Shown here: one piece after another, positions 1-64,000 of the stretch
Numbering within the stretch: position 1 is the stretch's first letter
Layout of the letters: each line of letters begins with the position of its first letter
DNA from: Arthrobacter crusticola
GTDB taxonomy: Bacteria > Actinomycetota > Actinomycetes > Actinomycetales > Micrococcaceae
Direction: 5' to 3'
DNA length: 64,000 nt
NCBI RefSeq assembly: GCF_004357995.1
Contig: NZ_SMTK01000001.1
Location: 682,001-746,000, forward strand
Translations under genes and position numbers: made by a program
The notes under the pieces: generated by a model
Databases searched by the model: none
Told to the model about the DNA's origin: nothing
Seen by the model: only the letters and a program-made list of their open reading frames with translations

Positions 1-108
1 CCGAGCGTCATCTCCGGAAAAGTGGACCGGCTGACCGCCTCCGCTCCGCGGCTCCTTCCGCGCCGGGCCGTTGCGCGCCTGGCCGGGGCGGTCACCGGAC
101 GGAGGTAG
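1..108 (+). CDS. 3' end of a probable short-chain dehydrogenase (partial)
   Basis: Frame 1 is open from the first base to a TAG at 106-108 and encodes 35 residues. The tail is rich in Arg, Ala and Leu, with a 'LLPRRAVARLAG' stretch. This resembles the extreme C-terminus of NAD(P)-dependent short-chain dehydrogenases of the kind that end in a basic amphipathic helix; that match is from memory of the family and is the only functional clue. The catalytic and Rossmann parts lie outside the window. The gene converges on the hypothetical gene that ends at 157, leaving a 48-base gap with no clear terminator. Confidence 0.45.
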   Translation, partial: PSVISGKVDRLTASAPRLLPRRAVARLAGAVTGRR

Positions 109-156
109 GGCCCGGTTCCCCGGGCGGGATCCGCACCGGGCGCTGACAGGCCCGGG

Positions 157-1047
157 TCAGGTCTGCGGTGGAGCGTGCCGCCGGTTGATTCGGTCCCCCT
201 CGGAGGTCAGATCGGAACCGGGATCCACACCGAGGGCCTCGAGGACGGAGTCGGCCAGCACCGCGTCGATGAAGGCTCGCGTCCCGCCGACGATCGTGGA
301 ATCGAAGTCGATCTCCGAACTGACGAACCAGGCCCGGTCACCGGGCCAGATGAGCTGGGGCATCGGACCGGGGATGCCGCCGGACCAGCCGATGCCTGAC
401 CGCAGCGGCCAGGCGGGATCGGTCAGCTCGTCGGCGGTGGCGTCGAGCAGGATGTAGCGCCGGCCGGGCAGCTCAAGGTACGGGCCTCCGGCCAGGGCAA
501 GGGCGACCGCGGGGTCAACCGCCGCGGCGTGGGCGGATTCGACCTCGTCGCGGTCCGCCCTTCGTTCCCGGTCCGAAGCGCCTGCCCGGGTGAAAGCCAC
601 CAGATCCACACCGGCCACGTCCCAGCCGGACCACAGCCCGAGGGTGAGCGGCCCCGCTGGCGTGGCCGCCCCGCGCGCCACTGTCATCAGCACGGCCAGG
701 AGCTCCGGTTCCAGGTACCCGAGGGCGGGCGCGTCGAGGTCCCAGCCTCCGGGGAGTCGAACGGTGTCGTCCGTGCCGCCTGCAATGCCGGCCCACTGCA
801 CCTCCGGGTGCATCACCGCCCCCGTGTACGCGGCAACTCGCGCCCAGGACCATCGGGCGGGCCCGGCAGGAAGCCCCGCACGGGAGCTGGTGGAGGCCGG
901 TCGCCCGTAATGGGTGGCCCGGGGCGGGTGGAGGATCCGCGCATACGCCTCGAAACCGGCGGGCACCACACTGCCGACCGAGCCCGCCCGTCCTGTCAGC
1001 CGGGGGCCGATCCAGCCCCCGCGCCCTGTCTCCCCCGACCACTGCAT
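157..1047 (-). CDS. Conserved hypothetical protein, about 296 aa
   Basis: I do not recognise a named family. The product is a soluble-looking protein rich in Trp, Gly and Pro, with no signal peptide or membrane segment. A central segment 'DAPALGYLEPELLAVLM' and a later acidic stretch have the look of conserved actinobacterial hypotheticals. The frame stays open upstream to 1353, but the part beyond 1047 crosses the region that must hold the promoter of the divergent HAD gene and has poor coding character, so the ATG at 1047 is preferred. No strong Shine-Dalgarno sequence precedes it, so the start is uncertain. It is divergently oriented from the phosphorylase operon. Confidence 0.6.
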   Translation of the reverse strand: MQWSGETGRGGWIGPRLTGRAGSVGSVVPAGFEAYARILHPPRATHYGRPASTSSRAGLPAGPARWSWARVAAYTGAVMHPEVQWAGIAGGTDDTVRLPGGWDLDAPALGYLEPELLAVLMTVARGAATPAGPLTLGLWSGWDVAGVDLVAFTRAGASDRERRADRDEVESAHAAAVDPAVALALAGGPYLELPGRRYILLDATADELTDPAWPLRSGIGWSGGIPGPMPQLIWPGDRAWFVSSEIDFDSTIVGGTRAFIDAVLADSVLEALGVDPGSDLTSEGDRINRRHAPPQT

Positions 1048-1322
1048 AGGGAGATCGTGCCATACGGATGACTTCCCGCCCCGGACGCGGAGGGGTTGGC
1101 TCCACTTCAAATACGTAACACGTCTATCGAAGTAGAACGACCTGTCTGTATAGTGGACACCAGAACGCAGCTCAGAATTTCCCTGCCGTTTACTGAGGGT
1201 CTCACTGCTGAAGGATTTTCCATGGATGCCACCGGCTTCCACACAGCACCGCAGCTTCCAGTGCGCCACGGGCCCGGACCGCTCCCCCGCAGTGCACCAG
1301 CCCGGACGGGCACGGCACGGCC

Positions 1323-2045
1323 ATGAAGGCCCTCTATTCCTGGGCAGACGCATCGGCGGTGCTGTTCGACCTCGATGGAGTCCTCACCCCCACCGCCGAG
1401 GTGCACGAGACCGCCTGGCGTGAGCTGTTCGAAGGCTATCTGGCCCGCTGGCCGGATCGCCGGCCCTACAGCGGCAGCGACTACTTCGACCACATCGACG
1501 GGAAGCCCCGTTTCGACGGGGTGCGCGACTTCCTCGCCTCCCGCAGGATCGTTCTGCCCGAGGGCGCCGCCGACGACGACCCGGCAATGAACACCGTCTC
1601 CGGGCTGGGCAACCGCAAGAACAGGCTCTTCAACGACATCGTCGCCTCCCGCGGGGTGCGCCCCTTCACCGGGTCGGTGCGCTTTGTTCAAGCAGCCCAG
1701 CAGCGCGGCCTTCAGCTCGCGGTGGTCTCCTCCTCACGGAACGCCGCCGCAGTGCTCCGGGCTGCCGGACTTGAGATGTATTTCCCGGTCGTCGTTGACG
1801 GGACGGTCGCGGCCGGGGCGGGGCTCCCGGGCAAGCCCGATCCTGCGACCTATGAATTCGCCGCCGCCCTTCTGGGGCTGCCCACGGCGTCCTGCGTTGT
1901 GGTCGAGGACGCCGTCTCCGGCGTCCGCGCCGGCAGCGCAGGCCGCTTCCATTCGGTGATCGGCGTCGAACGCGGAGCCGGCAGGCAAAACCTGCTCGAC
2001 GCCGGCGCCACCCTGGTGGTTGATGACCTTGACCAACTCCTCTAG
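1323..2045 (+). CDS. HAD-superfamily beta-phosphoglucomutase-like hydrolase
   Basis: Predicted to interconvert beta-glucose 1-phosphate and glucose 6-phosphate. The N-terminal HAD motif FDLDGVL places the nucleophile and acid/base aspartates at D16 and D18. A helical cap follows, then the Ser motif (VVSSS), the Lys motif (GKPDP) and the acidic motif (VVEDAVSG). The 240-residue length suits the beta-phosphoglucomutase family. The gene lies 42 bases upstream of a GH65 phosphorylase, the classic partner that releases beta-glucose 1-phosphate from trehalose, maltose or kojibiose. The pairing supports the function more than the motifs alone do. Other HAD sugar phosphatases are possible. Confidence 0.85.
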   Translation: MKALYSWADASAVLFDLDGVLTPTAEVHETAWRELFEGYLARWPDRRPYSGSDYFDHIDGKPRFDGVRDFLASRRIVLPEGAADDDPAMNTVSGLGNRKNRLFNDIVASRGVRPFTGSVRFVQAAQQRGLQLAVVSSSRNAAAVLRAAGLEMYFPVVVDGTVAAGAGLPGKPDPATYEFAAALLGLPTASCVVVEDAVSGVRAGSAGRFHSVIGVERGAGRQNLLDAGATLVVDDLDQLL

Positions 2046-2087
2046 CACCGCGCTCCCCCGCCCACCGATACCGAAGGACTGTCGATC

Positions 2088-4508
2088 ATGGCACTGATTA
2101 ACGCCGACCGCGACCGTTTTCCCTGCCACCCTTGGCAGCTGGTGGAGACCTCCTCCCGGGCGGGCGACACCGGCGCGCTCGAGACAATCTTTTCGATCGG
2201 CAACGGCTTCCTGGGTGTGCGTGGAGCCCACTGGTCCGCGGCGGACTCGGAGCTGCCCGGCAGCTTCATCAACGGTTTCCATGAGACCTGGGACATCCAG
2301 CACGCGGAGAACGCCTTCGGTTTCGCCCGCACCGGGCAGCGCATCCTGTACGTGCCTGACGCCAACAACTTCACGGTCGTCATCGACGGCGAAACGCTCA
2401 CGCTCGCCGGCTCCGCGGTCGAGGACTACCGGCGCACCATCGACTTCACCACAGGCCTCTACGAGAGCCGGGTGACCTGGGCCTGCCGGTCCGGGGCCAC
2501 GGTCACCACCGTGGAGCGCCGGGCTGTGGGACAGCAGACGCGCGGCGGCCTGGCCATCACCCTCGAACTGACGACCGACCGGCAGGTCTCGGCGGACATC
2601 ACCTCCTCCATCGTGAACCGGCAGGACCAGCCGGCCGAGGACCATTCAAGCCACGATCCGCGCCGGTCCGGCCGGCACGCCGAACGGGTGCTGCTGCCGT
2701 TGCGGCTGGAGGGCAGCAACGGCTCCCTCCGGCTCGCCTGGGAGACATCCGAGTCCAAGCAGAAAATCGGCGTCGCCGTGGACCACCGGATCTCCGGGCC
2801 CCAGCAGCCGTTCACCACCCAGGCCGACCAGGACGAAAGCGCCGTCCGGTACGTGTTGGCGGTCGACGAAGGCGCTCCCCTCCTGCTTGAGAAAAGCGTC
2901 GCTTACGCCTTCACCGCCGCCGGTGACGGTTCCGACATCGAGGAGGCGGCGGAAGCGGCCCTGAAAAGCACGGCGGCGATCTTCGCCGAGAGCGAGGCCC
3001 ACTACCGGCGCTACTGGTCCACGGCCGATATCCGCATCGGTGGGCAGGAGGAACTCCAGCAGGCCGTGCGGTGGAATCTGTTCCAGCTGGAGCAGGCCAC
3101 GGCGCAGGCGGGAGTCGCCGGAATCCCGGCCAAGGGCGTGAGCGGGTCGGGTTATCAGGGCCACTATTTCTGGGACCAGGAGATCTACCTACTTCCCTTC
3201 CTCACCTATTCGAACCCCCGCGGCGCGCGGCAGGTGCTCGAGTTCCGCCACGCTCTCCTTCCCGAAGCCCGGATGCGCGCCGATGAACTGAACGTCGACG
3301 GCGCCCTGTTCCCCTGGCGCACCATCAACGGGCTGGAGGCCAGCGCCTACTACGCCTCCGGCACGGCCCAGTTCCACATCGGTGCGGCAATCGCCTTTGC
3401 CGCCAACCGGTACAGCTGGGCGAGCGGCGATACCGCCTTTCGACAGTCCGAGGGGGCCGACCTGATTATCGAGACGGCGCGGATGTGGATGTCCCTCGGA
3501 TTCTTCGGCAAGCGCGGAGCCTTCCACATCCACGGCGTCACCGGTCCCGACGAGTACACGGCGGTGGTGAACGACAACCTGTACACGAACGTCATGGCTC
3601 GATTCAACCTCCGCGCCGCCGCTGACCTTCAACACCCAGGCGTTGACGAAGGCGAACGGGAGTTGTGGCTGCACGCCGCCGCGCGCATGCAGATGCCCTA
3701 CGACGACACCCTCGAGGTGTACTCCCAGGACGCCGACTTCATGACCCTCGAGCCGTGGGACTGGTCCACTCCCCGCTCGCAGTATCCGCTGCTGCTTCAC
3801 TTCCACCCCCTGGTGATCTACCGCCACCAGGTGCTCAAGCAGGCGGACACGGTGCTCGCCATGTTCCTGCAGTGGCAGGACTTCACCGCCGAGGAGAAGC
3901 AGCGCGCGTTCGACTTCTACGATCCCATCACGACCGGGGACTCGACGCTGTCGGCCTGCGTCCAGGGCATTATGGCCGCGGAGGTCGGCTACGGCGACGT
4001 CGCACTGGCCCACTTCACCGATGCCGCCTTCATCGACCTTGACGACTCCCATGCGAACACCATCGACGGCGTCCACATCGCTGCCGCCGGTGGCGTGTGG
4101 CTGTCACTGGTCAACGGTTTCGCCGGTTTCCGCGATCAGGGTCCGGTACCCTACTTCGACCCGCGGCTGCCCGCGGCGTGGACCTCCCTGCAATTCCATC
4201 TGAAGCTCCGCGGCGGCACGCTGCGGGTCGCGCTGGTCCGGGGATCGATCACCCTGAGCTTCGACGGCGACGGCCCCCTCGACGTCCAGGTGCGGGACGA
4301 ACTGGTCTCCGTGGGCGCGCGGGAGGTGACGGTGATGCTGCCGGCCCGGGAGGCGCCGGTGCCCTCGGTGTTCCGCAGCAGCTTCCCGACTGCGGGCATG
4401 CCCATCGTGCAGGCGCGCCCCGCCGGCCAGGAGGTACCGTCAACCGGCCAGGAGGTACCGTCAACCGACCAGCAGGTACCGTCAACCGACCAGCAGGCTG
4501 CCCGCTGA
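2088..4508 (+). CDS. GH65 family glycosyl hydrolase/phosphorylase (trehalose/maltose/kojibiose phosphorylase type)
   Basis: An 806-residue cytosolic enzyme expected to cleave an alpha-glucodisaccharide with phosphate into beta-glucose 1-phosphate and glucose. The N-terminal beta-sandwich (about 1-280) begins with the family's 'IGNGFLGVRG' motif. The (alpha/alpha)6 barrel contains 'GHYFWDQEIYLLP' and the catalytic motif GPDEY at 486-490; E489 corresponds to the general acid of GH65 phosphorylases. A short C-terminal beta domain follows. The last ~27 residues are three tandem copies of a heptapeptide like GQEVPST, encoded by a 21-bp DNA repeat, and are probably a dispensable tail. Substrate identity cannot be decided from sequence by eye. 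It forms an operon with the upstream HAD mutase. Confidence 0.88.
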   Translation: MALINADRDRFPCHPWQLVETSSRAGDTGALETIFSIGNGFLGVRGAHWSAADSELPGSFINGFHETWDIQHAENAFGFARTGQRILYVPDANNFTVVIDGETLTLAGSAVEDYRRTIDFTTGLYESRVTWACRSGATVTTVERRAVGQQTRGGLAITLELTTDRQVSADITSSIVNRQDQPAEDHSSHDPRRSGRHAERVLLPLRLEGSNGSLRLAWETSESKQKIGVAVDHRISGPQQPFTTQADQDESAVRYVLAVDEGAPLLLEKSVAYAFTAAGDGSDIEEAAEAALKSTAAIFAESEAHYRRYWSTADIRIGGQEELQQAVRWNLFQLEQATAQAGVAGIPAKGVSGSGYQGHYFWDQEIYLLPFLTYSNPRGARQVLEFRHALLPEARMRADELNVDGALFPWRTINGLEASAYYASGTAQFHIGAAIAFAANRYSWASGDTAFRQSEGADLIIETARMWMSLGFFGKRGAFHIHGVTGPDEYTAVVNDNLYTNVMARFNLRAAADLQHPGVDEGERELWLHAAARMQMPYDDTLEVYSQDADFMTLEPWDWSTPRSQYPLLLHFHPLVIYRHQVLKQADTVLAMFLQWQDFTAEEKQRAFDFYDPITTGDSTLSACVQGIMAAEVGYGDVALAHFTDAAFIDLDDSHANTIDGVHIAAAGGVWLSLVNGFAGFRDQGPVPYFDPRLPAAWTSLQFHLKLRGGTLRVALVRGSITLSFDGDGPLDVQVRDELVSVGAREVTVMLPAREAPVPSVFRSSFPTAGMPIVQARPAGQEVPSTGQEVPSTDQQVPSTDQQAAR
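4423..4498 (+). repeat. 21-bp tandem repeat at the 3' end of the GH65 gene
   Basis: Unit CCGGCCAGGAGGTACCGTCAA begins at 4423 and 4444. A third unit at 4465 differs at two positions (G to A, G to C), and a partial fourth runs from 4486 to about 4498. The 21-bp period keeps the reading frame, so each unit adds seven residues to the phosphorylase C-terminus. Slippage-type expansion is likely. Confidence 0.9.
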
Positions 4509-4543
4509 CGCAGAAATCAGAGGCTCCCGGACGCTTCGGCACG

Positions 4544-4549
4544 TACAAT
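4544..4549 (+). promoter_or_regulatory. Possible -10 element (TACAAT) for the TetR gene
   Basis: TACAAT sits about 100 bases upstream of the TetR start, in the 141-base gap after the GH65 gene. No convincing -35 hexamer lies 16-18 bases upstream, so this is a weak candidate. Confidence 0.3.
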
Positions 4550-4649
4550 CGCAGATAGGAGCAAAGGCGGCCCATCGGGGCCGCGGACCGGATCGTCCGT
4601 AGAGCCCCAACCGCCGCCGCAGCCCCTCCTCCACGGGTTAGGAAATGCC

Positions 4650-5237
4650 ATGGCAATGCAGGTGGAGCTCGAGGAGCCCCGCGAACGAATCCTCTCTGCT
4701 GCGTACCGGCTCTTCATGAAGCGCGGCATCCGGGATGTGGGCGTCAATGAGCTGATCCGCGAGGCGGGCATCGCCAAGGCGACCTTCTACTACCACTTCC
4801 CGTCGAAGGACGACCTGGTCCTCGCCTTCCTCGCCCGCCGGGAGGAGCTTTTCACCGACGGCTACCTCGTCGCCGAATCAACGCGGCGGGGGACCACCCC
4901 CGAGGAGCGGCTGCTCGCCATCTTCGACGTCCTCGACGAGTGGTTCCACCGGCCGGACTATGAGTCCTGTTCCTACATCAAGGTCCTGTTCGAGCTGGGA
5001 TACAGCCACCCGCTGGGCCGCGCCAGCGCCGAATACCTTGCGAAGATGCGGGTGGGTGTCCAGACCCTCGCCGGGGAGGCCGGCCTGACCGACCCCGAGG
5101 GCTTCGCCCATGCCTGGGTGTTGCTGATGAAGGGCGCCGTCGTGGCGGCCGCCGAGTCCGACCTTCGCGCCGCCCAGCGGGCCATGCCGCTGGCGCGGTG
5201 GCTGATCGACCAGCACCAGTTGGCCGTCCGGGTCTGA
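4650..5237 (+). CDS. TetR/AcrR family transcriptional regulator
   Basis: A 195-residue dimeric repressor-type protein. Residues about 10-55 form the TetR helix-turn-helix, with the hallmark recognition helix 'AGIAKATFYYHFPSKDDL'. The rest is an all-helical ligand-binding domain of a type often seen with a 'SCSYIKVLFELG' segment. The ATG at 4650 follows AGGAAATGCC, a usable ribosome binding site. The ligand is unknown. A perfect palindrome at 5328-5351, just downstream and in front of the SRPBCC gene, is a plausible binding site, which would make that gene its target; this is inference from proximity. Confidence 0.88.
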   Translation: MAMQVELEEPRERILSAAYRLFMKRGIRDVGVNELIREAGIAKATFYYHFPSKDDLVLAFLARREELFTDGYLVAESTRRGTTPEERLLAIFDVLDEWFHRPDYESCSYIKVLFELGYSHPLGRASAEYLAKMRVGVQTLAGEAGLTDPEGFAHAWVLLMKGAVVAAAESDLRAAQRAMPLARWLIDQHQLAVRV

Positions 5238-5315
5238 GCGGAAACGCCCCTCCGGCGCCCCGGTAGGCGCCGTGGCGGAGCACCATGCCCTAGCAACGGC
5301 TCCCGGGCGAATGTA

Positions 5316-5330
5316 TAGTAAGCATACTGA
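5316..5330 (+). promoter_or_regulatory. Palindromic motif TAGTAAGCATACTGA, one of two similar sites in the window
   Basis: The motif overlaps a TATAGT -10-like hexamer (5314-5319) in front of the SRPBCC gene. The reverse complement of the recQ upstream site at 24704-24718 reads TAGTAAGCCTACTTA and matches it at 13 of 15 positions. Both are close to two-fold symmetric, as expected of a dimeric regulator's operator. The regulator is unknown. Confidence 0.45.
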
Positions 5331-5351
5331 CGAATCGTCACCGATTCGTCA
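5328..5351 (+). promoter_or_regulatory. Perfect 10-bp-arm inverted repeat upstream of the SRPBCC gene (candidate operator)
   Basis: Arms TGACGAATCG (5328-5337) and CGATTCGTCA (5342-5351) are perfectly complementary around a 4-base centre. The site starts 28 bases before the SRPBCC start codon. It lies just after a TATAGT hexamer, so it would cover the transcription start. Operator for the adjacent TetR protein is the simplest reading; an mRNA hairpin is the alternative. Confidence 0.6.
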
Positions 5352-5378
5352 CCGCCCGTTCCGATCGAAGGAGACACT

Positions 5379-6248
5379 ATGAGCACGAAGGTCGAAAAGC
5401 GCATCCTGGTAAACGTGCCGGTGAGCACCGCCTACAACCAGTGGACCCAGTTTGAGGACTTCCCCCAGTTCATGGGCGGCATCAAGAGTGTGACGCAGCT
5501 GAGCGACGACCGACTCGAATGGGTGGCCGAGATCGGCGGAATCCGGCGCCAGTGGGAGGCAAGGATTCTGGAGCAGGTGCCGGACCGCAAGGTCTCGTGG
5601 GCGGCCACCGAGGGAGCCACCAACGCCGGTTCAGTCACCTTCGAGGACGTCGGAGGTGGCCAGACCTCCGTCACCCTGTTCCTTGAGTACGAACCCGAAG
5701 GAATCGTGGAAAAGGTCGGCGACAAGCTGAACGTCGTCGAGAAGCAGGCAGAAGGCGACCTTGAGCGGTTCAAGGCCTTCATCGAGTCCGAAGGGTATGC
5801 AAGCGGCGCCTGGCGCGGATCCGTCAATGAAGGCGGCGCCGTCGGGACCCCCGGCGTTGAGCACGCGGCCGAATCCCGCGGCGACTCCGGCAAGGCAGGT
5901 GTCTCGGGCAAGGTCGTGGCCGGAGCCGTGGGTCTTGCCGCCGCCGCAGCGGTCGGTGCTGCCGCGGCCGGGCGCAGCAAGGACTCCGAAACGGAGGTGG
6001 ACCAGACGGCCACCCCGGTCACGCCGGTCACTACGACTCCCGTCACCGGGAGCGTGGGCGCTCCGACCGTGGTTTCCTCTGATGAGGTCGCCGACCGGGA
6101 CGTGTCCACGCCCTTCGACCAGACCAACGGCCTGGCCGATGTGGACGGCGACTCCGACGGGACCGCGCAGAGCGACACCACAAGTGCGGCGGACCGCCTG
6201 ACGGACCGCGGCGACGATCCGCTCCGTGGGGACGGTCCGGTCCGCTGA
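5379..6248 (+). CDS. SRPBCC (polyketide cyclase/dehydrase-like) protein with low-complexity C-terminal tail
   Basis: Residues 1-145 form an SRPBCC/START-like lipid- or ligand-binding domain of the 'cyclase/dehydrase' type; typical segments are 'PVSTAYNQWTQFEDFPQFM' and the closing helix 'EGDLERFKAFIE'. A linker follows, then an Ala/Gly/Val-rich hydrophobic stretch (about 178-197) that could be one membrane helix. The last ~90 residues are acidic, Thr/Ser/Asp-rich and probably disordered. Such proteins are common in actinobacteria near general stress genes, but the ligand is unknown. The start has a GAAGGAGA ribosome binding site. Upstream lies a strong palindrome; downstream is a terminator hairpin. 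Confidence 0.8.
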   Translation: MSTKVEKRILVNVPVSTAYNQWTQFEDFPQFMGGIKSVTQLSDDRLEWVAEIGGIRRQWEARILEQVPDRKVSWAATEGATNAGSVTFEDVGGGQTSVTLFLEYEPEGIVEKVGDKLNVVEKQAEGDLERFKAFIESEGYASGAWRGSVNEGGAVGTPGVEHAAESRGDSGKAGVSGKVVAGAVGLAAAAAVGAAAAGRSKDSETEVDQTATPVTPVTTTPVTGSVGAPTVVSSDEVADRDVSTPFDQTNGLADVDGDSDGTAQSDTTSAADRLTDRGDDPLRGDGPVR

Positions 6249-6280
6249 CCGAGCTCCCGCCCTCCAGGGGGAGACACCAT

Positions 6281-6313
6281 GAAGCCCGCGGCCGCCCGGC
6301 CGCGGGCTTCTTG
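6281..6313 (+). terminator. Rho-independent terminator after the SRPBCC gene
   Basis: A perfect 14-bp stem (GAAGCCCGCGGCCG, 6281-6294, with its complement 6297-6310) has only 2 unpaired bases annotated at the apex and is followed by TTG. It lies 33 bases after the stop codon. Confidence 0.8.
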
Positions 6314-6381
6314 TGTCCGCGGGCCCGCACCGCCTAGGCTGACGCCACATCGACCCCTGAGAAAGCGCGGGCGCACACGCC

Positions 6382-6813
6382 ATGGCAGAGAACAAGACCC
6401 AGCCGACCGACATCGATCCGGCGGCCTTCGTTGAGGGCGTTCCGAACGCCTCCCGCCGGCGCGACGGACTGGCGCTGCTGGCCCTCATGCAGGAGGTGAC
6501 CGGCGCCCCGCCTGTCATGTGGGGGCCCTCGATGGTGGGCTTCGGCCGGTACTCCTACCGCTATGCCTCGGGCCGCGAGGGTGACGCGCTTGCCGTCGGG
6601 TTCTCGCCACGCAGTTCGGCCCTGGTCCTCTACGGGTTGACCGACGCCCCGGAAGCGGCCGGGCTGCTGGAGCGCCTCGGGCCCCACCGCACCAGCGTGG
6701 CGTGCCTCTACGTCTCCTCGCTGGCCAAAGTGGACCTGGGCGTCCTTGAGGAACTGATCCGCATTGGATACACCCACATGACCACTACCGATTTCACCGT
6801 TCCGCCGGCCTGA
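6382..6813 (+). CDS. DUF1801 domain protein
   Basis: A 143-residue protein of the DUF1801/YdhG-like fold, with 'RRDGLALLALMQEVTGAPPVMWGPSMVGFGRYSYRY' near the N-terminus split over the family's two conserved helices and the 'YLYVSSLAKVDLGVLEELI' type C-terminal half. The family is small and cytosolic, and its biochemical role is not settled; some members are called iron-chaperone-like. A TAGGCT -10-like hexamer lies at about 6335, giving a short leader. Two other DUF1801-type genes (9927 and 63506) occur in this window. It is convergent with the GDSL gene. Confidence 0.8.
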   Translation: MAENKTQPTDIDPAAFVEGVPNASRRRDGLALLALMQEVTGAPPVMWGPSMVGFGRYSYRYASGREGDALAVGFSPRSSALVLYGLTDAPEAAGLLERLGPHRTSVACLYVSSLAKVDLGVLEELIRIGYTHMTTTDFTVPPA

Positions 6814-6850
6814 GCCGACCCGGAGCGCACTGCGGCGGCCGACCGGAGCC

Positions 6851-7501
6851 TCAAACCACCACGGCGGACCGCGGCAGATCCGGGTTCGTCAGGAGGGACG
6901 CTACGGCGCGCGCGATCTTTGCCCCGCCCTGGACCGACGGCTCGATCGGGTTGGCGTAATCGGCGTCCTCGTCGCAGATCAGGCGCAGATCGATCAGGGG
7001 CACCCGGCGCGAGAAGGCCGCCCGCGTGATGCAGTCGTTGAACACTGCAAGCGCGGTGCGGATGACCGGCTGGTTGGGCTCACCCGGGGGCGTGTCATAG
7101 ATCGTGCACACCGCCACGGGAAGGTCCACCGCCGTCACTGCCTCAAGCATCGCGTCGTAGGCGGCGGCGAACTGCCGCTGGGCAGCGCTCAGCCGCACCA
7201 GCGCGGCGGCAACGGTGGCCACCTTCTCGTCGAGTAGGTAGGCGGACTGAAGCGCGTCGTTGCCTCCAACGCTGACCACCAAATGCGTGGCGTCGGACGG
7301 CAGGGACCGGAGCTGGCGCTTGACGCCGGCGATCACCTCCCCGTCGACCGCCAGCAGGGAAGCCCGCCAGTCCGGCGGGAGGGCACCGCGGAGCTGCCGC
7401 ACCACATCCGGGCCGCCCGGGACATAGGCGGCGTTGTCGAAGATCGAGTCACCGAGCAGTACGGCATGACCCGCCGAACCATGCGTATTCCTTGCCGGCA
7501 T
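6851..7501 (-). CDS. SGNH/GDSL-family hydrolase
   Basis: A 216-residue putative esterase. Block I is present as 'VLLGDSIFDN', giving the nucleophile Ser, and the oxyanion block III as 'VSVGGNDA'. The region where block V usually supplies the catalytic Asp and His reads 'NPIEPSVQGGAKIA' and has no His, so either the catalytic machinery is rearranged or the protein is not a canonical hydrolase. I recall this variant ending as shared by a subfamily, not as a one-off mutation. No signal peptide is visible, so it is probably cytosolic. Convergent with the DUF1801 gene. Confidence 0.78.
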   Translation of the reverse strand: MPARNTHGSAGHAVLLGDSIFDNAAYVPGGPDVVRQLRGALPPDWRASLLAVDGEVIAGVKRQLRSLPSDATHLVVSVGGNDALQSAYLLDEKVATVAAALVRLSAAQRQFAAAYDAMLEAVTAVDLPVAVCTIYDTPPGEPNQPVIRTALAVFNDCITRAAFSRRVPLIDLRLICDEDADYANPIEPSVQGGAKIARAVASLLTNPDLPRSAVVV

Positions 7502-7743
7502 GCCGCCAATCTATCAAGAAGGCCCGGCCGCGGTGGCGCGAATCGGGCGGCGGCCGGGTGGCGCACCAACGCCTGACCCTGCGGCTGAAATCCCTGCGGC
7601 CGTCACCCGGGCGGGCGCCATCCGGCCGGGTCCCCGGGAGCCAGAGGACCCGGGAATTTTGTGTATGGGCAAATAGTTAGGACACTAAGTAAACCAGGAC
7701 GCCGCGGTTCCGCCGCGGGATGGCTGATTGGAAGGATTCGAGG

Positions 7744-7959
7744 ATGGCGCGCAGAGACGGTTTTGCTGTTCGGTTCATGGGAATCACGGGAAAGCTGCGG
7801 ATGTTCTTCGGGCCGGCGCAGCAGGGCTCGGTGGCCGGGCCCGTTGTGTACCGCGACGACGCCGCCCAGCAGCAGCGCCAGCGTCAGCTCCAGCAGTGGG
7901 AAGTGGTGCGCAACCTCGACGGGTCCACCTACCTGGTGAACCGCTCCCCCGAAGACTGA
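7744..7959 (+). CDS. Small hypothetical protein, 71 aa
   Basis: A short basic N-terminal half precedes a Gln-rich segment ('AAQQQRQRQLQQWEVV') and a 'DGSTYLV' strand. I do not recognise a family. The ATG at 7744 is chosen over 7720 because GGAAGGA (7730-7736) lies 7 bases before it. A TAGTTAG...CTAAGTA imperfect palindrome lies upstream at about 7674-7692. It is followed 55 bases later by the VOC gene, which has its own promoter. Confidence 0.65.
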   Translation: MARRDGFAVRFMGITGKLRMFFGPAQQGSVAGPVVYRDDAAQQQRQRQLQQWEVVRNLDGSTYLVNRSPED

Positions 7960-7979
7960 GGCAGCTCTGCCGCTTCCCC

Positions 7980-8014
7980 TTGCTGCGCCGCTCAAAGCGG
8001 CATAGGTTCCCCCC
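7980..8014 (+). promoter_or_regulatory. Promoter of the VOC gene, leaderless type
   Basis: TTGCTG at 7980-7985 and TAGGTT at 8003-8008 are separated by exactly 17 bases. Only six bases separate the -10 hexamer from the ATG at 8015, so transcription should start at or next to the start codon. Confidence 0.6.
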
Positions 8015-8410
8015 ATGGAACGAGTGAGTGGTATCGGTGGATTCTTTTTCGCTTCGTCCGATCCTTCGGGGTTGGGACAGTGGTACGAGGAGCACCTTGG
8101 GGTCACCCCGCCGCCGCAAAGCTACGACACACCGCCGTGGTGGCAGGAGCAGGGGCCGACCGTGTTTGCCGGCATGGCTCACAATTCTCCTCCACTGGCC
8201 CCAGGCCGGGTCTGGGCCGTGAACTTCCGGGTGCGGAACCTCGATGCCATGGTCGCCCAGCTCGAGGCGGCCGGCATCCACGTTGAGCGCGACCCCGAGG
8301 AATACCCCAATGGAACCTTCGCGGGTCTTCATGACCCCGAGGGGAACTCAATACAACTCTGGCAGCCAGCGGGAGCCGATCTTGGCCGCCCGGTGGCCGG
8401 CGAGGGGTAA
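8015..8410 (+). CDS. VOC (glyoxalase/bleomycin-resistance fold) family protein
   Basis: A 131-residue single-subunit VOC protein. The beta-alpha-beta-beta-beta units are recognisable from 'GIGGFFFASSDPSGLGQWYEEHLGV' at the start and 'GTFAGLHDPEGNSIQLWQP' at the end; the final Glu/Gln-rich strand is the usual metal-ligand region. The substrate cannot be inferred; family members include glyoxalases, dioxygenases and thiol transferases. No Shine-Dalgarno sequence precedes the ATG, consistent with a leaderless transcript from the promoter immediately upstream. Confidence 0.85.
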   Translation: MERVSGIGGFFFASSDPSGLGQWYEEHLGVTPPPQSYDTPPWWQEQGPTVFAGMAHNSPPLAPGRVWAVNFRVRNLDAMVAQLEAAGIHVERDPEEYPNGTFAGLHDPEGNSIQLWQPAGADLGRPVAGEG

Positions 8411-8485
8411 GCCGGCAGTCTGCTGGCCCGGCCGGCGCAGGGAGTCATCTCGAGTGCACGGACACGTCGACCCTCGGGGAAACAG

Positions 8486-8533
8486 ACCGACAAGAATTTT
8501 CTCCTTGACGATTTATTTTGTCGGTGGGAGACT
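8486..8533 (+). promoter_or_regulatory. Promoter and operator of the ArsR-type regulator
   Basis: -35 TTGACG (8505-8510) and a GAGACT -10 (8528-8533) are 17 bases apart. The promoter is embedded between inverted arms ACCGACAA (8486-8493) and TTGTCGGT (8518-8525). Arms overlapping the core promoter fit autorepression by the downstream regulator. Six bases separate the -10 from the start codon at 8540, so a leaderless mRNA is expected. Confidence 0.65.
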
Positions 8534-8539
8534 GGTCCC

Positions 8540-9166
8540 ATGATCTCGATCCAGGCCATCGACGACCGGAGCGCTGCCGTCGCCTCGCTCGACCCGATCA
8601 AGTCGCGGCTGCTTGAGGAACTTGCCGAACCCGGCTCGGCGTCCTCCCTGGCCGCGAAGGTGCGGCTTCCTCGACAGAAAATCAATTACCACCTGCGAGC
8701 GCTCGAAGCCGTCGGGCTCGTCTCCCTCGTCGAGGAGCGCCGGCGCGGCAACATGACCGAGCGCCTGGTACAGGCGACGGCCGCCTCCTACGTGATCTCC
8801 CCGTCGGTGCTCGACCCGGTGGCGCCGGACCCCGCCCGGTTCTCCGACCGGTTCTCGGCCTTCTGGCTCCTCGCCCTCGCCTCGCGCATGGTCGGTGAGC
8901 TGGGTCAGCTCATTGCCGGTGCCGCAAAGGCGGACCGACAGCTTCCCACGTTCGGCATCGACGGCGATCTTTCCTTTCGCTCCGCCGCCGACCGGACCGC
9001 CTTCGTCGAAGAACTCGGCACCGCTGTGGCCCGCCTCGTGGATACCTACAGCTCCCCCGCAGACACCCCCGGAGGGCGCCGCCACCGGCTGATCGTTGCC
9101 CTCCACCCCACCCCGAAAGAAAGCACATCCCACCCCACTTCAAAGGAGAAGCACAGTGAGCACTGA
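8540..9166 (+). CDS. ArsR-like winged-helix transcriptional regulator
   Basis: A 208-residue regulator. Residues about 12-75 form a winged helix with the recognition segment 'KVRLPRQKINYHLRALEAVGLV' and a basic wing 'ERRRGNMTERL'. The C-terminal ~120 residues are a helical domain typical of the ArsR proteins that pair with AHSA1 genes. Its last 11 bases overlap the start of the downstream SRPBCC gene, so the two are translationally coupled. The promoter carries an 8-bp inverted repeat that suggests autoregulation. Confidence 0.85.
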   Translation: MISIQAIDDRSAAVASLDPIKSRLLEELAEPGSASSLAAKVRLPRQKINYHLRALEAVGLVSLVEERRRGNMTERLVQATAASYVISPSVLDPVAPDPARFSDRFSAFWLLALASRMVGELGQLIAGAAKADRQLPTFGIDGDLSFRSAADRTAFVEELGTAVARLVDTYSSPADTPGGRRHRLIVALHPTPKESTSHPTSKEKHSEH

Positions 9167-9854
9167 CCGGTCCTTCGAGATCACTGTCGACACCACGCTG
9201 GGCGCCCCGCCGGAACGGGTCTGGAAGGCCGTGACGGAGGCCGAGTCGGCGTGGATGTTCCCCACTGACGACTGGGAGGCGGGGCGGATCATCAACGAGT
9301 TTCCGCGGCACCACATCAGCCGCATGGAGGGCCCGGACGGCTGGTTCAACCAGCTCGAACACGTCCTGACTCCCCTCGGCGAGGACGGCTGCCGGCTGCA
9401 TTACGTGCACAGCGGGATCTTCGTTGACAACTGGGATGAGCAGTACGACGGCGCCTCCGCCCACACCGCCTTCTACCTCCACACCCTCGACCAGTACCTG
9501 CGCTACTTCGACGGGCTCGAGGTCGCGTTCACTGACATCCAGGCACCCGCGGCGTCGCAGGCCCCGGAGGGCTTCACCCGGCTCCTCGACGCCCTCGGGC
9601 TCGACGGCACGGCCAAGGGCGACCGGCCCGTGGTGAACCTGCCCGGTGAGGGGCCGACGGAGGTCGAGGTCGACTACCGGAACGAACACTTCCTCGGGCT
9701 GCGCTCCACCGACACCCTGTACCGGTTCTTCGGCCGCAACGCGTGGGGGGCTACGGTCGGCCTGACGGTCCACCGCTTCACCACCGGCGGGGCCGCGCCG
9801 GCGGAAGTCCAGCCCCACGAGTGGGAGGCCTTCTTCGAGGAGGCCTACGCCTGA
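9156..9854 (+). CDS. SRPBCC/AHSA1-like domain protein
   Basis: A 232-residue START-fold protein. The N-terminal 'ITVDTTLGAPPERVWKAVTEAE' strand-helix is the AHSA1 signature; the middle holds 'HYVHSGIF' and the characteristic closing helix. The C-terminal extension of ~70 residues lacks a recognised domain. The GTG at 9156 is chosen because AAAGGAGAA (9143-9149) precedes it and because it overlaps the end of the ArsR gene, the usual arrangement for this regulator-target pair. Likely a small-molecule-binding stress or resistance function. Confidence 0.82.
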   Translation: MSTDRSFEITVDTTLGAPPERVWKAVTEAESAWMFPTDDWEAGRIINEFPRHHISRMEGPDGWFNQLEHVLTPLGEDGCRLHYVHSGIFVDNWDEQYDGASAHTAFYLHTLDQYLRYFDGLEVAFTDIQAPAASQAPEGFTRLLDALGLDGTAKGDRPVVNLPGEGPTEVEVDYRNEHFLGLRSTDTLYRFFGRNAWGATVGLTVHRFTTGGAAPAEVQPHEWEAFFEEAYA

Positions 9855-9872
9855 GCGTGCCGAACCGCCGAC

Positions 9873-9924
9873 GGGAAACCCTGCCACCTGCTTGTCCGGC
9901 GCCCGCCCCGGTGGCAGGGTTCCC
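9873..9924 (+). terminator. Strong hairpin between the AHSA1-like gene and the DUF1801 gene
   Basis: Arms GGGAAACCCTGCCACC (9873-9888) and GGTGGCAGGGTTCCC (9910-9924) pair with one bulged base around a 21-base loop. There is no T-run. The 3' arm ends two bases before the DUF1801 start codon, so besides terminating the upstream unit it could occlude that start when read through. Confidence 0.5.
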
Positions 9925-9926
9925 TC

Positions 9927-10322
9927 ATGGACTCCCCCGCCGATCCACGCGTCGACGCGTATATCGCCGCACTGCCGCAGTGGCAGCAGGACATCCTCAC
10001 AGAGGTCCGCGCGCTCATCCATGAGGCTGACCCGGAGGTCACCGAGACCATCAAGCGGCGGGTCCAGCCGTACTTCGTCCTGCAGGGCAATGTCTGCGCG
10101 TTCCTGGCGGCAAGGGACCACGTCAACGTCTTCCTCTACGACGGGGCGATCGTGCCCGACCCTGAGGGAATCATCACCGCCGGGCACGGCAATGCCACAG
10201 CCCGCACCGTGGCCTACCGCCAGGGTGAAACGGTCAACGCACCGGCCCTGACCGCCATGATCCGCCAAATCGTCGCCAATAACCGGGCCGGCGGCTGGCG
10301 CCGGATCAAGGACTCCCGGTAG
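9927..10322 (+). CDS. DUF1801 domain protein
   Basis: A 131-residue DUF1801 protein; 'VDAYIAALPQWQQDILTEVRALIHEADPEVTETIKRRV' spans the hallmark helices, followed by 'YFVLQGNVCAFLAARDHVNVFLYDGA'. Cytosolic, with no signal peptide. The family's role is not established. The ATG at 9927 has no Shine-Dalgarno sequence because a hairpin arm runs up to it. The 3' end overlaps the convergent methyltransferase gene by 17 bases. Confidence 0.8.
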   Translation: MDSPADPRVDAYIAALPQWQQDILTEVRALIHEADPEVTETIKRRVQPYFVLQGNVCAFLAARDHVNVFLYDGAIVPDPEGIITAGHGNATARTVAYRQGETVNAPALTAMIRQIVANNRAGGWRRIKDSR

Positions 10323-11112
10323 CCGCCGCTGCGGCGGGCGGTTTCACCGCCACGGCGAAGATCCGCCGGAAAGGGAACACTGTGCCGAAGGGCTCGGCCG
10401 GGTAGGCCTGCCGCAGCAGGCGGGCGTAGCCCTCTTCGAATTCGGCTGCCTCGGCCGCGGGCAGGGCCGCCAGGACCGGGCGCAGCCCCGTGCCGCGAAC
10501 CCACTCGAGCACTGGGTCTTCCCCTTGCAGCACCTGGTGGTACACCGTCTCCCAGGCATCGACCTGCAGCCCCTGGCCGGCAAGCAGGCGCAGGTACCCG
10601 CCGGGTTCGTCCACCGCGTCGGCGTGGCGAAGCACTCCGCGCAGCGCGGAGTCCCAGCGGGGCGAGGCGGCATGCCGGCGCATCAGCGCGTGCGAGGGCG
10701 CATCGAAGTTTCCCGGCACCTGGAAGGCCAGCCACGCGCCCCCGCCCATCGCGGCCGCCCACTCCCGCAGCAGCTCCCGGTGCCCGGGCACCCACTGCAG
10801 CAGCGCATTCGAGACGATGACGTCGTCCTCCGGCCCGGGCCGCCAGGTGCCCGCGTCGCCCGTGGCGAAGGTGAGGTTGACGGGCCGCTCGGCGCCGTCC
10901 CGCGCCCGGGCGATCATCTCCGGCGAGGAATCGATGCCGAGCACCTCGGCCCCCGGCCACCGGCGGGCAAGGGCCGCGGTGAGGTCCCCGGGCCCGCAGC
11001 CCAGGTCGACGACGCGCCGCGGGGCGGGGTGGCCGATGCGGGAGACCAGGTCGAAGAACGGCCGTCCGCGCTGGTCGGCGAACTCGGCGTACTTCCGGGG
11101 GTCCCATCGCAT
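10306..11112 (-). CDS. tam: Trans-aconitate 2-methyltransferase-like SAM-dependent methyltransferase
   Basis: A 268-residue class I methyltransferase matching the Tam family in length and order of motifs: 'WDPRKYAEFADQRGRPFFDLVSRI' at the start, SAM motif I 'VVDLGCGPGDLT', acidic motif II 'VLGIDSSPEMI', and 'VIVSNALLQWVPGH'. Tam methylates trans-aconitate, an inhibitory aconitase by-product. A TAGGGT hexamer (11118-11123, minus strand) lies five bases before the ATG, so the mRNA is probably leaderless. It is divergent from the DUF3516 helicase with a 39-base shared promoter region and overlaps the convergent DUF1801 gene. Confidence 0.85.
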   Translation of the reverse strand: MRWDPRKYAEFADQRGRPFFDLVSRIGHPAPRRVVDLGCGPGDLTAALARRWPGAEVLGIDSSPEMIARARDGAERPVNLTFATGDAGTWRPGPEDDVIVSNALLQWVPGHRELLREWAAAMGGGAWLAFQVPGNFDAPSHALMRRHAASPRWDSALRGVLRHADAVDEPGGYLRLLAGQGLQVDAWETVYHQVLQGEDPVLEWVRGTGLRPVLAALPAAEAAEFEEGYARLLRQAYPAEPFGTVFPFRRIFAVAVKPPAAAAATGSP

Positions 11113-11136
11113 AGCTCACCCTAACCACACCACGGG

Positions 11137-11142
11137 TAGGCT
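11137..11142 (+). promoter_or_regulatory. -10 element TAGGCT of the DUF3516 helicase gene
   Basis: TAGGCT ends nine bases before the ATG at 11152, predicting a 5' leader of only about 2 bases. The tam -10 element is on the other strand 14-19 bases away, so the two promoters must overlap back to back. Confidence 0.45.
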
Positions 11143-11151
11143 GAAAGCACC

Positions 11152-13686
11152 ATGAGGATCCAAGAGCATCTCCCCGCCCACCCGTCCGGCGTCCAGGCGG
11201 ACGCCGTGTACGAGGCCTTCACCGCCTGGGCTGGCTCCCGCGGGCTGTCGCTGTACCCCGCGCAGGACGAGGCGGTGCTCGAGCTCGCCTCGGGAAGCAA
11301 TGTCATCCTGGCCACCCCCACCGGCTCCGGGAAGTCCCTCGTGGCCATCGCCGCGCACCTGCTCTCCTTCTCCGAGGGCCGGACCAGCTACTACACCGCG
11401 CCGATCAAGGCACTCGTCTCGGAGAAGTTCTTCGCCCTCACCGAGATCTTCGGAGCCGAGAACGTCGGCATGGTCACCGGCGACTCAAGCGTCAACTCGG
11501 ACGCCCCGATCATCTGCTGCACCGCCGAAATCCTGGCGAACCTCGCGCTGCGGGAGGGCGCCGCCGCGGAACTGGGAACCGTCGTCATGGACGAGTTCCA
11601 CTTCTACTCCGACCCCCAGCGCGGCTGGGCCTGGCAGGTGCCGCTGCTCGAACTGCCGCAGGCCCAGTTCCTGCTCATGTCCGCCACCCTCGGCGATGTG
11701 AGCCTGTTCGAAAAGGAGCTCACCACCCGGACGGGACGGCCCACCGCCACCGTGACCTCGGTGGACCGGCCCATCCCGCTTCACTTCTACTACGTCGAAA
11801 CCCCGGTGCAGGAGTCGATCGAGGAACTGCTCTCGACCAACCAGGCCCCGGTCTACGTGGTGCATTTCAGCCAGGCCGAAGCCATCGAGCGGGCGCAGAG
11901 CCTGATGAGCGTGAACGTGTGCAGCCGGGAGGAAAAGGACCGCATCGCCGAACTTATCAGCACCTTCCGGTTCTCCTCGGGGTTCGGCAAGACCCTCAAC
12001 CGGTTCGTCCGCCACGGAATCGGCGTGCACCACGCGGGCATGCTCCCCAAGTACCGGCGGCTCGTGGAGCAGCTGGCCCAGGCCGGCCTGCTGAAGGTCA
12101 TCTGCGGCACCGACACCCTCGGCGTCGGCATCAACGTCCCCATCCGCACGGTGCTCCTCACGGCGCTCAGCAAGTACGACGGCGTCCGGACCCGCCTGCT
12201 CAACGCCCGGGAGTTCCACCAAATCGCCGGTCGGGCCGGCCGGGCCGGCTACGACACCGCGGGCACCGTCGTGGTCCAGGCCCCGGAACACGTGGTGGAG
12301 AACACCAAGGCGATGGCCAAGGCCGTCTCCAAGTTCGGCGACGACCAGAAGAAGCTGCGCCAGGTGGTGCGGAAGAAGCCGCCCCAGGGCTTCGTGTCCT
12401 GGGGCAAGCCGACCTATGAGCGGCTCGTCGACGGCGTACCGGAGCCGCTGACCTCCTCCTTCACGGTCAGCCATTCAATGCTGCTGAACCTGCTTGAGCG
12501 CCCGGGCAACCCCTTCAAGGCGGCCCAGCGGCTGCTCGGGGAGAACCACGAGTCCCGCTCCTCGCAGCTGCGGCTGATGCGCCGGGCCATCGGGATCTAC
12601 CGGGAACTGGTGGCCGCGGGCATCGTGGAGAAGCTGCCCGAGCCGGACGCCGACGGGCGCCAGGTCCGGCTGAAGGTGCACCTGCAGGCGAACTTCGCCC
12701 TGAACCAGCCGCTGTCCCCCTTCGCGCTCGCCAGCCTTGAACTGCTCGACCCCGAGGCGCCGGCCTACGCCCTCGACGTCGTCTCGGTCATCGAGGCGAC
12801 GCTGGAAAAGCCCCGGCAGGTGCTCTCCGCCCAGGAGAAGAAGGCCCGGGGCGAGGCGGTCGCCGCGATGAAGGCCGACGGCATCGACTACGACGCCCGG
12901 ATGGCGCGGCTTGAGGAGATCAGCTATCCGCAGCCCCTCGCCGAGCTGCTGCAGCAGGCCTTCGACGTCTACCGGGCCGCCGCCCCGTGGCTCGGGGACT
13001 TCGAGCTCGCCCCGAAGTCCGTGGTGCGGGACATGTACGAGCGGGCGATGAGTTTCGGGGAGTACGTGGCGTTCTACGCACTCACCCGCTCCGAGGGAAT
13101 CCTCCTGCGCTACCTCGCCGACTGCTACAAGGCGCTGCGCCAGACGGTGCCGACGGACGCGCTGCGCGAGGACCTCAGTGACATCATCGAATGGCTGGGC
13201 GAACTCGTCCGGCAGGTCGACTCGAGCCTGCTCGACGAATGGGCGCGGTTGAGCGCCGGCGAACCGACGGGAATCGACACCGGTCCCGAGGTCGACCTGC
13301 CCGAGGAGCCGCCGTCACTGACCTCGAACGAGCGCGCCTTCCGGGTGATGGTGCGCAACGAGATGTTCCAGCGCGTCCAGCTGTTCGCGGACGAGCGCGA
13401 CGAGGCGCTGGGGGCACTCGATGCCGACTCCGGCTGGACGGCGGACCGGTGGGCCGAGGCTCTGGACGGATACTTCGAGGAGTACGAGGACATCGACGAC
13501 GGGCCGGAGGCGCGCGGGCCGAACCTGCTCATCATCGAGAAGCTGCCGGGTGTATGGAAGGTCAGGCAGATCTTCAAGGATCCCGCCGGAAACAATGACT
13601 GGGGCATCAACGCCGTCATCGACCTCGCCGCTTCCGACGCCGCCGGCACCCCCGTGGTGGAGGTCACCGGGGTGGGCGCGCCGTAG
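11152..13686 (+). CDS. DEAD/DEAH-box helicase with C-terminal DUF3516 region
   Basis: An 844-residue superfamily 2 helicase of the Ski2-like type. Walker A is ATPTGSGK at 54-61, motif Ia 'TAPIKALVSEKF', motif II DEFH at 147-150, motif III 'MSATLGD', and motif VI 'QIAGRAGRAGY' near 358-368. The remaining ~400 residues match the long C-terminal region called DUF3516 in actinobacterial helicases. It is expected to unwind RNA or DNA; the exact substrate is not established. Transcription is likely leaderless. It is followed 44 bases later by a GNAT gene with its own -10 element. Confidence 0.88.
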   Translation: MRIQEHLPAHPSGVQADAVYEAFTAWAGSRGLSLYPAQDEAVLELASGSNVILATPTGSGKSLVAIAAHLLSFSEGRTSYYTAPIKALVSEKFFALTEIFGAENVGMVTGDSSVNSDAPIICCTAEILANLALREGAAAELGTVVMDEFHFYSDPQRGWAWQVPLLELPQAQFLLMSATLGDVSLFEKELTTRTGRPTATVTSVDRPIPLHFYYVETPVQESIEELLSTNQAPVYVVHFSQAEAIERAQSLMSVNVCSREEKDRIAELISTFRFSSGFGKTLNRFVRHGIGVHHAGMLPKYRRLVEQLAQAGLLKVICGTDTLGVGINVPIRTVLLTALSKYDGVRTRLLNAREFHQIAGRAGRAGYDTAGTVVVQAPEHVVENTKAMAKAVSKFGDDQKKLRQVVRKKPPQGFVSWGKPTYERLVDGVPEPLTSSFTVSHSMLLNLLERPGNPFKAAQRLLGENHESRSSQLRLMRRAIGIYRELVAAGIVEKLPEPDADGRQVRLKVHLQANFALNQPLSPFALASLELLDPEAPAYALDVVSVIEATLEKPRQVLSAQEKKARGEAVAAMKADGIDYDARMARLEEISYPQPLAELLQQAFDVYRAAAPWLGDFELAPKSVVRDMYERAMSFGEYVAFYALTRSEGILLRYLADCYKALRQTVPTDALREDLSDIIEWLGELVRQVDSSLLDEWARLSAGEPTGIDTGPEVDLPEEPPSLTSNERAFRVMVRNEMFQRVQLFADERDEALGALDADSGWTADRWAEALDGYFEEYEDIDDGPEARGPNLLIIEKLPGVWKVRQIFKDPAGNNDWGINAVIDLAASDAAGTPVVEVTGVGAP

Positions 13687-13718
13687 GGTACGGTCCCCGC
13701 GGCGGCACAGGCCCTCGA

Positions 13719-13724
13719 TAGGCT
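13719..13724 (+). promoter_or_regulatory. -10 element TAGGCT of the GNAT gene
   Basis: TAGGCT is followed by TGGAGG and then the ATG at 13731. GGAGG directly abuts the start codon, too close for a normal Shine-Dalgarno interaction, so a leaderless start fits better. No clear -35. Confidence 0.45.
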
Positions 13725-13730
13725 TGGAGG

Positions 13731-14216
13731 ATGAACACCGTCCGCGAAGCCCGTCCCGGCGACGTCCCCACCATCCTCCAGCTCATCCACGACCTGGCCA
13801 TCTACGAGAAGGAACCGGATGCCGTGAAGAACACGGTCCCCCGGCTCCAGGAGGCCCTCTTCGGCGCCAGCCCCTCCGTGTACGCCCACGTCGCGGAGGC
13901 GGACGGCGAGATCCAGGGCTTCGCTCTGTGGTTCCTCAACTACTCGACGTGGGAGGGCGTGAACGGCATCTACCTCGAGGACCTGTACGTACGCCCCGAT
14001 GCCCGCGGCGCCGGACACGGCAAGGCGCTGCTGCGCCGGCTCGCGCAGATCGCCACGGAACGCGGCTACGCCCGGGTGGAGTGGTCGGTGCTCGACTGGA
14101 ACGAGCCCTCGATCCGTTTCTACGAGAGCCTCGGTGCCCGCCCGCAGACCGGATGGTCGACCTTCCGGCTCACCGGTGCCGCCCTCAGCGGCTTTGCCGG
14201 AACGGCGGCACAGTGA
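13731..14216 (+). CDS. GNAT family N-acetyltransferase, diamine acetyltransferase-like
   Basis: A 161-residue GNAT enzyme closely resembling spermidine/spermine- or thialysine-type acetyltransferases. Supporting motifs are 'ARPGDVPTILQLIHDLAIYEKEP' at the start, the beta4 strand 'GIYLEDLYVRPDARGAGHGKALL' with the acetyl-CoA pyrophosphate loop, and 'VEWSVLDWNEPSIRFYESLGA'. Likely acetylates a polyamine or small amine in the cytosol. The stop codon overlaps the GTG start of the next gene (GTGA), so the two form a coupled unit. Confidence 0.85.
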   Translation: MNTVREARPGDVPTILQLIHDLAIYEKEPDAVKNTVPRLQEALFGASPSVYAHVAEADGEIQGFALWFLNYSTWEGVNGIYLEDLYVRPDARGAGHGKALLRRLAQIATERGYARVEWSVLDWNEPSIRFYESLGARPQTGWSTFRLTGAALSGFAGTAAQ

Positions 14217-15529
14217 GGGCCGCGGCCGGTGACGGCTTCTCGAGCGGGCCCACCTTCGTAATGCGGGGCCTGCGCGCCACCGGCCACACCTTCACCGTCC
14301 CCCTCGACCACAGCCGGCCCGGCGGCGAGTCCATCTCGGTCTTTGCCCGGGAATACACCTCCACCGATCACGACGACGCCGCCGTCGCGGCCCTGCCCTG
14401 GCTCTTGTTCCTCCAGGGCGGCCCGGGCGGGCGCGGAAACCGCGCGACACAGCTGGCGGGCTGGATGAAGGCGGCCGCCGAGCGCTTCCGCATCCTGATG
14501 CTCGACCAACGCGGCACCGGCTTGTCCACCCCCGCCGACGGGTTGACCCTGGCCGCCCGGGGCGGCCCGGCCGAGCAGGCCGAGTACCTGACCCACTTCA
14601 GGGCCGACTCGATCGTCGCGGATGCCGAACTCGTCCGCCGGCGCCTGGTGGGAGCCCCCTGGACCATCTTCGGGCAGAGCTACGGCGGGTTCTGTGCGCT
14701 GAGCTACCTCTCCTTCGCCTCGGAGGGGGTCGAGCGGGCGCTCATCACCGGCGGCCTGCCGCCCCTTTCGGGCTCACCCGACGAGGTGTACGCCGCGACG
14801 TACGCACGGGTGGAGGAACGCAACCGGGAGTACTTCGGCTGGTACCCCGGCGACCGCGGCCTGCTGACGCGGATCGCCCGGCACCTCGAGGGGGTCGAGG
14901 AGCACCTGCCGACCGGGGAGCGGCTGACCGTCCGCCGGCTCCAGATGATCGGATCCTTCCTCGGCGGCAATACACGCGTCGACGCCCTCCACTACCTGCT
15001 CGAGGACGCGTTCGTTTCGACCCCCGGCGGGCCGAGGCTCTCACGGGTCTTCCTCGATCAGGTGGGCGCCCTCGTCTCCCGCAGCTCCAATCCGCTCTAC
15101 GCCGTGATGCACGAGTCGATCTACTGCCAGGGCGGTGCCTCGGCGTGGTCGGCCGACCGGGTGCTCGGGCGGTATCCGCAGTTCCGTCCCGACGCCGCCG
15201 ACCCCCTGCTCACCGGAGAAATGATCTACCCCTGGTACTTCGAGGAGGATCCGTCCCTGGCTCCCCTGCGGGAGACCGCTGAGCTGCTCGCCCGGAAGGA
15301 GGACTGGGGGCCGCTCTATGATCCCGGGGCGCTGCGGCGCAACACGGTGCCCGCCGCAGCGGCCGTCTACCGCGACGACATCTACGTTGACCGCAGCCTC
15401 TCCCTCCGGACCGCCGCGGCGGTCAAGGGCCTGCGGGTCTGGGAGACCGCCGACTTCCACCACGACGGCATTTCCGATGACGGCGAGGCGATCTTCACCC
15501 GGCTGCTGGAGATGACCGGGGAACACTAG
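14213..15529 (+). CDS. Alpha/beta hydrolase, proline iminopeptidase (S33)-like
   Basis: A 438-residue hydrolase resembling the long actinobacterial prolyl aminopeptidases. 'VPLDHSRPGGESISVFAREY' opens the fold, 'LLFLQGGPGGRG' is the oxyanion-hole motif, GQSYGG puts the nucleophile at S156, and 'DFHHDGIS' near the C-terminus supplies the His. No signal peptide, so intracellular peptide turnover is the best guess. The GTG start overlaps the stop of the GNAT gene. The open frame extends far upstream inside the helicase gene but only as a shadow frame. Confidence 0.85.
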   Translation: MRAAAGDGFSSGPTFVMRGLRATGHTFTVPLDHSRPGGESISVFAREYTSTDHDDAAVAALPWLLFLQGGPGGRGNRATQLAGWMKAAAERFRILMLDQRGTGLSTPADGLTLAARGGPAEQAEYLTHFRADSIVADAELVRRRLVGAPWTIFGQSYGGFCALSYLSFASEGVERALITGGLPPLSGSPDEVYAATYARVEERNREYFGWYPGDRGLLTRIARHLEGVEEHLPTGERLTVRRLQMIGSFLGGNTRVDALHYLLEDAFVSTPGGPRLSRVFLDQVGALVSRSSNPLYAVMHESIYCQGGASAWSADRVLGRYPQFRPDAADPLLTGEMIYPWYFEEDPSLAPLRETAELLARKEDWGPLYDPGALRRNTVPAAAAVYRDDIYVDRSLSLRTAAAVKGLRVWETADFHHDGISDDGEAIFTRLLEMTGEH

Positions 15530-15609
15530 GAGCGGGTATCCGCCCCGCCCCGCTCCGTGTCCGGGCAGGCTGGCGGTCGGCAGTCCTTCCGGCGCCGGGC
15601 TGTCGCCCG

Positions 15610-16149
15610 TCAACCGGTGGTGCCGGACCGCTCCGGGGCTGCCGGTCCGCCGGGACGCCCGGGGGCGGTGACGAGGAAACTGCTTGTCGCAGCGGCGAGG
15701 GCGTCACCGGCACTGTTCGTGATCTCCCCCTGAGCGAAAATCACGCGCCGACCGGCCTTCATTACCCGGGCAGTCGCTGTGACAGGAGCATCCCCCGGTG
15801 CCATCGAACGGAAGTACTTTACGTCGATCTCGATCGAGGTGTACGAGGTGCCGGCCGGCAGCGTTGTATGGGCAGCACAGCCTAGGGCGGTGTCCAGCAG
15901 GGTGCAGGCCAGGCCGCCATGGATCACCCCCAGTGGATTCAGGTGGGCCTCCTGCGGGCGGTAGGTGAACACCGCAAGCCCCGGCTGTACCTCAAGGATC
16001 TCGAACCCAAGCACGGCCGCCATCGGTGGAGCCGGGAGGGAACCCTCCATCACCCGGGTCAGGTACTCAAGGCCGCCCAGCGCGGTGAGGCTGGGCAGGG
16101 CGGTGCGGGGATCGGTCCAGGAGGTGGAAACCGTGCGGATGTCGTCCAT
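15610..16149 (-). CDS. PaaI-family hotdog-fold thioesterase
   Basis: A 179-residue acyl-CoA thioesterase-like protein. The hotdog signature is clear: 'EAHLNPLGVIHGGLACTLLDTALGCAA' includes the HGG motif on the central helix, followed by 'SYTSIEIDVKYFRSM'. The ~20-residue Pro/Gly-rich C-terminal tail is extra. Substrate unknown; PaaI relatives hydrolyse aromatic or short-chain acyl-CoA. It is convergent with the aminopeptidase gene and divergent from the small gene at 16480. Confidence 0.85.
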   Translation of the reverse strand: MDDIRTVSTSWTDPRTALPSLTALGGLEYLTRVMEGSLPAPPMAAVLGFEILEVQPGLAVFTYRPQEAHLNPLGVIHGGLACTLLDTALGCAAHTTLPAGTSYTSIEIDVKYFRSMAPGDAPVTATARVMKAGRRVIFAQGEITNSAGDALAAATSSFLVTAPGRPGGPAAPERSGTTG

Positions 16150-16479
16150 GGTCGCCTTTCAGTGGAGTGAATAAAGCAAAGCGGAGGTGCAGCAGCCACG
16201 GCATCCCCCAGCCGGCGTCGGAGGGCCGCCCGGGCTGCTTCACTGTGAAAGTCACCGTAGGAAGGATACTTCGAACGGGCAAGGTCAGGGCCGACCTTCT
16301 GGCAGTGCCCGCATCGTTCGTCAAGGGTTTCATTGCTTTTCCCGCACGTTTACTTGGTACAGCCCCGAAGTTAGGTTGGTGCGATCGGCGGCGCCTCCGC
16401 CGAACGGACGCCGCAGCGGCCTCCGTCCCAGCCCGACACCGTGCCCGGGAAGCACCCGGGCCGCGAAGGAGCGACAGCG
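16150..16479. other. 330-base intergenic region between divergent genes
   Basis: No gene is visible. It contains a perfect 6-bp-arm inverted repeat AAGGTC-N6-GACCTT at 16281-16298, about 130 bases upstream of the thioesterase and 180 upstream of the 91-aa gene; this could be an operator. The AT content rises around 16320-16375, a likely promoter zone, but I could not assign hexamers with confidence. Confidence 0.4.
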
Positions 16480-16755
16480 ATGACTTCAAACGCAGAACAG
16501 CCGATGACGGACGACAGCATCCAGGTACGCCAGCTCAGCCACTACCAGTTCTCGTGGATCGCCGGGGAAGCAGGGCAGCCCGGCACCTACACCCTCCAAC
16601 TTGTCCTCGATCAGGGCGCCTGGGAGGAAGTCCTGACCCTCGACCCTGACGACGCAGACAACCTGCAGGACCTGCTGTCCACCGCCAAGACCGTCTACTA
16701 CGACGTGCGCCGCCGCACGCTCATGTTCGGCACCACCCGCACCGGCGAAAGCTAG
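16480..16755 (+). CDS. Small conserved hypothetical protein, 91 aa
   Basis: A cytosolic 91-residue protein with 'YQFSWIAGEAGQPGTYTLQLVLDQGAWEEVLTLDPDDADNL' type strand-helix content spread over its middle, suggesting a small alpha/beta fold. I do not recognise a named family. The ATG at 16480 is preferred over a GTG at 16441 because AAGGAG lies 10 bases upstream. The DUF2630-like gene follows after about 100 bases, possibly in the same transcript. Confidence 0.65.
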   Translation: MTSNAEQPMTDDSIQVRQLSHYQFSWIAGEAGQPGTYTLQLVLDQGAWEEVLTLDPDDADNLQDLLSTAKTVYYDVRRRTLMFGTTRTGES

Positions 16756-16853
16756 GAGCGCGGCCCGGCGGACGACGTCACGCAGCCGCAGGTCCCTGTT
16801 CAACCCGGCCAGGCCTCAGTACCCTGTGAACCAGGGCTATCGAGGAGGAAACC

Positions 16854-17105
16854 ATGTTGGACGACCAGGATATTCTCGGGCGCATCAAGGCTCTCGTGGA
16901 GGAGGAACACGACCTCCGGAGCGCAGGGGACGACAGCGCCCGCGGTGGGGCGAACGCCGCCCGGCTGCAGCGCCTTGAGCAGAACCTTGACCAGTGCTGG
17001 GATCTGCTCCGGCAGCGCCGCGCTCGGAGCGAATTCGGCGACGACCCGGACAAGGCAGCGCCGCGGCCTATTTCACAGGTTGAGGGATACCTGCCGCGGA
17101 AGTAG
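16854..17105 (+). CDS. DUF2630 family protein
   Basis: An 83-residue protein with the DUF2630 pattern: 'DILGRIKALVEEEHDLR' at the start, a central helix 'RLQRLEQNLDQCWDLLRQRRA', and the closing 'SQVEGYLPRK'. Likely a small helical protein; function unknown. GAGGAGGAAACC upstream of the ATG is a strong ribosome binding site. A terminator follows at 17137. Confidence 0.85.
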   Translation: MLDDQDILGRIKALVEEEHDLRSAGDDSARGGANAARLQRLEQNLDQCWDLLRQRRARSEFGDDPDKAAPRPISQVEGYLPRK

Positions 17106-17136
17106 TTGAAGCGCCGGGATCCAAGCGACAGAGTTC

Positions 17137-17170
17137 GAGGCCCCCACCGCTCCGGCGGTGGGGGCCTCTT
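17137..17170 (+). terminator. Rho-independent terminator after the DUF2630 gene
   Basis: A perfect 14-bp stem (GAGGCCCCCACCGC with its complement) closes a TCCG tetraloop and is followed by TT. It begins 31 bases after the stop codon. Confidence 0.85.
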
Positions 17171-17397
17171 GCGCGTCCACCGCCCGCCGCCACCGGCGGC
17201 GGTCAGGGAAAGCTGCCGCCGGGTCTTCGAGGGGTGATGTTGACCACCGAACCGTCATAATCCGGCTCTCCCACCAGAGTCCCCCGTAGGCTTCAGTTCG
17301 ACGTCTGCCGAGCACCCGGTGTTCACCCACGGCTGCGGCGGGCCAATACCACGGGCACTGACCCCTCCAGCGGGACCGCCCAGAACGAAGGATTCGG

Positions 17398-18366
17398 ATG
17401 ACCACCCCTCAAAAACCACTTCCCTCCGGCTTCGGCTTTGGAACAACGGCCGCCGACATCGTCTCGGGCTCGGACCTCACCGGCCGCACCGTAATCGTCA
17501 CCGGCGGGTCCGCCGGACTCGGCCTGGAGGCGGTCCGCGTCCTCGCCGAAGCCGGCGCGACCGTGATTGCCGCCGTCCGGAACCCGGCGAAGGCAACCGA
17601 AACCCTCGCCCAGCTCAATGGCGTCGAAACGGAACAGCTGGATCTCGCGGACCCCGCATCCATTGACGCCTTCGCCGACCGTTTCCTGGCCACGGACCGC
17701 CCGCTCCACGTCCTGATCAACAACGGCGGCTTCATGGCGGCACCCTTCGCCCGGGACGCCCGCGGCATCGAATCCCATTTCGCCACCAACCACCTCGGCC
17801 ATTTCCAGCTCACCCAGCGCCTGTGGCCTGCCCTGACGCGGGCAGGCGGCGCCCGGGTCATCAGCCTCACCTCGCTCGCCCACCGCTTCTCCGGCGTCGA
17901 CTTTGAGGACCCCAACTTCGCGGACCGCCCCTACGAGAAGTGGTCCGCCTACGCCCAGTCAGTGAGTGCGAAGTCCCTGTTCGCCGTTGCGCTTGACGCA
18001 CGCGGGAGGGACTTCCACGTCCGCTCCTTCGCCGTCCATCCGGGCACCATCCCCACGGGGATCGGGCGACACCTGAGCCTCGAGGACCTCCAGGGCCTGG
18101 GCGCACTCGATGAGCACGGGCAGCCTGTCGACAACCCTGCCTACAAGAGCATTCCGCAGGGAGCGGCGACCACGGTGTGGGCCGCCGTGAGCCCGCAGCT
18201 CGACGGACACGGCGGGGTGTACACGGAGGACTCGGACATCGCCGTCGTGGTTCCCGCCGATCACCAGGGCCCGTCGGGGGTGCACACCTGGGCGATCGAC
18301 CCCCGGGCCGCCGACCGGCTGTGGGAGCTGAGCGAGCGACTGCTGGGACGCTCCTTCACCATCTGA
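17398..18366 (+). CDS. Short-chain dehydrogenase/reductase, oxidoreductase of the WWOX/retinol-dehydrogenase-like type
   Basis: A 322-residue SDR. The Rossmann motif 'VTGGSAGLGLEAVRVLAEAGA' gives the TGxxxGxG cofactor site, 'LINNGG' replaces the usual NNAG, and the catalytic region 'ISLTSLAHRF...YAQSVSAKSL' has the Tyr expected at YxxxK replaced by a Tyr-Ala-Gln-Ser-Val-Ser-Ala-Lys spacing, which is atypical. GAAGGA precedes the ATG. The substrate is unknown. It is convergent with the TerC gene across a bidirectional hairpin. Confidence 0.82.
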   Translation: MTTPQKPLPSGFGFGTTAADIVSGSDLTGRTVIVTGGSAGLGLEAVRVLAEAGATVIAAVRNPAKATETLAQLNGVETEQLDLADPASIDAFADRFLATDRPLHVLINNGGFMAAPFARDARGIESHFATNHLGHFQLTQRLWPALTRAGGARVISLTSLAHRFSGVDFEDPNFADRPYEKWSAYAQSVSAKSLFAVALDARGRDFHVRSFAVHPGTIPTGIGRHLSLEDLQGLGALDEHGQPVDNPAYKSIPQGAATTVWAAVSPQLDGHGGVYTEDSDIAVVVPADHQGPSGVHTWAIDPRAADRLWELSERLLGRSFTI

Positions 18367-18406
18367 TCCGCTTCTGTCTGCTTCCTGCCGTGCGGCCTTA
18401 AACGAA

Positions 18407-18446
18407 AGGGCCCGGTACCTGCGCGCTGCGCAGGCGCCGGGCCCGT
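18407..18446. terminator. Bidirectional terminator between the SDR and TerC genes
   Basis: Arms around AGGGCCCGG...CCGGGCCC enclose an inner CTGCGC/GCGCAG pairing. On the minus strand the hairpin is followed by CCTTTCGTTT, a usable T-rich tail for the TerC transcript. Confidence 0.7.
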
Positions 18447-18456
18447 TGCGGCCGTG

Positions 18457-19494
18457 CTAGCTCTCGAGGTCGGAGTTCCGTGCCTTGGCCTCGGCGGCGG
18501 CGAGGTCCTCGTCAACCTTCTCGCTGCGCCCGCGCGAACTGATCAGGCTCGCGACGACGGCCACCACGATGGTGGAAATGATGACGGCGAGGGAGACGAA
18601 CGTCGGAATCTCCGGCGCCCACTCGATGTGCCGGCCCCCGTTGATGAAGGGCAGTTCGTTGACGTGCATGGCGTGGAGCACGAGCTTGACGCCGATGAAC
18701 GCAAGGATGACCGACAGTGCGTGCTTGAGGTACACCAGCCGGGTCATCAGCCCGCCGAGCAGGAAGTACAGCTGCCGCAGGCCCATCAGGGCGAAGATGT
18801 TGGCGGTGAAGACGATGAAGGCGCTCTGGGTGAGCCCGAAGATGGCCGGGATCGAGTCGACCGCGAAGAGCAGGTCGGTCAGGCCGATGGTGACGAACAC
18901 GACGAGCATCGGGGTGAACACCTTCTTGCCGTCCACCACGGTGCGGACCTTGCCGCCGTCGTAGTGATCCGACATGGGCAGCACGGAGCGCAGCTTGGCG
19001 ACAAGCTTGTTGTCCCCGGCGTCCTCCTCGTCCTCGCCCGTGTCCTTTGCCTGCTTGTACGCGGTGTAGAGCAGGAACGCGCCGAAGATGTAGAACACCC
19101 AGCTGAAGTTCTCGATGACGGCGGCGCCGAGGGCGATGAAGATGCCCCGCAGGATCAGCGCGATGATGATGCCCACCATCAGCACCTCCTGCTGGTATTT
19201 CCGTGGGACCGAGAAGCGCGCCATGATGATGATGAAGACGAACAGGTTGTCGATGCTCAGGCTGTATTCGGTGACCCAGCCGGCGACGAACTGTCCACCG
19301 TACTCAGGGCCGGTGAAAATGAACATGATCGCCGCGAAGATCAGCGCCAGGGAGACGTAGAAGGCCACCCAGAGGCCGGCCTCCCGCATTGAGGGCACAT
19401 GCGGGCGCTTCACCACGAGCAGGAGGTCGAACAGCAGGACAAGTCCGAGAACGACGAAGGTGCCGATCTCAAATGCAAGAGGTAATTCGGGCAT
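18457..19494 (-). CDS. TerC family integral membrane protein (Alx/Mn2+ exporter type)
   Basis: A 345-residue membrane protein with about eight or nine predicted helices. The family's paired acidic intramembrane motifs are present as 'YSLSIDNLFVF' and 'LTDLLFAVDSIPAIFG'. A charged cytoplasmic loop of about 55 residues rich in Asp and Glu divides the two halves. TerC/Alx proteins export Mn2+. The ATG at 19494 follows AAAGGCG and fits the family's N-terminus better than an upstream GTG-frame extension to 19548. The leader is a yybP-ykoY-type riboswitch, which matches a Mn2+-export role and implies that manganese controls expression. Confidence 0.92.
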   Translation of the reverse strand: MPELPLAFEIGTFVVLGLVLLFDLLLVVKRPHVPSMREAGLWVAFYVSLALIFAAIMFIFTGPEYGGQFVAGWVTEYSLSIDNLFVFIIIMARFSVPRKYQQEVLMVGIIIALILRGIFIALGAAVIENFSWVFYIFGAFLLYTAYKQAKDTGEDEEDAGDNKLVAKLRSVLPMSDHYDGGKVRTVVDGKKVFTPMLVVFVTIGLTDLLFAVDSIPAIFGLTQSAFIVFTANIFALMGLRQLYFLLGGLMTRLVYLKHALSVILAFIGVKLVLHAMHVNELPFINGGRHIEWAPEIPTFVSLAVIISTIVVAVVASLISSRGRSEKVDEDLAAAEAKARNSDLES

Positions 19495-19511
19495 GGAGCG
19501 CCTTTCGGGGA

Positions 19512-19633
19512 TCACGACTGAGGTCCGTAAGTCTCTCCGCCGTGGCACTCTGCCAGCCGACCGCTACGCCCGGCGGGGCGTCACTGCTCCGCGTGTTGAC
19601 GTTCGTAGCGCATGGGATACTCCCCTACGTGGG
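19512..19633 (-). ncRNA. yybP-ykoY-type Mn2+ riboswitch upstream of TerC
   Basis: Read on the minus strand, the TerC leader contains the aptamer's two conserved cores: TAGGGGAGTA followed by CCATGCG at about 19611-19627, and GCGGAGAGACTTACGGACC at about 19522-19540. Between them are two GC-rich stem-loops (CGCCCCGCCGGGCG; GGCAGAGTGCC). The order and the downstream TerC gene match the actinobacterial yybP-ykoY class, which senses Mn2+. The 5' end overlaps the stop codon region of the upstream gene (19625). Exact boundaries are approximate. Confidence 0.85.
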
Positions 19634-21448
19634 GTCAATCCTACCGGCGGGGTGCTGATATGGGGAATTGCGTCCGCCTGCGGCGACCGCCGCCACATGC
19701 TTGATCACCTCGGGGGCGTTCCAGTACCCTCCGTGGCCCTGCACGGTGCCGGTGCTGTCGGGGTCGGGGAGCTCGAGGTTCGCCGCTCCGGGCACGGGGG
19801 TGCCTACCGGGTCGGTGGCGCGCCAGAAGTTCGCCCACCCGGTGGAACGGACGGCTACGCGCCGGAACCACCCGGGGGTGAAGTAGGCCGGGAAGAACGC
19901 GGCGTACAGGGACACCAGCGGGGAGCCGGTGGTGACCAGATGAAGCTCCCGGCAGCCCTCGAGCGCCCTGGTCTCCGCCACCAGCCAGGCGCAGATCACG
20001 CTCCCCTGGCTGTACCCCACGAGCGCCACCCGGGACGGTCCGAGCCGGGCCGCTTCCTCCTCGATGCCGGCGATGACCGCCTCACGGTAGGAGGCGCCGG
20101 CCAGCGGGTGATCCCGCACCGGCCAGAAGCCGGCGGCATCGGCGGCCCTGCCGAGCACCTCCTGCACCGGGCGAAGCTGCCCGAGCAGGAGGGTGAGGAC
20201 CACGGCGGCGCCGGCGAGCTGGAGCAGCAGGACGGTAAGGGCGAGCCAGGGCCCGCCGAGCCGGCCCTCCCCTAGGACCATTGCGACGCCCATCCCCGCT
20301 GCACCCAGTGCCGTGCCGGCGGGCAGGACGCGAGGAAGGAGCGTGGGGGCCTCCTCGACGACGCGGTGCCACCAGCGCAGCCGCGCCTCCCGGGCGCCGA
20401 AGAGTGGCCCGAGTCCGAGCCGCCGGTCCAGCAGGAGCACCCCGGCGGCTGTGAGGGCAAGCCCCACCAGCGCGATGAGGGCGAGCAGGGGGAACAGGTC
20501 GAGCCGGCTGTCACCGGCATCGAGCGGGTCGTCCCAGGCCAGCAGCACGCGGGCGGTGCGCGCGTCGTACTCCTGGCCGCCGAACAACCGCACGACGTAG
20601 CCGAGCAGGCCGTCAAGGAGCATCCGGACCAGTGCATTGACCGAATGCATGAGGAAAAGGGCGAGCAGCAGCAGGCCGAACGCGGCACCCTCCGGGGCCG
20701 CGGAGCGGCGGGTTGCCCCCGCCCCGGCGGGCCGGCGCAGCGCGGGGGCGGCGGCGAGCAGGATCAGGGCCCCGAGACTCACGACGATCCACAGGGCCAT
20801 GGCGTCAAGCCGGTGGACGGCGTCCGGTCCGGCCGTCGAGGGCCACGCCCGCACGGTGGTTTCCGCCGGGAGGGTCAGCGCCAGCAGCGTCCCGGCGCCG
20901 AGGAGGGCACCGGCGTGGAGGAAGGCCACGGGGCGGCCGCGCCGGTGGGCCTCCCGCTGGACCCGGATGACCCGCATCCAGCGGTACGCAATGAATGCGG
21001 CCAGGGCCGTTGCCGCGGCGACGGGGATTCCCCGGGCGGGACCGTCGGCGGATCCCGGCACGCCGAGGGGACCGGCCAGGTGTTCGAGGACCGTCTCGCC
21101 GAGGACCACGAGCCAGGCCAGCTGGCTGAGCGTGAGCAGCAGGGAGCCGAGCTGCAGCAGCACCCCGGAGGAGGCGGGGGTCGAATGACCGGGGCGTTCG
21201 AGCATGCGCCCGGCCACGTTGGCCAGTGTGAAGGGAAAGGCCAGGTACCACAGGAAGCCGGTCCGCCTGCGGTTCGACCGCGACCAGTTGATCAGGCTCA
21301 GGCGGTGGCGCGGAAGCAGCGGCGGGTCGACCGCCTCGGCCCAGGGGTTGAGCCGGGTCACCCGCGCACTGGTGATGCTGCTCAGGTACTCCTGCTCCCC
21401 CACTCCGTGCACGCGGATCTCCGCGAACCCGTCCCCCCGCGCCGGCAT
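19625..21448 (-). CDS. Large integral membrane protein with C-terminal alpha/beta-hydrolase domain
   Basis: A 607-residue protein. It begins with 'EIRVHGVGEQEYL', resembling the oxyanion HG loop of a hydrolase, then continues through about eight to ten hydrophobic segments. The C-terminal third is a lipase-like domain with 'VALVGYSQGSVI' (nucleophile Ser in GxSxG) and a late 'GHGGYWNAPE' that could provide the catalytic His. The hydrolase fold therefore seems split around, or flanked by, membrane domains. Function unknown; a membrane lipid esterase is possible. It lies just upstream of the TerC riboswitch and five bases downstream of uvrB, so it may be transcribed with uvrB. Confidence 0.75.
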   Translation of the reverse strand: MPARGDGFAEIRVHGVGEQEYLSSITSARVTRLNPWAEAVDPPLLPRHRLSLINWSRSNRRRTGFLWYLAFPFTLANVAGRMLERPGHSTPASSGVLLQLGSLLLTLSQLAWLVVLGETVLEHLAGPLGVPGSADGPARGIPVAAATALAAFIAYRWMRVIRVQREAHRRGRPVAFLHAGALLGAGTLLALTLPAETTVRAWPSTAGPDAVHRLDAMALWIVVSLGALILLAAAPALRRPAGAGATRRSAAPEGAAFGLLLLALFLMHSVNALVRMLLDGLLGYVVRLFGGQEYDARTARVLLAWDDPLDAGDSRLDLFPLLALIALVGLALTAAGVLLLDRRLGLGPLFGAREARLRWWHRVVEEAPTLLPRVLPAGTALGAAGMGVAMVLGEGRLGGPWLALTVLLLQLAGAAVVLTLLLGQLRPVQEVLGRAADAAGFWPVRDHPLAGASYREAVIAGIEEEAARLGPSRVALVGYSQGSVICAWLVAETRALEGCRELHLVTTGSPLVSLYAAFFPAYFTPGWFRRVAVRSTGWANFWRATDPVGTPVPGAANLELPDPDSTGTVQGHGGYWNAPEVIKHVAAVAAGGRNSPYQHPAGRIDPT

Positions 21449-21452
21449 GGTG

Positions 21453-23531
21453 CTACGCGTGCCCGGCCGTCTGCATCTGCCGCAGCTCCTTCTTCAGGTC
21501 ACCGACCTCATCCCGGAGCCGGGCCGCGAGCTCGAACTGCAGCTCGGCGGCCGCCGTGTGCATCTGGTCGGTGAGCTGCTGGATGAGGTCGGTGAGGTCC
21601 TCGGCCGGCACCGCGGCCAGCCCCTCGCGGTGCACGCCCTGGCCCGGCTTCTTCTTGCGACCCTTCGCCGCGGCCTCAAGGAGTTCGCGGGTGTCGGCGT
21701 CCTCCCGGTTGATGGTGTCCGTGATGTCGGCGATGCGCTTGCGCAGGGGCGTCGGGTCGATCCCATGCTCAAGGTTGTGCGCCACCTGGATGGCGCGGCG
21801 CCGGTTGGTCTCGTCGATGGCGCGTTCCATCGAATCGGTGATCCGGTCCGCGTACATGTGCACCTGGCCCGACACGTTACGGGCGGCACGCCCGATGGTC
21901 TGGATGAGGGAGGTTGAGCTGCGCAGGAACCCTTCCTTGTCGGCGTCGAGGATGCTGACGAGGGACACCTCGGGAAGGTCGAGACCCTCCCGCAGCAGGT
22001 TGATGCCGACCAGGACGTCGAAGGTCCCCAGCCGGAGCTCACGCAGCAGCTCCACCCGGCGCAGGGTGTCGACGTCGGAGTGCAGGTACTCGACCTTCAC
22101 TCCGTGCTCCAGGAGGTATCCCGTGAGGTCCTCCGACATCCGCTTGGTCAGAGTCGTCACCAGGACGCGCTCGTCGCGCTCCACGCGGGTCCGGATCTCG
22201 TGCAGCAGGTCGTCGATCTGCCCCTTGCTCGGCTTCACCACGATCTCCGGGTCCACCAGCCCGGTGGGCCGGATGATCTGCTGGACGAACCCGTCGGACT
22301 TCCCGAGCTCGTACTTACCCGGCGTCGCCGAAAGGTAGACCGTCTGGCCGATGCGCTCGAGGAACTCGTCCCACTTCAGCGGCCGGTTGTCCATGGCGGA
22401 CGGGAGGCGGAACCCATGGTCGACGAGGGTGCGCTTACGCGACATGTCCCCTTCGTACATGGCCCCGATCTGCGGGATGGTCACATGGGATTCGTCGACG
22501 ACGAGGAGGAAGTCGTCGGGGAAGTAGTCGAGCAGGCAGTGCGGGGCGCTGCCCTGTCCCCGGCCGTCGATGTGCCGTGAATAGTTCTCGATGCCGTTGC
22601 AGAACCCCATCTGCTGCATCATCTCCAGGTCGTAGGTGACCCGCATCCGCAGCCGCTGCGCCTCGACCAGCTTGTTCTGCGACTCCAGCTCGGCAAGGCG
22701 CACCTGCAGCTCGTCCTCGATGGCCTTGATCGCGCGGTTCATCCGATCCGGCCCGGCGACGTAGTGCGAGGCGGGGAAGACGTACATCTCCTCCTCCTCG
22801 CGGATGACGTCGCCGGTGAGCGGGTTGAGTGTGTAGATGTTCTCCACCTCGTCGCCGAAGAACTCGATCCGCAGGGCCTGCTCCTCGTACATGGGGATGA
22901 TCTCCACGGTGTCCCCGCGCACCCGGAAGGTGCCGCGGTGGAAGTCCATGTCGTTGCGCGTGTACTGCATGCCCACGAACTGGCGCAGCAGGGCGTCCCG
23001 GTTCATTTCCTGACCCTTGCGGAGGGTCACCATCTTGTCGATGTACTCCTCGGGGGTGCCCAAGCCGTAGATGCAGGAGACCGTGGCGACAACGATGACG
23101 TCCCTGCGCGTGAGCAGGGCGTTGGTGGCCGAGTGCCGGAGCCGTTCCACCTCCTCGTTGATCGAGGAGTCCTTCTCGATGAAGGTGTCCGTCTGCGGAA
23201 CGTAGGCCTCGGGCTGGTAGTAGTCGTAGTAGGACACGAAGTACTCGACGGCGTTATTGGGCAGCAGCTCGCGGAACTCGTTGGCCAGCTGCGCCGCGAG
23301 GGTCTTGTTCTGGACCATCACGAGGGTCGGCCGCTGGACCTGCTCGATCAGCCAGGCCGTCGTCGCGCTCTTTCCGGTGCCGGTGGCTCCAAGGAGGACA
23401 ACGTCCTTCTCCCCTGCCTTGATCCGGGTACTCAGTTCGGCGATGGCCGCCGGCTGGTCGCCTGCCGGCTGGTATTCGCTGATGACCTCGAAGGGAGCTA
23501 CGACCCGCTTAATATCCTGGGCAAGACTCAT
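21453..23531 (-). CDS. uvrB: UvrABC system protein B
   Basis: The 692-residue damage-recognition helicase of nucleotide excision repair, acting with UvrA and UvrC. The N-terminus '[18 protein letters not shown]' and Walker A '[10 protein letters not shown]' are canonical, as are '[21 protein letters not shown]' (beta-hairpin), the Walker B '[10 protein letters not shown]', and the C-terminal UVR coiled coil that binds UvrC. The start at 23531 (MSLAQ) is preferred over an upstream in-frame ATG at 23561. A TAACGT hexamer lies 7 bases before it, consistent with a leaderless mRNA. No classical LexA box is visible. Confidence 0.97.
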
Positions 23532-23566
23532 ACCTAGTACGTTAGCGCGTGATGCGGACAATCAGC

Positions 23567-23588
23567 TTCCGCTTTGCTGGAAGCGGAA
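23567..23588 (-). terminator. Hairpin between coaE and uvrB
   Basis: Perfect 8-bp arms TTCCGCTT (23567-23574) and AAGCGGAA (23581-23588) enclose six bases. It lies 34 bases after the coaE stop and upstream of the uvrB promoter. No strong T-run follows, so it may be an attenuating terminator or an operator. Confidence 0.5.
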
Positions 23589-23621
23589 CCGCAGAACTCC
23601 CCGGCACCGCATCGACCGCCC

Positions 23622-24623
23622 CTACCGCGGGTCGGGGCCACCGGAGGGAGCCACCGGCGGGCCGGCCAGTTCGAGGTGGACCTCCGCGGCCCGTCCTGGA
23701 TCGGCGCTGGAGTGGAATCCCAGTCGGCCGCGGGCCGCGGGATGTCCGGCGCCCGGCCCTCCGGCGGCCGGCGGGAACCCCGCCGCGGTGAGCAGCGGCC
23801 GCAGTGCCGCCGCGTCGGCCGGGGTGGACACCGCCAGCCGAAACTCCAGCACATCCGGGGCCCGGCGCCCGGGCACCGCGGTGGGCCCGATGTGTGCAAC
23901 GTCCAGCACCCGCGGGTCGACGCGCCGGAGCCGGGCGCTCAACCGTGCCGCCTGCGCCGGCCACGTCGGGTCGGGCTCCGCGGGGTCAAGGGGACCCCGG
24001 AGCGCGGGGACCCCGGCCAGGAGGTTGGCGTTGAAGGGCAGGATCCGGTCGTGCCAGAGCGCCTCGAGGTGCGCGAGCGTATCGGCCTCGCTGCCGGCGT
24101 TGTTAATGACGACGTCGGCCGCGGAGTTCCGCTCGTCCGGGCCGAGCTGGGCCCGCAGGCGGCTGAGCGCCGCCTCCGGGGTCATTCCGCGCAGGCGCAC
24201 CATCCTGTCGATGCGCTGGTCCTCGGGGGCATCGATCACCACGACGAGGTGGAAGCGGGCCACCTGGCCCGTCTCGACGAGCAGGGGCAGATCCTCGACG
24301 ACGACCGCGCCCGCGGGGGCCTGTTCGGTGCGGGCCTCGGCGAGCGCGCGGATACGGGGGTGGAGGATCGCGTTGAGGCGTTCCCGCGCCCCGGAGTCGC
24401 CGAAGATGATGTCTCCGAGGGCCCTGCGGTCCAGGGCGCCCTCCGGCGTGGCCAACTGCCTCCCGAAGGCGTCGAGCACCTCGGCGAGCCCCTCAGTGCC
24501 GGGCTCCACCACCTCGCGGGCGAGGGCGTCCGCGTCGATGACAACGGCACCCAGTGCTCGCAGCCGCCCGGCGGCAAGGGACTTGCCGGCGGCGATCCCT
24601 CCGGTCAAACCAACTCTCAGCAT
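23622..24623 (-). CDS. coaE: Dephospho-CoA kinase fused to a UPF0157/GrpB-like domain
   Basis: A 333-residue protein catalysing the last step of CoA synthesis (ATP-dependent 3'-phosphorylation of dephospho-CoA). The kinase occupies about 1-200 with the P-loop GLTGGIAAGKS at 5-15, 'VVIDADALAREVVEPG' and 'VVEDLPLLVETG'. The last ~130 residues resemble a GrpB/UPF0157 nucleotidyltransferase-like domain ('LRRVDPRVLDVAHIGPTAVPG'), an extension known from mycobacterial CoaE. The ATG at 24623 is chosen; the open frame to 24737 runs into the recQ promoter and start and is not credible. Confidence 0.93.
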   Translation of the reverse strand: MLRVGLTGGIAAGKSLAAGRLRALGAVVIDADALAREVVEPGTEGLAEVLDAFGRQLATPEGALDRRALGDIIFGDSGARERLNAILHPRIRALAEARTEQAPAGAVVVEDLPLLVETGQVARFHLVVVIDAPEDQRIDRMVRLRGMTPEAALSRLRAQLGPDERNSAADVVINNAGSEADTLAHLEALWHDRILPFNANLLAGVPALRGPLDPAEPDPTWPAQAARLSARLRRVDPRVLDVAHIGPTAVPGRRAPDVLEFRLAVSTPADAAALRPLLTAAGFPPAAGGPGAGHPAARGRLGFHSSADPGRAAEVHLELAGPPVAPSGGPDPR

Positions 24624-24703
24624 CCGCCAAGGGTAGCGCGGAGCAGCACCCCGCCTGTCAATCCCCGGATCCGGCACCGCGTCGGCCGCCCGCCCCATTA
24701 CGC

Positions 24704-24718
24704 TAAGTAGGCTTACTA
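24704..24718 (+). promoter_or_regulatory. Palindromic motif TAAGTAGGCTTACTA upstream of recQ
   Basis: The site lies 18 bases before the RecQ-like start codon. Its reverse complement, TAGTAAGCCTACTTA, matches the site at 5316-5330 at 13 of 15 positions. TAAGTAG/CTTACTA halves give two-fold symmetry. It could be an operator or overlap the -10 region. Confidence 0.45.
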
Positions 24719-24735
24719 CATTCCAAGGGGAGGCC

Positions 24736-26376
24736 ATGACACCAGTACTTTCGGACCTCGAGGAGACGGCCTCCTCGGTCTTCGGATGGGACCACCTCCG
24801 CTCCGGTCAGCGGCAGGCGATGCAGGCCCTTTTGGAGGGCAGGAACGTCCTCTGCGTGATGCCGACCGGTTCCGGGAAGTCGGCAATCTATCAGGTGCCC
24901 GGGCTGGTGATCCCGGGCGTCGTTGTCGTCATTTCACCGCTCATCGCCCTGCAGCACGACCAGGCCGAGGCTCTCAACGCCAGCGCCGGTGCGGGCCGTG
25001 CGTACGTGGTGAACTCGGGGCTGAGCCGGTCGGACACCGACGAGGCCTGGGAAGCGGCCGGGGAACCCGATGAGGATCGGCGGGCGAAATTCCTGTTCCT
25101 CGCCCCGGAACAGGTGGCCAAGGAGGAGGCCGCCGAACGGCTGCGGAACCTCGATGTGTCGCTGCTGGTCATCGACGAGGCGCACTGTGTATCCGCATGG
25201 GGGCACGACTTCCGGCCCGATTACCTGCAGCTGGGTACCCTGACGGACTCGCTGTCGTGCCCCGTCCTGGCCCTCACGGCGACCGCGTCGGCACCCGTCC
25301 AGGAGGAGATCACCGGGCAGCTGCACCTCGGAGACCCGGTGGTCCTCGTAGAGGGTTTCGACCGGCCCAACCTGTTCCTGGAGGTGGTGCCCCACGTGCA
25401 GGAGGCCGACAAGCACCGGGCGGTGGTGGAGCAGGTGGAGGGGCTGGAAAAACCCGGACTTGTCTATGTCGCCACCCGGAAGGCCGCCGACACCCTCGCC
25501 GAGGAGCTGTCCGCCCTCGGGATGAAAGCCGCCTCCTACCATTCAGGCCGGCGCGCCAGCGACCGGGAGGAGGTCCACGAGGGTTTCCTGGCCGGCCGGC
25601 TCGACGTGGTGGTAGCGACCACGGCGTTCGGCATGGGCATCGACAAGCCCGATGTCCGGTTCGTGGTGCACGAGGCCGTGGCCGATTCCCTCGACAGCTA
25701 CTACCAGGAGATCGGGCGCGGCGGACGCGACGGCGGGCCCGCGGCGGCCACCCTTCACTACCGGACCGAGGACCTCTCGCTGCGCCGGTTCTTCGCCGCC
25801 AAGACCGCCGATCGGGACGGGCTCGAGCAGCTCTTTGCCGTGCTTCGGGCGCAGGAGCGCCCCACCGACCTCAAGGAGCTGCGCGCCCTGACCGGCCTGA
25901 GCCAGCGCAAAGCGGCCGGCCTGATGAACCTCCTCGAGGCCGCCGGCGCCGTTCGAGCCGGCCCGGACGGATACAGCGCAGAAAATTTTCCTCCGCCGGA
26001 GGCCGCGGAGCGCGCCGTGGAGCAGGCTCGGATCCGCGAAACCATCGACACCTCGCGGGTGGAGATGTCCCGCCGGTACGCGGAAACGCGGGGATGCCGG
26101 CGGCAGTTCCTGCTCGCCTACTTCGGCGAGGAGTTCGACGGGTCCTGCGGGCACTGTGACAACTGCGCCGACGCGTCCTCCGTGGACTGTGAGCAACAGC
26201 CCGAAGCGGAGGTGCCCTACGCGGTTCAGTCGAAGGTGGAACACGCTGAATGGGGTCCCGGCACCGTGATGAGCTACGAGGAAGGCACGGTGACGGTCCT
26301 TTTCGAAACCACCGGGTACCGGACGCTGTCCCTCGACCTCGTGGCCGAGAAGGGGCTGCTGCGCGCCGCCGGCTGA
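24736..26376 (+). CDS. recQ: RecQ family ATP-dependent DNA helicase
   Basis: A 546-residue 3'-5' DNA helicase. Walker A 'MPTGSGKS' lies near 42-49, DEAH at 147-150, 'ALTATAS' is motif III, and 'SYYQEIGRGGRDG' is motif VI. The RecQ-Ct zinc site is visible as an upstream Cys plus 'CGHCDNC', followed by a winged-helix-like region. There is no HRDC domain. The C-terminal ~50 residues ('VEHAEWGPGTVMSYEEGTVTVLF') instead resemble the small Tudor-like tail of PcrA/UvrD helicases. The start follows AAGGGGAGGCC, a strong ribosome binding site. A 22-bp piece of its 3' end is repeated downstream. Confidence 0.93.
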   Translation: MTPVLSDLEETASSVFGWDHLRSGQRQAMQALLEGRNVLCVMPTGSGKSAIYQVPGLVIPGVVVVISPLIALQHDQAEALNASAGAGRAYVVNSGLSRSDTDEAWEAAGEPDEDRRAKFLFLAPEQVAKEEAAERLRNLDVSLLVIDEAHCVSAWGHDFRPDYLQLGTLTDSLSCPVLALTATASAPVQEEITGQLHLGDPVVLVEGFDRPNLFLEVVPHVQEADKHRAVVEQVEGLEKPGLVYVATRKAADTLAEELSALGMKAASYHSGRRASDREEVHEGFLAGRLDVVVATTAFGMGIDKPDVRFVVHEAVADSLDSYYQEIGRGGRDGGPAAATLHYRTEDLSLRRFFAAKTADRDGLEQLFAVLRAQERPTDLKELRALTGLSQRKAAGLMNLLEAAGAVRAGPDGYSAENFPPPEAAERAVEQARIRETIDTSRVEMSRRYAETRGCRRQFLLAYFGEEFDGSCGHCDNCADASSVDCEQQPEAEVPYAVQSKVEHAEWGPGTVMSYEEGTVTVLFETTGYRTLSLDLVAEKGLLRAAG

Positions 26377-26470
26377 AGCGGCCGGCGCGCGGCCGGGTCA
26401 ATCGTGGCGGACTGGACCTACCTGCTTGGACGTACCGGACTAGGTGAGCCGGACGCTGTCCCTCGACCTC
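26319..26470 (+). repeat. 22-bp direct repeat copying the recQ 3' end
   Basis: CCGGACGCTGTCCCTCGACC plus TC occurs at 26319-26340 inside recQ and again, perfectly, at 26449-26470 in the intergenic region, 130 bases apart. Flanks do not match beyond a few bases, so this is a trace of a partial duplication or recombination. Confidence 0.85.
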
Positions 26471-26482
26471 CGCCCGGCCGCC

Positions 26483-26821
26483 TCAGCGCGGCTGCGCGGG
26501 GTTGGTGGGGTCGCCATGCGACGGTGGGTTGATCGGCGGCCCGGACGTCGCGGGGCTCACACGGGAGCCGGCCTGCCTCTGCCCCATCTCGGGCATGCTC
26601 TGCGCCGATTCGTCAGCCAGCTCCGCGCCGCCGCGCACCGCCTCCAGCCGGCGCTCAAGGACCTGGGTTACCGGCAGCCGGTTCCCGTGCTCCCGCTCAT
26701 AGGCAAGCAGCGCCTCCAGGCCGCCCTCGTCCAGGGACGTGATCCTCGAAGGAAGGGTGCCCAATGGGATGTGGTCGTAATCAGGCAGCGGCAGTTCGCC
26801 GCGTGCAGGGGACTCGCTCAT
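26483..26821 (-). CDS. Small conserved actinobacterial protein (lipid-droplet-associated/DUF8129-like)
   Basis: A 112-residue soluble protein. The first ~65 residues contain the recognisable pattern 'LPLPDYDHIPLGTLPSRITSL' followed by a helix and 'ALLAYEREHGNRLPVTQVLERRLEAV', which I associate with a small actinobacterial domain of unknown role (DUF8129-like; from memory). The C-terminal 45 residues are Pro/Ser/Gly-rich and probably disordered. GGAGGAGAA immediately upstream of the ATG at 26821 fixes the start. A candidate promoter lies at 26851-26878. Confidence 0.7.
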   Translation of the reverse strand: MSESPARGELPLPDYDHIPLGTLPSRITSLDEGGLEALLAYEREHGNRLPVTQVLERRLEAVRGGAELADESAQSMPEMGQRQAGSRVSPATSGPPINPPSHGDPTNPAQPR

Positions 26822-27233
26822 TTCTCCTCCGTTTTTCGCCGTGCCGTCAGCGTATAAAGGCCCGAACGTCTCCGGCAAGGAAGTGGAGAAGCCCACCCGG
26901 AGCGGCCGGTTTGCCTGTTGCCAACGCTGCCTCCGGCCCATACTCTGAGAGAGGTTGAGCAGTCGGCCATGGAGCCTTTCGTGGAGCGCCATGGAGCACA
27001 GTCTGACGATTATCGGGTGGAGAAGTACCACCCGCACGGCCGGCCAACCGCAGTGAGCCCCCTCGTCGAGCCCGCGCACGCCGGCACACCAGCCTTCCTG
27101 CCTTACCGGCCGCCCGCCGCTTCCCACCGGTCATCTCCGGTAGCGGGGCAGGGCACTTCCCACTTTCGCAGCGGGCCCCGCCCCTGCCTCCAGAATCGGT
27201 GGCACGACCGCCGCACTCCGCAAGGAACACGTC
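26822..27233. other. 412-base intergenic region between divergent small genes
   Basis: No protein-coding gene is convincing here. On the minus strand TTGCCG (26873-26878) and TATACG (26851-26856), 16 bases apart, form a plausible promoter for the 112-aa gene. On the plus strand an AAGGAAC ribosome binding site precedes the gene at 27234; its promoter was not identified. Confidence 0.45.
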
Positions 27234-27461
27234 ATGACCCTGGACTACCTCAAATCACTGGCCGTCGCCGCAGCTCAGCTTGAGTCGGCCGAATTCTCCC
27301 GGGACCAGGCGGCAGCCCAGCTGCAGTTGACGGTCATCGAGGCGATCAACAGCGGTGGGAGCGTCACCGCCGTGGCCGAGGCCGCCGCACTGTCACCCCA
27401 GACCGTCTTCACCCTGTGCGATCAGGCCGACAGCGACTTGAAGGGTCTTCTGGTGATCTGA
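27234..27461 (+). CDS. Small hypothetical protein with helix-turn-helix-like segment, 75 aa
   Basis: A 75-residue all-helical protein. Residues about 42-63, reading 'SGGSVTAVAEAAALSPQTVF', have the spacing and hydrophobic pattern of a helix-turn-helix. No other domain is present. It precedes the GAF-ANTAR gene by about 90 bases on the same strand, so it could be part of the same regulatory unit, although a separate promoter is possible. Whether it binds DNA is inference only. Confidence 0.6.
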   Translation: MTLDYLKSLAVAAAQLESAEFSRDQAAAQLQLTVIEAINSGGSVTAVAEAAALSPQTVFTLCDQADSDLKGLLVI

Positions 27462-27552
27462 TCCCGCCCCGGGAGCCTGATCGCGCTGGCTGCCCCTGTG
27501 TATGCTGAATTCGCTGCCGAACAAAGAATCCAAGCCGCGTGGAGCGCCGACA

Positions 27553-28266
27553 ATGAATGTACCGCTTGATGACCTGACCACGGTTTTCGCGCGGCTCAAG
27601 GGCCTGCTCCTGACCGAGAGCAAGGCGGGAACGGCCATCGGGGCGCTCGCCGAAGCGGTCAAGAAGTCGGTGGTGGGATCCCTGGGTGCGGGTGTCAGCC
27701 TGATCGACCCCCAGGGCCGCGCGCGCAGCACCGGCTACACCGACCAGATCGTTGCGCGGGCCGATGAGCTTCAATACGACCTCGGGCAGGGGCCGTGCCT
27801 CACGGCCTGGGCCGCGGGCTCGACCGAGCAGATCGACGACATTTCGACCGAGACGCGGTGGCCCGAGTGGTGCGCCGCCGTCGTGGACCTCCCCCTGCGC
27901 TCGACCCTCAGCACGGCCCTGATCCACGATGGGACCGCCATCGGCGCCCTCAAGGTGCACTCGCCGCTGCCCAACGCCTTCTCAGAGCAGGACCGGAAAC
28001 ACCTCGCACTGCTGGCGGCTCCGGCGGCCGTCCTGCTCGGCAACGCCCAGCCGGACCAGACGCCTGCCCAGCTCAGCCGAACCCTCCGGGAGGCACTGCA
28101 CAGCAGGGACAGCATCCACACCGCCCGCGGGATCCTGATGGAGCGGTGGGGCGCCGGCCCGGATGAGGTCATGCGGAGCCTGGTCAATGCGTCGGTCCGC
28201 AACGGCACCGATCTACTCACCCTTGCCGCCGGCGTGATAGACGGATCCGCCGACGTTTCCCGCTGA
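27553..28266 (+). CDS. GAF and ANTAR domain-containing RNA-binding antiterminator
   Basis: A 237-residue signalling protein. The GAF domain spans about 20-160 ('YDLGQGPCLTAWAAGSTEQIDDI', 'WCAAVVDLPLRSTLSTAL'), and the ANTAR domain about 180-230 ('IHTARGILMERWGAGPDEVMRSL'). ANTAR domains bind paired hairpins in nascent RNA and block termination; the GAF domain presumably senses a small molecule. The ATG at 27553 is preferred over 27502 because GGAG lies 8 bases before it. It is followed by a 161-aa acidic-tailed gene after 9 bases, a likely operon. The RNA targets are not visible here. Confidence 0.88.
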   Translation: MNVPLDDLTTVFARLKGLLLTESKAGTAIGALAEAVKKSVVGSLGAGVSLIDPQGRARSTGYTDQIVARADELQYDLGQGPCLTAWAAGSTEQIDDISTETRWPEWCAAVVDLPLRSTLSTALIHDGTAIGALKVHSPLPNAFSEQDRKHLALLAAPAAVLLGNAQPDQTPAQLSRTLREALHSRDSIHTARGILMERWGAGPDEVMRSLVNASVRNGTDLLTLAAGVIDGSADVSR

Positions 28267-28275
28267 GGAGTCCCG

Positions 28276-28761
28276 GTGGAAAATCCCTCAGACCACGAGC
28301 ACCAGCGGCTGCTGCTCCTTCGGGCCATCCGGCATACGCAGATCAGCCTGGGCGAGCTGTGGCTCCACTACTTCGCCATCGGCGGTGATGCCGGAGAATA
28401 CGAGGTGGAAGCCTACCTGCACGGCTCCTTCACCCTGCCGCCCCTCCAACGGGACCTGCTCGCGCATGCAGCGAATGAACTGATCGACGACAGGCCGCCT
28501 CCGCCGCGGGCGCCCTACAGCACCGACGTGCCCGAGTCGGAACACAACCCCCGCCCGGCTTCCGGGCCGGGCGGGTACGGCCCGGCCATCGCCTACGCCA
28601 CCGATGACGGGGGTGACGACGCGGCGCCCAGTGCACCGGGAAACGGCCGCACCGGCTCCGGGAGCGCCGGTGACAGCTTCGGGACCGAGGAAAGCCGGGA
28701 CGGTGGAATGGGGTGGGCGTGGAACGAAGGCGCCCGCGGTGACGGAAGCGACTCCCCGTAG
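28276..28761 (+). CDS. Hypothetical protein encoded with the ANTAR gene, 161 aa
   Basis: The first ~75 residues are a compact helical domain ('HTQISLGELWLHYFAIGGDAGEYEVEAYL' type), which I have seen adjacent to ANTAR regulators in Arthrobacter-like genomes (recollection). The last ~80 residues are Gly, Asp, Ser and Pro-rich and probably disordered. The GTG start at 28276 follows GAGGAG, nine bases after the ANTAR stop, so the two are cotranscribed. Function unknown; a partner or adaptor of the antiterminator is a reasonable guess. Confidence 0.65.
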   Translation: MENPSDHEHQRLLLLRAIRHTQISLGELWLHYFAIGGDAGEYEVEAYLHGSFTLPPLQRDLLAHAANELIDDRPPPPRAPYSTDVPESEHNPRPASGPGGYGPAIAYATDDGGDDAAPSAPGNGRTGSGSAGDSFGTEESRDGGMGWAWNEGARGDGSDSP

Positions 28762-28820
28762 GCAACGCCCCAGTGCCCGGACCCGCCGCCCGGGCGGCCC
28801 CACCGTCTAGGATTACAGGA

Positions 28821-29486
28821 ATGACTGCTCCGCACCGGCACCCGACCGCATACTCAACGGTTCGCGGCGAGCACCGGAACGAGCTCGAGATCCGCCGGTC
28901 CCGATTCATCACCGTCCTGCGCAGGGTCGGAACCGAAACCGAAGCGACCGGCCTCCTGGCACAGCTGCGCACCGAATTCCCGACGGCGCGGCACCACTGC
29001 AGCGCCTACCTCATCGGAGCGGGGCGCACCATCCAGCGCGCCCACGACGACGGCGAACCCGCCGGCACCGCCGGAGCACCAATGCTCGAAGCGCTCAGCC
29101 GCCATGGCGCGGCAGACCTCAGCGACACCGCTGCCGTCGTCGTGCGGTACTTCGGAGGCGTCCTCCTGGGCGCGGGCGGGTTGATCCGCGCCTACTCCCA
29201 GTCGGTCACCCGGGCCCTGGACGGGGCACCCCTGCTCCGCCGACGCCTCCTCAGCCTCTACACCGTGCCGGTGGCGCATGCGGAGGCCGGGCGGGTCGAA
29301 AACGAGCTGCGCGCCGCCGCCACGATCATTCGGGGCACCTCGTACACCCCTGAGGAGGCGCTCATCGAGGTAGCGCTCGAAGCCGACGCCGACAGCTATG
29401 AGGATTTCAAGCGGCGGCTCGCCGCCTCGACCGCCGGTGCCTCGGTGTCGCGCCCTGCGGGTACCACGTGGGTTGACCTTGACTGA
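28821..29486 (+). CDS. YigZ/IMPACT family protein
   Basis: A 221-residue protein. The IMPACT domain is clear: 'RRSRFITVLRRVGTE', 'ARHHCSAYLIG', 'DDGEPAGTAGAPMLEAL' and 'VVVRYFGGVLLGAGGLIRAYS'. The C-terminal DUF1949-like half follows. Bacterial YigZ proteins bind nucleic acid; the cellular role is uncertain. The ATG at 28821 is preceded by TAGGAT seven bases upstream (28808-28813), so a leaderless transcript is likely. Its stop codon overlaps the beginning of the following methyltransferase gene. Confidence 0.9.
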   Translation: MTAPHRHPTAYSTVRGEHRNELEIRRSRFITVLRRVGTETEATGLLAQLRTEFPTARHHCSAYLIGAGRTIQRAHDDGEPAGTAGAPMLEALSRHGAADLSDTAAVVVRYFGGVLLGAGGLIRAYSQSVTRALDGAPLLRRRLLSLYTVPVAHAEAGRVENELRAAATIIRGTSYTPEEALIEVALEADADSYEDFKRRLAASTAGASVSRPAGTTWVDLD

Positions 29487-30606
29487 GTTCGACTTCGACC
29501 GCCTGAGCCGCAAGCCCGACGTCGAGGCGCCGAACCTGCAGGCCTACGACGCCACCGATCGGCTGCTGCTGGACTCGGCGGCCGGCAGGCTCGCCGCGCA
29601 GCCCTCCGGCGTCGTGGTGCTCGGCGACCGTTACGGCGCCCTCACGCTCGGAGCGGCCTTGCTGCACGGGGTCCTCCGTCCGCGCGTCTACCAGGATCCG
29701 CTCTCGCACGAACTGGCGCTGGCCCGCAATGCCCGGACGGTGGGCGCCTCCGGCCGGTATGAGCGGCACGGACTGGGCCCGGACCTCCTCCGGGATGCGT
29801 GCACGGTGCTGCTCCAGCTTCCCCGCTCCCTCGACGCCCTGGAGGAGGCCGCCTGGAACATCGCGGCCTATGCCGATCCTTCGGTCACGGTCTACGCCGG
29901 CGGGCGGCTCAAGCACATGAGCCTGGCCATGACCGCGGTGCTGCAGAAGTACTTCGGGTCCGTCACCGCGGGGCTGGCCCGGCAGAAGTCCCGGGTCCTC
30001 ACCGCCTCCGGGCCACTGCCCGCCGGCAGCCCACCGTTCCCGGTCACGCAGCGGCACGACGTAGGGCTCCCCCAGCCGCTGATCCTGCGCGCGTTCGGCG
30101 AGACGTTCGGCGGGGCGGCACTGGACCCCGGAACGCGGTTCCTCCTCCCCCACCTCGCGTCCACGGCGGCGACGGATTTGGCCATCGATCTCGGCTGCGG
30201 CAACGGTGCCATCGCTGCCTACCTGGCGCTGACCCGGCCCGGGCTGCGGGTGATCGCATCGGACCAGTCGGCCTCCGCCGTAGCCTCCACCCGGGAGACC
30301 GCGCGCGCGAACGCCGTCGGGGACCGGGTGGACGTGGTGCGCGACGACGCTCTGTCATCCCGGCCAAAGGGGTCGGCGAACCTGATCATCCTGAATCCTC
30401 CCTTCCATATCGGTGCCACAGTTCATGCGGGCATCGCCGTGAAGCTGTTCACCGATGCCGCCCGGGTGCTCGCCCCCGGCGGGGAACTGTGGACCGTCTG
30501 GAACAGCCACCTCGCGTACCGGCCGGCCCTGTCCCGGATTGTCGGACCGACCCGCCAGATCGACCGTAACCAGCGGTTCACGATCACCTGTTCGGTCCGC
30601 CGCTGA
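29479..30606 (+). CDS. RsmC/RlmG-like class I SAM-dependent methyltransferase
   Basis: A ~375-residue two-domain methyltransferase resembling the rRNA guanine-N2 methyltransferases RsmC and RlmG. The N-terminal half is a degenerate methyltransferase-like domain. The C-terminal half has motif I 'AIDLGCGNGAIAAYLAL', 'VIASDQSASAVAS' and the N6/N2-type catalytic motif 'LIILNPPFHIG'. The start is uncertain: TTG at 29479 (or 29473) overlaps the yigZ stop and implies coupling, while the frame is open from 29398. No Shine-Dalgarno sequence is clear. Which rRNA base is modified cannot be told. Confidence 0.82.
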   Translation: MTEFDFDRLSRKPDVEAPNLQAYDATDRLLLDSAAGRLAAQPSGVVVLGDRYGALTLGAALLHGVLRPRVYQDPLSHELALARNARTVGASGRYERHGLGPDLLRDACTVLLQLPRSLDALEEAAWNIAAYADPSVTVYAGGRLKHMSLAMTAVLQKYFGSVTAGLARQKSRVLTASGPLPAGSPPFPVTQRHDVGLPQPLILRAFGETFGGAALDPGTRFLLPHLASTAATDLAIDLGCGNGAIAAYLALTRPGLRVIASDQSASAVASTRETARANAVGDRVDVVRDDALSSRPKGSANLIILNPPFHIGATVHAGIAVKLFTDAARVLAPGGELWTVWNSHLAYRPALSRIVGPTRQIDRNQRFTITCSVRR

Positions 30607-30628
30607 CCCACGCCGCACGGCGCCGGCT

Positions 30629-30772
30629 CATCGAGGACGCACAACCGACGCCGAAACCGCCGACCCACCGGTCATTACCGCCCCCTCGACGGAGGGGGTT
30701 CTCCGGCCCATCGAGGACGCAGCACTTACTGCCCAGGCCCCTCCACCGGTCAATACTGCACCCTCGATGAAG
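30629..30772 (+). repeat. Two imperfect ~65-bp direct repeats downstream of rpsA
   Basis: CATCGAGGACGCA followed by divergent sequence and then CCACCGGTCA-TAC-GC-CCCTCGA appears at 30629-30694 and 30709-30772. The two copies share their ends and diverge in the middle. They lie between the methyltransferase gene and the rpsA terminator, with no credible gene. Confidence 0.65.
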
Positions 30773-30803
30773 ACCGCCCACACCACCGCCCCGGCCGTCC
30801 CGG

Positions 30804-30844
30804 AGCAAAAAGAAGGACCCCCGCCAGACGGCGGGGGTCCTTCT
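30804..30844 (-). terminator. Rho-independent terminator of rpsA
   Basis: A perfect 15-bp stem (AGAAGGACCCCCGCC at 30811-30825, complement 30830-30844) with AGAC loop. On the minus strand it is followed by TTTTTGC, an excellent tail. The convergent methyltransferase transcript may also use it. Confidence 0.93.
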
Positions 30845-30869
30845 CAGTGTTCGGCGGAAGCCGGAGGGT

Positions 30870-32342
30870 TTAGGCTCCGGTCAGCTTCTCGCGGAGAGCC
30901 GCAAGCGCCTCATCCGAAGCGAGGGTGCCTGAACCGGTCTCGGCGGCGACGGGCTCCGAAGAGTAGCTCGTAGCGTTCGACTCGACGGGCTCGTTGGCGG
31001 CGGCGGCGTCGTCGGACGCGTGCTGCACAACCTGCTTCTTGTGGGACTCCCAGCGGGCCTGGGCCTCGGCGTACTGAGCCTCCCAAGCGGCGCGCTGGTT
31101 CTCGTACCCTTCGAGCCATTCGTTCGACTCGGGGTCGAAGCCCTCGGGGTACTTGTAGTTGCCCTCTTCGTCGTACTCTGCGGCCATACCGTACAGAGCC
31201 GGGTCGAACTCGGTGCTGTCGGCGTCGACGCCCTCGTTGGCCTGCTTGAGGCTGAGGGAGATGCGGCGGCGCTCGAGGTCGATGTCGATGACCTTGACGA
31301 AGAGCTCGTCGCCAACGGAAACGACCTGCTCTGCAAGCTCAACGTGGCGGACTGCCAGCTCCGAGATGTGGACCAGGCCTTCGATGCCGTCTTCGACGCG
31401 TACGAACGCACCGAACGGAACCAGCTTGGTGACCTTACCGGGAACAACCTGGCCCAGCGCGTGGGTCCGGGCGAAGGTCTGCCAGGGATCTTCCTGCGTT
31501 GCCTTCAGCGAGAGCGAAACACGCTCGCGGTCCAGGTCGACTTCGAGAACCTCGACGGTGACTTCCTGGCCGACCTCGACAACCTCGGACGGGTGGTCAA
31601 TGTGCTTCCAAGACAGTTCGGAGACGTGAACCAGACCGTCGACGCCGCCGAGGTCCACGAACGCACCGAAGTTGACGATCGAGGAGACAACGCCCGGACG
31701 GACCTGGCCCTTTTCGAGCTTGTTGAGGAAGGTCGAGCGGACCTCGGACTGGGTCTGCTCCAGCCAGGCGCGACGCGACAGCACAACGTTGTTGCGGTTC
31801 TTGTCGAGCTCGATGATCTTCGCTTCGATCTGCTGGCCGATGTACGGAGCCAGGTCGCGCACACGGCGCATCTCGACGAGCGACGCGGGCAGGAAGCCGC
31901 GCAGGCCGATGTCGAGGATAAGACCACCCTTGACGACCTCGATGACGGTACCGGTGACGACGCCGTCTTCTTCCTTGACCTTTTCGATGTCGCCCCAGGC
32001 ACGCTCGTACTGAGCGCGCTTCTTGGACAGGATCAGACGGCCTTCTTTGTCCTCCTTGGTGAGCACCAGGGCCTCGACCTGATCGCCGACGGAGACGACA
32101 TCTCCGGGATCAACGTCGTGCTTGATGGAAAGCTCACGGGAAGGGATGACACCCTCGGTCTTGTAACCGATGTCGAGCAGGACCTCATCGCGGTCGACCT
32201 TGACGACGGTACCTTCGACGAGATCTCCGTCGTTGAAGTACTTGATCGTCGCGTCGACTGCTGCGAGGAAGTCCTCAGCGGTGCCGATGTCGTTGATAGC
32301 GACCTGCGGGGCACCTTGCTTCTCGGTGGTGGTGATGGTCAT
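30870..32342 (-). CDS. rpsA: 30S ribosomal protein S1
   Basis: A 490-residue RNA-binding protein that helps load mRNAs on the 30S subunit. Four S1 OB-fold repeats are visible: 'GDLVEGTVVKVDRDEVLLDIG', 'DGVVTGTVIEVVKGGLILDIG', 'KGQVRPGVVSSIVNFGAFVDLGG' and 'LGQVVPGKVTKLVPFGAFVRV'. The C-terminal ~100 residues are an acidic, Glu/Ala/Ser-rich tail typical of actinobacterial S1. Codon use is strongly biased, as expected for a highly expressed gene. The ATG at 32342 follows the usual start 'MTITTTEK'. Its leader lies within 32343-32540; I could not assign promoter hexamers there with confidence. Confidence 0.98.
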   Translation of the reverse strand: MTITTTEKQGAPQVAINDIGTAEDFLAAVDATIKYFNDGDLVEGTVVKVDRDEVLLDIGYKTEGVIPSRELSIKHDVDPGDVVSVGDQVEALVLTKEDKEGRLILSKKRAQYERAWGDIEKVKEEDGVVTGTVIEVVKGGLILDIGLRGFLPASLVEMRRVRDLAPYIGQQIEAKIIELDKNRNNVVLSRRAWLEQTQSEVRSTFLNKLEKGQVRPGVVSSIVNFGAFVDLGGVDGLVHVSELSWKHIDHPSEVVEVGQEVTVEVLEVDLDRERVSLSLKATQEDPWQTFARTHALGQVVPGKVTKLVPFGAFVRVEDGIEGLVHISELAVRHVELAEQVVSVGDELFVKVIDIDLERRRISLSLKQANEGVDADSTEFDPALYGMAAEYDEEGNYKYPEGFDPESNEWLEGYENQRAAWEAQYAEAQARWESHKKQVVQHASDDAAAANEPVESNATSYSSEPVAAETGSGTLASDEALAALREKLTGA

Positions 32343-32610
32343 GTAGTTGGGGCTCCGTTGTGGAAGTTTTCTTGATCCGGAAAGCGGACGCTGGAAATAC
32401 CGGCCGAAAAAGCCGGGCCATCCAGGGGAATCCGATGTCCGGAAGCGGACAGATTGGATAAAACCTAAAGAGCGGTTCTATTGGTATTGCGCCGGAACTC
32501 GCACGGCGGATGCCGGCCCGAACCACAGCGCAATACGCGCCCGTCTAGTCTAACGGCGGGAGCCAACCCCGTCAAAGCGGACCGGCCGGGCCGGCCCTTG
32601 GTGCCGGAGC

Positions 32611-33930
32611 CTAGAAATGCGTGATGCAGTAGGGGTTCTGCGCGTCCCGGAACAGGTCGTTGAGCAGCTCAATGGCCCCCTCGGTGAGCGGCTCCACGAG
32701 CCCGGCACCTACCAGTGCCGCGGGGCTGACCCCGCCCAGGTAAAGCGAGCCCAGCGCGCCGATGTCCAGGACCACGTCGACGTCCGAGTCGGAATCGACC
32801 CGCTCCACCCGCCCTCGGCCACCGGCCACGGTGAGCTGGTAGGTCCCGCCCGCGAGCCCCAGCGCGTCGGACACCTCGAGCACGAGCCGCCCCGAACTGC
32901 GGTAGCCCCGGCCCTCGAGCGCCTTCGCGACGTCTAGCAGGCGCACCCACAGGACGTCCTCGTGGCCGTTCACCCGGTAGCAGCGGCGGTCCGCAAGCGC
33001 CCAGGGCAGCGGATCGTCCACGGCCGCGCCGTCCCAGGTGATCTCCTGGATGAGGTCCAGTGCCCCGAGGTAGCGCCAGAGGGCGAGGTAGGACTCCTCG
33101 GTGCCGGCGACGAGGTCGATGACGCTGACGGTGTAGGGCTCCTTGGACCACCCGTCGAACCGGTAGGCGACGTAGCCGACGGCGTCCCCGGCGTCGTCGT
33201 AGTGAACCGCCGTGCGCACCGCCTTGTCTTCGACCGGCCGCTCGCGGCCCCACTGGCCGGAGACGCGGCGGGCGTAGGAGTACTGGCGTCCGACCGAGCC
33301 GCGCGTGCGCGCGTGGAAGCGGGCAAAGACCTCCGCGGAGAGCGCGGGGACCTCGTCGGGCTCCGCCAGCTCCGTGCGCCCCGTGGGGGTGCCGAGGATG
33401 GCGAACCGCTCCCGCACGTCCACGGTCACGCTGGTGGTGAAGGTGGCGCAGCCGAAGCCGAACCGCCCGTAGATGGTGGCCTCGGACGCCGTCAGCACCG
33501 CCACGGGCACCCCGGCGGCGGCCGCGCCCTGCAGGTCATCGGTCATCATGCGGCGCAGCAGGCCACGCCGCCGGTGGGACGGCCGCACAGTGACGGACGT
33601 GATGAGGTGGGCCGGGAGCGGCTCCAGGCCCCCGGCGTTGAGGGTGTTTCGCATCGAGGCGTACGTCGCGACCGGCACGGACCCGTCGACGGACAGCGCG
33701 CCCGGCGCGTCATCGTGTACACCGACCAGCACGCGCCCATCAGCGGTAAAGGCCCTCACGTAGGCCGGGTAGTCCTCGGCGTCGGCGCGCGGCTCGAAGA
33801 AGCCGACCCGGACGGCGTAGTGCCAGTTGGCGAACCGCCCGCCCGGCGAGGGGTCCTCCTCCGCCGTCACCTGAAATTTCTCAAGGCGCAGTTCGGTGGA
33901 GGTGCCCGGCGTCGTCGTCTGTGTGCTCAC
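32611..33930 (-). CDS. Eis-like GNAT family N-acetyltransferase
   Basis: A 439-residue protein built like mycobacterial Eis: two GNAT lobes plus a C-terminal SCP2-like domain. The acetyl-CoA loop is 'VTVRPSHRRRGLLRRMM', followed by 'LTASEATIYGRFGFG' with Y154 in the position of the general acid. The chain ends '...NPYCITHF', and in Eis the terminal Phe carboxylate is part of the active site. Eis enzymes acetylate amines on aminoglycosides and proteins. The true substrate here is unknown. It lies between rpsA and polA on the same strand, with about 55 bases to polA's 3' end. Confidence 0.88.
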   Translation of the reverse strand: MSTQTTTPGTSTELRLEKFQVTAEEDPSPGGRFANWHYAVRVGFFEPRADAEDYPAYVRAFTADGRVLVGVHDDAPGALSVDGSVPVATYASMRNTLNAGGLEPLPAHLITSVTVRPSHRRRGLLRRMMTDDLQGAAAAGVPVAVLTASEATIYGRFGFGCATFTTSVTVDVRERFAILGTPTGRTELAEPDEVPALSAEVFARFHARTRGSVGRQYSYARRVSGQWGRERPVEDKAVRTAVHYDDAGDAVGYVAYRFDGWSKEPYTVSVIDLVAGTEESYLALWRYLGALDLIQEITWDGAAVDDPLPWALADRRCYRVNGHEDVLWVRLLDVAKALEGRGYRSSGRLVLEVSDALGLAGGTYQLTVAGGRGRVERVDSDSDVDVVLDIGALGSLYLGGVSPAALVGAGLVEPLTEGAIELLNDLFRDAQNPYCITHF

Positions 33931-33985
33931 GCTCCAAGACCCTAGCCGGATTGCACGCCCTCCACCACAGGCCGGGGAGGATTCG

Positions 33986-36727
33986 TCAGTGTGCCGCCTC
34001 GTGCCAGCTCAGCCCGGTGCCGACCGAGACGTCCAAGGGAACGGACAGGTCGGCCGCTCCGGCCATCTGCTCGCGCACCAGCGCCTCCACGACGTCCTTC
34101 TCCCCCTCGGCGATTTCGAGGACCAGTTCGTCGTGCACCTGCAGCAGCATGCGCGAGGACAGGCCCTTGGCCTTGAGCGCGCCGTCGACGCCGAGCATCG
34201 CCTTCTTGATGATGTCGGCCGCCGAGCCCTGGATGGGCGCATTCAAGGCCGCCCGCTCCGACATCTCGCGCAACTGCCGGTTGTCGCTGGAGAGGTCCGG
34301 GAGGTACCGGCGCCGGCCCTCAATGGTCGAGGTGTAGCCGTCCTTGCGCGCCTGCTCGACAATGCCGCGCAGGTAGTCCCGCACCGCCCCGAACCGCTCG
34401 AAGTAGTCCCGCATCAGGGTGCGCGCCTCGTCGACGGAGATGGCCAGCTGCTTGGAGAGCCCGAAGGAGCTCAGCCCGTACACCAGGCCATAGGACATCG
34501 CCTTGACCTTCGAACGCATGGCGCTGGTGACCTCCTCCGGGGCGACCCCAAAGATGTGCGAGCCGACGAACCGGTGAAGGTCCTCCCCCTCGCGGAACGC
34601 CGAGATCAGGCCCTCATCCCCGGAGAGGTGGGCCATGATGCGCATTTCGATCTGGGAGTAGTCAGCGGTCATCAGGGTCTCGTAGCGGGTGCCGTCGGTG
34701 CCCTTCCCGACGACGAACACCTCGCGGATCCGCCGGCCCTCGTCCGAGCGCACCGGGATGTTCTGCAGGTTCGGGTTGATCGAGGACAGCCGGCCGGTCG
34801 CGGCGACCGTCTGGGCGTAGGTGGTGTGGATGCGCCCGTCCTCGGCCACGGACTTGCGCAGGCCCTCGACGGTCTGCCGGAGTTTCGTGGCGTCGCGGTA
34901 GGCCAGGAGCTGCTCAAGGAACGGGTGGCCGGTCTTGACGATCAGGTCGGTCAGGGCGTCGGCGTCGGTGGAGTACCCGGTCTTGATCTTCTTGGTCTTC
35001 GGCAGCCCGAGTTCCTCGAACAGCACCGTCTGGAGCTGCTTGGGTGAGCCGAGGTTGATCTCCTTGCCGATGATGCGGAACGCCTCGGCCCCGGCGGTGC
35101 TGATGGTCTTGGAGAAGTCGTCGAGGAGCCGGTCGAGGCGTTCGACGGAGACGGCGACGCCGGTGAGCTCCATCTCTGCCAGGACCTCGGACAGGGGCAG
35201 CTCCAGCTCTCCGAGGAGCCGGTTGGCGCCCTTCTCAACGAGCTGGCCCGCGAAGTGCTCGCTGAGCTGCAGGGCCGCGAAGGCGCGCATCACGGCGGGA
35301 CCGGCGACGTCCTTCTCCCCGAGTTCGAGGGCGAGCTGGCCCGAGGCGTTGCCCGGTGCCGCGCCGAGGGACAGGCGCAGGTGGTACTGGCTCAGGTCGG
35401 CCAGGTCGTAGCTGCGGCGGTCAGGCTGGATCAGGTAGCCCGAGATCGCAGTGTCGTCTACCTCGCCGGCCAGGTGCAGCCCGCGCGGGGCGAGCAGCTT
35501 GTAGGCCTCCTTGAAGTCGTGAACCACCTTGGGTGCGTCGAGGTCGGCCAGCCAGTGCGCGAGCACCTGCTCGGCCTCGGCGTCGAGCCCCTCGAACGGG
35601 ACGAAGGCGGCCGCGGTGGACGTGACGATGGCGATCCCGGTGACGTCCGTTCCCCCGGCGGTTGCCTCCGTGGCGAGGTGGACGGCAGCGGGGGCCTGGT
35701 TGGTGGACTTCAGCCACGCGGTCAGGGGCGCGGCCTCGGTGAGCACGACGTGCGGCGGCGGGGTCATCTCGTCGCCGGTTTCCTCGGCTTCCTCCTCGCC
35801 GAACAGGTCGAACAGCCGCTTACGCAGAGTGTTGAACTGCAGGGAGTCAAAAAGGTCCTCAACGGCGGAGCGGTCGGGGTGCTGGGAGACCATCGCGTCG
35901 AGGTCAACGGGCAGGTCGAGGTCGGTGAGCAGCCGGTTCAACCGGCGGTTGCGGCGGACGTCATCGGCGTGGGCCCGCAGCGCGTCGCCGACCTTGCCGC
36001 CGATCGAGTCGAGGTTCTCGAGGATCCCCTCGAGCCCGCCGTAGAGCTTAATCCACTTGGCGGCGGTCTTGGGCCCGACGCCGGGCACGCCGGGCAGGTT
36101 GTCGGCGCTCTCTCCGACGAGCGCGGCGAGGTCGGAGTACTGGTGCGGGGGCACGAAGTACTTCTCCTCGATGGCCTGAGCGTCCATCTGGGGGATGTTG
36201 GTGACGCCCTGCTTCGGGTACAGGACGGTGACCCGGTCGTTGACCAACTGGAAGGCGTCGCGGTCACCGCTGACCACCTGGACATCCCAGTCCTCGGCCG
36301 CTGCCTTGGTGGCGAGCGTGGCCAGGATGTCGTCGGCCTCGTAGCCGTCCAGGGAGATGGTGGGGATGCGCATCGCCTCCATCACCTTGATGATCAGGTC
36401 GACCTGCCCGTGGAACTCCTCGGGCGTCCGGGACCGGCCCGCCTTGTACTCGGTGTACTCCTCGGAACGGAAGGTCGGGGTATCGAGGTCGAAGGCCACG
36501 GCCACGTGTGTGGGCTTCTGGTCCTTGATGAGGTTGATCAGCATTGCGGTGAACCCGTACACCGCGTTGGTGTGCTGACCGGTGTCGGTTGAGAAGTTTT
36601 CGGGGGGCAGGGCGTAGAACGCCCGGAACGCCATTGAGTGTCCATCGATGACCAGGAGGCGGTTGCGCTGCCCCTTCGCTGTTCTCGGGGCGGGCAGGGT
36701 GGATCCAGGTTTGGTTGTTTCACTCAC
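33986..36727 (-). CDS. polA: DNA polymerase I
   Basis: A 913-residue repair/replication polymerase. The N-terminal 5' nuclease domain (about 1-300) contains 'LLVIDGHSMAFRAFYALP', 'DGYEADDILATLA' and 'VSGDRDAFQLV'. The central 3'-5' exonuclease-like domain lacks the usual DxE metal ligands, as in other actinobacterial PolA. The polymerase domain has motif A 'MTADYSQIEMRI', the O-helix 'MRSKVKAMSYGLVYG' and motif C 'LLQVHDELVLE'. The GTG at 36727 is preferred: TAGGCT (36735-36740, minus) lies 7 bases before it, and the longer frame to 36763 would overlap the divergent thioesterase start. Confidence 0.96.
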   Translation of the reverse strand: MSETTKPGSTLPAPRTAKGQRNRLLVIDGHSMAFRAFYALPPENFSTDTGQHTNAVYGFTAMLINLIKDQKPTHVAVAFDLDTPTFRSEEYTEYKAGRSRTPEEFHGQVDLIIKVMEAMRIPTISLDGYEADDILATLATKAAAEDWDVQVVSGDRDAFQLVNDRVTVLYPKQGVTNIPQMDAQAIEEKYFVPPHQYSDLAALVGESADNLPGVPGVGPKTAAKWIKLYGGLEGILENLDSIGGKVGDALRAHADDVRRNRRLNRLLTDLDLPVDLDAMVSQHPDRSAVEDLFDSLQFNTLRKRLFDLFGEEEAEETGDEMTPPPHVVLTEAAPLTAWLKSTNQAPAAVHLATEATAGGTDVTGIAIVTSTAAAFVPFEGLDAEAEQVLAHWLADLDAPKVVHDFKEAYKLLAPRGLHLAGEVDDTAISGYLIQPDRRSYDLADLSQYHLRLSLGAAPGNASGQLALELGEKDVAGPAVMRAFAALQLSEHFAGQLVEKGANRLLGELELPLSEVLAEMELTGVAVSVERLDRLLDDFSKTISTAGAEAFRIIGKEINLGSPKQLQTVLFEELGLPKTKKIKTGYSTDADALTDLIVKTGHPFLEQLLAYRDATKLRQTVEGLRKSVAEDGRIHTTYAQTVAATGRLSSINPNLQNIPVRSDEGRRIREVFVVGKGTDGTRYETLMTADYSQIEMRIMAHLSGDEGLISAFREGEDLHRFVGSHIFGVAPEEVTSAMRSKVKAMSYGLVYGLSSFGLSKQLAISVDEARTLMRDYFERFGAVRDYLRGIVEQARKDGYTSTIEGRRRYLPDLSSDNRQLREMSERAALNAPIQGSAADIIKKAMLGVDGALKAKGLSSRMLLQVHDELVLEIAEGEKDVVEALVREQMAGAADLSVPLDVSVGTGLSWHEAAH

Positions 36728-36734
36728 AGGTGCC

Positions 36735-36740
36735 AGCCTA
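36735..36740 (-). promoter_or_regulatory. -10 element TAGGCT of polA (decides the polA start)
   Basis: Minus-strand TAGGCT is followed by GGCACCT and the GTG at 36727, giving a leaderless mRNA. It lies within the 19-base gap between the polA and thioesterase start codons. Confidence 0.5.
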
Positions 36741-36746
36741 GTTCCC

Positions 36747-37232
36747 ATGGTCGACAATTTCACTCAGCCGCCCGCGGGCCGCTCCGCGAACAACCCGTAT
36801 GCCGAGGAACTCACCGCCGCGGGGGTCCCCCCGGAGATGCACGACTGGCTGGGCCGGCACGGGATCGGGCGCCTGACGGTGAAGATGGGCATCACCTTCT
36901 CGGAGATGAGCGCCGAGCGCATGGTGGCTTCGATGCCGGTCGCCGGCAACGAGCAGGTGGCCGGAATCCTGCACGGCGGTGCCCACCTGGTACTGGCCGA
37001 GACCCTTGGGTCCTTTGCTGCCGGAATCCATGCCGGCCCGGGACGGCACGCCCTGGGGATCGAGATCAGCGCCACCCACCACCGCAGCATCTCGGCCGGG
37101 ACGGTTACGGGGACGGCCACCGCCATCCACCTTGGGCGCACACTGACCACGCACGAGGTGGTGATGACCGACGAGGAGGGCCGCCGACTCTCCACGGCGC
37201 GGATCACCAACCTGATCCGCGACGCCCGCTAG
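36747..37232 (+). CDS. PaaI-family hotdog-fold thioesterase
   Basis: A 161-residue acyl-CoA thioesterase. The signature 'VAGILHGGAHLVLAETLGSFAAG' holds the HGG helix, followed by 'ALGIEISATHHRSI'. Relatives of this length act on 1,4-dihydroxy-2-naphthoyl-CoA in menaquinone synthesis or on phenylacetyl-CoA-type thioesters; neither is proven. It is divergent from polA with only 19 bases between start codons. A second PaaI-like gene in the window (15610-16149) is only distantly similar. Confidence 0.87.
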   Translation: MVDNFTQPPAGRSANNPYAEELTAAGVPPEMHDWLGRHGIGRLTVKMGITFSEMSAERMVASMPVAGNEQVAGILHGGAHLVLAETLGSFAAGIHAGPGRHALGIEISATHHRSISAGTVTGTATAIHLGRTLTTHEVVMTDEEGRRLSTARITNLIRDAR

Positions 37233-37360
37233 GGGGCTAACACGGGAGGCCGAAGCCTGCCAGCGCTCTCTGCTGCCGGCCGTCCGGCTCAAATCGTTTC
37301 CCCGCTGCAGCCCGCCGTCCTACGGTTTAATTACACGCAGGTGGTCCAAAACGGAGAGAA

Positions 37361-37564
37361 GTGAGAACGGTGGCAGCCGACGCACTTAGGAAATACCCGC
37401 TCATCCTCGCCCTCGGCGCAATGCTCCTCGTGGGCTGTGATGACCCCGGGAACCAGGACGGCGGAGGTTCCTCACCGGAGGAGACCTCGCAGTACGACGA
37501 CAACAACGGCATCGATACCGACCAGGGTGACGACGCCCGCGGTGAAGACAACGACAACCAGTGA
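37361..37564 (+). CDS. Small acidic lipoprotein
   Basis: A 67-residue precursor. A basic N-terminus and hydrophobic stretch end in the lipobox 'MLLVGC', so the mature protein would be a lipid-anchored 43-residue acidic peptide rich in Asp, Asn and Glu. The GTG at 37361 follows GGAGAGAA. Function unknown. Such short disordered lipoproteins are common in actinobacteria. Confidence 0.65.
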   Translation: MRTVAADALRKYPLILALGAMLLVGCDDPGNQDGGGSSPEETSQYDDNNGIDTDQGDDARGEDNDNQ

Positions 37565-37621
37565 CACCCGGCCGGGGCGGGCGTCCGCCGTCGGCCCCGC
37601 CGGCAGGACAGGAGTGCGCAA

Positions 37622-38146
37622 ATGAAACGGCGTAAGAGGCGGGTACAGAATTCGACCGGGGTGCGGCTGACCCTGATCCTGGGGTCCGCGGTGCAGGGGG
37701 CCTGCGCGGGCCTCGTGGGCGCCGCCGCCATGACCCTCGGCGAGAAAATCGAGCAGGCGCTGACCAAGCGGCCCGACTCGTATGTTCCGGGACGCACGCT
37801 GCGCACCCTGCTCGGCCGGCCGGTGTCGGACCGGGCGAAACCGGCCGCGGCCAATGTGGCGATGCACTGGGGAACGGGCGCGCTGCTCGGGGCGCTCCGG
37901 GGCATCTGGGCCATGACCGGCATCCGCGGGGGCGCCGCCAACGCCACCCACACCGTGGTGCGCCTCGCCTTCGACCAGACCCTGGAGAACGCGACGGGCG
38001 CCGGTGCGCCGCCGTCGCTCTGGCCGGTCGGGGAGAAGACGGTGGACTACCTCCACAAGGCGGTCTACTCCCTCGTCACGGGAGCTGCGGCCGACCGGTG
38101 GATCGCCCCGCGGCTGATCTCACGGCGGGGTGTCCGCAGCCACTGA
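37622..38146 (+). CDS. Hypothetical membrane-associated protein, 174 aa
   Basis: I do not recognise the family with certainty. A very basic N-terminus (KRRKRRVQ) precedes a small-residue-rich hydrophobic segment ('GSAVQGACAGLVGAAAMTLGE'-like region over ~22 residues). A second weakly hydrophobic stretch lies near 75-95 and a third near 140-155. The pattern resembles proteins that insert several short helices, such as DUF1440-type proteins. It follows the small lipoprotein by 57 bases and is convergent with the receiver gene. Confidence 0.6.
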   Translation: MKRRKRRVQNSTGVRLTLILGSAVQGACAGLVGAAAMTLGEKIEQALTKRPDSYVPGRTLRTLLGRPVSDRAKPAAANVAMHWGTGALLGALRGIWAMTGIRGGAANATHTVVRLAFDQTLENATGAGAPPSLWPVGEKTVDYLHKAVYSLVTGAAADRWIAPRLISRRGVRSH

Positions 38147-38168
38147 GCAGACCCGGGATGGTTGCTGC

Positions 38169-38564
38169 CTAGGACGGGACCGGCACGTTGCGTTTGTCCA
38201 GGCCGTCCTCAATGCGCCGGCGCAGCTCCGCAGGGCGGAAGGGCTTGGTGAGGTATTCGTCGGCCCCCGCCTCCGCGCCGCGGGCCTCATCGCGGGGGTC
38301 GGCGCGCGCGGTGAGCATGACGATCAGGGTTGAGGAAAACCGGCGGATCCGCCGTGCCACCTCAAACCCGTCGATGTCGGGCAGGCCGACGTCGAGAGTA
38401 ACCACCTGCGGGGCGATCCGCCGCACCATCTCGACCCCCGCCTGGCCCGCGGGCGCGGTGTGCACGGTGAATCCGAATCCCGTGAGCACCGCGTGGAGGA
38501 GGTCGCGGACGTCGTCGTCGTCTTCAATGACCACCGCGGCACGCGCTGGTTTATCGTCTTGCAT
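38169..38564 (-). CDS. Single-domain response regulator (receiver only)
   Basis: A 131-residue CheY-like receiver with no output domain. The acidic pocket is 'IEDDDDVRD', the phosphoacceptor is D58 in 'TLDVGLPDIDG', and K107 lies in 'LTKPF'. The spacing is canonical. TAGACT lies six bases before the ATG, so it is probably leaderless. The DosS-like kinase 2 kb away on the same strand could be a partner, but no direct operon links them. Confidence 0.88.
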   Translation of the reverse strand: MQDDKPARAAVVIEDDDDVRDLLHAVLTGFGFTVHTAPAGQAGVEMVRRIAPQVVTLDVGLPDIDGFEVARRIRRFSSTLIVMLTARADPRDEARGAEAGADEYLTKPFRPAELRRRIEDGLDKRNVPVPS

Positions 38565-38577
38565 TCGGCAAGTCTAC

Positions 38578-38835
38578 TCAACGCGGGGCCGCGGGATGGC
38601 GGCGCCCGAAGAGGAAGTAGGCGATCGGCCCGGCGACGTTGAGGAGACACGCTGCGGCCCATGCGGCCCTGCGGCCCCGGACCGCGGCCGCAGGGCGCCT
38701 GGCGAGGTCGGTGAGCGCAACGGCCATCAGCGTCGCCTGCACCGTTCCCAGCGCCATCACGGCTCGGCGCTGGTCAGGGTCGAGATCCTTCCACGACTTT
38801 CTGCGGGCCTCGCGGCCCCGGATGCTTCGGCTCAT
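38578..38835 (-). CDS. Small membrane protein with PLDc_N-like segment
   Basis: An 85-residue protein with a charged N-terminus and two hydrophobic segments (about 27-42 and 58-78). The second, reading 'AACLLNVAGPIAYFLFGRR', is the hallmark of the phospholipase D N-terminal (PLDc_N) membrane domain, found alone in many small actinobacterial proteins. It lies 13 bases upstream of the receiver gene on the same strand and overlaps that gene's likely promoter. Confidence 0.72.
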   Translation of the reverse strand: MSRSIRGREARRKSWKDLDPDQRRAVMALGTVQATLMAVALTDLARRPAAAVRGRRAAWAAACLLNVAGPIAYFLFGRRHPAAPR

Positions 38836-38895
38836 CCTGAATCCTTTCGGTCGGCGGCGCAGGGCGCCCGTGGCGCCGGCTCCGGCTGAGCGGTG

Positions 38896-39819
38896 TTACG
38901 AGGAATGAGCCGCCTGGGGGGCCGTGACCGCGACCAGGCCGACCCGCAGCTGCGGATCGGGGCGGTGCGGCACATCGGCGGTGATCCGCAGTTCCCAGCG
39001 CACCCGGAACCTCCCGGAATCCAGCGACGGCGACGGCAGGAAGCGCGGAGTGGCGACCTCGAACGGGATCACGGCCTCCGCTCCGGCGGCGGGCAACCCC
39101 TCCGTCACGGTGGTCGTGACGATCGTGTTTTCGGTGTGGCGGGGATGCTTCTGGGGGCGTTCACCGGACTGGCCCGCCGGCGTGGGCCCGTAGGCGACCG
39201 CCTCAAGCATTACCAGCTCCACCCGGACCGAACGCAGGGCTCCGTGGCGCGGTGCCACCCGGAGCCGCCCGGTGATCGGCGTCGCGTTGGTCAGGATGCG
39301 CCCCGAGAGTTCGACCAGCTCGAGGGACGCCGTCCACTCGACGGTGGTTTCCGGATCCTGGGCGGCATCGGAGCTGCAGCCCGCCGCGGCCGACTGGACG
39401 GTGAACATGCCCTCGCCTACGGATTCCGAGTCGTCCTGGGCGGACATGCGCACCCGAAGGATCCAGGAGATGCTGATCAGCTCCCCCCGCACGGAGGGAA
39501 GGTTGAGCGCCGGGACGGTGACGACGGCGCGGGTCCGATAGGTCTCCCCCGCCATCACCCTGCCGGCCGGCGGCAGGGGCTGCTGCGAGATGACATGGGT
39601 GGAGCGGTCCCGGGCGGTGTAGATCACGCCGTGGAGGTTGGTGCGGCCGTACCCGTAGTCGATCACCTGGACTACCTCGAGGACCACCTGATCGGCCACC
39701 ACGTCGCGTTCGGCGACGGCCTCGATGTCGACGGCGAAGCTTTCGCCCTCCACCACGGCACGTTTGGCCGGAAGCGGACGGATATCGATATCCAAGGGGG
39801 GTGTTCTGCGCTGCTGCAT
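38896..39819 (-). CDS. Arrestin-like (Spo0M-like) beta-sandwich protein, 307 aa
   Basis: The sequence is dominated by alternating beta-strand patterns: 'RAVVEGESFAVDIEAVAERDVVADQVVLEVVQVIDYGYG' (two strands of an Ig-like sandwich), 'TRAVVTVPALNLPSVRGELISISWILRV' and a second sandwich after about residue 190. This two-domain arrangement resembles arrestin-fold proteins such as Spo0M; the family call is an impression, not a match. No signal peptide. The gene ends 60 bases from the start of the small membrane protein. Confidence 0.5.
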   Translation of the reverse strand: MQQRRTPPLDIDIRPLPAKRAVVEGESFAVDIEAVAERDVVADQVVLEVVQVIDYGYGRTNLHGVIYTARDRSTHVISQQPLPPAGRVMAGETYRTRAVVTVPALNLPSVRGELISISWILRVRMSAQDDSESVGEGMFTVQSAAAGCSSDAAQDPETTVEWTASLELVELSGRILTNATPITGRLRVAPRHGALRSVRVELVMLEAVAYGPTPAGQSGERPQKHPRHTENTIVTTTVTEGLPAAGAEAVIPFEVATPRFLPSPSLDSGRFRVRWELRITADVPHRPDPQLRVGLVAVTAPQAAHSS

Positions 39820-39832
39820 CGGCCGGCCTTTC

Positions 39833-40087
39833 CTACCCCTGAGGGAGCGGCGGATTCAACGGCGCCGCCAGCTGCTGTCCGGCGGCTTCATCGGACTTCC
39901 GCGCAATGAAGCGCAGGTCCTCGGGGGTCAACTCCATCTGGCCGTGCTGGCTATCGCTCTCCGGGTGGCCTGCGGCCCGACGGACAGCCCCGGCCACCGT
40001 CCGCGGAAGCACCGCACATCCGCGGTTCGTCGTGATCCATCGGCGGGTGGGCTGGTCAAGCTTGTCCCAGGTTTCCTCAAGGCTCAT
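39833..40087 (-). CDS. Small hypothetical protein, 84 aa
   Basis: Begins 'MSLEETWDKLDQPTRRWITTNRGCAVLP' (shown in part) and ends with a Pro-rich tail. A middle 'LTPEDLRFIARKSDE' helix is present. I recall similar short proteins in Arthrobacter-like genomes but no assigned function. It ends 13 bases from the start of the arrestin-like gene, suggesting a shared transcript. The ATG at 40087 is preferred over the open frame that runs to 40222 into the kinase gene's 3' end. Confidence 0.6.
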   Translation of the reverse strand: MSLEETWDKLDQPTRRWITTNRGCAVLPRTVAGAVRRAAGHPESDSQHGQMELTPEDLRFIARKSDEAAGQQLAAPLNPPLPQG

Positions 40088-40181
40088 TAAATGCTCCGAT
40101 CCGTTGGAGATGGTGCGCCGTCGCCACAAGTAAAGCGCAAGTTCCGGCCCCTGCACAGGGGCTTTCGTCCTCCACCGGCCC

Positions 40182-41888
40182 TTACCGCGGAAGAGGCACC
40201 GTCCACGAGAGCCTCGTTCCATGGCCCGGGGCGCTCACGGGGACAAACGTTCCCCCGACCGCCGCCGCACGGTGCTGCATATTGGAGAGGCCGCTGGTGC
40301 GGCCGGGGTCCCGGAAGCCCTTCCCGTCGTCCTCGATCAGCAGCTTCACCTGCCCTCCCCGCACCGAGACGGTGATGGTGATGTGGAGCGCCCCCGAGTG
40401 CCGCAGGGCATTCGACAGGCCCTCCGAGAGCACGGCCAGCAGGTGACCTGCCACCGGTTCCGGTATGCCGTCCACCGGGCCGCGCATCTGCAGCTCCGGC
40501 GTCGTGCCCGCCTGCCAGGTGCCGTCCTGCACCGCCCGGACGATCCGTGAGCTAAGCCGCTCGCGCCCGCCGTTGTCGCCGAGGGCGTAGATGGTGTCCC
40601 GCAGCCCCCGGATCGTCTCATCGAGTTCCCCGGTGATGGAGTTGATACGCTGCTGCGCGACCGGGTCCGTTGTGTGGCGGCGCAGGCTCTGCACGCTCAG
40701 TCCGGCGGCGAAAATGCGCTGGATCACCAGGTCGTGGAGGTCCCGCGCGATGCGGTCCCGGTCGGAGAAGACGATCTGCTGCTCGCGCATGAGGTGGGCG
40801 TGGGCCAGCTCCAGGGCCAGCGCCGCACGCGAGCAGTACACCTCGTTCATCTCGACGTCGACCTGCCCGTACCCGGGCGCTCCGAACGGGCGGGCAAGGA
40901 TCAGGATTCCGGCGTGGGTACCCTTGTGGCCCAGTGCCGCCACCAGGACGGGACCGAGTTCCTCAGCGGCCGCCGCCCCCGCCCAGAGGTCAGGGGCCCG
41001 GCACAGGACGGAATCCCCGGTGGTCAGCAGGTGCGCGATGGGAGTGCTGTCGGCGGCGATGGCGTGGCCCTTAACCAGGTGGCTGTCGCCGACGGCCGTG
41101 CCGCAGCGCAGCACGCGGCCGCCCGGATCGGGGAAAGCGATCATCGCCACTGCGGACTCGGACTGCTCGAGGGCGCCTTCGGCAATCAGGTCGAGGCCCG
41201 CGGCTTCGGCCGTGGGGTTGCCCATCAGTCGTTCGCTGACGTCCATGCCGGCCTCGAGCCACCGTTGGCGCCGCGTGGCGTCCTCGAACAGGCGCGCGTT
41301 TTCGATGGCGACGCCCGCCGCTGCGGCCAGCGCCACGGCGAGCTCCTCATCTTCGGCCGTGAAGTGCTCCCCGCCCTCCTTCTCGGTGAGGTAGAGGTTT
41401 CCGAAGGCAACTCCGCGCACCCGCACCGGAACGCCGAGGAACGTGCGCATGGGCGGGTGGTGTTCGGGGAAGCCGCTGGCCTGCGGGTGCTCGTTGAGGT
41501 CGGAAAGGCGAATCCGCCGGGGGTCCCGGATCAGGTGCCCCAGCACCCCGCGGCCCTGGGGCATCTCCCCGACGCGGCGGGCCTGGTCCTCCTCCATGCC
41601 GACCGTGACGAAGTGGGTCAGGGCGTCGTCGGGTCCGATGACCCCCAGCGCCCCGTAGCGCGCCCCCACAAGCTGGCAGGCGGAGGTCACCACCCGGTCA
41701 AGCACCGCCTCGAGGCTGAGGTTCTCCGCGAGGGACATGACCGCGGAGAGCAGGCCCTGAAGCCGTTCCTGGGTGTGGAGGAGGTCCTCGGTGTGCGGCA
41801 GGAAGTCCTTGAGCACCTGGTCCGCGCCGGCCAGGGAGGACTGCGCCACGGACGCACGGCGGGGGCCCGGCGCCGACGCCGTCACCAT
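40182..41888 (-). CDS. DosS/DevS-like GAF-GAF sensor histidine kinase
   Basis: A 568-residue cytosolic kinase. Two GAF domains occupy about 45-200 and 215-370. The first contains 'FPEHHPPMRTFLGVPVRVRGVAFGNLYLTEK', split over a conserved His-Pro-Pro-Met motif that in DevS-type GAF domains lies close to the heme; heme binding here is inference. The HisKA_3 box 'DRIARDLHDLVIQR' gives phosphoacceptor H385, and the HATPase has 'LSEGLSNALRHS', 'DDGKGF' and 'GHGTRLSW'. The ATG at 41888 is chosen. The cognate NarL-type regulator is not adjacent. A phased repeat array lies upstream at 42115. Confidence 0.9.
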   Translation of the reverse strand: MVTASAPGPRRASVAQSSLAGADQVLKDFLPHTEDLLHTQERLQGLLSAVMSLAENLSLEAVLDRVVTSACQLVGARYGALGVIGPDDALTHFVTVGMEEDQARRVGEMPQGRGVLGHLIRDPRRIRLSDLNEHPQASGFPEHHPPMRTFLGVPVRVRGVAFGNLYLTEKEGGEHFTAEDEELAVALAAAAGVAIENARLFEDATRRQRWLEAGMDVSERLMGNPTAEAAGLDLIAEGALEQSESAVAMIAFPDPGGRVLRCGTAVGDSHLVKGHAIAADSTPIAHLLTTGDSVLCRAPDLWAGAAAAEELGPVLVAALGHKGTHAGILILARPFGAPGYGQVDVEMNEVYCSRAALALELAHAHLMREQQIVFSDRDRIARDLHDLVIQRIFAAGLSVQSLRRHTTDPVAQQRINSITGELDETIRGLRDTIYALGDNGGRERLSSRIVRAVQDGTWQAGTTPELQMRGPVDGIPEPVAGHLLAVLSEGLSNALRHSGALHITITVSVRGGQVKLLIEDDGKGFRDPGRTSGLSNMQHRAAAVGGTFVPVSAPGHGTRLSWTVPLPR

Positions 41889-42236
41889 AGTCCACCGCCC
41901 GCGGCCCGGCCCGGCCCGGCAGGGGGCGCCTCCAGGCGTCCGCCCTCCGGCGGCCGTTCCACCGGCTGCGCGTAGATCGCATCGATTCCGGCCATTGCAC
42001 TCCCCCGACTTCGGCAAACCCACTTGGCAGCGGAAGGATCCCCTTCCGCCGGTCAGCACCCCAGCCTGCCCGCATCGCGACCTTCAGCGGGAGGCGCTCC
42101 TTCGCCCCGCCGCATCCTAAATAATCCTGCGTCTTTCCTAAAGTTTTCCTCTATTTTTCCTACACTGTCCATTCTGCGGGTGTTTTCCCGCCCAGCGCCA
42201 CCCCGCGTGTCCTCCGGCGTCACGCGCGGGAGGCCG
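41889..42236. other. 348-base region upstream of the DosS-like kinase
   Basis: No gene is evident between the kinase start and the 3' end of the LigD-type polymerase gene. Bases 42112-42172 are markedly AT-richer than the surroundings and carry the phased repeats listed separately. The kinase promoter is expected between these repeats and 41888. Confidence 0.5.
42115..42161 (-). promoter_or_regulatory. Array of five helically phased TCCT/AGGA repeats
   Basis: TCCT occurs on the plus strand at 42115, 42125, 42136, 42147 and 42158, spaced 10, 11, 11 and 11 bases, mostly preceded by T-runs (TTTCCT). On the minus strand these are AGGA(A) units. Direct repeats on an 11-base pitch are the usual binding pattern of OmpR/PhoP-type winged-helix response regulators. 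The phased A-tracts could also bend DNA. Located 227 bases upstream of the kinase gene. Confidence 0.6.
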
Positions 42237-43259
42237 CTACCCCTTGGCGCGCGCCCGGCTTGGCTGCACGCGCGGGGGCTCGCCGGGCATCTTCGGGTAG
42301 TCCGGGGGAAAGGGAAGCTCGCCGAGGCCGGCCTCCACGTCCCGCTCCCACCAGCCAAGCAGCGTGTCGATGGTGCCCGGTTCGGAGTGCATGTCCGCCC
42401 ACGGATCCCCCCGGTCCGCCAGCCGCGCCGGCACTGTCACCACCGTGAAGCTGCGGGGGTCAGCGGTGCCCAGTTCGTCCCAGGCGAGGGGGCAGGACAC
42501 CGGGGCGTGGGGCAGGGGGCGCGGACTGTACGCCCCGGCCATGGTGCGGTCCCGGTTGGCCTGGTTGTAGTCGACGAAGACGAGCCGGCCGCGTTCCTCC
42601 TTCCACCACGCCGTCGTCACCTTATCGGGCATGCGCCGCTCGAGTTCGCGGGCGGCGGCGATGACGGCGTGCCGAACCTCGAGGAACTCGTGCTCCGGGC
42701 GGATTGGAGCGAAGACATGGAGTCCGCGGTTGCCCGAGGTCTTCACGAAGGAGGTCAGTCCGGCCTCCGCAAGCACCGAGCGCAGTTCAAGAGCGGCCGG
42801 AACTGCCTCATCGAAACCGGTGCCCGGCTGCGGATCGAGGTCGATCCTCAGCTGGTCGGGGTTGTCCGGGTTGCCGGCACGCGAAGCCCAGGGGTGAAAC
42901 ACGAGGGTATTCATCTGAGCGGCCCACACCACGGCAGCCGGCTCGTCGAGGACCAGCTGCGGGTGGGACCGGCCGCTGGGGTACACCACCGGCACGGAGC
43001 GAACGAAGTCGGGTGCGCCCTTGGGGGGATTCTTGGAGAAGAACTGCTCGCCGTCGATGTCGCCGGAAAACCGCTGCAGGGACACCGGCCGGTCGCCGTT
43101 CGCGGCGAGGAACGCCTCCTGTACCCCGATGAGGTACTGCACCAGGTCGAGCTTCGTCAGGCCGAGCTCGGGCCAGAGCACCCGGCTGGGACTGGAGACG
43201 CGTACGTCGCGGGCGCCATGAGGGCCGGGGACGGAGACGGTGGTTTCTTCGCGGGCCAT
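42237..43259 (-). CDS. Stand-alone LigD-type polymerase (primase-like) domain protein
   Basis: A 340-residue archaeo-eukaryotic-primase-like polymerase of the kind found in bacterial LigD. Visible motifs are 'SPSRVLWPELGLTKLDLVQYL', 'EQFFSKNPPKGAPDFV', the catalytic acid pair in 'LRIDLDPQPG' and 'FVDYNQANRDRTMAGAYSPRP'. Such domains add nucleotides or ribonucleotides during non-homologous end joining. No ligase, phosphoesterase or Ku gene is in the window, so it may serve another repair role or work with distant partners. The ATG at 43259 is the natural start. Confidence 0.9.
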   Translation of the reverse strand: MAREETTVSVPGPHGARDVRVSSPSRVLWPELGLTKLDLVQYLIGVQEAFLAANGDRPVSLQRFSGDIDGEQFFSKNPPKGAPDFVRSVPVVYPSGRSHPQLVLDEPAAVVWAAQMNTLVFHPWASRAGNPDNPDQLRIDLDPQPGTGFDEAVPAALELRSVLAEAGLTSFVKTSGNRGLHVFAPIRPEHEFLEVRHAVIAAARELERRMPDKVTTAWWKEERGRLVFVDYNQANRDRTMAGAYSPRPLPHAPVSCPLAWDELGTADPRSFTVVTVPARLADRGDPWADMHSEPGTIDTLLGWWERDVEAGLGELPFPPDYPKMPGEPPRVQPSRARAKG

Positions 43260-43568
43260 GGGAGCACCCTACTCCGGGGGGCCCGCCCCGTCAGGGCCGG
43301 TCCTACGGGAAAAGGAAAACGGTGCCGGATCGGGAAGTACCTGTGACGGCGGCAAATTCCGCGACCGGCCCAGGGGGATCAGCCACGGCCGGTCAACGAC
43401 GGAGAACATTGTGCCGGAGGTGCCACGGAATATATTGGAGATCGATTGCTCAGTCTTTGTTCCAGGTTTACCCTTTAAGGCAGCTCACATTACGCCTTCG
43501 TTGTTCTCGGTCGACGCTGGCTCCGGGCAGCTGGATACATCAGATTCCTAGTAGGAACAGCGATCAAC
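43260..43568. other. 309-base region upstream of the GH16 gene
   Basis: No gene is visible. Base composition shifts here: from about 43430 the sequence becomes clearly AT-richer (for example 'ATTGCTCAGTCTTTGTTCC'), and this continues into the GH16 gene. It looks like the left edge of an acquired segment. Promoter hexamers were not assigned. Confidence 0.45.
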
Positions 43569-44837
43569 ATGAAGGCTACGAGCGTTCAGGCGTTGCGAAC
43601 CCGGCAAAACCGATATGGCATGCAGTTCCGGCTTAGATGCGCAGCGGTCGCATCGTCAATTCTGATGATCTTCGCAATCATCACTCCGACAACCGCAAGC
43701 GCCGCGGCCACAACCTCGTTAGTCATGGACTCCTACGTTCAGGCGGACAGGGCGACTTCAAATTTTGGGACCAGCACCCGTTTATCTACAGAAGGCCGCG
43801 CGTATATCTGGCGGAACTCGCTCCTACGGTTCTCCGTGCAGGTTCCCGCTGGCGAGCACGTTGTTTCAGCCAAACTTCGGGCGTATTCCGAGGCATCTGC
43901 AACTTCCACCGAGTTTGTGGATGTCTTCACTACATCCGGCGGCTGGACAGAGAAGGGCGTCACGTGGAATAACGCACCGGCACGCGGGACATGGCTTGGG
44001 AAGGCCGGCGGATTCGCCACCGGCTCCTGGGTGGAATGGGATGTAACCAAGGGTGTCAACCCGAAGGGCGGCGAGCAGAACTTCAAGCTGGAAAGCAACG
44101 CGAAGAAGTGGATCGCGTTCAAGTCAAAGGAATCGTCAAACTCCGCACTGCGCCCAAGACTGGTGGTGACGACTGCGCCCGACACGATAACTTCCACCGA
44201 GGCGGCCGTAGTCCATGGGTGGGGCGCGAGGGTGGCCGGGGACGAGTTCAATTACACCGGCGCGCCCGATGCCACGAAGTGGAATGTCTACAACAGTGCC
44301 GGCCACGCGGGCAATGGTCTCCGGAGCCCTCAGCAGGTTACCGTGGACGGTTCCAAAATGGTTATGACTGGAACCCCTGACGGCACGACTGCTGGAATGG
44401 GCGCGAAGTTTTCAAACCAGAAGTACGGGCGTTGGGAAGTCCGGGCGGCCGGGTCCGGTGACAACGAATACCACATGGTGTCCATCCTGTGGCCCGATAG
44501 CGAGAATTGGCCGTGTGACGGCGAGATTGACTACGCGGAGACGACCGGCGACTGGAACGTCATTAAGTTCTTCCACCACTATGGGTGCTCAAACTCGCAG
44601 ACTTATGCGATTAGGCCTCTCGACGTAAAGCAGTTCCACAACTACGCGGTTGACTGGTCTCCGCGCGGAATCGTGGGCTACGTCGATGGCGTGAAGTGGT
44701 TTGAAGACACCGACCCCGCGCATCAGCCTCCCGGTCCGATGCACCAGACCCTGCAACTGGACTGGTTCCCTGACAGCACTGCCAATGGCGCCGGCGAAAT
44801 GCGGGTGGACTGGGTCCGCGTGTACGCGGCGGGCTGA
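43569..44837 (+). CDS. Secreted DNRLRE-domain GH16 family glycoside hydrolase
   Basis: A 422-residue exported protein. A signal peptide ends near residue 45 (hydrophobic core 'SSILMIFAIITPTTASA' then an Ala-rich cleavage site). Residues about 50-205 resemble a DNRLRE/CBM96 module ('SYVQADRATSNFGTSTRLS', 'GVTWNNAP'). Residues about 220-421 form the GH16 jelly roll. The catalytic motif EIDYAE lies at 319-324, with E319 as nucleophile and E324 as acid/base. Substrate could be a beta-1,3/1,4-glucan or a bacterial exopolysaccharide. The gene is lower in GC than its neighbours and uses rare TTA codons, which suggests transfer. Confidence 0.88.
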   Translation: MKATSVQALRTRQNRYGMQFRLRCAAVASSILMIFAIITPTTASAAATTSLVMDSYVQADRATSNFGTSTRLSTEGRAYIWRNSLLRFSVQVPAGEHVVSAKLRAYSEASATSTEFVDVFTTSGGWTEKGVTWNNAPARGTWLGKAGGFATGSWVEWDVTKGVNPKGGEQNFKLESNAKKWIAFKSKESSNSALRPRLVVTTAPDTITSTEAAVVHGWGARVAGDEFNYTGAPDATKWNVYNSAGHAGNGLRSPQQVTVDGSKMVMTGTPDGTTAGMGAKFSNQKYGRWEVRAAGSGDNEYHMVSILWPDSENWPCDGEIDYAETTGDWNVIKFFHHYGCSNSQTYAIRPLDVKQFHNYAVDWSPRGIVGYVDGVKWFEDTDPAHQPPGPMHQTLQLDWFPDSTANGAGEMRVDWVRVYAAG

Positions 44838-44855
44838 ACATCCACCATTTCCACG

Positions 44856-44888
44856 ACCCGTCATAGTCGCCCACCTACCTTGACGGGT
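44856..44888 (+). terminator. Hairpin downstream of the GH16 gene
   Basis: Perfect 8-bp arms ACCCGTCA (44856-44863) and TGACGGGT (44881-44888) separated by 17 bases, starting 19 bases after the stop codon. TAACC follows, with no real T-run, so termination is likely but not certain. Confidence 0.5.
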
Positions 44889-45105
44889 TAACCAACCGGC
44901 CCGAGAAGTGAATATTCCGGAAGATAGCAGGACCCATCATTCACGAGCTGTGGCTCACTACGTGGTTCACCGCGCAATGCGCAAGAGGTGGCCCCTCATT
45001 TCTTCGCCCCGAGATGTCAGCGCCAGCTCCTGCGGCAAGGGACCGCCCTGTAGATCGCTGGTGCATGCGGATGGATCTGGCGGATATCGCACTCATGCGG
45101 CCGGG

Positions 45106-45597
45106 TCAGCGGATGATGGTGAGCGGCTTGCGCCGCTCCGCACAGGACGCCCGCTCCAGGTCCGCGGCGCCTTGTACCCGGTTGTTTGTGCCGGTGTCGT
45201 CGCACCAGTCAACTTTGTGCGGGGTCGCCGTGACGGCCGCTTCTCCGACCGCCATCTGGGCCGGGACGCGGAAGGTAAAGGTGAACGCGCCGGCATCTGT
45301 CATCGGAGCCGTCGTACTGATGATCTCGACGCCCCGTTCATCGGCGATGACGACCTGGATCCGGGCGTTCTTCCCGTACCGGGGATTGCAGTCGGCCTCT
45401 GGTGCTGCGACAGTGACCAGCGATCCCGGCTTCGCCTCGCTCGGAGTGACGGAGTACTCGGGCGGGAAGCAGGGCGGTTCGGCGGATAGGTCGGAGGAGC
45501 ATCCGCCGACGGCGGAGATCAACGCGGCCCCGATGACGGAGGCAAGGGCGAACCGCCCCCCGGTCCTGCTGCCGGAACACCTGAGCGGGAACTTCAT
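45106..45597 (-). CDS. Probable secreted lipoprotein with Ig-like domain, 163 aa
   Basis: A basic N-terminus and hydrophobic core lead to the lipobox 'SAVGGC' near residues 28-33, so it should be lipid-anchored. The mature part contains 'EYSVTPSEAKPGSLVTVAAPEADC' and 'AGAFTFTFRVPAQMAVGEAAVTATP', the pattern of a single beta-sandwich with four Cys that may pair. No named family recognised. The ATG at 45597 is preferred over 45639 because it gives a standard signal peptide. About 270 bases without a gene separate it from the GH16 gene. Confidence 0.72.
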   Translation of the reverse strand: MKFPLRCSGSRTGGRFALASVIGAALISAVGGCSSDLSAEPPCFPPEYSVTPSEAKPGSLVTVAAPEADCNPRYGKNARIQVVIADERGVEIISTTAPMTDAGAFTFTFRVPAQMAVGEAAVTATPHKVDWCDDTGTNNRVQGAADLERASCAERRKPLTIIR

Positions 45598-45837
45598 GAC
45601 CCCTATTGTGGTGCGGATTGCTCGAAGTTCCCCCGGCAACCGGCATTCGTTCCCGTACCGTTGCCTTACCCGCCGGCCAGGTGGCGCCTCGTCAGCGACG
45701 GCCCGCGCCGCGTACCGGCGGCACCGCCACGCCCTTGCAGCACTTCCCGTTGAATTTCCGCAACGGCCAATGAGAGGGAGGGACCCTCCCGGGAGCAGCA
45801 GGTTGGACGGACTCTGTTGTCAGGCGCGCCCCGACGC

Positions 45838-45843
45838 TAAGCT
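45838..45843 (+). promoter_or_regulatory. -10 element TAAGCT of the membrane protein gene at 45850
   Basis: TAAGCT, then six bases (CCCCCT), then ATG. No ribosome binding site precedes the start, so a leaderless transcript is predicted. Confidence 0.45.
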
Positions 45844-45849
45844 CCCCCT

Positions 45850-46308
45850 ATGGGGGAACAATCAACGCCGCTTGCGAGCGCCTTTTTCAGGATGGTCATC
45901 TTCGGCGGCGCAGTCGGGGTTGTGACCAGCCTCGGCCTGCATATCATCGGCTTTTTCAACTCGGGTCTTCCACACCCCATGACCGTGCTGGGAAACGCCG
46001 GAATGGCGTTCCTGACCGGCTTACCGGCCGCCGCGTCGGCAGCGGCACCGGCCCTGGGGATGCACCGACTCGTTGAAGCCAGAAAGCCCGCACTGCGGAT
46101 TCCTGTCGCCGCCCTCGGCGCTGTACTGGGCCCGTTGGCCGCAATCAGCCTGCTCACAGGGGTGCCGCCGTTCGAGGCGCCGGTACCGACGCTGGGATGG
46201 GCCTTGTTCCTCCCGGCCGCCGCAGTGGCCGCTGTCCACTTCACCAAACCTCTCCGGCAGAGCCGCGTATTACAAGCCTCTGCGGGAGGCGCCCCCCTGC
46301 TGCGCTGA
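45850..46308 (+). CDS. Hypothetical integral membrane protein, 152 aa
   Basis: Four hydrophobic segments are visible (about 9-35, 44-70, 80-103 and 112-132), separated by short charged loops; the C-terminus is polar. No family recognised. The start ATG at 45850 lies six bases after a -10 element. Downstream is the decayed cold-shock gene. Confidence 0.65.
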   Translation: MGEQSTPLASAFFRMVIFGGAVGVVTSLGLHIIGFFNSGLPHPMTVLGNAGMAFLTGLPAAASAAAPALGMHRLVEARKPALRIPVAALGAVLGPLAAISLLTGVPPFEAPVPTLGWALFLPAAAVAAVHFTKPLRQSRVLQASAGGAPLLR

Positions 46309-46324
46309 ACCCGCCCGCGAAACC

Positions 46325-46514
46325 GCCCGGTGGAGGATCGGGTTGTGGGAGAGCTTGGGGCCACGGAGTAATGGCCTTCGACCCACCTCAGCGTCATCTC
46401 GATGGCCGGCTACCGGATCCTCACCGCCGGTCAAGCGGTCGCTTCAACTGGAGACCGGGCGAGGAGGACGGCTACGCCCACAGTGCATCTGACGTCCGGC
46501 CGACAACCGCCTGA
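46325..46514 (+). pseudogene. Frameshifted cold-shock (Csp-like) gene remnant
   Basis: From 46384 one frame reads 'HLSVISMAGYRILTAGQAV', the unmistakable core of actinobacterial cold-shock-domain proteins. From 46443 a different frame reads 'FNWRPGEEDGYAHSASDVRP' and ends in TGA at 46512, the matching C-terminal part. The N-terminal WxxxRGxG region before 46384 can only be guessed in yet another frame and is interrupted by a TAA. At least one indel therefore separates the two conserved halves, so no functional protein is made. Confidence 0.75.
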
Positions 46515-46741
46515 CCCTCCGCTGACCCACTGTGCTGAGTCGTCCAATACAGGCTCCCAACCGACAAAGCGGGCGCGACCGGAAGACCTGGGCCGGCATC
46601 GGCCAAACGGGTGATCTTCAGCCAAGAGTACTGAAGGTCGTGGGGGCGGGGTGATGAGCACGGCATAGGGGTGCTCACCGATCAAATCCTGCGGCAGGTC
46701 ACCGATAGTGGTGACGGTTGCCGCACCGGATTGAGGTGAAG

Positions 46742-46776
46742 GAGGGGCATCACCCGTCGTGGGTGCTGCCCCTCAT
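46742..46776 (-). terminator. Terminator of the NmrA-like gene
   Basis: Arms GAGGGGCATCACCC and GGGTGCTGCCCCTC pair with one mismatch around GTCGT. On the minus strand the hairpin follows the NmrA stop by about 20 bases and is followed by CTTCACC, a weak tail. Confidence 0.65.
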
Positions 46777-46792
46777 TCTCCGCGCCGGCTTG

Positions 46793-47746
46793 TTATGCCA
46801 CCTTCTTCAGCGCCTCAGCGTTTTCGGCCGCCCAGGTGCGGAAGTCCTTCAGACCAGGAACGAATCGGCGGAGCCACTCCAAATCCCGAGCGCCGGTGAA
46901 CTCCTTGTCGAAGTCCCCGTAGTACTGGAACATGTTGCCAGCCTCTTCTGCGCCGGGGAAGCCGAGGCCTCGGAATGTGTCGTAGGGCACGGACTGGAAA
47001 CGCACGGGTTCGCCAATGACTTCGGCGAGTTGGCTAGCGTACTCCGCGCCGGTGAGGTGATCGCCTGCGAGGCTGACAGTCTTACCGATGTACTCTCTGC
47101 CGGCCGAGAGGATTGCGACCACAGTGCGGCCGATGTCCGTGACATCAACCCCCGCGAGAAGCCGGCCTTCTTCGAAGGGGATTGTCAGCGTCAGGACGCC
47201 ATCGTCTCCCCGCTGGGGGGCCATATTCGACATGAAGTTCTGGAAGTAGAAGGTCGTGTTCAGGTAGGTGGTCGGCACTCCGGCGTCGGCGAAGAGAGCG
47301 TTGCCTTCGCCCTTCGCGTCAAAGTGCGGCACGTTGTATTGATCCTGCAGCACCGGCATGCGCGCGTCATCGAGGGGAAGCAACTCGCGGGTGTCCTCGA
47401 GGGTTGACCAGACGACATGTGCCACATTGGCCGCTGCGGCTGCACGGGCAAGGACGGCAGTCTCGTCAAGCTCCCGGCGGGCGGAACCGTGCGCCCAGAA
47501 GTTTGTTACCAGGAACGCGCCGTATACACCCGTGAGTGCTGCAACGACGCTCTGCTCGTCCTCGAAATCCGCGCGGACAACATCCGCGCCAAGCTGGCGC
47601 AGGGCTTCCGCCGATGCAGAATCCGGGTCCCGGGTCAAGGCACGGACTGCGAAGCGCTTCTGCGGATCGGCCAGAAGGGCTCGGACGACACCACCTCCCT
47701 GGGAACCGGTCGCTCCGGCCACTGCGATGATTTTCTGCTCACTCAT
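46793..47746 (-). CDS. NmrA-family NAD(P)-binding protein
   Basis: A 317-residue atypical short-chain dehydrogenase of the NmrA/HSCARG type. The glycine-rich motif 'VAGATGSQGGGVVRALL' binds NAD(P), and 'DVVRADFEDEQSVVAAL' and 'GAFLVTNFW' are characteristic of the family. Such proteins usually sense redox cofactors instead of catalysing a reaction. The upstream region has two copies of a 12-bp palindrome, so expression is probably repressed by a dimeric regulator encoded elsewhere. Confidence 0.88.
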   Translation of the reverse strand: MSEQKIIAVAGATGSQGGGVVRALLADPQKRFAVRALTRDPDSASAEALRQLGADVVRADFEDEQSVVAALTGVYGAFLVTNFWAHGSARRELDETAVLARAAAAANVAHVVWSTLEDTRELLPLDDARMPVLQDQYNVPHFDAKGEGNALFADAGVPTTYLNTTFYFQNFMSNMAPQRGDDGVLTLTIPFEEGRLLAGVDVTDIGRTVVAILSAGREYIGKTVSLAGDHLTGAEYASQLAEVIGEPVRFQSVPYDTFRGLGFPGAEEAGNMFQYYGDFDKEFTGARDLEWLRRFVPGLKDFRTWAAENAEALKKVA

Positions 47747-47770
47747 GACTTACCACCAATCACTATGTTG

Positions 47771-47810
47771 TTGATGTGTCAATCGTATCGTTGTTTGATT
47801 GATGTATCAA
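47771..47810 (-). promoter_or_regulatory. Twin palindromic operators upstream of the NmrA-like gene
   Basis: TTGATGTATCAA (47799-47810) is a perfect 5-bp-arm palindrome. TTGATGTGTCAA (47771-47782) is a copy with one difference, 28 bases away. Two such sites just upstream of the start at 47746 suggest a HxlR- or MarR-type repressor, the usual partner of NmrA genes; no such gene is adjacent. Confidence 0.6.
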
Positions 47811-47848
47811 CAAGGTGTGGATCACCCAGGTCCTGGTCGGTTGCCGCT

Positions 47849-48015
47849 TCAGACCTGGGAGGTGGGCATCGCCCAGAGTTCGGCGATGGAGGATCGGCGG
47901 GGCTGGGTCACCATGAACGCGATCCTCTCGGCGAGGTCCTCCGGTTCCAGCGGCTTCCGGATGGCCCTGGCCCCGGAGATCATGTCCTTGACTGCAATAG
48001 CGGAAACCCGGCGGT
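47849..48015 (-). pseudogene. C-terminal fragment of a short-chain dehydrogenase
   Basis: On the minus strand the last ~55 residues before the stop at 47849 read 'LEPEDLAERIAFMVTQPRRSS' followed by 'IAELWAMPTSQV', the typical C-terminus of YdfG-like SDR oxidoreductases. Upstream the frame degenerates and no Rossmann motif or catalytic Tyr-Lys is present. It is a truncated remnant, directed toward the NmrA-like gene. Confidence 0.7.
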
Positions 48016-48277
48016 TCAACACCGAGCAAGCACGCCAAGGCCGAGGCGGCAGCGCCGCTGCGGACACGGCCCCTCCCGCCCCTACCTTCATTTCATTTAG
48101 GGTAGGCACAGTCGTTGACACCCCCAGTGGGCGCATTTTAAGTTGTGGTGCCAAAGGAAAGTGCGGCTAGGGCCGCCGCCGCGAAGTATCTTGTCGCCGA
48201 GCAGGCACCGTTTTTTCAGTTATTCATGACAGGGCTGGCATCCATCGCAAGGCCCTGCCTCCTATCGGAGAACAATC

Positions 48278-49633
48278 ATGACCAAACCTGTCCGCCGACA
48301 AAACTGCGAGGGCACCCCCATGCGTTTGCTGCGCCTTTTCATTGCTCTGCTAGTCGCGGTGGCCGTCACTGCCGCGCTCCCCATCACCGTCCAGGCGGCC
48401 GATCTCGGAAAGCCTGGGCAATCATACGCAGGTGACGGCGTCACAACCCCGACTGCGGACAAGGCCCAGAGCAAGCTGTGGGTCCAGGATGGGAGTTGGT
48501 GGGGCCTGTTATGGAGCGCGTCCGCAAATGCAACGAAGATTCACAGGCTCGACGCCGCAACGCAGGTCTGGCAGGAGACGGGAACGGTTGTTGACGCGCG
48601 GCCTAGTGCGCGCGGCGACGCGCTCTGGGACGCGAAGGCCGGCAAGCTCTACGTTGTGTCGGGCACGACTGTGCGCTCGGAGTGGGGTTTGCCACCGTCA
48701 CTCTCGGAGGTGAGTTTCGCACCGTCCCAGGCGGAGGTGACCTCCGGGTCCGCAGAGCTTCACCGGTTCAGCTACAACGCGTCGACGAAGACCTACTCAG
48801 AAGACGCAGGATTCCCCGTCACCCTTCACAGTGGGAGCTCGGAATCGATTACGGTGGCCAAGGACTCCGTCGGCAAGCTGTGGGTCACCTACACCGTCGT
48901 CGCGCCCGACAACACCAACCGCGTTTACGTTAACCACTCGACGACGAGCGACACCGCGTGGGGGACCCCGTTTGTCCTGCCGACAGACAACGCCGAGGCG
49001 CACCACGACGACATCTCCGCAATCACGTCCTTCCAGGGCAACAAGATCGGAGTCATGTGGAGCAATCAGCGGGCGGAGCATAGGAGGTTCTACCTCGCCA
49101 TCCACCAAGACGGCCAGCCGGAGAAATCGTGGCAGACAGAGGTCGCCTTCGGGGGAGGAACCAACTGCAGTGGAGGATGTGCGAACGACCATCTAAACCT
49201 CAGGCAGTTGACAAGTGACGGTAGCGGCCGCCTGTACGTAGCGATCAAAACAGCCGCTCAGCAACGCGGTCAAACGTTTGTGGCGCTCCTTGTGCGGGAC
49301 AGTAAGGCCAAGTGGACCAGCGCGCAGTTCGGCGCTGTCGAGGACGCCCACACCCGGCCCATGGTCATGATCGACGAGGAAAACCGTCAGGTCTGGATGT
49401 TCGCGGTCGCCCCGGAGGCGGGCGGCACCATCTTGTACAAGAAGGCGCCGCTTGACAACGTTTCCTTCCCGCGTGGCGCCGGTACGCCCATCATCAGCAG
49501 CAGTACCGACAAGGACATCAACGACCCCACAACAACGAAACAAAACGTCAACGGCCAGACCGGCCTGGTGGTGTTGGCCGCCTCGAGAACCAACGCTCGG
49601 TACTGGCACGCCGCCATAGATCTTCGAAACTAG
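48278..49633 (+). CDS. Secreted beta-propeller-like protein of unknown function
   Basis: A 451-residue exported protein. The signal peptide has a long basic n-region, a core 'FIALLVAVAVTAALPIT' and an AxA-type cleavage before 'ADLGKPG'. The mature chain has repeated strand-turn patterns with Trp and Asp at blade ends ('LWVQDGSWWGLLWSAS', 'LWDAKAGKLYVVSG', 'LWVTYTVVAPDNTNRVYV', 'IGVMWSNQRAEHRRFYLAI', 'VWMFAVAPEAGGTILYKKA'), as in sialidase- or lectin-like propellers. No Asp-box or catalytic set is clear. GGAGAA precedes the ATG. GC is lower than the neighbours and a TTA codon occurs, as in the GH16 gene. Confidence 0.72.
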   Translation: MTKPVRRQNCEGTPMRLLRLFIALLVAVAVTAALPITVQAADLGKPGQSYAGDGVTTPTADKAQSKLWVQDGSWWGLLWSASANATKIHRLDAATQVWQETGTVVDARPSARGDALWDAKAGKLYVVSGTTVRSEWGLPPSLSEVSFAPSQAEVTSGSAELHRFSYNASTKTYSEDAGFPVTLHSGSSESITVAKDSVGKLWVTYTVVAPDNTNRVYVNHSTTSDTAWGTPFVLPTDNAEAHHDDISAITSFQGNKIGVMWSNQRAEHRRFYLAIHQDGQPEKSWQTEVAFGGGTNCSGGCANDHLNLRQLTSDGSGRLYVAIKTAAQQRGQTFVALLVRDSKAKWTSAQFGAVEDAHTRPMVMIDEENRQVWMFAVAPEAGGTILYKKAPLDNVSFPRGAGTPIISSSTDKDINDPTTTKQNVNGQTGLVVLAASRTNARYWHAAIDLRN

Positions 49634-49692
49634 TCCACCCCTCCACCGTGACAATGAAGAACACCGCCGCCGCGGCCAGCGGATCGGCGGCC

Positions 49693-50589
49693 CTAGCCGC
49701 GGCCCAGCAGCTTCTCGCGGTCTGTGGCCATCTGCTCCCGCAGTGCGCGAACCACGGCGGCCACCGCAGGACGCCGCATCGAGTCGGGGCGGAGCACCAT
49801 CCAGTAGGGCAGTAGTTCGGCGACGTTGGCAGGCAGCAGGCGGACGAGGTCGTCGTGGAGGTCACCCATGAAGCAGGGCAGGAAACCTATTCCGGCTCCT
49901 GCACGGGTGGCTTCCACATGGACAAAAACGTTCGTGGACGTGAACCCGTCCCGCATCTCGGGCACCAGCCGCCGCGGGGCGTCCAGGGCATCCACCTGCA
50001 GCATCGAATCCACAAAGTAGACGAGCGGATGCTCCTTGAGATCGGCCATGGTGGCCGGGATTCCATGCTCCGCCAAATAGCCCCGCGAGGCGTAGATCCC
50101 CAGCATGTACTCGCCCAGACGGACCGCTTCGGCCCGGTGCACCTGAGGTTCACCGACCACCACCTCGATGTCGAGTCCGGAACGCTGCTGCAGGGCACGC
50201 CGGGTCATGGTCACAACCTCCACGCTCAGCCCCGGATGTTCGCGCCGCAGCCGCGCTACGGCCGGCGCCGCGATGTAGGCGCTGAATCCGTCCGTGGCGG
50301 TCATCCGCACGACGCCGGTGATCGGGTCGGGTGCCCGTCCAGCGGGGCCGAGTGCGCCCACTGCCGCCTCCACCTGCTCCGCCACCAGCACCGCCTGGGC
50401 TCCAAGAGCCGTCAGCTCCCAACCGCTGGTGGCCCGTGCCAGAACCCGGCCGCCCAGTGCCTTCTCCAGGGCGGCGATCCGCCGCGCGACGGTGGTGTGG
50501 TTCAGTCCTAGGGCCTGGGCCGCCGCGGTGAACTTGGCGGAGCGGGAAACCTCGAGCAGGACCAGCAGGTCGTCAGGACGGGCGATCAT
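49693..50589 (-). CDS. LysR family transcriptional regulator
   Basis: A 298-residue regulator with a winged HTH at about 5-62 ('FTAAAQALGLNHTTVARRIAALEKALGG') and a two-lobe periplasmic-binding-protein-like effector domain. It is divergently transcribed from an MHS-family transporter and a 3-hydroxybutyrate-dehydrogenase-like gene, so it probably controls their uptake/oxidation pathway. A 12-bp palindrome lies 4 bases upstream of its start codon and paired TGCACAG/CTGTGCA arms lie further on. Confidence 0.9.
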   Translation of the reverse strand: MIARPDDLLVLLEVSRSAKFTAAAQALGLNHTTVARRIAALEKALGGRVLARATSGWELTALGAQAVLVAEQVEAAVGALGPAGRAPDPITGVVRMTATDGFSAYIAAPAVARLRREHPGLSVEVVTMTRRALQQRSGLDIEVVVGEPQVHRAEAVRLGEYMLGIYASRGYLAEHGIPATMADLKEHPLVYFVDSMLQVDALDAPRRLVPEMRDGFTSTNVFVHVEATRAGAGIGFLPCFMGDLHDDLVRLLPANVAELLPYWMVLRPDSMRRPAVAAVVRALREQMATDREKLLGRG

Positions 50590-50592
50590 ATC

Positions 50593-50648
50593 TGCAATTA
50601 TGCACAGTTATGGTGCTGTACTCGCCATGGACGGGACCGATCTGTGCA
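50593..50648. promoter_or_regulatory. Candidate LysR binding region in the divergent promoter
   Basis: TGCAATTATGCA (50593-50604) is a palindrome adjoining the LysR start. TGCACAG (50601-50607) and CTGTGCA (50642-50648) are perfect 7-bp inverted arms 34 bases apart. The region lies between the divergent start codons at 50589 and 50716, where LysR proteins usually bind. Confidence 0.55.
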
Positions 50649-50715
50649 GTAAAGTCCATCGGAGCATTAGTGCTGAAGATCACAGCATGCCATTCCATGT
50701 TCAAAGGAGAACCCC

Positions 50716-52098
50716 ATGAGCGTCGAGCAACGCCCGCCGCGTAAGGCAACCGGAACCGCATCCCAAGGTTCCGGACTCAAGAAGATCGTCGCCGCCTCAA
50801 TGGTGGGCACCGTAGTGGAATGGTACGAGTTCTTTCTCTACGCCACGGCCGCCACCCTGGTTTTCGGCAAGTACTTCTTCCCTGCCACCGGGAATGAGCT
50901 GGACGGCATCATCCAGGCCTTCCTCACCTACGCCGTCGGGTTCGTAGCACGCCCGCTGGGCGGCATTGTGTTCGGGCAGATCGGTGACAAGCTGGGCCGC
51001 AAGCCCACGCTCCAGCTGACAATCGTGATCGTAGGCGTGGCAACGTTCCTGATGGGCTGCCTGCCCGGCTTCGCCGAGATCGGCTACCTGGCGCCGGCGC
51101 TGCTGGTCGCGCTGCGCTTCATTCAGGGCTTTGCCCTGGGCGGCGAATGGGGTGGGGCCGTCCTGCTGGTTGCGGAGCACAGCCCCGCAAAGTCCCGCGG
51201 GTTCTGGTCCAGCTGGCCCCAGGCCGCCGTTCCGGTGGGCAACCTGCTGGCCACGCTCGTGCTGTTCATCATGTCGTCAGTGCTCAGCAGCGAAGAGTTC
51301 CTCAGCTGGGGCTGGCGCGTGGCGTTCTGGCTTTCAGCGGTGATCGTCTTCGTTGGCTACTACATCCGCACCCATGTCACCGAAGCGCCGATCTTCTTGG
51401 AGGCCAAGGCTCTGGTGGAGAAGGAGCAGGCCGTCAGCTACGGCGTCTTCGAAGTGGTCCGCAAGTACCCCAAGGGAATCCTGCAGGCCATGGGGCTCCG
51501 TTTCGCCGAGAACATCATGTACTACCTGGTGGTCAGCTTCTCGATCGTCTACCTCAAGACCGTCCACCAGTACGACACGTCCTCGCTCCTGCTGGCGCTC
51601 TTGATCGCCCACATCGTGCATTTTCTGGTCATACCGCAGGTAGGACGTCTCGTGGACAGTTGGGGCCGGAAGCCGGTCTACCTTGTCGGAGCCGTCCTCG
51701 GTGCCAGCTGGCCGTTCTTTGCCTTCCCCATCTTCGACACGCGCAATGCCGCGGCCATCGTTGCCGCCGTCACCGTTGGGCTGTGCCTGCACGCGTTCAT
51801 GTACGCCGGGCAGCCGGCCATCATGGCCGAACTGTTCCCCACCCGCATGCGCTACTCCGGTGTATCGCTCGGTTCCCAGGTAACCTCCATCTTCGCCGGT
51901 TCGCTGGCTCCGCTGCTCGCCACCCAGTGGCTGAAAGACACCGGCTCCTGGGTGCCCACCGCGGTCTACCTGATTGTGGCGTGCGCCATCACCTCGGTTG
52001 CCGTGCTGAGCCTGAGGGAAACGAAGGGCATCGCGCTGGAGGAAGTGGACAGGGCAGACGCCGCCCGCGAAGGAGTAGTCCCGGCCGGAACGCGCTGA
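50716..52098 (+). CDS. MHS-family MFS transporter (metabolite:H+ symporter)
   Basis: A 460-residue major-facilitator permease with twelve predicted helices. MHS hallmarks are 'GTVVEWYEFFLYATAA' in the first helix, 'RPLGGIVFGQIGDKLGRKPTL' in the 2-3 loop and 'FIQGFALGGEWGGAVLLVAEHSP'. The family imports organic acids such as shikimate, alpha-ketoglutarate or proline/betaine with protons. Because the next gene is a 3-hydroxybutyrate-dehydrogenase-like SDR, a hydroxy or keto acid is a reasonable substrate guess. Start follows AAAGGAGAACCCC. Confidence 0.9.
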   Translation: MSVEQRPPRKATGTASQGSGLKKIVAASMVGTVVEWYEFFLYATAATLVFGKYFFPATGNELDGIIQAFLTYAVGFVARPLGGIVFGQIGDKLGRKPTLQLTIVIVGVATFLMGCLPGFAEIGYLAPALLVALRFIQGFALGGEWGGAVLLVAEHSPAKSRGFWSSWPQAAVPVGNLLATLVLFIMSSVLSSEEFLSWGWRVAFWLSAVIVFVGYYIRTHVTEAPIFLEAKALVEKEQAVSYGVFEVVRKYPKGILQAMGLRFAENIMYYLVVSFSIVYLKTVHQYDTSSLLLALLIAHIVHFLVIPQVGRLVDSWGRKPVYLVGAVLGASWPFFAFPIFDTRNAAAIVAAVTVGLCLHAFMYAGQPAIMAELFPTRMRYSGVSLGSQVTSIFAGSLAPLLATQWLKDTGSWVPTAVYLIVACAITSVAVLSLRETKGIALEEVDRADAAREGVVPAGTR

Positions 52099-52141
52099 GC
52101 TGCTGGTGAGACAGTCCGTTCGTACAACAGAGGAAGCCGGG

Positions 52142-52897
52142 ATGGACATGGAAGACGCTTTGAAGGGCCGCAAGGCATTGGTAACCGGAGGTGCCAGTGG
52201 AATCGGTGCTGCGTGCGTCCGGGAACTGGCGGGGCGGGGCGCGGAAGTGGTGGTGGCCGACGTCGACTCTGCCAGCGCCGCCGCTCTCGCCGATGAGGTC
52301 GGCGGCACCTCATGGACAGTGGATCTGCTGGACGTGGACTCGCTCACCACCGTGAGTCTGGACTGCGACATCCTGGTGAACAACGCAGGAATCCAGCGGA
52401 TAAGCCCGATCGAGGAGTTTGATCCGGCGGAATTCCGCAGGATCATTGCCCTGATGCTGGAAGCACCGTTCCTGCTGATCCGGGCCGCGTTGCCCTCCAT
52501 GTACGCCAACGGCTTCGGACGCATCATCAACGTGTCCTCCGTGCACGGACTCCGCGCTTCGGCGTTCAAGAGCGCCTACGTTTCCGCCAAGCATGGCCTG
52601 GAAGGGCTGAGCAAGGTGACGGCACTCGAAGGGGGCGGACACGGCGTTACCTCCAACTGCATCAATCCCGGCTACGTCCGAACCCCTCTTGTGGAGAAGC
52701 AGCTGGCAGAGCAGGCCCGCGTTCATGGCATCCCCGAAGCCGAGGTCCTGGCCAAGGTGATGCTTACCGAATCGGCGATCAAGCGCCTGGTGGAGCCGAC
52801 GGAAGTAGCGTCACTGGTGGCGTGGCTGGCATCGGACGACGCCGGAATGGTGACCGGCGCCAGCTACACCATGGACGGCGGCTGGTCCGCGCGGTAA
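52142..52897 (+). CDS. 3-hydroxybutyrate dehydrogenase-like SDR
   Basis: A 251-residue classical SDR. The cofactor motif is 'ALVTGGASGIGAAC', followed by 'DILVNNAGIQRISPIEEF', the catalytic Ser/Tyr/Lys region 'INVSSVHGLRAS...SAYVSAKHGLEGL', and the helical C-terminal region 'GYVRTPLVEKQLAEQA', which in D-3-hydroxybutyrate dehydrogenases covers the active site. Likely oxidises 3-hydroxybutyrate to acetoacetate with NAD+. The ATG at 52142 is preceded by GAGGAAGCCGGG. It lies 43 bases after the MHS transporter in the same operon. Confidence 0.87.
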   Translation: MDMEDALKGRKALVTGGASGIGAACVRELAGRGAEVVVADVDSASAAALADEVGGTSWTVDLLDVDSLTTVSLDCDILVNNAGIQRISPIEEFDPAEFRRIIALMLEAPFLLIRAALPSMYANGFGRIINVSSVHGLRASAFKSAYVSAKHGLEGLSKVTALEGGGHGVTSNCINPGYVRTPLVEKQLAEQARVHGIPEAEVLAKVMLTESAIKRLVEPTEVASLVAWLASDDAGMVTGASYTMDGGWSAR

Positions 52898-53060
52898 CGG
52901 CCACGGTCCGGTAGACAGAGTGACGCATCCCACGTGGCGGCCGGCGGCTGGATGGCGGAGGGATGGCAAGCGGCGTCTTCACCGTCGGTTCATGGCGCGT
53001 TCACTTCCTCGTGGAAGCCTTGGAACACATCGATCATGCGGGGCGGAACAGGAGGGCGGC

Positions 53061-53312
53061 GTGTCACAGGCAGCTGACGGGCACGACAGTGCAGCGGGCG
53101 TCGGGTCACCGGAAACCGGGATGAACTGGAAAGACCTGCGCCGCGGGCAGGCTGTGACCGTCGAGCCGGTCGATGGCCACAGCCTCCCCGGGTGGGTCGA
53201 CGATCTCGCCGAGGACCGCAGCATGCTGTGGATCCAGCTCGGTGAGGGACGGGGACGCCGTCTGATCCACTATCAGGACGGTGTCGCCATCCGGGCCCGC
53301 CGGCGGGGATAG
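53061..53312 (+). CDS. Small hypothetical protein, 83 aa
   Basis: The second half is beta-rich: 'GQAVTVEPVDGHSLPGWVDDLAEDRSMLWIQL' spread across it, then a basic C-terminus. It may be a small barrel. I do not recognise a family. GGAGGGCGGC precedes the GTG at 53061; an ATG at 52920 would add a poorly coding arginine-rich segment and is not preferred. Confidence 0.55.
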   Translation: MSQAADGHDSAAGVGSPETGMNWKDLRRGQAVTVEPVDGHSLPGWVDDLAEDRSMLWIQLGEGRGRRLIHYQDGVAIRARRRG

Positions 53313-53488
53313 GGTCACTGGCTGCTGGCGCCAGGAGCGGCAGCCGTCGAACGGATCAATATGCTTCAACTCATGGGTAAGGGGCGGCGTGGATGACGCG
53401 AAGGGTAACTTTCCTTCCTCCCCGCGGGTGGCGCGAGACCCGGCGCATAGTCTGAGATCAGTTGCACACCGATCCTCGAAGGAAGCCC

Positions 53489-54547
53489 ATGCCCGTCTCC
53501 CCCCGCCCGCTACGCAAGCTCGGATTCCTTACGATCGGTTTGTTCGACCCGGCGGATCCGGCCGCAGGGCATGAGTCGACCCTGCAGGTCATCGAACTCG
53601 GCGAGCGGCTGGGGTTTGACAGCGCCTGGCTGCGCCACCGCCACCTGCAGTTCGGCATCTCCTCGCCGGTTGCGATGATGGCCGCCGCCAGCCAGCGCAC
53701 CTCCCGGATTGAGCTTGGGACTGCCGTGACACCGGTGGGCTGGGAGAACCCGCTGCGCCTGGCCGAGGATCTGGCCACGGTCGATCTCCTTTCGGGCGGG
53801 CGAATCAATCCGGGCCTGAGTGTTGGGGAACCGATGCACTACGACACGGTGAAGGACGAGCTGTACCCGAATTCGTCGGCGTCGGAGGACTTCAGCTACG
53901 CACGCGTGGAACGGTTCGCCCGCTTCGTCGCCGGGGAGCCGATACGGGCCTTCTCCGGAAGGCAGGGCGTGGTCGAGGAGTTTTCCGACCGTGTCGAGCC
54001 GCACTCCCCCGGGCTCCGGCAACGCCTGTGGTACGGGGCAGGGAGCAGGAGGTCGGCCGTCTGGGCCGCAGCGAATGGGTTCAACCTGCTCTCCAGCAGC
54101 GTGATCTTTCCTGACGAGAACCAGGACCCTGTCTTCGACCAAATCCAGCAGTCCCAGATCCGCGCCTACCGTGAAGCAGCGGCGGCATCGCCCGAAGCGC
54201 CCGGAGGGGCCCGAGTCTCGCAGGGCCTGGTGGTGATCCCGACCGATTCGGCGTCGTCGAGCCAGCGGGAGAAGTACACACAGTATGTGAAGGAACGCCT
54301 ACCACGCACCCGGGCACCGCAGGGGCCGCGGGGGATGCTGTTCGCCCCGGATCTTATCGGCACCAGCGACCAGATCGCGGAACAGCTCTACGCACACGCC
54401 GGCTTCCAGGAGGTCGATGAGGTGGCCTTCGCCTTACCGTTCAGTTTCGATCATGAGGACTATGTCCAGATCCTCACGGACATCGCCACCATCCTGGGTC
54501 CCGCCCTGGGATGGTCCCCGGCGGAAGCCGTCCAGGACCCGCAGTAG
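53489..54547 (+). CDS. LLM-class flavin-dependent oxidoreductase (luciferase-like)
   Basis: A 352-residue TIM-barrel flavoprotein. The N-terminus 'LGFLTIGLFD', the 'ERLGFDSAWLRHRHLQFG' helix-strand and 'RIELGTAVTPVGWENPLRLAEDLATVDLLSGGR' (shown split over the family's conserved strand) fit bacterial luciferase-like monooxygenases. FMNH2 or F420 could be the cofactor; actinobacteria use both, and sequence by eye does not decide. The ATG at 53489 is preceded by GAAGGAAGCCC. It is convergent with the histidine kinase gene. Confidence 0.87.
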   Translation: MPVSPRPLRKLGFLTIGLFDPADPAAGHESTLQVIELGERLGFDSAWLRHRHLQFGISSPVAMMAAASQRTSRIELGTAVTPVGWENPLRLAEDLATVDLLSGGRINPGLSVGEPMHYDTVKDELYPNSSASEDFSYARVERFARFVAGEPIRAFSGRQGVVEEFSDRVEPHSPGLRQRLWYGAGSRRSAVWAAANGFNLLSSSVIFPDENQDPVFDQIQQSQIRAYREAAAASPEAPGGARVSQGLVVIPTDSASSSQREKYTQYVKERLPRTRAPQGPRGMLFAPDLIGTSDQIAEQLYAHAGFQEVDEVAFALPFSFDHEDYVQILTDIATILGPALGWSPAEAVQDPQ

Positions 54548-54630
54548 GAGCCGCGTCCCCTCATCGCCGGGCACAGTGTGGGGCGGGCTGGAACGAGCCG
54601 GACCGAGGTGAGTCCTGATGGCGGCTCCAG

Positions 54631-56634
54631 TCACCTGTCCCGGTCGTGTTGCGAAGCCGAGGACAGTGGAAGAGTCACGTCGAGGTCCGTGCCGGATCCC
54701 GGTGGGCTCGTGATGGTGATCGTTCCACCGGCGGCCTCGATGCGGTCGGTCAGTCCGGTGAGTCCGGTTCCCATGTCAGGGTCGGCGCCGCCCACGCCGT
54801 CGTCGCGCACCCGTAGGTGAAGCTCGTCGCCTGCTTCCGAGAGCCAGGCGGCGACGTCGACATGCTCTGCGTGTGCGTGCTTGATCGCGTTCGTGATCGC
54901 CTCGGCGGCGGTGAAATACCCTGTCGTCTCTACCGTCCCGGGAAGCCTGGGCAGCAGCAGGTGCAAGGTGACGGGCACCGGCAGGTCGGTGACGAAGGAT
55001 TCAATGCCGGCCACGAGACCTCCTCGGGTAAGCGCGACGGGCAGGATGCCCCGCACCAGGTCCCGCAGTTGCCGGTTGGCTTCCTCGGCGTGCATCAACG
55101 CTTCCTGAATGAGGGCGGCCGTGGACATGCCGTGCGCGCCCCGGTCGCGGGCGAGCTTCAGCGCCAGAATGGTGTGTACCAACCGCTGCTGCGCTCCGTC
55201 GTGCACATCGCGTTGCAGCTGGTGCCGTGCGTCGTTTGCGGCTTTGACCATGCGCTCCCTGGATGCGATAAGCGCCTCCCTGGCCCGGGCGTTGGCAAAA
55301 GTGGCCGCAGCGAGATCAGCAAAGGCTTCCAGATCGGTTCCGGCAGGGTCCGCCGTCGAATCCGGACGGGGCGCAACGAGCAAAGCGCCGGACAACTGGT
55401 CTGCGACGGTGACGGGTACCCCGGCGTGGGCTTCTGCGTCGCCGCCGAACACCCAACGCGCGGCGGAAGTAATCTCGTCGAGGTGCCTTGAGCCGCGCTG
55501 GCTCCGCTCGACAGGTGTTTCTTTGACCGCGGGGAGTCTTGTTCCTGCCGCGATCCCGCTTTGACAGGCCGCCGCGATCACCGGTCCGTCCGCGTCGAAT
55601 CGCACGAGCACGACCGGCGAGTCAGCGAGCAGGCGGGACAGTTCTGCCGCGATGGAATGGAAGACGTCCGACGGCGCTGCGCCGCTTGCAATGAGCTCGG
55701 CAATCCTGCGAAGTGCTGCCTGCTCCTCGGCAAGGTGACGCAGGTGCAGGCGGGTCAGGATCGCGGACACGACCTGGCCGGCGACCTGCGCGAGGTTCCC
55801 TAACCGCGCACTGGTCGTATCGGGTAACTGGTGGGCCTGCGCTTCAATCTCGAGGTAAGCCCACGTGCGCTCGTGGGTCTGGATGGGGTAGGACAGGGAT
55901 AAGTGATCCTCCGCCGTCGAGGTCGGGCTTTCTGGAGGTGACGAAAGCGTCATCGGGTCGGGATTGATCGATGCCCGCGCGACGCCTCGCAGGGTCAGCG
56001 CGTGAGCCACTGTCATCGCCACCGCGGTTTCGGATGAGGTGCCCGTTACTGATTGCTCGGCCAAAAGCCGGATTGCGAGATCGTGCTGGGCAATAGCGCT
56101 CAGTTCCTCCCGGGCTTCGATGTTGGCGATCGTCGTCACAACGAGTTGAGCGAAGCTCTCGAGTCTGTCTTCAGTGCGCCTGGGTAGGGGCCCGGTGAGT
56201 GAGGTGGCTGAGAACGCACCCCAGACGACGCCTTCGATGATCACCGGTACTGAAACGCACGCCCGAAGCCCATATTTCTCGGCGAGCGCGGCGTTGACCT
56301 CGAGCCTGAAGTCATCAACACGCACGCTGGATTTCTGATGGCGTACTCGATACGGCTGGGTACCCGGTCCGAACTTTATGCGGGTGCCGATCGGCGTCGG
56401 GCCGGCATGGGCGGCCACGACCGTGATTTCGTCGCCAGCGGTGTATCGAGTGATCGTGACCGCGTCACCGTCAAGCTGCCGGGATGCCTCAATCGCTGCC
56501 AACTGAAACACATCTTCAGTGCGGCTCGCTCTCGCAACGAGGTCAGCGATGTCGCGGAGAGAGCGCCCTTCGCTGGCTAGTCTCTGTAACCCTTCGAGGT
56601 CATGATCGGGAACCGGAAGCTCGGAAGGGCTCAT
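54631..56634 (-). CDS. Multi-GAF sensor histidine kinase (NarX-like HisKA_3 type)
   Basis: A 667-residue cytosolic kinase with about three GAF-like domains (around 25-180, 190-305 and 315-450) in tandem. The dimerisation and phosphoacceptor box is 'QLQRDVHDGAQQRLVHT' with H478, the HisKA_3 signature, followed by an HATPase with 'AEAITNAIKHAHA', 'DDGVGGADPDMGTGLTGL' and 'SPPGSGTDL'. The signal is unknown. It forms an operon with a NarL-type regulator 2 bases upstream and a stand-alone receiver before that. Confidence 0.92.
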   Translation of the reverse strand: MSPSELPVPDHDLEGLQRLASEGRSLRDIADLVARASRTEDVFQLAAIEASRQLDGDAVTITRYTAGDEITVVAAHAGPTPIGTRIKFGPGTQPYRVRHQKSSVRVDDFRLEVNAALAEKYGLRACVSVPVIIEGVVWGAFSATSLTGPLPRRTEDRLESFAQLVVTTIANIEAREELSAIAQHDLAIRLLAEQSVTGTSSETAVAMTVAHALTLRGVARASINPDPMTLSSPPESPTSTAEDHLSLSYPIQTHERTWAYLEIEAQAHQLPDTTSARLGNLAQVAGQVVSAILTRLHLRHLAEEQAALRRIAELIASGAAPSDVFHSIAAELSRLLADSPVVLVRFDADGPVIAAACQSGIAAGTRLPAVKETPVERSQRGSRHLDEITSAARWVFGGDAEAHAGVPVTVADQLSGALLVAPRPDSTADPAGTDLEAFADLAAATFANARAREALIASRERMVKAANDARHQLQRDVHDGAQQRLVHTILALKLARDRGAHGMSTAALIQEALMHAEEANRQLRDLVRGILPVALTRGGLVAGIESFVTDLPVPVTLHLLLPRLPGTVETTGYFTAAEAITNAIKHAHAEHVDVAAWLSEAGDELHLRVRDDGVGGADPDMGTGLTGLTDRIEAAGGTITITSPPGSGTDLDVTLPLSSASQHDRDR

Positions 56635-56636
56635 GA

Positions 56637-57314
56637 TCAGGGACCCTGAGCGGCGAGGTAGCGGAGCACGGCCTGCACCCGGCGGTGGCCATCGGTCAGC
56701 TGGGCGAGCCCGAGCTTCCGGAACGTCGCCGTGACGTGCTTCTCGACAGCCGCTTCGCTGATGAGAAGCGCACGGGCGATGCCTCGATTCGATAAGCCTT
56801 CTGCCATGCAGGCCAGGACACTGCGCTCGCGGTCGGTGAGATCAGCGAGCTCGGAGGGGACAGTGCGCGGCCGCAGCATCCGTGTGACAACCTCGGGGTC
56901 CAGGGCACTTCCTCCATGGGCGACCCGTTTGACCGCCGCTGCGAAATCGTCGACGTCCCCCACACGTTCTTTGAGGAGATATCCGACGCCCTGCGGCCGA
57001 TCACCGATCAGATCGATCGCGAATTCGGGCTCGCAGTACTGCGTCAGCAGCACCACTCCCGTAGCGGGCAGGCGTTTGCGGACTTCGATGGCGGTCCGCA
57101 AGCCATCGTCACCGTGATGTGGAGGCATTCGAACATCGACGACGACGACATCGGGACGGAACGCCAAAGTCATGGCGAGAAGTTTGGTCGCATCCCCAGT
57201 CGAAGCGACGACATCCAGTCCTGCACCCAGGAGCACCCGCGTCACTCCCTCACGGAGGAGTACATCGTCCTCTCCGACGGCAATGCGCACCGGGAACGGT
57301 GCCGGTGAACTCAC
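56637..57314 (-). CDS. NarL/LuxR-family response regulator
   Basis: A 225-residue two-domain regulator. The receiver has 'GEDDVLLREGV', phosphoacceptor D60 in 'VVVVDVRMP', and K in 'LLKERV'. A LuxR helix-turn-helix occupies about 155-215 ('LTDRERSVLACMAEGLSNRGIARALLISEAAVEKHV'-type region). It is the cognate regulator of the kinase that begins 2 bases downstream. GGAAGG precedes the GTG at 57314. Confidence 0.9.
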   Translation of the reverse strand: MSSPAPFPVRIAVGEDDVLLREGVTRVLLGAGLDVVASTGDATKLLAMTLAFRPDVVVVDVRMPPHHGDDGLRTAIEVRKRLPATGVVLLTQYCEPEFAIDLIGDRPQGVGYLLKERVGDVDDFAAAVKRVAHGGSALDPEVVTRMLRPRTVPSELADLTDRERSVLACMAEGLSNRGIARALLISEAAVEKHVTATFRKLGLAQLTDGHRRVQAVLRYLAAQGP

Positions 57315-57323
57315 CAACCTTCC

Positions 57324-57683
57324 CTACCCGTCGCCGATGATCGACCGAAGCGTCGAGCACGACAATTCGCTTTTCGGAATGAACCCGTCCGCCCCGACCG
57401 CGGCGGCTCCCTCAGCCGAGGTTGCGTCGCTATCGGCGGAAATCAGCACTACCCGAACCCGATACGGCGCTCCGGTGAGCTGCCGGCTCAGTTCCAGGCC
57501 GTCGCTGTCAGGAAGCCCAATATCGACAAGTGCGACGTCTGGCCGCGAGGCGGCGGCACAACGCAATGCCTCGGCCACGTTTCCAGCATCGCCCCCTGGC
57601 GCGTACCCGCAGCTCTCGAGCAGTCTTCTGGCCAAGTCCCGAAACCTTTCATCATCATCGACGACGAGCACGAATTGGGCCAT
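57324..57683 (-). CDS. Single-domain response regulator (receiver only)
   Basis: A 119-residue CheY-like receiver: 'LVVDDDERFRD' acidic pocket, phosphoacceptor D54 in 'ALVDIGLPDSDG', and K104 in 'FIPKSEL'. No output domain. Nine bases separate its stop codon from the NarL gene's start, so kinase, regulator and receiver form one operon; a phosphate sink or adaptor role is likely. The ATG at 57683 is preferred over 57698. Confidence 0.88.
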   Translation of the reverse strand: MAQFVLVVDDDERFRDLARRLLESCGYAPGGDAGNVAEALRCAAASRPDVALVDIGLPDSDGLELSRQLTGAPYRVRVVLISADSDATSAEGAAAVGADGFIPKSELSCSTLRSIIGDG

Positions 57684-57841
57684 CCCCCAGCCTCCCACTC
57701 AGTCTGCTCTTCTGCAGGGGGGTTTACCAGAGCATTACTCCGGGTATCCCCGGCGCGGCGGTGGAGACGACGGACGAGACTTGAGCTGTCAAAGGCCCGC
57801 GCGGGCACGGCACCAGCGCCCACTGCACAAGGGAGAACATC

Positions 57842-58576
57842 ATGAGCATCACCGATCCGTCCCCCGCCAAGCCCACCGTCGTGCTCGTCCACGGCGCGTT
57901 CGCGGATTCATCGAGCTGGAATGCGGTGATCAGCCCGCTTCTGGCCGAGGGCTACCCGGCGATCGCCGTCGCGAACCCGCTGCGCGGGGTCACCGTCGAT
58001 TCCGAATACCTCCGGGCCCTGCTGGCCGACATCGCCGGCGAGATCATCCTGGTCGGGCACTCCTACGGCGGCACGGTCATCAGCGGCGGCGGCACCGGCA
58101 ACCCCAATGTGAAAGCCCTGGTGTTTATCGGCGCCTTCGCACCCGAGGAAGGAGAGACCCCCGGGGAGCTTGCCAACAAGTTCGCAGGCTCCACCCTGGG
58201 GGAAACCCTCGCCGCGGTGGATGTCCCCGGCGGCAGGGACCTTTACATCATGCAGAGCCGCTACCACGCGCAGTTCGCGGCCGATTCCTCCGCGGAGGTC
58301 GCCGCGGTGATGGGTGTCGGCCAGCGCCCCATCCTGGAGGCCGCCTTCTCGGAGGCCTCCACAGAGCCGGCGTGGAAGTCGGTGCCCTCATGGTTCCTCT
58401 TCGGTGCCGAGGACCGGAACATCCCGGCCGCCGCCCACCGCTTCATGGCCGAGCGCGCCGGGTCACGGAAAACGATCGAGCTCCAGGGCGGCTCCCACAC
58501 GGTGGCGATTCCCGAAGCGGCCCAAGTCGTTGACCTCATCCGCGAAGCCGCCGCCGCCACCACCGGCCGCCAGTAA
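57842..58576 (+). CDS. Alpha/beta hydrolase
   Basis: A 244-residue hydrolase of the esterase/hydroxynitrile-lyase-like group common in actinobacteria. Visible are the oxyanion loop 'VLVHGAFADSSSW', nucleophile S74 in GHSYGG, the acid in 'FGAEDRNIP' and His in 'GGSHTVAIPE'. No signal peptide; likely acts on a small ester in the cytosol. AAGGGAGAAC precedes the ATG. It heads a run of same-strand genes up to 60.6 kb. Confidence 0.87.
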   Translation: MSITDPSPAKPTVVLVHGAFADSSSWNAVISPLLAEGYPAIAVANPLRGVTVDSEYLRALLADIAGEIILVGHSYGGTVISGGGTGNPNVKALVFIGAFAPEEGETPGELANKFAGSTLGETLAAVDVPGGRDLYIMQSRYHAQFAADSSAEVAAVMGVGQRPILEAAFSEASTEPAWKSVPSWFLFGAEDRNIPAAAHRFMAERAGSRKTIELQGGSHTVAIPEAAQVVDLIREAAAATTGRQ

Positions 58577-58624
58577 GAGGGTAACCGGGCAACACGAGCC
58601 GCCAATCTCAGAAGGATCAGGAAC

Positions 58625-58987
58625 ATGACCGATTCACGCGAGGCTCGGCCAGCCCTCACACGGGTCAGCCTGCAAGACGCGTCCAGCCCGGTCCAGGGCT
58701 GGAGAATCCGCCAGACCCTGGTGGAAATCCCCGCAGGCACCTCCTCCGGCCGACATAGCCATCCCGGGCCCGAAGTCGGGTACATCATCCGCGGAGACGT
58801 CTCCATGGAGTTCGACGACAGGCCCCCGCTGGAGCTTCACGCCGGAAGCCCGTTCCTGATCCCGCCGAACACCATCCACAATGCGGTGAATGTCGGCTCG
58901 GTCACCACGAGAATGCTCTCGACCTACTTCGTCGAAGAGGACGCGCCGCTGGTCACCACCTACCCCGCACCGGAACGTCCCGAATGA
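58625..58987 (+). CDS. Cupin-domain protein
   Basis: A 120-residue single-cupin protein. Cupin motif 1 is visible as 'GRHSHPGPEVGYIIRGDVSMEF', giving His, His and Glu metal ligands, and motif 2 as 'PFLIPPNTIHNAVNVG' with the last His. It may be a dioxygenase-like enzyme or a metal-dependent sensor; the role is unknown. AGAAGGATCAGGAAC precedes the ATG. It lies 48 bases after the hydrolase, so it is probably cotranscribed. Confidence 0.87.
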   Translation: MTDSREARPALTRVSLQDASSPVQGWRIRQTLVEIPAGTSSGRHSHPGPEVGYIIRGDVSMEFDDRPPLELHAGSPFLIPPNTIHNAVNVGSVTTRMLSTYFVEEDAPLVTTYPAPERPE

Positions 58988-59051
58988 ACCACCACTGATC
59001 CACCCATCAATCCATCTGCCGGCAGTCCAGCAGTTTTAGAAAGGTTTCATC

Positions 59052-60011
59052 ATGTCCAAAGTAGTGCTCGAACCAGGTGCCCAGATCATCGCCGACGCCA
59101 CCGCCCAGCCACCGGCTCTGGCCGATCTGGGGGTCGAAGGGGCCCGCAAACTGCTCGATGACCTCCAGGCCGCTCCGGTCGACAAGGTCGAGATCGGCGA
59201 GGACAAGTGGATCACCGTCCCGGCAGACGTCGGAGACGTACAGGTGCGCATCATCAAACCCGTGGGTGCGTCCGGGACGCTGCCTGTCATCCTCTACGTC
59301 CACGGAGGCGGCTGGATCCTGGGCAACTCCGGCACCCACGACCGTCTCATCCGGGAACTGTGCGCAGGGGCCAACGCCGCCCTGGCCTTCGTCGAATACG
59401 AGCGCTCCCCCGAGGCCCAATATCCGAAGGCCATCGAGCAGGCGTACGCCACCGCCCAGTGGATCACGAAGCAGGGCGCCACGGAGGGCCTCGACGGGTC
59501 CCGCATGGCCGTTGCCGGTGACTCGGTCGGCGGCAACATGACCGCGGCCCTGACCTTGCTCGCAAAGCAGCGCGGTGACGTGACCTTCGTCCACCAGTCC
59601 TTGTACTATCCGGTCACGGACGCCGGCCAGGACACCGAAAGTTACCGCACCTTCGCCGACGGACCGTTCCTGACCGCCAGAAGCATGGCCTGGTTCTGGG
59701 ACGCCTACCTCCCCGACGTCAGCCGCCGCTCGGAAATCACCGTCTCACCGCTGAGGGCCACGCTCGAGGACCTCCGGGGGCTTCCGCCGGCCCTGCTGCT
59801 CGTGGACCAGAACGACCCGCTCCGGGACGAGGGCGAGGCCTACGCCGCCAAACTCGTCGAAGCCGGGGTGCCCACCACCAGCGTCCGCTATAACTTCGTC
59901 ACCCACGACTTCATGATGCTCAACCCCGAACGGGTGACCCGGGGAACAACCGCCGCCATCGAGCAGGCAATCCGCTCGCTCCAGAAAGCCCTGGGCACCG
60001 GAAACAACTAG
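59052..60011 (+). CDS. Alpha/beta hydrolase of the hormone-sensitive-lipase family
   Basis: A 319-residue HSL-type esterase. The HGGGW oxyanion motif, the GDSVGG nucleophile (G-D-S-V-G-G, a variant of GDSAGG), the acid in 'LLLVDQNDPLRDEG' and the His in 'FVTHDFMML' are all visible. Cytosolic, acting on short-chain esters or lactones. AGAAAGGTTTCATC precedes the ATG. It follows the cupin gene by 64 bases. Confidence 0.9.
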   Translation: MSKVVLEPGAQIIADATAQPPALADLGVEGARKLLDDLQAAPVDKVEIGEDKWITVPADVGDVQVRIIKPVGASGTLPVILYVHGGGWILGNSGTHDRLIRELCAGANAALAFVEYERSPEAQYPKAIEQAYATAQWITKQGATEGLDGSRMAVAGDSVGGNMTAALTLLAKQRGDVTFVHQSLYYPVTDAGQDTESYRTFADGPFLTARSMAWFWDAYLPDVSRRSEITVSPLRATLEDLRGLPPALLLVDQNDPLRDEGEAYAAKLVEAGVPTTSVRYNFVTHDFMMLNPERVTRGTTAAIEQAIRSLQKALGTGNN

Positions 60012-60125
60012 AACGGACCTCCCCCAGCATCCTCGACCTGCTCCCGGGGGCCTCAGCAACCAGCCCACGGGACCGCGAACAGGGGCGGGCTCCCCTTGAA
60101 CGCAGGAATTGAAAGGCGCATCACT

Positions 60126-60554
60126 TTGGATCAGGACCAGATCAGTGCGGCGGAGCGAATTGCTCTGGCCAAGGAGTACTTCAGAAAAGTCGACTCCGGT
60201 GACCCCAACCTGCTCGATATGTTCACCGATGACACGGAGATTTTCTTCCCGAAGTTTGGATTCGCCCATGGGAAAGCGGAAATCGTTCCGTTTCTTGTCG
60301 GCCTGACGTCGGCTGTGGCCTCCTTCGATCACCCGCAGTCCCGCATGACCTTCACCTCCAGCGACAACCGTGTCGTCGTCGAAGGGGCGGAATCCGGGGT
60401 GCTCGCCTCCGGTGTGCCTTTCCCCGGTGACGCCCGGAGCAGCGGTCTTTTCTGCAATGTCTTTGAGTTCCGAGGCCAGCTGATCAGCCGTCTGCATGTC
60501 TACGCAGACCCGGACCTGGCCGGCCAGCAGCCCGCACTCTTCACCTGGAACTGA
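60126..60554 (+). CDS. SnoaL-like (NTF2-fold) protein
   Basis: A 142-residue NTF2-superfamily protein. 'AKEYFRKVDSGDPNLLDMFTDDTEIFFPKFG' opening and the closing 'EFRGQLISRLHVYADP' strand are typical of SnoaL-like isomerase/hydratase proteins. The TTG at 60126 is suggested because AAAGGCG lies 7 bases before it, but an earlier TTG (60096) is possible. It lies in the same run as the two hydrolases. Confidence 0.8.
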   Translation: MDQDQISAAERIALAKEYFRKVDSGDPNLLDMFTDDTEIFFPKFGFAHGKAEIVPFLVGLTSAVASFDHPQSRMTFTSSDNRVVVEGAESGVLASGVPFPGDARSSGLFCNVFEFRGQLISRLHVYADPDLAGQQPALFTWN

Positions 60555-60596
60555 ACGACAGCCACTCCAAGTACATCCGCCCAATCGAGGAGAGAA

Positions 60597-61439
60597 ATGA
60601 GCGGCGTCAAGGAAAGTGCCCAGCCGGCACCCCGGGCGGCGGGGACGGGATTCTGGATTGCCCTCATAGGCGTCGGAGTGGTGGGAGGGCTGCTGTCCGG
60701 CCTGTTCGCCATCGGTGGCGGAATCATCATGGTGCCGCTGCTGATGGCCCTGGCGGACTTCGACCAGCGCAGGGCCGCCGCGACCTCGCTTGCCGCGATC
60801 GTGCCGGCATCGGTCGTAGGCTCCGCCACCTATCTGCTTGCCGGTGAGATCGACCTCCTTGCGGGGTTCTTCATTGCCATTGGCGGCATCGCCGGTGCGC
60901 TGCTCGGAAGCGCCCTCCTGAAAAGACTCCCCATCGTGTGGCTGCGCTGGATGTTCATCGTCTTCATCCTCCTAGTTGCAGCACGCATGGTCCTGGTCTC
61001 GCCGGTCCGCGGAGAAAGCGTTGAGTTCTCTGCGCTGGTCGCGCTTGGCTATGTCATGCTCGGCCTGGTCATGGGGATACTCTCGGGCCTGTTCGGAATC
61101 GGAGGCGGAATCATCGTCGTGCCGGCCCTGATCGGCATCTTCGCCATCAGCGACCTCATCGCCAAAGGCACCTCATTGCTGGTCATGATCCCCACCAGCG
61201 CCATCGGCACGGGCGCCAACTGGCGGGCCGGAACAGTTGACGTCGGCGCCGGCCTTATCGTTGGGGTGGCCGCAACGGCTGCTTCCATACCGGGTGCTGC
61301 ACTCGCTCTGGCCCTGCCGGCACGGTTGTCAGGTATTCTCTTTGGCCTGCTGCTCCTCGTCGTCGCCGCTCAGCTCACCCTCCGCGCCATCAGGACATCC
61401 CGCGCGGCGCGTGCCTCCCCCAGCGAGGTGACCCCCTGA
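60597..61439 (+). CDS. TauE/SafE-family membrane permease
   Basis: A 280-residue integral membrane protein with about eight helices and the family's two internal repeats. Each repeat carries a 'GLLSGLFAIGGGIIMVPLL' or 'GILSGLFGIGGGIIVVPAL' motif, which is the TauE signature. It likely exports a sulfonate or other organic anion, possibly a product of the preceding hydrolases; the substrate is unknown. GGAGAGAA precedes the ATG. It lies 42 bases after the SnoaL-like gene. Confidence 0.88.
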   Translation: MSGVKESAQPAPRAAGTGFWIALIGVGVVGGLLSGLFAIGGGIIMVPLLMALADFDQRRAAATSLAAIVPASVVGSATYLLAGEIDLLAGFFIAIGGIAGALLGSALLKRLPIVWLRWMFIVFILLVAARMVLVSPVRGESVEFSALVALGYVMLGLVMGILSGLFGIGGGIIVVPALIGIFAISDLIAKGTSLLVMIPTSAIGTGANWRAGTVDVGAGLIVGVAATAASIPGAALALALPARLSGILFGLLLLVVAAQLTLRAIRTSRAARASPSEVTP

Positions 61440-61669
61440 GGCCCGGGAGGGGAACGCCATCGCGGAAGCCGCACATCTAGGGAATGCGCTCCGCACAACC
61501 GCTCACCAACCCCCTCCGGCGCCACCGGCCACCGCAGCGAACCCGCAAACCCGGAACCGGCTCCTTCGCTGCGAACCACCCGCCGGCATGCACTTCCTTT
61601 TTTGACCATCCAGACTATTAAAACCTACGATGAGACATTCACGTCCGATGAGAAGAACAGAGGCCCGCC

Positions 61670-62422
61670 ATGGGACAGCTTGAGAACAAAACCGCATTGA
61701 TCACTGGAGGAACATCGGGTATCGGCTTCGCGACCGCCCAACGCTTCGTCGAGGAGGGGGCGCATGTGTTCATCACCGGTCGCCGCGAGGCGGAACTGAC
61801 TGCCGCGGCCGCCGCGTTGGGGGACCAGGCAACAGGGATCAGGGGCGATGTCGCGGATCTCGACGACCTGGACCGCATCTTCTCCGTTGTCGCATCCAGT
61901 GGGAAGGGTCTCCTCGATGTTCTGTTTGTGAACGCCGGCGGCGGAGGGTTCGCGACTCTTGAGCAACTGACCCCTGAGGCGTTCGACCAGACCTTCGGCG
62001 TCAACGTGCGGGGCACAGTCTTCACGGTGCAGAAGGCCCTGCCCATGCTCGCGGATCACGCCTCCGTCATCATCGCGGGATCGAACGCGGCGAGCAAGGG
62101 CAACCCTGCCTTCGGCGTCTACGCTGCGACGAAAGCCGCTTTGCGTTCATTCACCCGCACGTGGGCGGCGGAGCTCGCCGGCCGCCACATCCGGGTCAAC
62201 ACGATCGCCCCCGGGCCCACAGAGACCCCCGGCCTCACCGGACTCGCCCCCGACCCGAGCCAGACACAGGGCATGCTCGACGCAATGGCCGGCAACGTTC
62301 CACTCGGCCGAGTCGCCCAGCCTGCTGAAATCGCCAACGCCGTGCTGTTCCTCGCCTCGGATCAGGCAAGCTACGTCACCGGCACCGAATTATTCGCAGA
62401 CGGCGGGGAAACCCAGGTCTAA
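61670..62422 (+). CDS. Short-chain dehydrogenase/reductase
   Basis: A 250-residue classical SDR. 'TALITGGTSGIGFATAQRF' binds the cofactor; 'LFVNAGGGG' takes the place of the NNAG motif; the catalytic Tyr-Lys pair lies in 'VYAATKAALRS'. The C-terminal 'GNVPLGRVAQPAEIANAVLFLASDQASYVTGTELFADGG' is standard. The substrate is unknown. The 230-base gap after the TauE gene suggests a separate promoter. Confidence 0.87.
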   Translation: MGQLENKTALITGGTSGIGFATAQRFVEEGAHVFITGRREAELTAAAAALGDQATGIRGDVADLDDLDRIFSVVASSGKGLLDVLFVNAGGGGFATLEQLTPEAFDQTFGVNVRGTVFTVQKALPMLADHASVIIAGSNAASKGNPAFGVYAATKAALRSFTRTWAAELAGRHIRVNTIAPGPTETPGLTGLAPDPSQTQGMLDAMAGNVPLGRVAQPAEIANAVLFLASDQASYVTGTELFADGGETQV

Positions 62423-62485
62423 ATGTCCCAACGGGGTTGGGGCCGGCTTGCTATTCGATTGACGCGCCACTAGCGCACCGAAAAA

Positions 62486-63202
62486 ATGGCGGCCATGGTG
62501 TGTGAGTTGATTGACCTGACCTTCAGTTCACCCGATCCGGAGCGTCTCGCCGGGTTCTGGGGCGGCCTGCTCGGCCGGGACATCACGATCGAACGGGGTG
62601 CACCGTCGCTCACGGCACTGCCCGGGGTGGGTTTTAGTCTCCGATTCGTTGCCGGTGCCGGTGAGAAGTGGGGTCCCAACCAGATGCATCCCGATCTGAA
62701 ACCGGAGTCTATCCACGAGCAGGCGTCCGCGGTCGATCGAGCGCTGGAGTTGGGCGCACGGCACTTGGATGTCGGCCAGGGACCGGATGCCGAGCACGTC
62801 GTCCTGGCCGATCCCGACGGTAACGAGTTGTGCATCCTTGAGCCGGGGGGCAGCTTCCTCGCGGGCTGCCCGTTCTTCAGCTCGCTGGCCGGTGCTGGTC
62901 CCGCGGAGGTCGGTTACTTCTGGTGCGATGCACTGGCCTGGAACCTGGTGTGGGACCAGGCCGGTGAGACTGCGGTTCAGGCACCCACTGGCGGCCCCAA
63001 AATTACCTGGGGCGGCGGGCCTGTGGCACCCAAGCTGGGCAGGAATCGGCTCCATCTCGACCTCACACCATCCGCCCCATCAACTATCGACGCCGAGGTC
63101 GGGAGGCTCTTGGCACTCGGGGCTACTCACGTCAACGCTGGCTGCGCGGACGGCATCGGCATGGCCGACCCCGGGGGCAACGAGTTCTGCGTGGTGGGGT
63201 GA
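62486..63202 (+). CDS. Double VOC-domain protein
   Basis: A 238-residue protein with two glyoxalase-fold modules in tandem (about 4-120 and 125-238), each ending with the strand that supplies a metal ligand ('VLADPDGNELCILEP' and 'GMADPGGNEFCVVG'). This is the pattern of VOC hydrolases and bleomycin-resistance-like proteins, whose ligand cannot be told from sequence. The first ATG (62486) is used; 62495 is also possible. About 60 bases separate it from the SDR. Confidence 0.85.
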   Translation: MAAMVCELIDLTFSSPDPERLAGFWGGLLGRDITIERGAPSLTALPGVGFSLRFVAGAGEKWGPNQMHPDLKPESIHEQASAVDRALELGARHLDVGQGPDAEHVVLADPDGNELCILEPGGSFLAGCPFFSSLAGAGPAEVGYFWCDALAWNLVWDQAGETAVQAPTGGPKITWGGGPVAPKLGRNRLHLDLTPSAPSTIDAEVGRLLALGATHVNAGCADGIGMADPGGNEFCVVG

Positions 63203-63505
63203 CAATTCCCAAATCGGGCCAGGACCCACGCTTCGGCTCGGCCCTCGGGGTCAACACCCCGCCATAGTCATGCACCTGGACCACCGCTCCCCCGATGGAG
63301 TAGTCGGAAAAGCCCGAACCGTACATTGGGAGGAGCATCCTAAAACGCCTGGACCAGCTGCGGGACTTTCACGTGAGATCTTCACGATGGTTGAATCAGG
63401 CGCAGCTGTTGTCACCTGCGTCGTCGGGCTTACGGTAGGTGGTGCCGCACTCCAAGCCCCCGCGGGCGGGAGTGATCTCTGGATGGGGAATGAGGGATGC
63501 CGATT
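63203..63505. other. 303-base region between the VOC and DUF1801 genes
   Basis: No gene or clear terminator is visible. The sequence keeps high GC up to the GAGGGA ribosome binding site at 63492. A promoter for the DUF1801 gene should lie here but was not assigned. Confidence 0.45.
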
Positions 63506-63940
63506 ATGAGCGACACCAGCGGGTTTTCGAACGCCGAGCGCGACGCCATGAAACAGCGGGCTGCCGAGCTGAAGGCGATGAAGGGTGTGAAGGGCGCTGC
63601 CAGGCGTGCAAAAGAGTACGAGGACTGCCTCTCAGCGATTGAGGGCCTCGAGGGCGCCGATCGGCAGATCGCGGAAAGACTGCATGTCATAGTGTCGGAG
63701 GAAGCCCCCGGCCTCCACCCCAAGACCTGGTATGGGTTTCCGTCCTATGCCAGGGACGACAAGGTCATCGTGTTCTACCAACCGGCTTCCAAGTTCAAAT
63801 CCCGATACGGGTCGATTGGCTTCAATGATGATGCCGCACTCGATGACGGTGAGTTTTGGTCCACCGCGTTCGCGGTGCTGGAGATCACTGAAGCAGTTGA
63901 ACGGAAGCTTCGTGCTCTGGTCAGGAAGGCCGCCGGCTGA
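63506..63940 (+). CDS. DUF1801 domain protein
   Basis: A 144-residue protein with a lysine-rich N-terminal extension ('ELKAMKGVKGAARRAKEYE') preceding the DUF1801-type core ('LHPKTWYGFPSYARDDKVIVFYQPASKFKSRYG'). This variant resembles the YdhG/iron-chaperone-like group; biochemical role unsettled. The ATG at 63506 is preferred over 63497 because GAGGGA (63492-63497) gives 8-base spacing. It is the last gene in the window. Confidence 0.78.
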   Translation: MSDTSGFSNAERDAMKQRAAELKAMKGVKGAARRAKEYEDCLSAIEGLEGADRQIAERLHVIVSEEAPGLHPKTWYGFPSYARDDKVIVFYQPASKFKSRYGSIGFNDDAALDDGEFWSTAFAVLEITEAVERKLRALVRKAAG

Positions 63941-64000
63941 CCCCCTCCTAGGTCGTGATCGGTCGCTGACATCCGTACGGGCCCCAACGGAGAGTAATCG

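Follow-up and report, generated by a model that had tools for sequence, protein, structure and literature searches.

The stretch of DNA analyzed in this work (the window) comprises 64 kb of a genome of 3.67 Mb (G000:C1:682001-746000). An array of short TCCT/AGGA repeats was located between a gene with a LigD primase-polymerase domain and a gene for a GAF-GAF-HisKA_3-HATPase kinase, both on the minus strand (Table 1). The initial annotation had placed the repeats upstream of a DosS-like kinase gene; a GAF-GAF-HisKA_3 kinase is indeed encoded downstream, although at some distance, the nearest core lying 227 bp from the ATG at 41888, and the coding strand reads AGGA. A leader of about 120 nt and a 37-codon leader ORF separate the array from the kinase; the ORF was open in all three species considered below, and its 7-nt overlap with the kinase start suggests translational coupling. 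The predicted RNA structure of 41886-42110 was not unusual (folding z of 0.23, with 118 of 200 shuffles folding at least as well), no known RNA families were found in 38000-44000 at E values up to 1, no sigma-70-type promoter was detected by a scan of 41850-42300, and reading of the three-species alignment gave no conserved TANNNT on the kinase strand between the array and the leader ORF. Adjoining the LigD gene, a plus-strand gene (43569-44837) encodes CBM96 and glycosyl hydrolase 16 domains; it lies in a region of reduced GC content and may be of foreign origin.

Table 1. Coordinates in the window of the repeat array, the leader region, and the neighboring genes.
Feature	Position	Strand	Basis
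Array, five TCCT cores (AGGA on the kinase strand), steps of 10, 11, 11, and 11	42115..42161	.	Sequence, shuffles, three-species alignment
Histidine kinase gene, GAF-GAF-HisKA_3-HATPase, presumed target	40182..41888	-	ORF list, Pfam domains
LigD primase-polymerase-domain gene, upstream, same direction	42237..43259	-	ORF list, domains
Presumed untranslated leader, array to leader ORF	42000..42114	-	Three-species alignment
Perfect 8-bp inverted repeat with 4-nt loop, in the leader	42030..42049	-	Sequence; stem retained in G027, with a loop shorter by one base
Leader ORF, 37 codons	41882..41995	-	Translation; overlaps the kinase start by 7 nt
Small ORF without Pfam match, kinase block	39833..40222	-	ORF list, domain search
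Arrestin-C-like gene, kinase block	38896..39819	-	ORF list, domain search
Receiver-only response regulator	38169..38564	-	Domain search

Layout and statistics of the array

TCCT begins at positions 42115, 42125, 42136, 42147, and 42158, with the steps given in Table 1. The initial annotation was thus right in describing direct repeats in helical phase (five cores at 10-11 bp steps) inside an AT-rich island, since the 47-bp span had a GC content of 0.34 and the surrounding 100-base windows had values of about 0.66 to 0.78. A run of T in front of most copies, also claimed there, holds for three of the five cores (42136, 42147, and 42158, preceded by two, three, and four extra T, respectively) and fails for those at 42115 and 42125, which have A in front.

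Across all 256 tetramers, the 64-kb window contained no second chain of five units spaced by 10-11 bp. Dinucleotide shuffles of the whole window never produced five TCCT or AGGA at 10-12 bp steps (0 of 200, with four units in one shuffle and three units in four). When shuffling was carried out in 200-bp blocks and any tetramer was accepted, chains of five were obtained in none of 150 cases, chains of four in 33, and chains of three in 117; shuffling of the island itself (42101-42175) gave no chain of five in 20,000 trials and a chain of four in two. Being the only chain of five in the window, and one that no shuffle reproduced, the array is real and exceeds what is expected by chance. Tandem Repeats Finder reported at the same place 2.6 copies of TTTCCTAAAGT, with 77% matches and a score of 37.

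Conservation and provenance of the array

The spacer that contains the array was present in 2 of 37 other genomes of the genus (G027 and G033; 91% identity), all other matches being pieces of 30-42 bases; the nearest named relatives at the locus were Arthrobacter sp. MSA 4-2 and an uncultured Arthrobacter (AVDCRST_MAG83). The initial annotation had considered that the spacing might be lost in close relatives, and all five cores and their steps were kept in both species holding the locus. In the alignment of the three species, variable columns amounted to 0 of 20 in the cores and 7 of 27 in the linkers (P = 0.014, a value that rests on three closely related species and seven variable columns), and sliding the frame by 4-6 bases in either direction brought four to six variable columns into the shifted core positions. 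The array as a whole, in contrast, is no more conserved than its surroundings and is unusual only in how the changes are distributed: variable columns were 7 of 47 in the array, 9 of 75 in the spacer on the LigD side, and, as raw counts, 5 of 115 for the leader (42114-42000), 22 of 304 for the end of LigD, and 46 of 603 for the start of the kinase. By reading of the alignment, units 2 and 3 of G033 share the word AATTTAGGAAA. Phased A-tracts, to which the initial annotation had drawn attention as a cause of DNA bending, are not the conserved part of the array, given that the linkers vary among the three species whereas the AGGA cores do not. At the protein level, comparison of 38896-41888 of the window with L048 and L049 gave 98% identity for the kinase among the three species, 86-89% for the small ORF of the same block, and 89-91% for the arrestin-like protein.

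The arrangement of the neighboring genes differed outside this clade of three species. In three of the five non-clade loci tested (G016, G015, and G005), the receiver-only regulator (77-80% identity to that of the window) lies no more than about 100 bp after LigD; as for the other two, L205 had a receiver homologue about 0.8 kb downstream of LigD and L192 had none in the available stretch. The window's clade presents about 3.7 kb between LigD and the receiver gene, made up of the kinase, the small ORF, the arrestin-like gene, and a further small ORF. The array sits at the LigD-side edge of this kinase block, which G016, G015, and G005 lack at the corresponding place. Three or more phased AGGA occurred in none of the 27 non-clade LigD loci over the 430 bases downstream (L194 offered fewer than 430), so that carriage of the array by LigD was not supported and the array is assigned to the kinase block; by reading, L205 has three TCCT downstream of LigD, in apparent coding sequence.

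The initial annotation had also proposed searching for the unit upstream of related kinase genes. It was found in both of the other clade species (2 of 2), whereas outside the clade the array was absent from the available flank of 23 genus loci (L011-L033; one locus per genome, further copies left out), of the one plasmid locus, and of five further loci (L050-L054). A homologue with 60% identity to the window's kinase is encoded on a conjugative plasmid of Arthrobacter sp. U41. Among plasmids, copies of the spacer were limited to three records with pieces of the LigD end, covering at most 12% of the query.

Comparison with known operators and with related repeats

Direct repeat units at 11-nt steps are bound by PhoP in Streptomyces (PMC2605767, PMC7866108), and arrays of four and five such units, some of them poorly conserved, are described at glpQ1 and glpQ2 (PMC7866108). 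The array of the window resembles these PHO boxes of PhoP, a regulator of the OmpR/PhoB family, in its 11-nt direct repeats and in the number of units per promoter, which reaches five (PMC7866108, PMC2605767). Two or more direct repeat units at 11-nt steps are indeed present, three of the four steps of the array being of 11. Since glpQ1 and glpQ2 carry four- and five-unit PhoP arrays (PMC7866108), a five-unit array represents a known layout. On its sequence, the array is a true, helically phased, and modestly conserved direct repeat with an operator layout of a known kind.

The core, in contrast, sets the array apart from PHO boxes: it reads TCCT/AGGA, whereas pairs of GTTCA were found in the upstream regions of pstS in the genus, including L281 of the own genome, and neither GTTCA nor TGAAC occurs in the spacer (41889-42236). 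As a control, identical heptamer pairs in the upstream regions of pstS-family genes of the genus peaked at a distance of 11 bp (19 pairs, with no other step between 8 and 15 exceeding 3), and GTTCA was the most frequent word, occurring as a pair 11 bp apart in 11 of 30 stretches; ORFs for this control were chosen automatically, one locus per genome, with at least 7 of the 30 stretches coming from a wrong ORF and one of the two matches of the own genome used. GTTCA is the core of the Streptomyces PhoP unit as well. A PHO box was therefore ruled out on the core, there being no GTTCA in the spacer and GTTCA being repeated upstream of pstS in the genus.

Binding by an OmpR/PhoP-type regulator, as suggested in the initial annotation, was not supported beyond the spacing: the spacer lacks GTTCA, and a LuxR-type regulator (receiver plus GerE) adjoins the kinase in five of the six relatives read (L051-L054 and L244, the latter on the plasmid; L050 had none in its flank). 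With relatives next to LuxR-type regulators in most of the loci read, it is improbable that the kinase itself has a partner of the OmpR type; the regulator of the kinase block itself in the window is receiver-only. The genome has 14 matches to Trans_reg_C, so an unlinked OmpR-type protein is possible, and judged by its spacing an OmpR reading of the array is likewise possible. An OmpR-type regulator other than PhoP is the likeliest class of putative binder, and a BldC-like or other direct-repeat binder would also be possible. BldC binds as multimers to a variable number of AT-rich direct repeats, with a unit AATTXXXX(C) and 9 bp per subunit (PMC5859096). Its operators, on which this MerR-like protein forms a head-to-tail filament, are similar to the array in being AT-rich direct repeats of variable number, but differ in having the 9-bp AATTXXXX(C) unit, as opposed to steps of 10-11 and an AGGA core (PMC5859096). 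Based on the step (10-11 vs. 9 bp, PMC5859096), a BldC site was ruled out.

A further TCCT repeat was detected in the genus upstream of genes that we named NERD-type by eye. TCCT-N7-TCCT occurred in 8 of 12 of these upstream regions (L158-L169), and none of the other gaps between N2 and N14 was present in more than one of the 12, four of the loci having been chosen with a pattern that contained TCCT-N7-TCCT and the promoters being also related by descent; among the remaining eight loci it occurred in four, and the other gaps in none. In L161 and L168, the two promoters in which the distance was counted, TAGGCT starts 29 nt downstream of the first base of the last phased TCCT. The repeat looks like a conserved promoter element. 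It shares with the window array the core word TCCT and the 11-bp step (8 of 12 upstream regions), and TCCT-N7-TCCT is contained in the array. It differs in having two or three units, TCCT on the coding strand, a TAGGCT box after the repeats, and linkers that are for the most part of the TCCTGTGC or TCCTGCGC type. By reading, no TAGGCT-like box was present in the window at 29 nt from the last phased TCCT on the same strand; because this arrangement is missing, the array was not filed under the NERD element.

Searching 38 genomes for TTTCCTANNNTTTTCCT with one mismatch allowed gave 15 matches, as compared with 3 for the reversed control. Six of them fell in the array loci of the three species, another exact match lay in G036:C38, between ORFs named by eye as DinB-like and WYL-like, and eight matches with one mismatch occurred elsewhere, which represents a slight excess outside the array with respect to the control. 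No regulon of the unit was found in the own genome, where both TTTCCTANNNTTTTCCT matches fall inside the array. A family-wide TCCTG regulon (gaps N4-N8, 149 genomes) was rejected, as among the matches listed codon-fitting steps dominate by eye. The own genome has two other places with triple TCCT, one of them before rplM: both here and in G027, several TCCTG, three of them at 11-bp steps, precede rplM by about 330 bp (L038:1564-1615 and L039:1525-1576). This element is found upstream of rplM-rpsI (gene names by eye), and other genomes match only downstream of it, except for a 39-base piece in G002. Of 395 genomes searched in the family, 13 contained four TCCT spaced by exactly 11 bp, namely the three clade members and ten others; the latter were by eye mostly near-identical 11-bp tandem repeats, with G247 as the exception. 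Five similar 11-bp repeats of the TTCCTGCCCGG type were observed in G008 (L043:1503-1550), between ORFs named by eye as ArsC-like and transporter-like.

Proposed role of the array

From the repeats, their phase, their place, and the conservation of their cores, we infer with about an even chance of being right that the array acts as operator for the kinase gene block, on which up to five regulator subunits would bind cooperatively and switch transcription. In such an operator, up to five subunits of a direct-repeat-binding regulator would occupy adjacent sites along the same face of the helix, each of them reading one AGGA(A) core, and their cooperative binding would control how the kinase, arrestin-like, and receiver genes are transcribed. 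The operator would be specific to the block and would work like PhoP (PHO) boxes.

Two other explanations were considered, both of them unlikely. Phased A/T tracts could curve the promoter DNA and aid RNA polymerase in an UP-element-like manner, AGGA merely spacing the tracts. An AT-rich island within GC-rich DNA agrees with this, as do two A5T3 tracts 11 bp apart in G033, but both G027 (AAACGTTT) and the window (AAAATAG, AAAACTTT) have interrupted tracts with every AGGA kept, and units 4 and 5 have no long tract; the explanation by curvature is weakened because A-tracts change while cores do not. The array could otherwise be a decayed 11-bp minisatellite, a short tandem duplication without function that drifts in a promoter spacer. 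The report of Tandem Repeats Finder, the conservation of the whole array at no more than the level of its surroundings, and the ten non-clade genomes of the 395 with four TCCT at exact 11-bp steps, most of them near-identical tandem repeats by eye, are in line with a decayed duplication. However, the units are by eye more diverged than those of the other tandem repeats and the cores are nevertheless untouched in the three species, which weakens this reading, and one step is of 10 instead of 11.

Less probable still, in our opinion, is that the array serves the other strand, or both, as a TCCT-oriented operator for a transcript of the plus strand. NERD promoters carry TCCT-N7-TCCT on the coding strand, with TAGGCT at 29 nt in L161 and L168, and on the plus strand a TACACT that is the same in the three species follows the last core of the array; nevertheless, the 29-nt distance is not found, no -35 match was obtained by reading or by scan, and the transcript would run antisense into LigD.

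Returning to the operator of the kinase block, it is conceivable, if rather doubtful, that the array and the NERD element are two uses of an undescribed class of TCCT/AGGA 11-bp direct-repeat operators in Arthrobacter-type bacteria, distinct from PHO boxes and BldC sites and read by one regulator family, with a five-unit array before a mobile kinase block and an element of two to three units at NERD genes. If a protein binds the array, both together would point to a regulator whose site matched none in the literature searched, which is not to claim that it is absent from print. Should no protein bind, the array would still be instructive as a short tandem repeat located in a promoter spacer. 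If a protein does bind, the array would provide a handle on how the kinase block is switched on, as well as a clean system of five sites in which to study cooperative binding to direct repeats.
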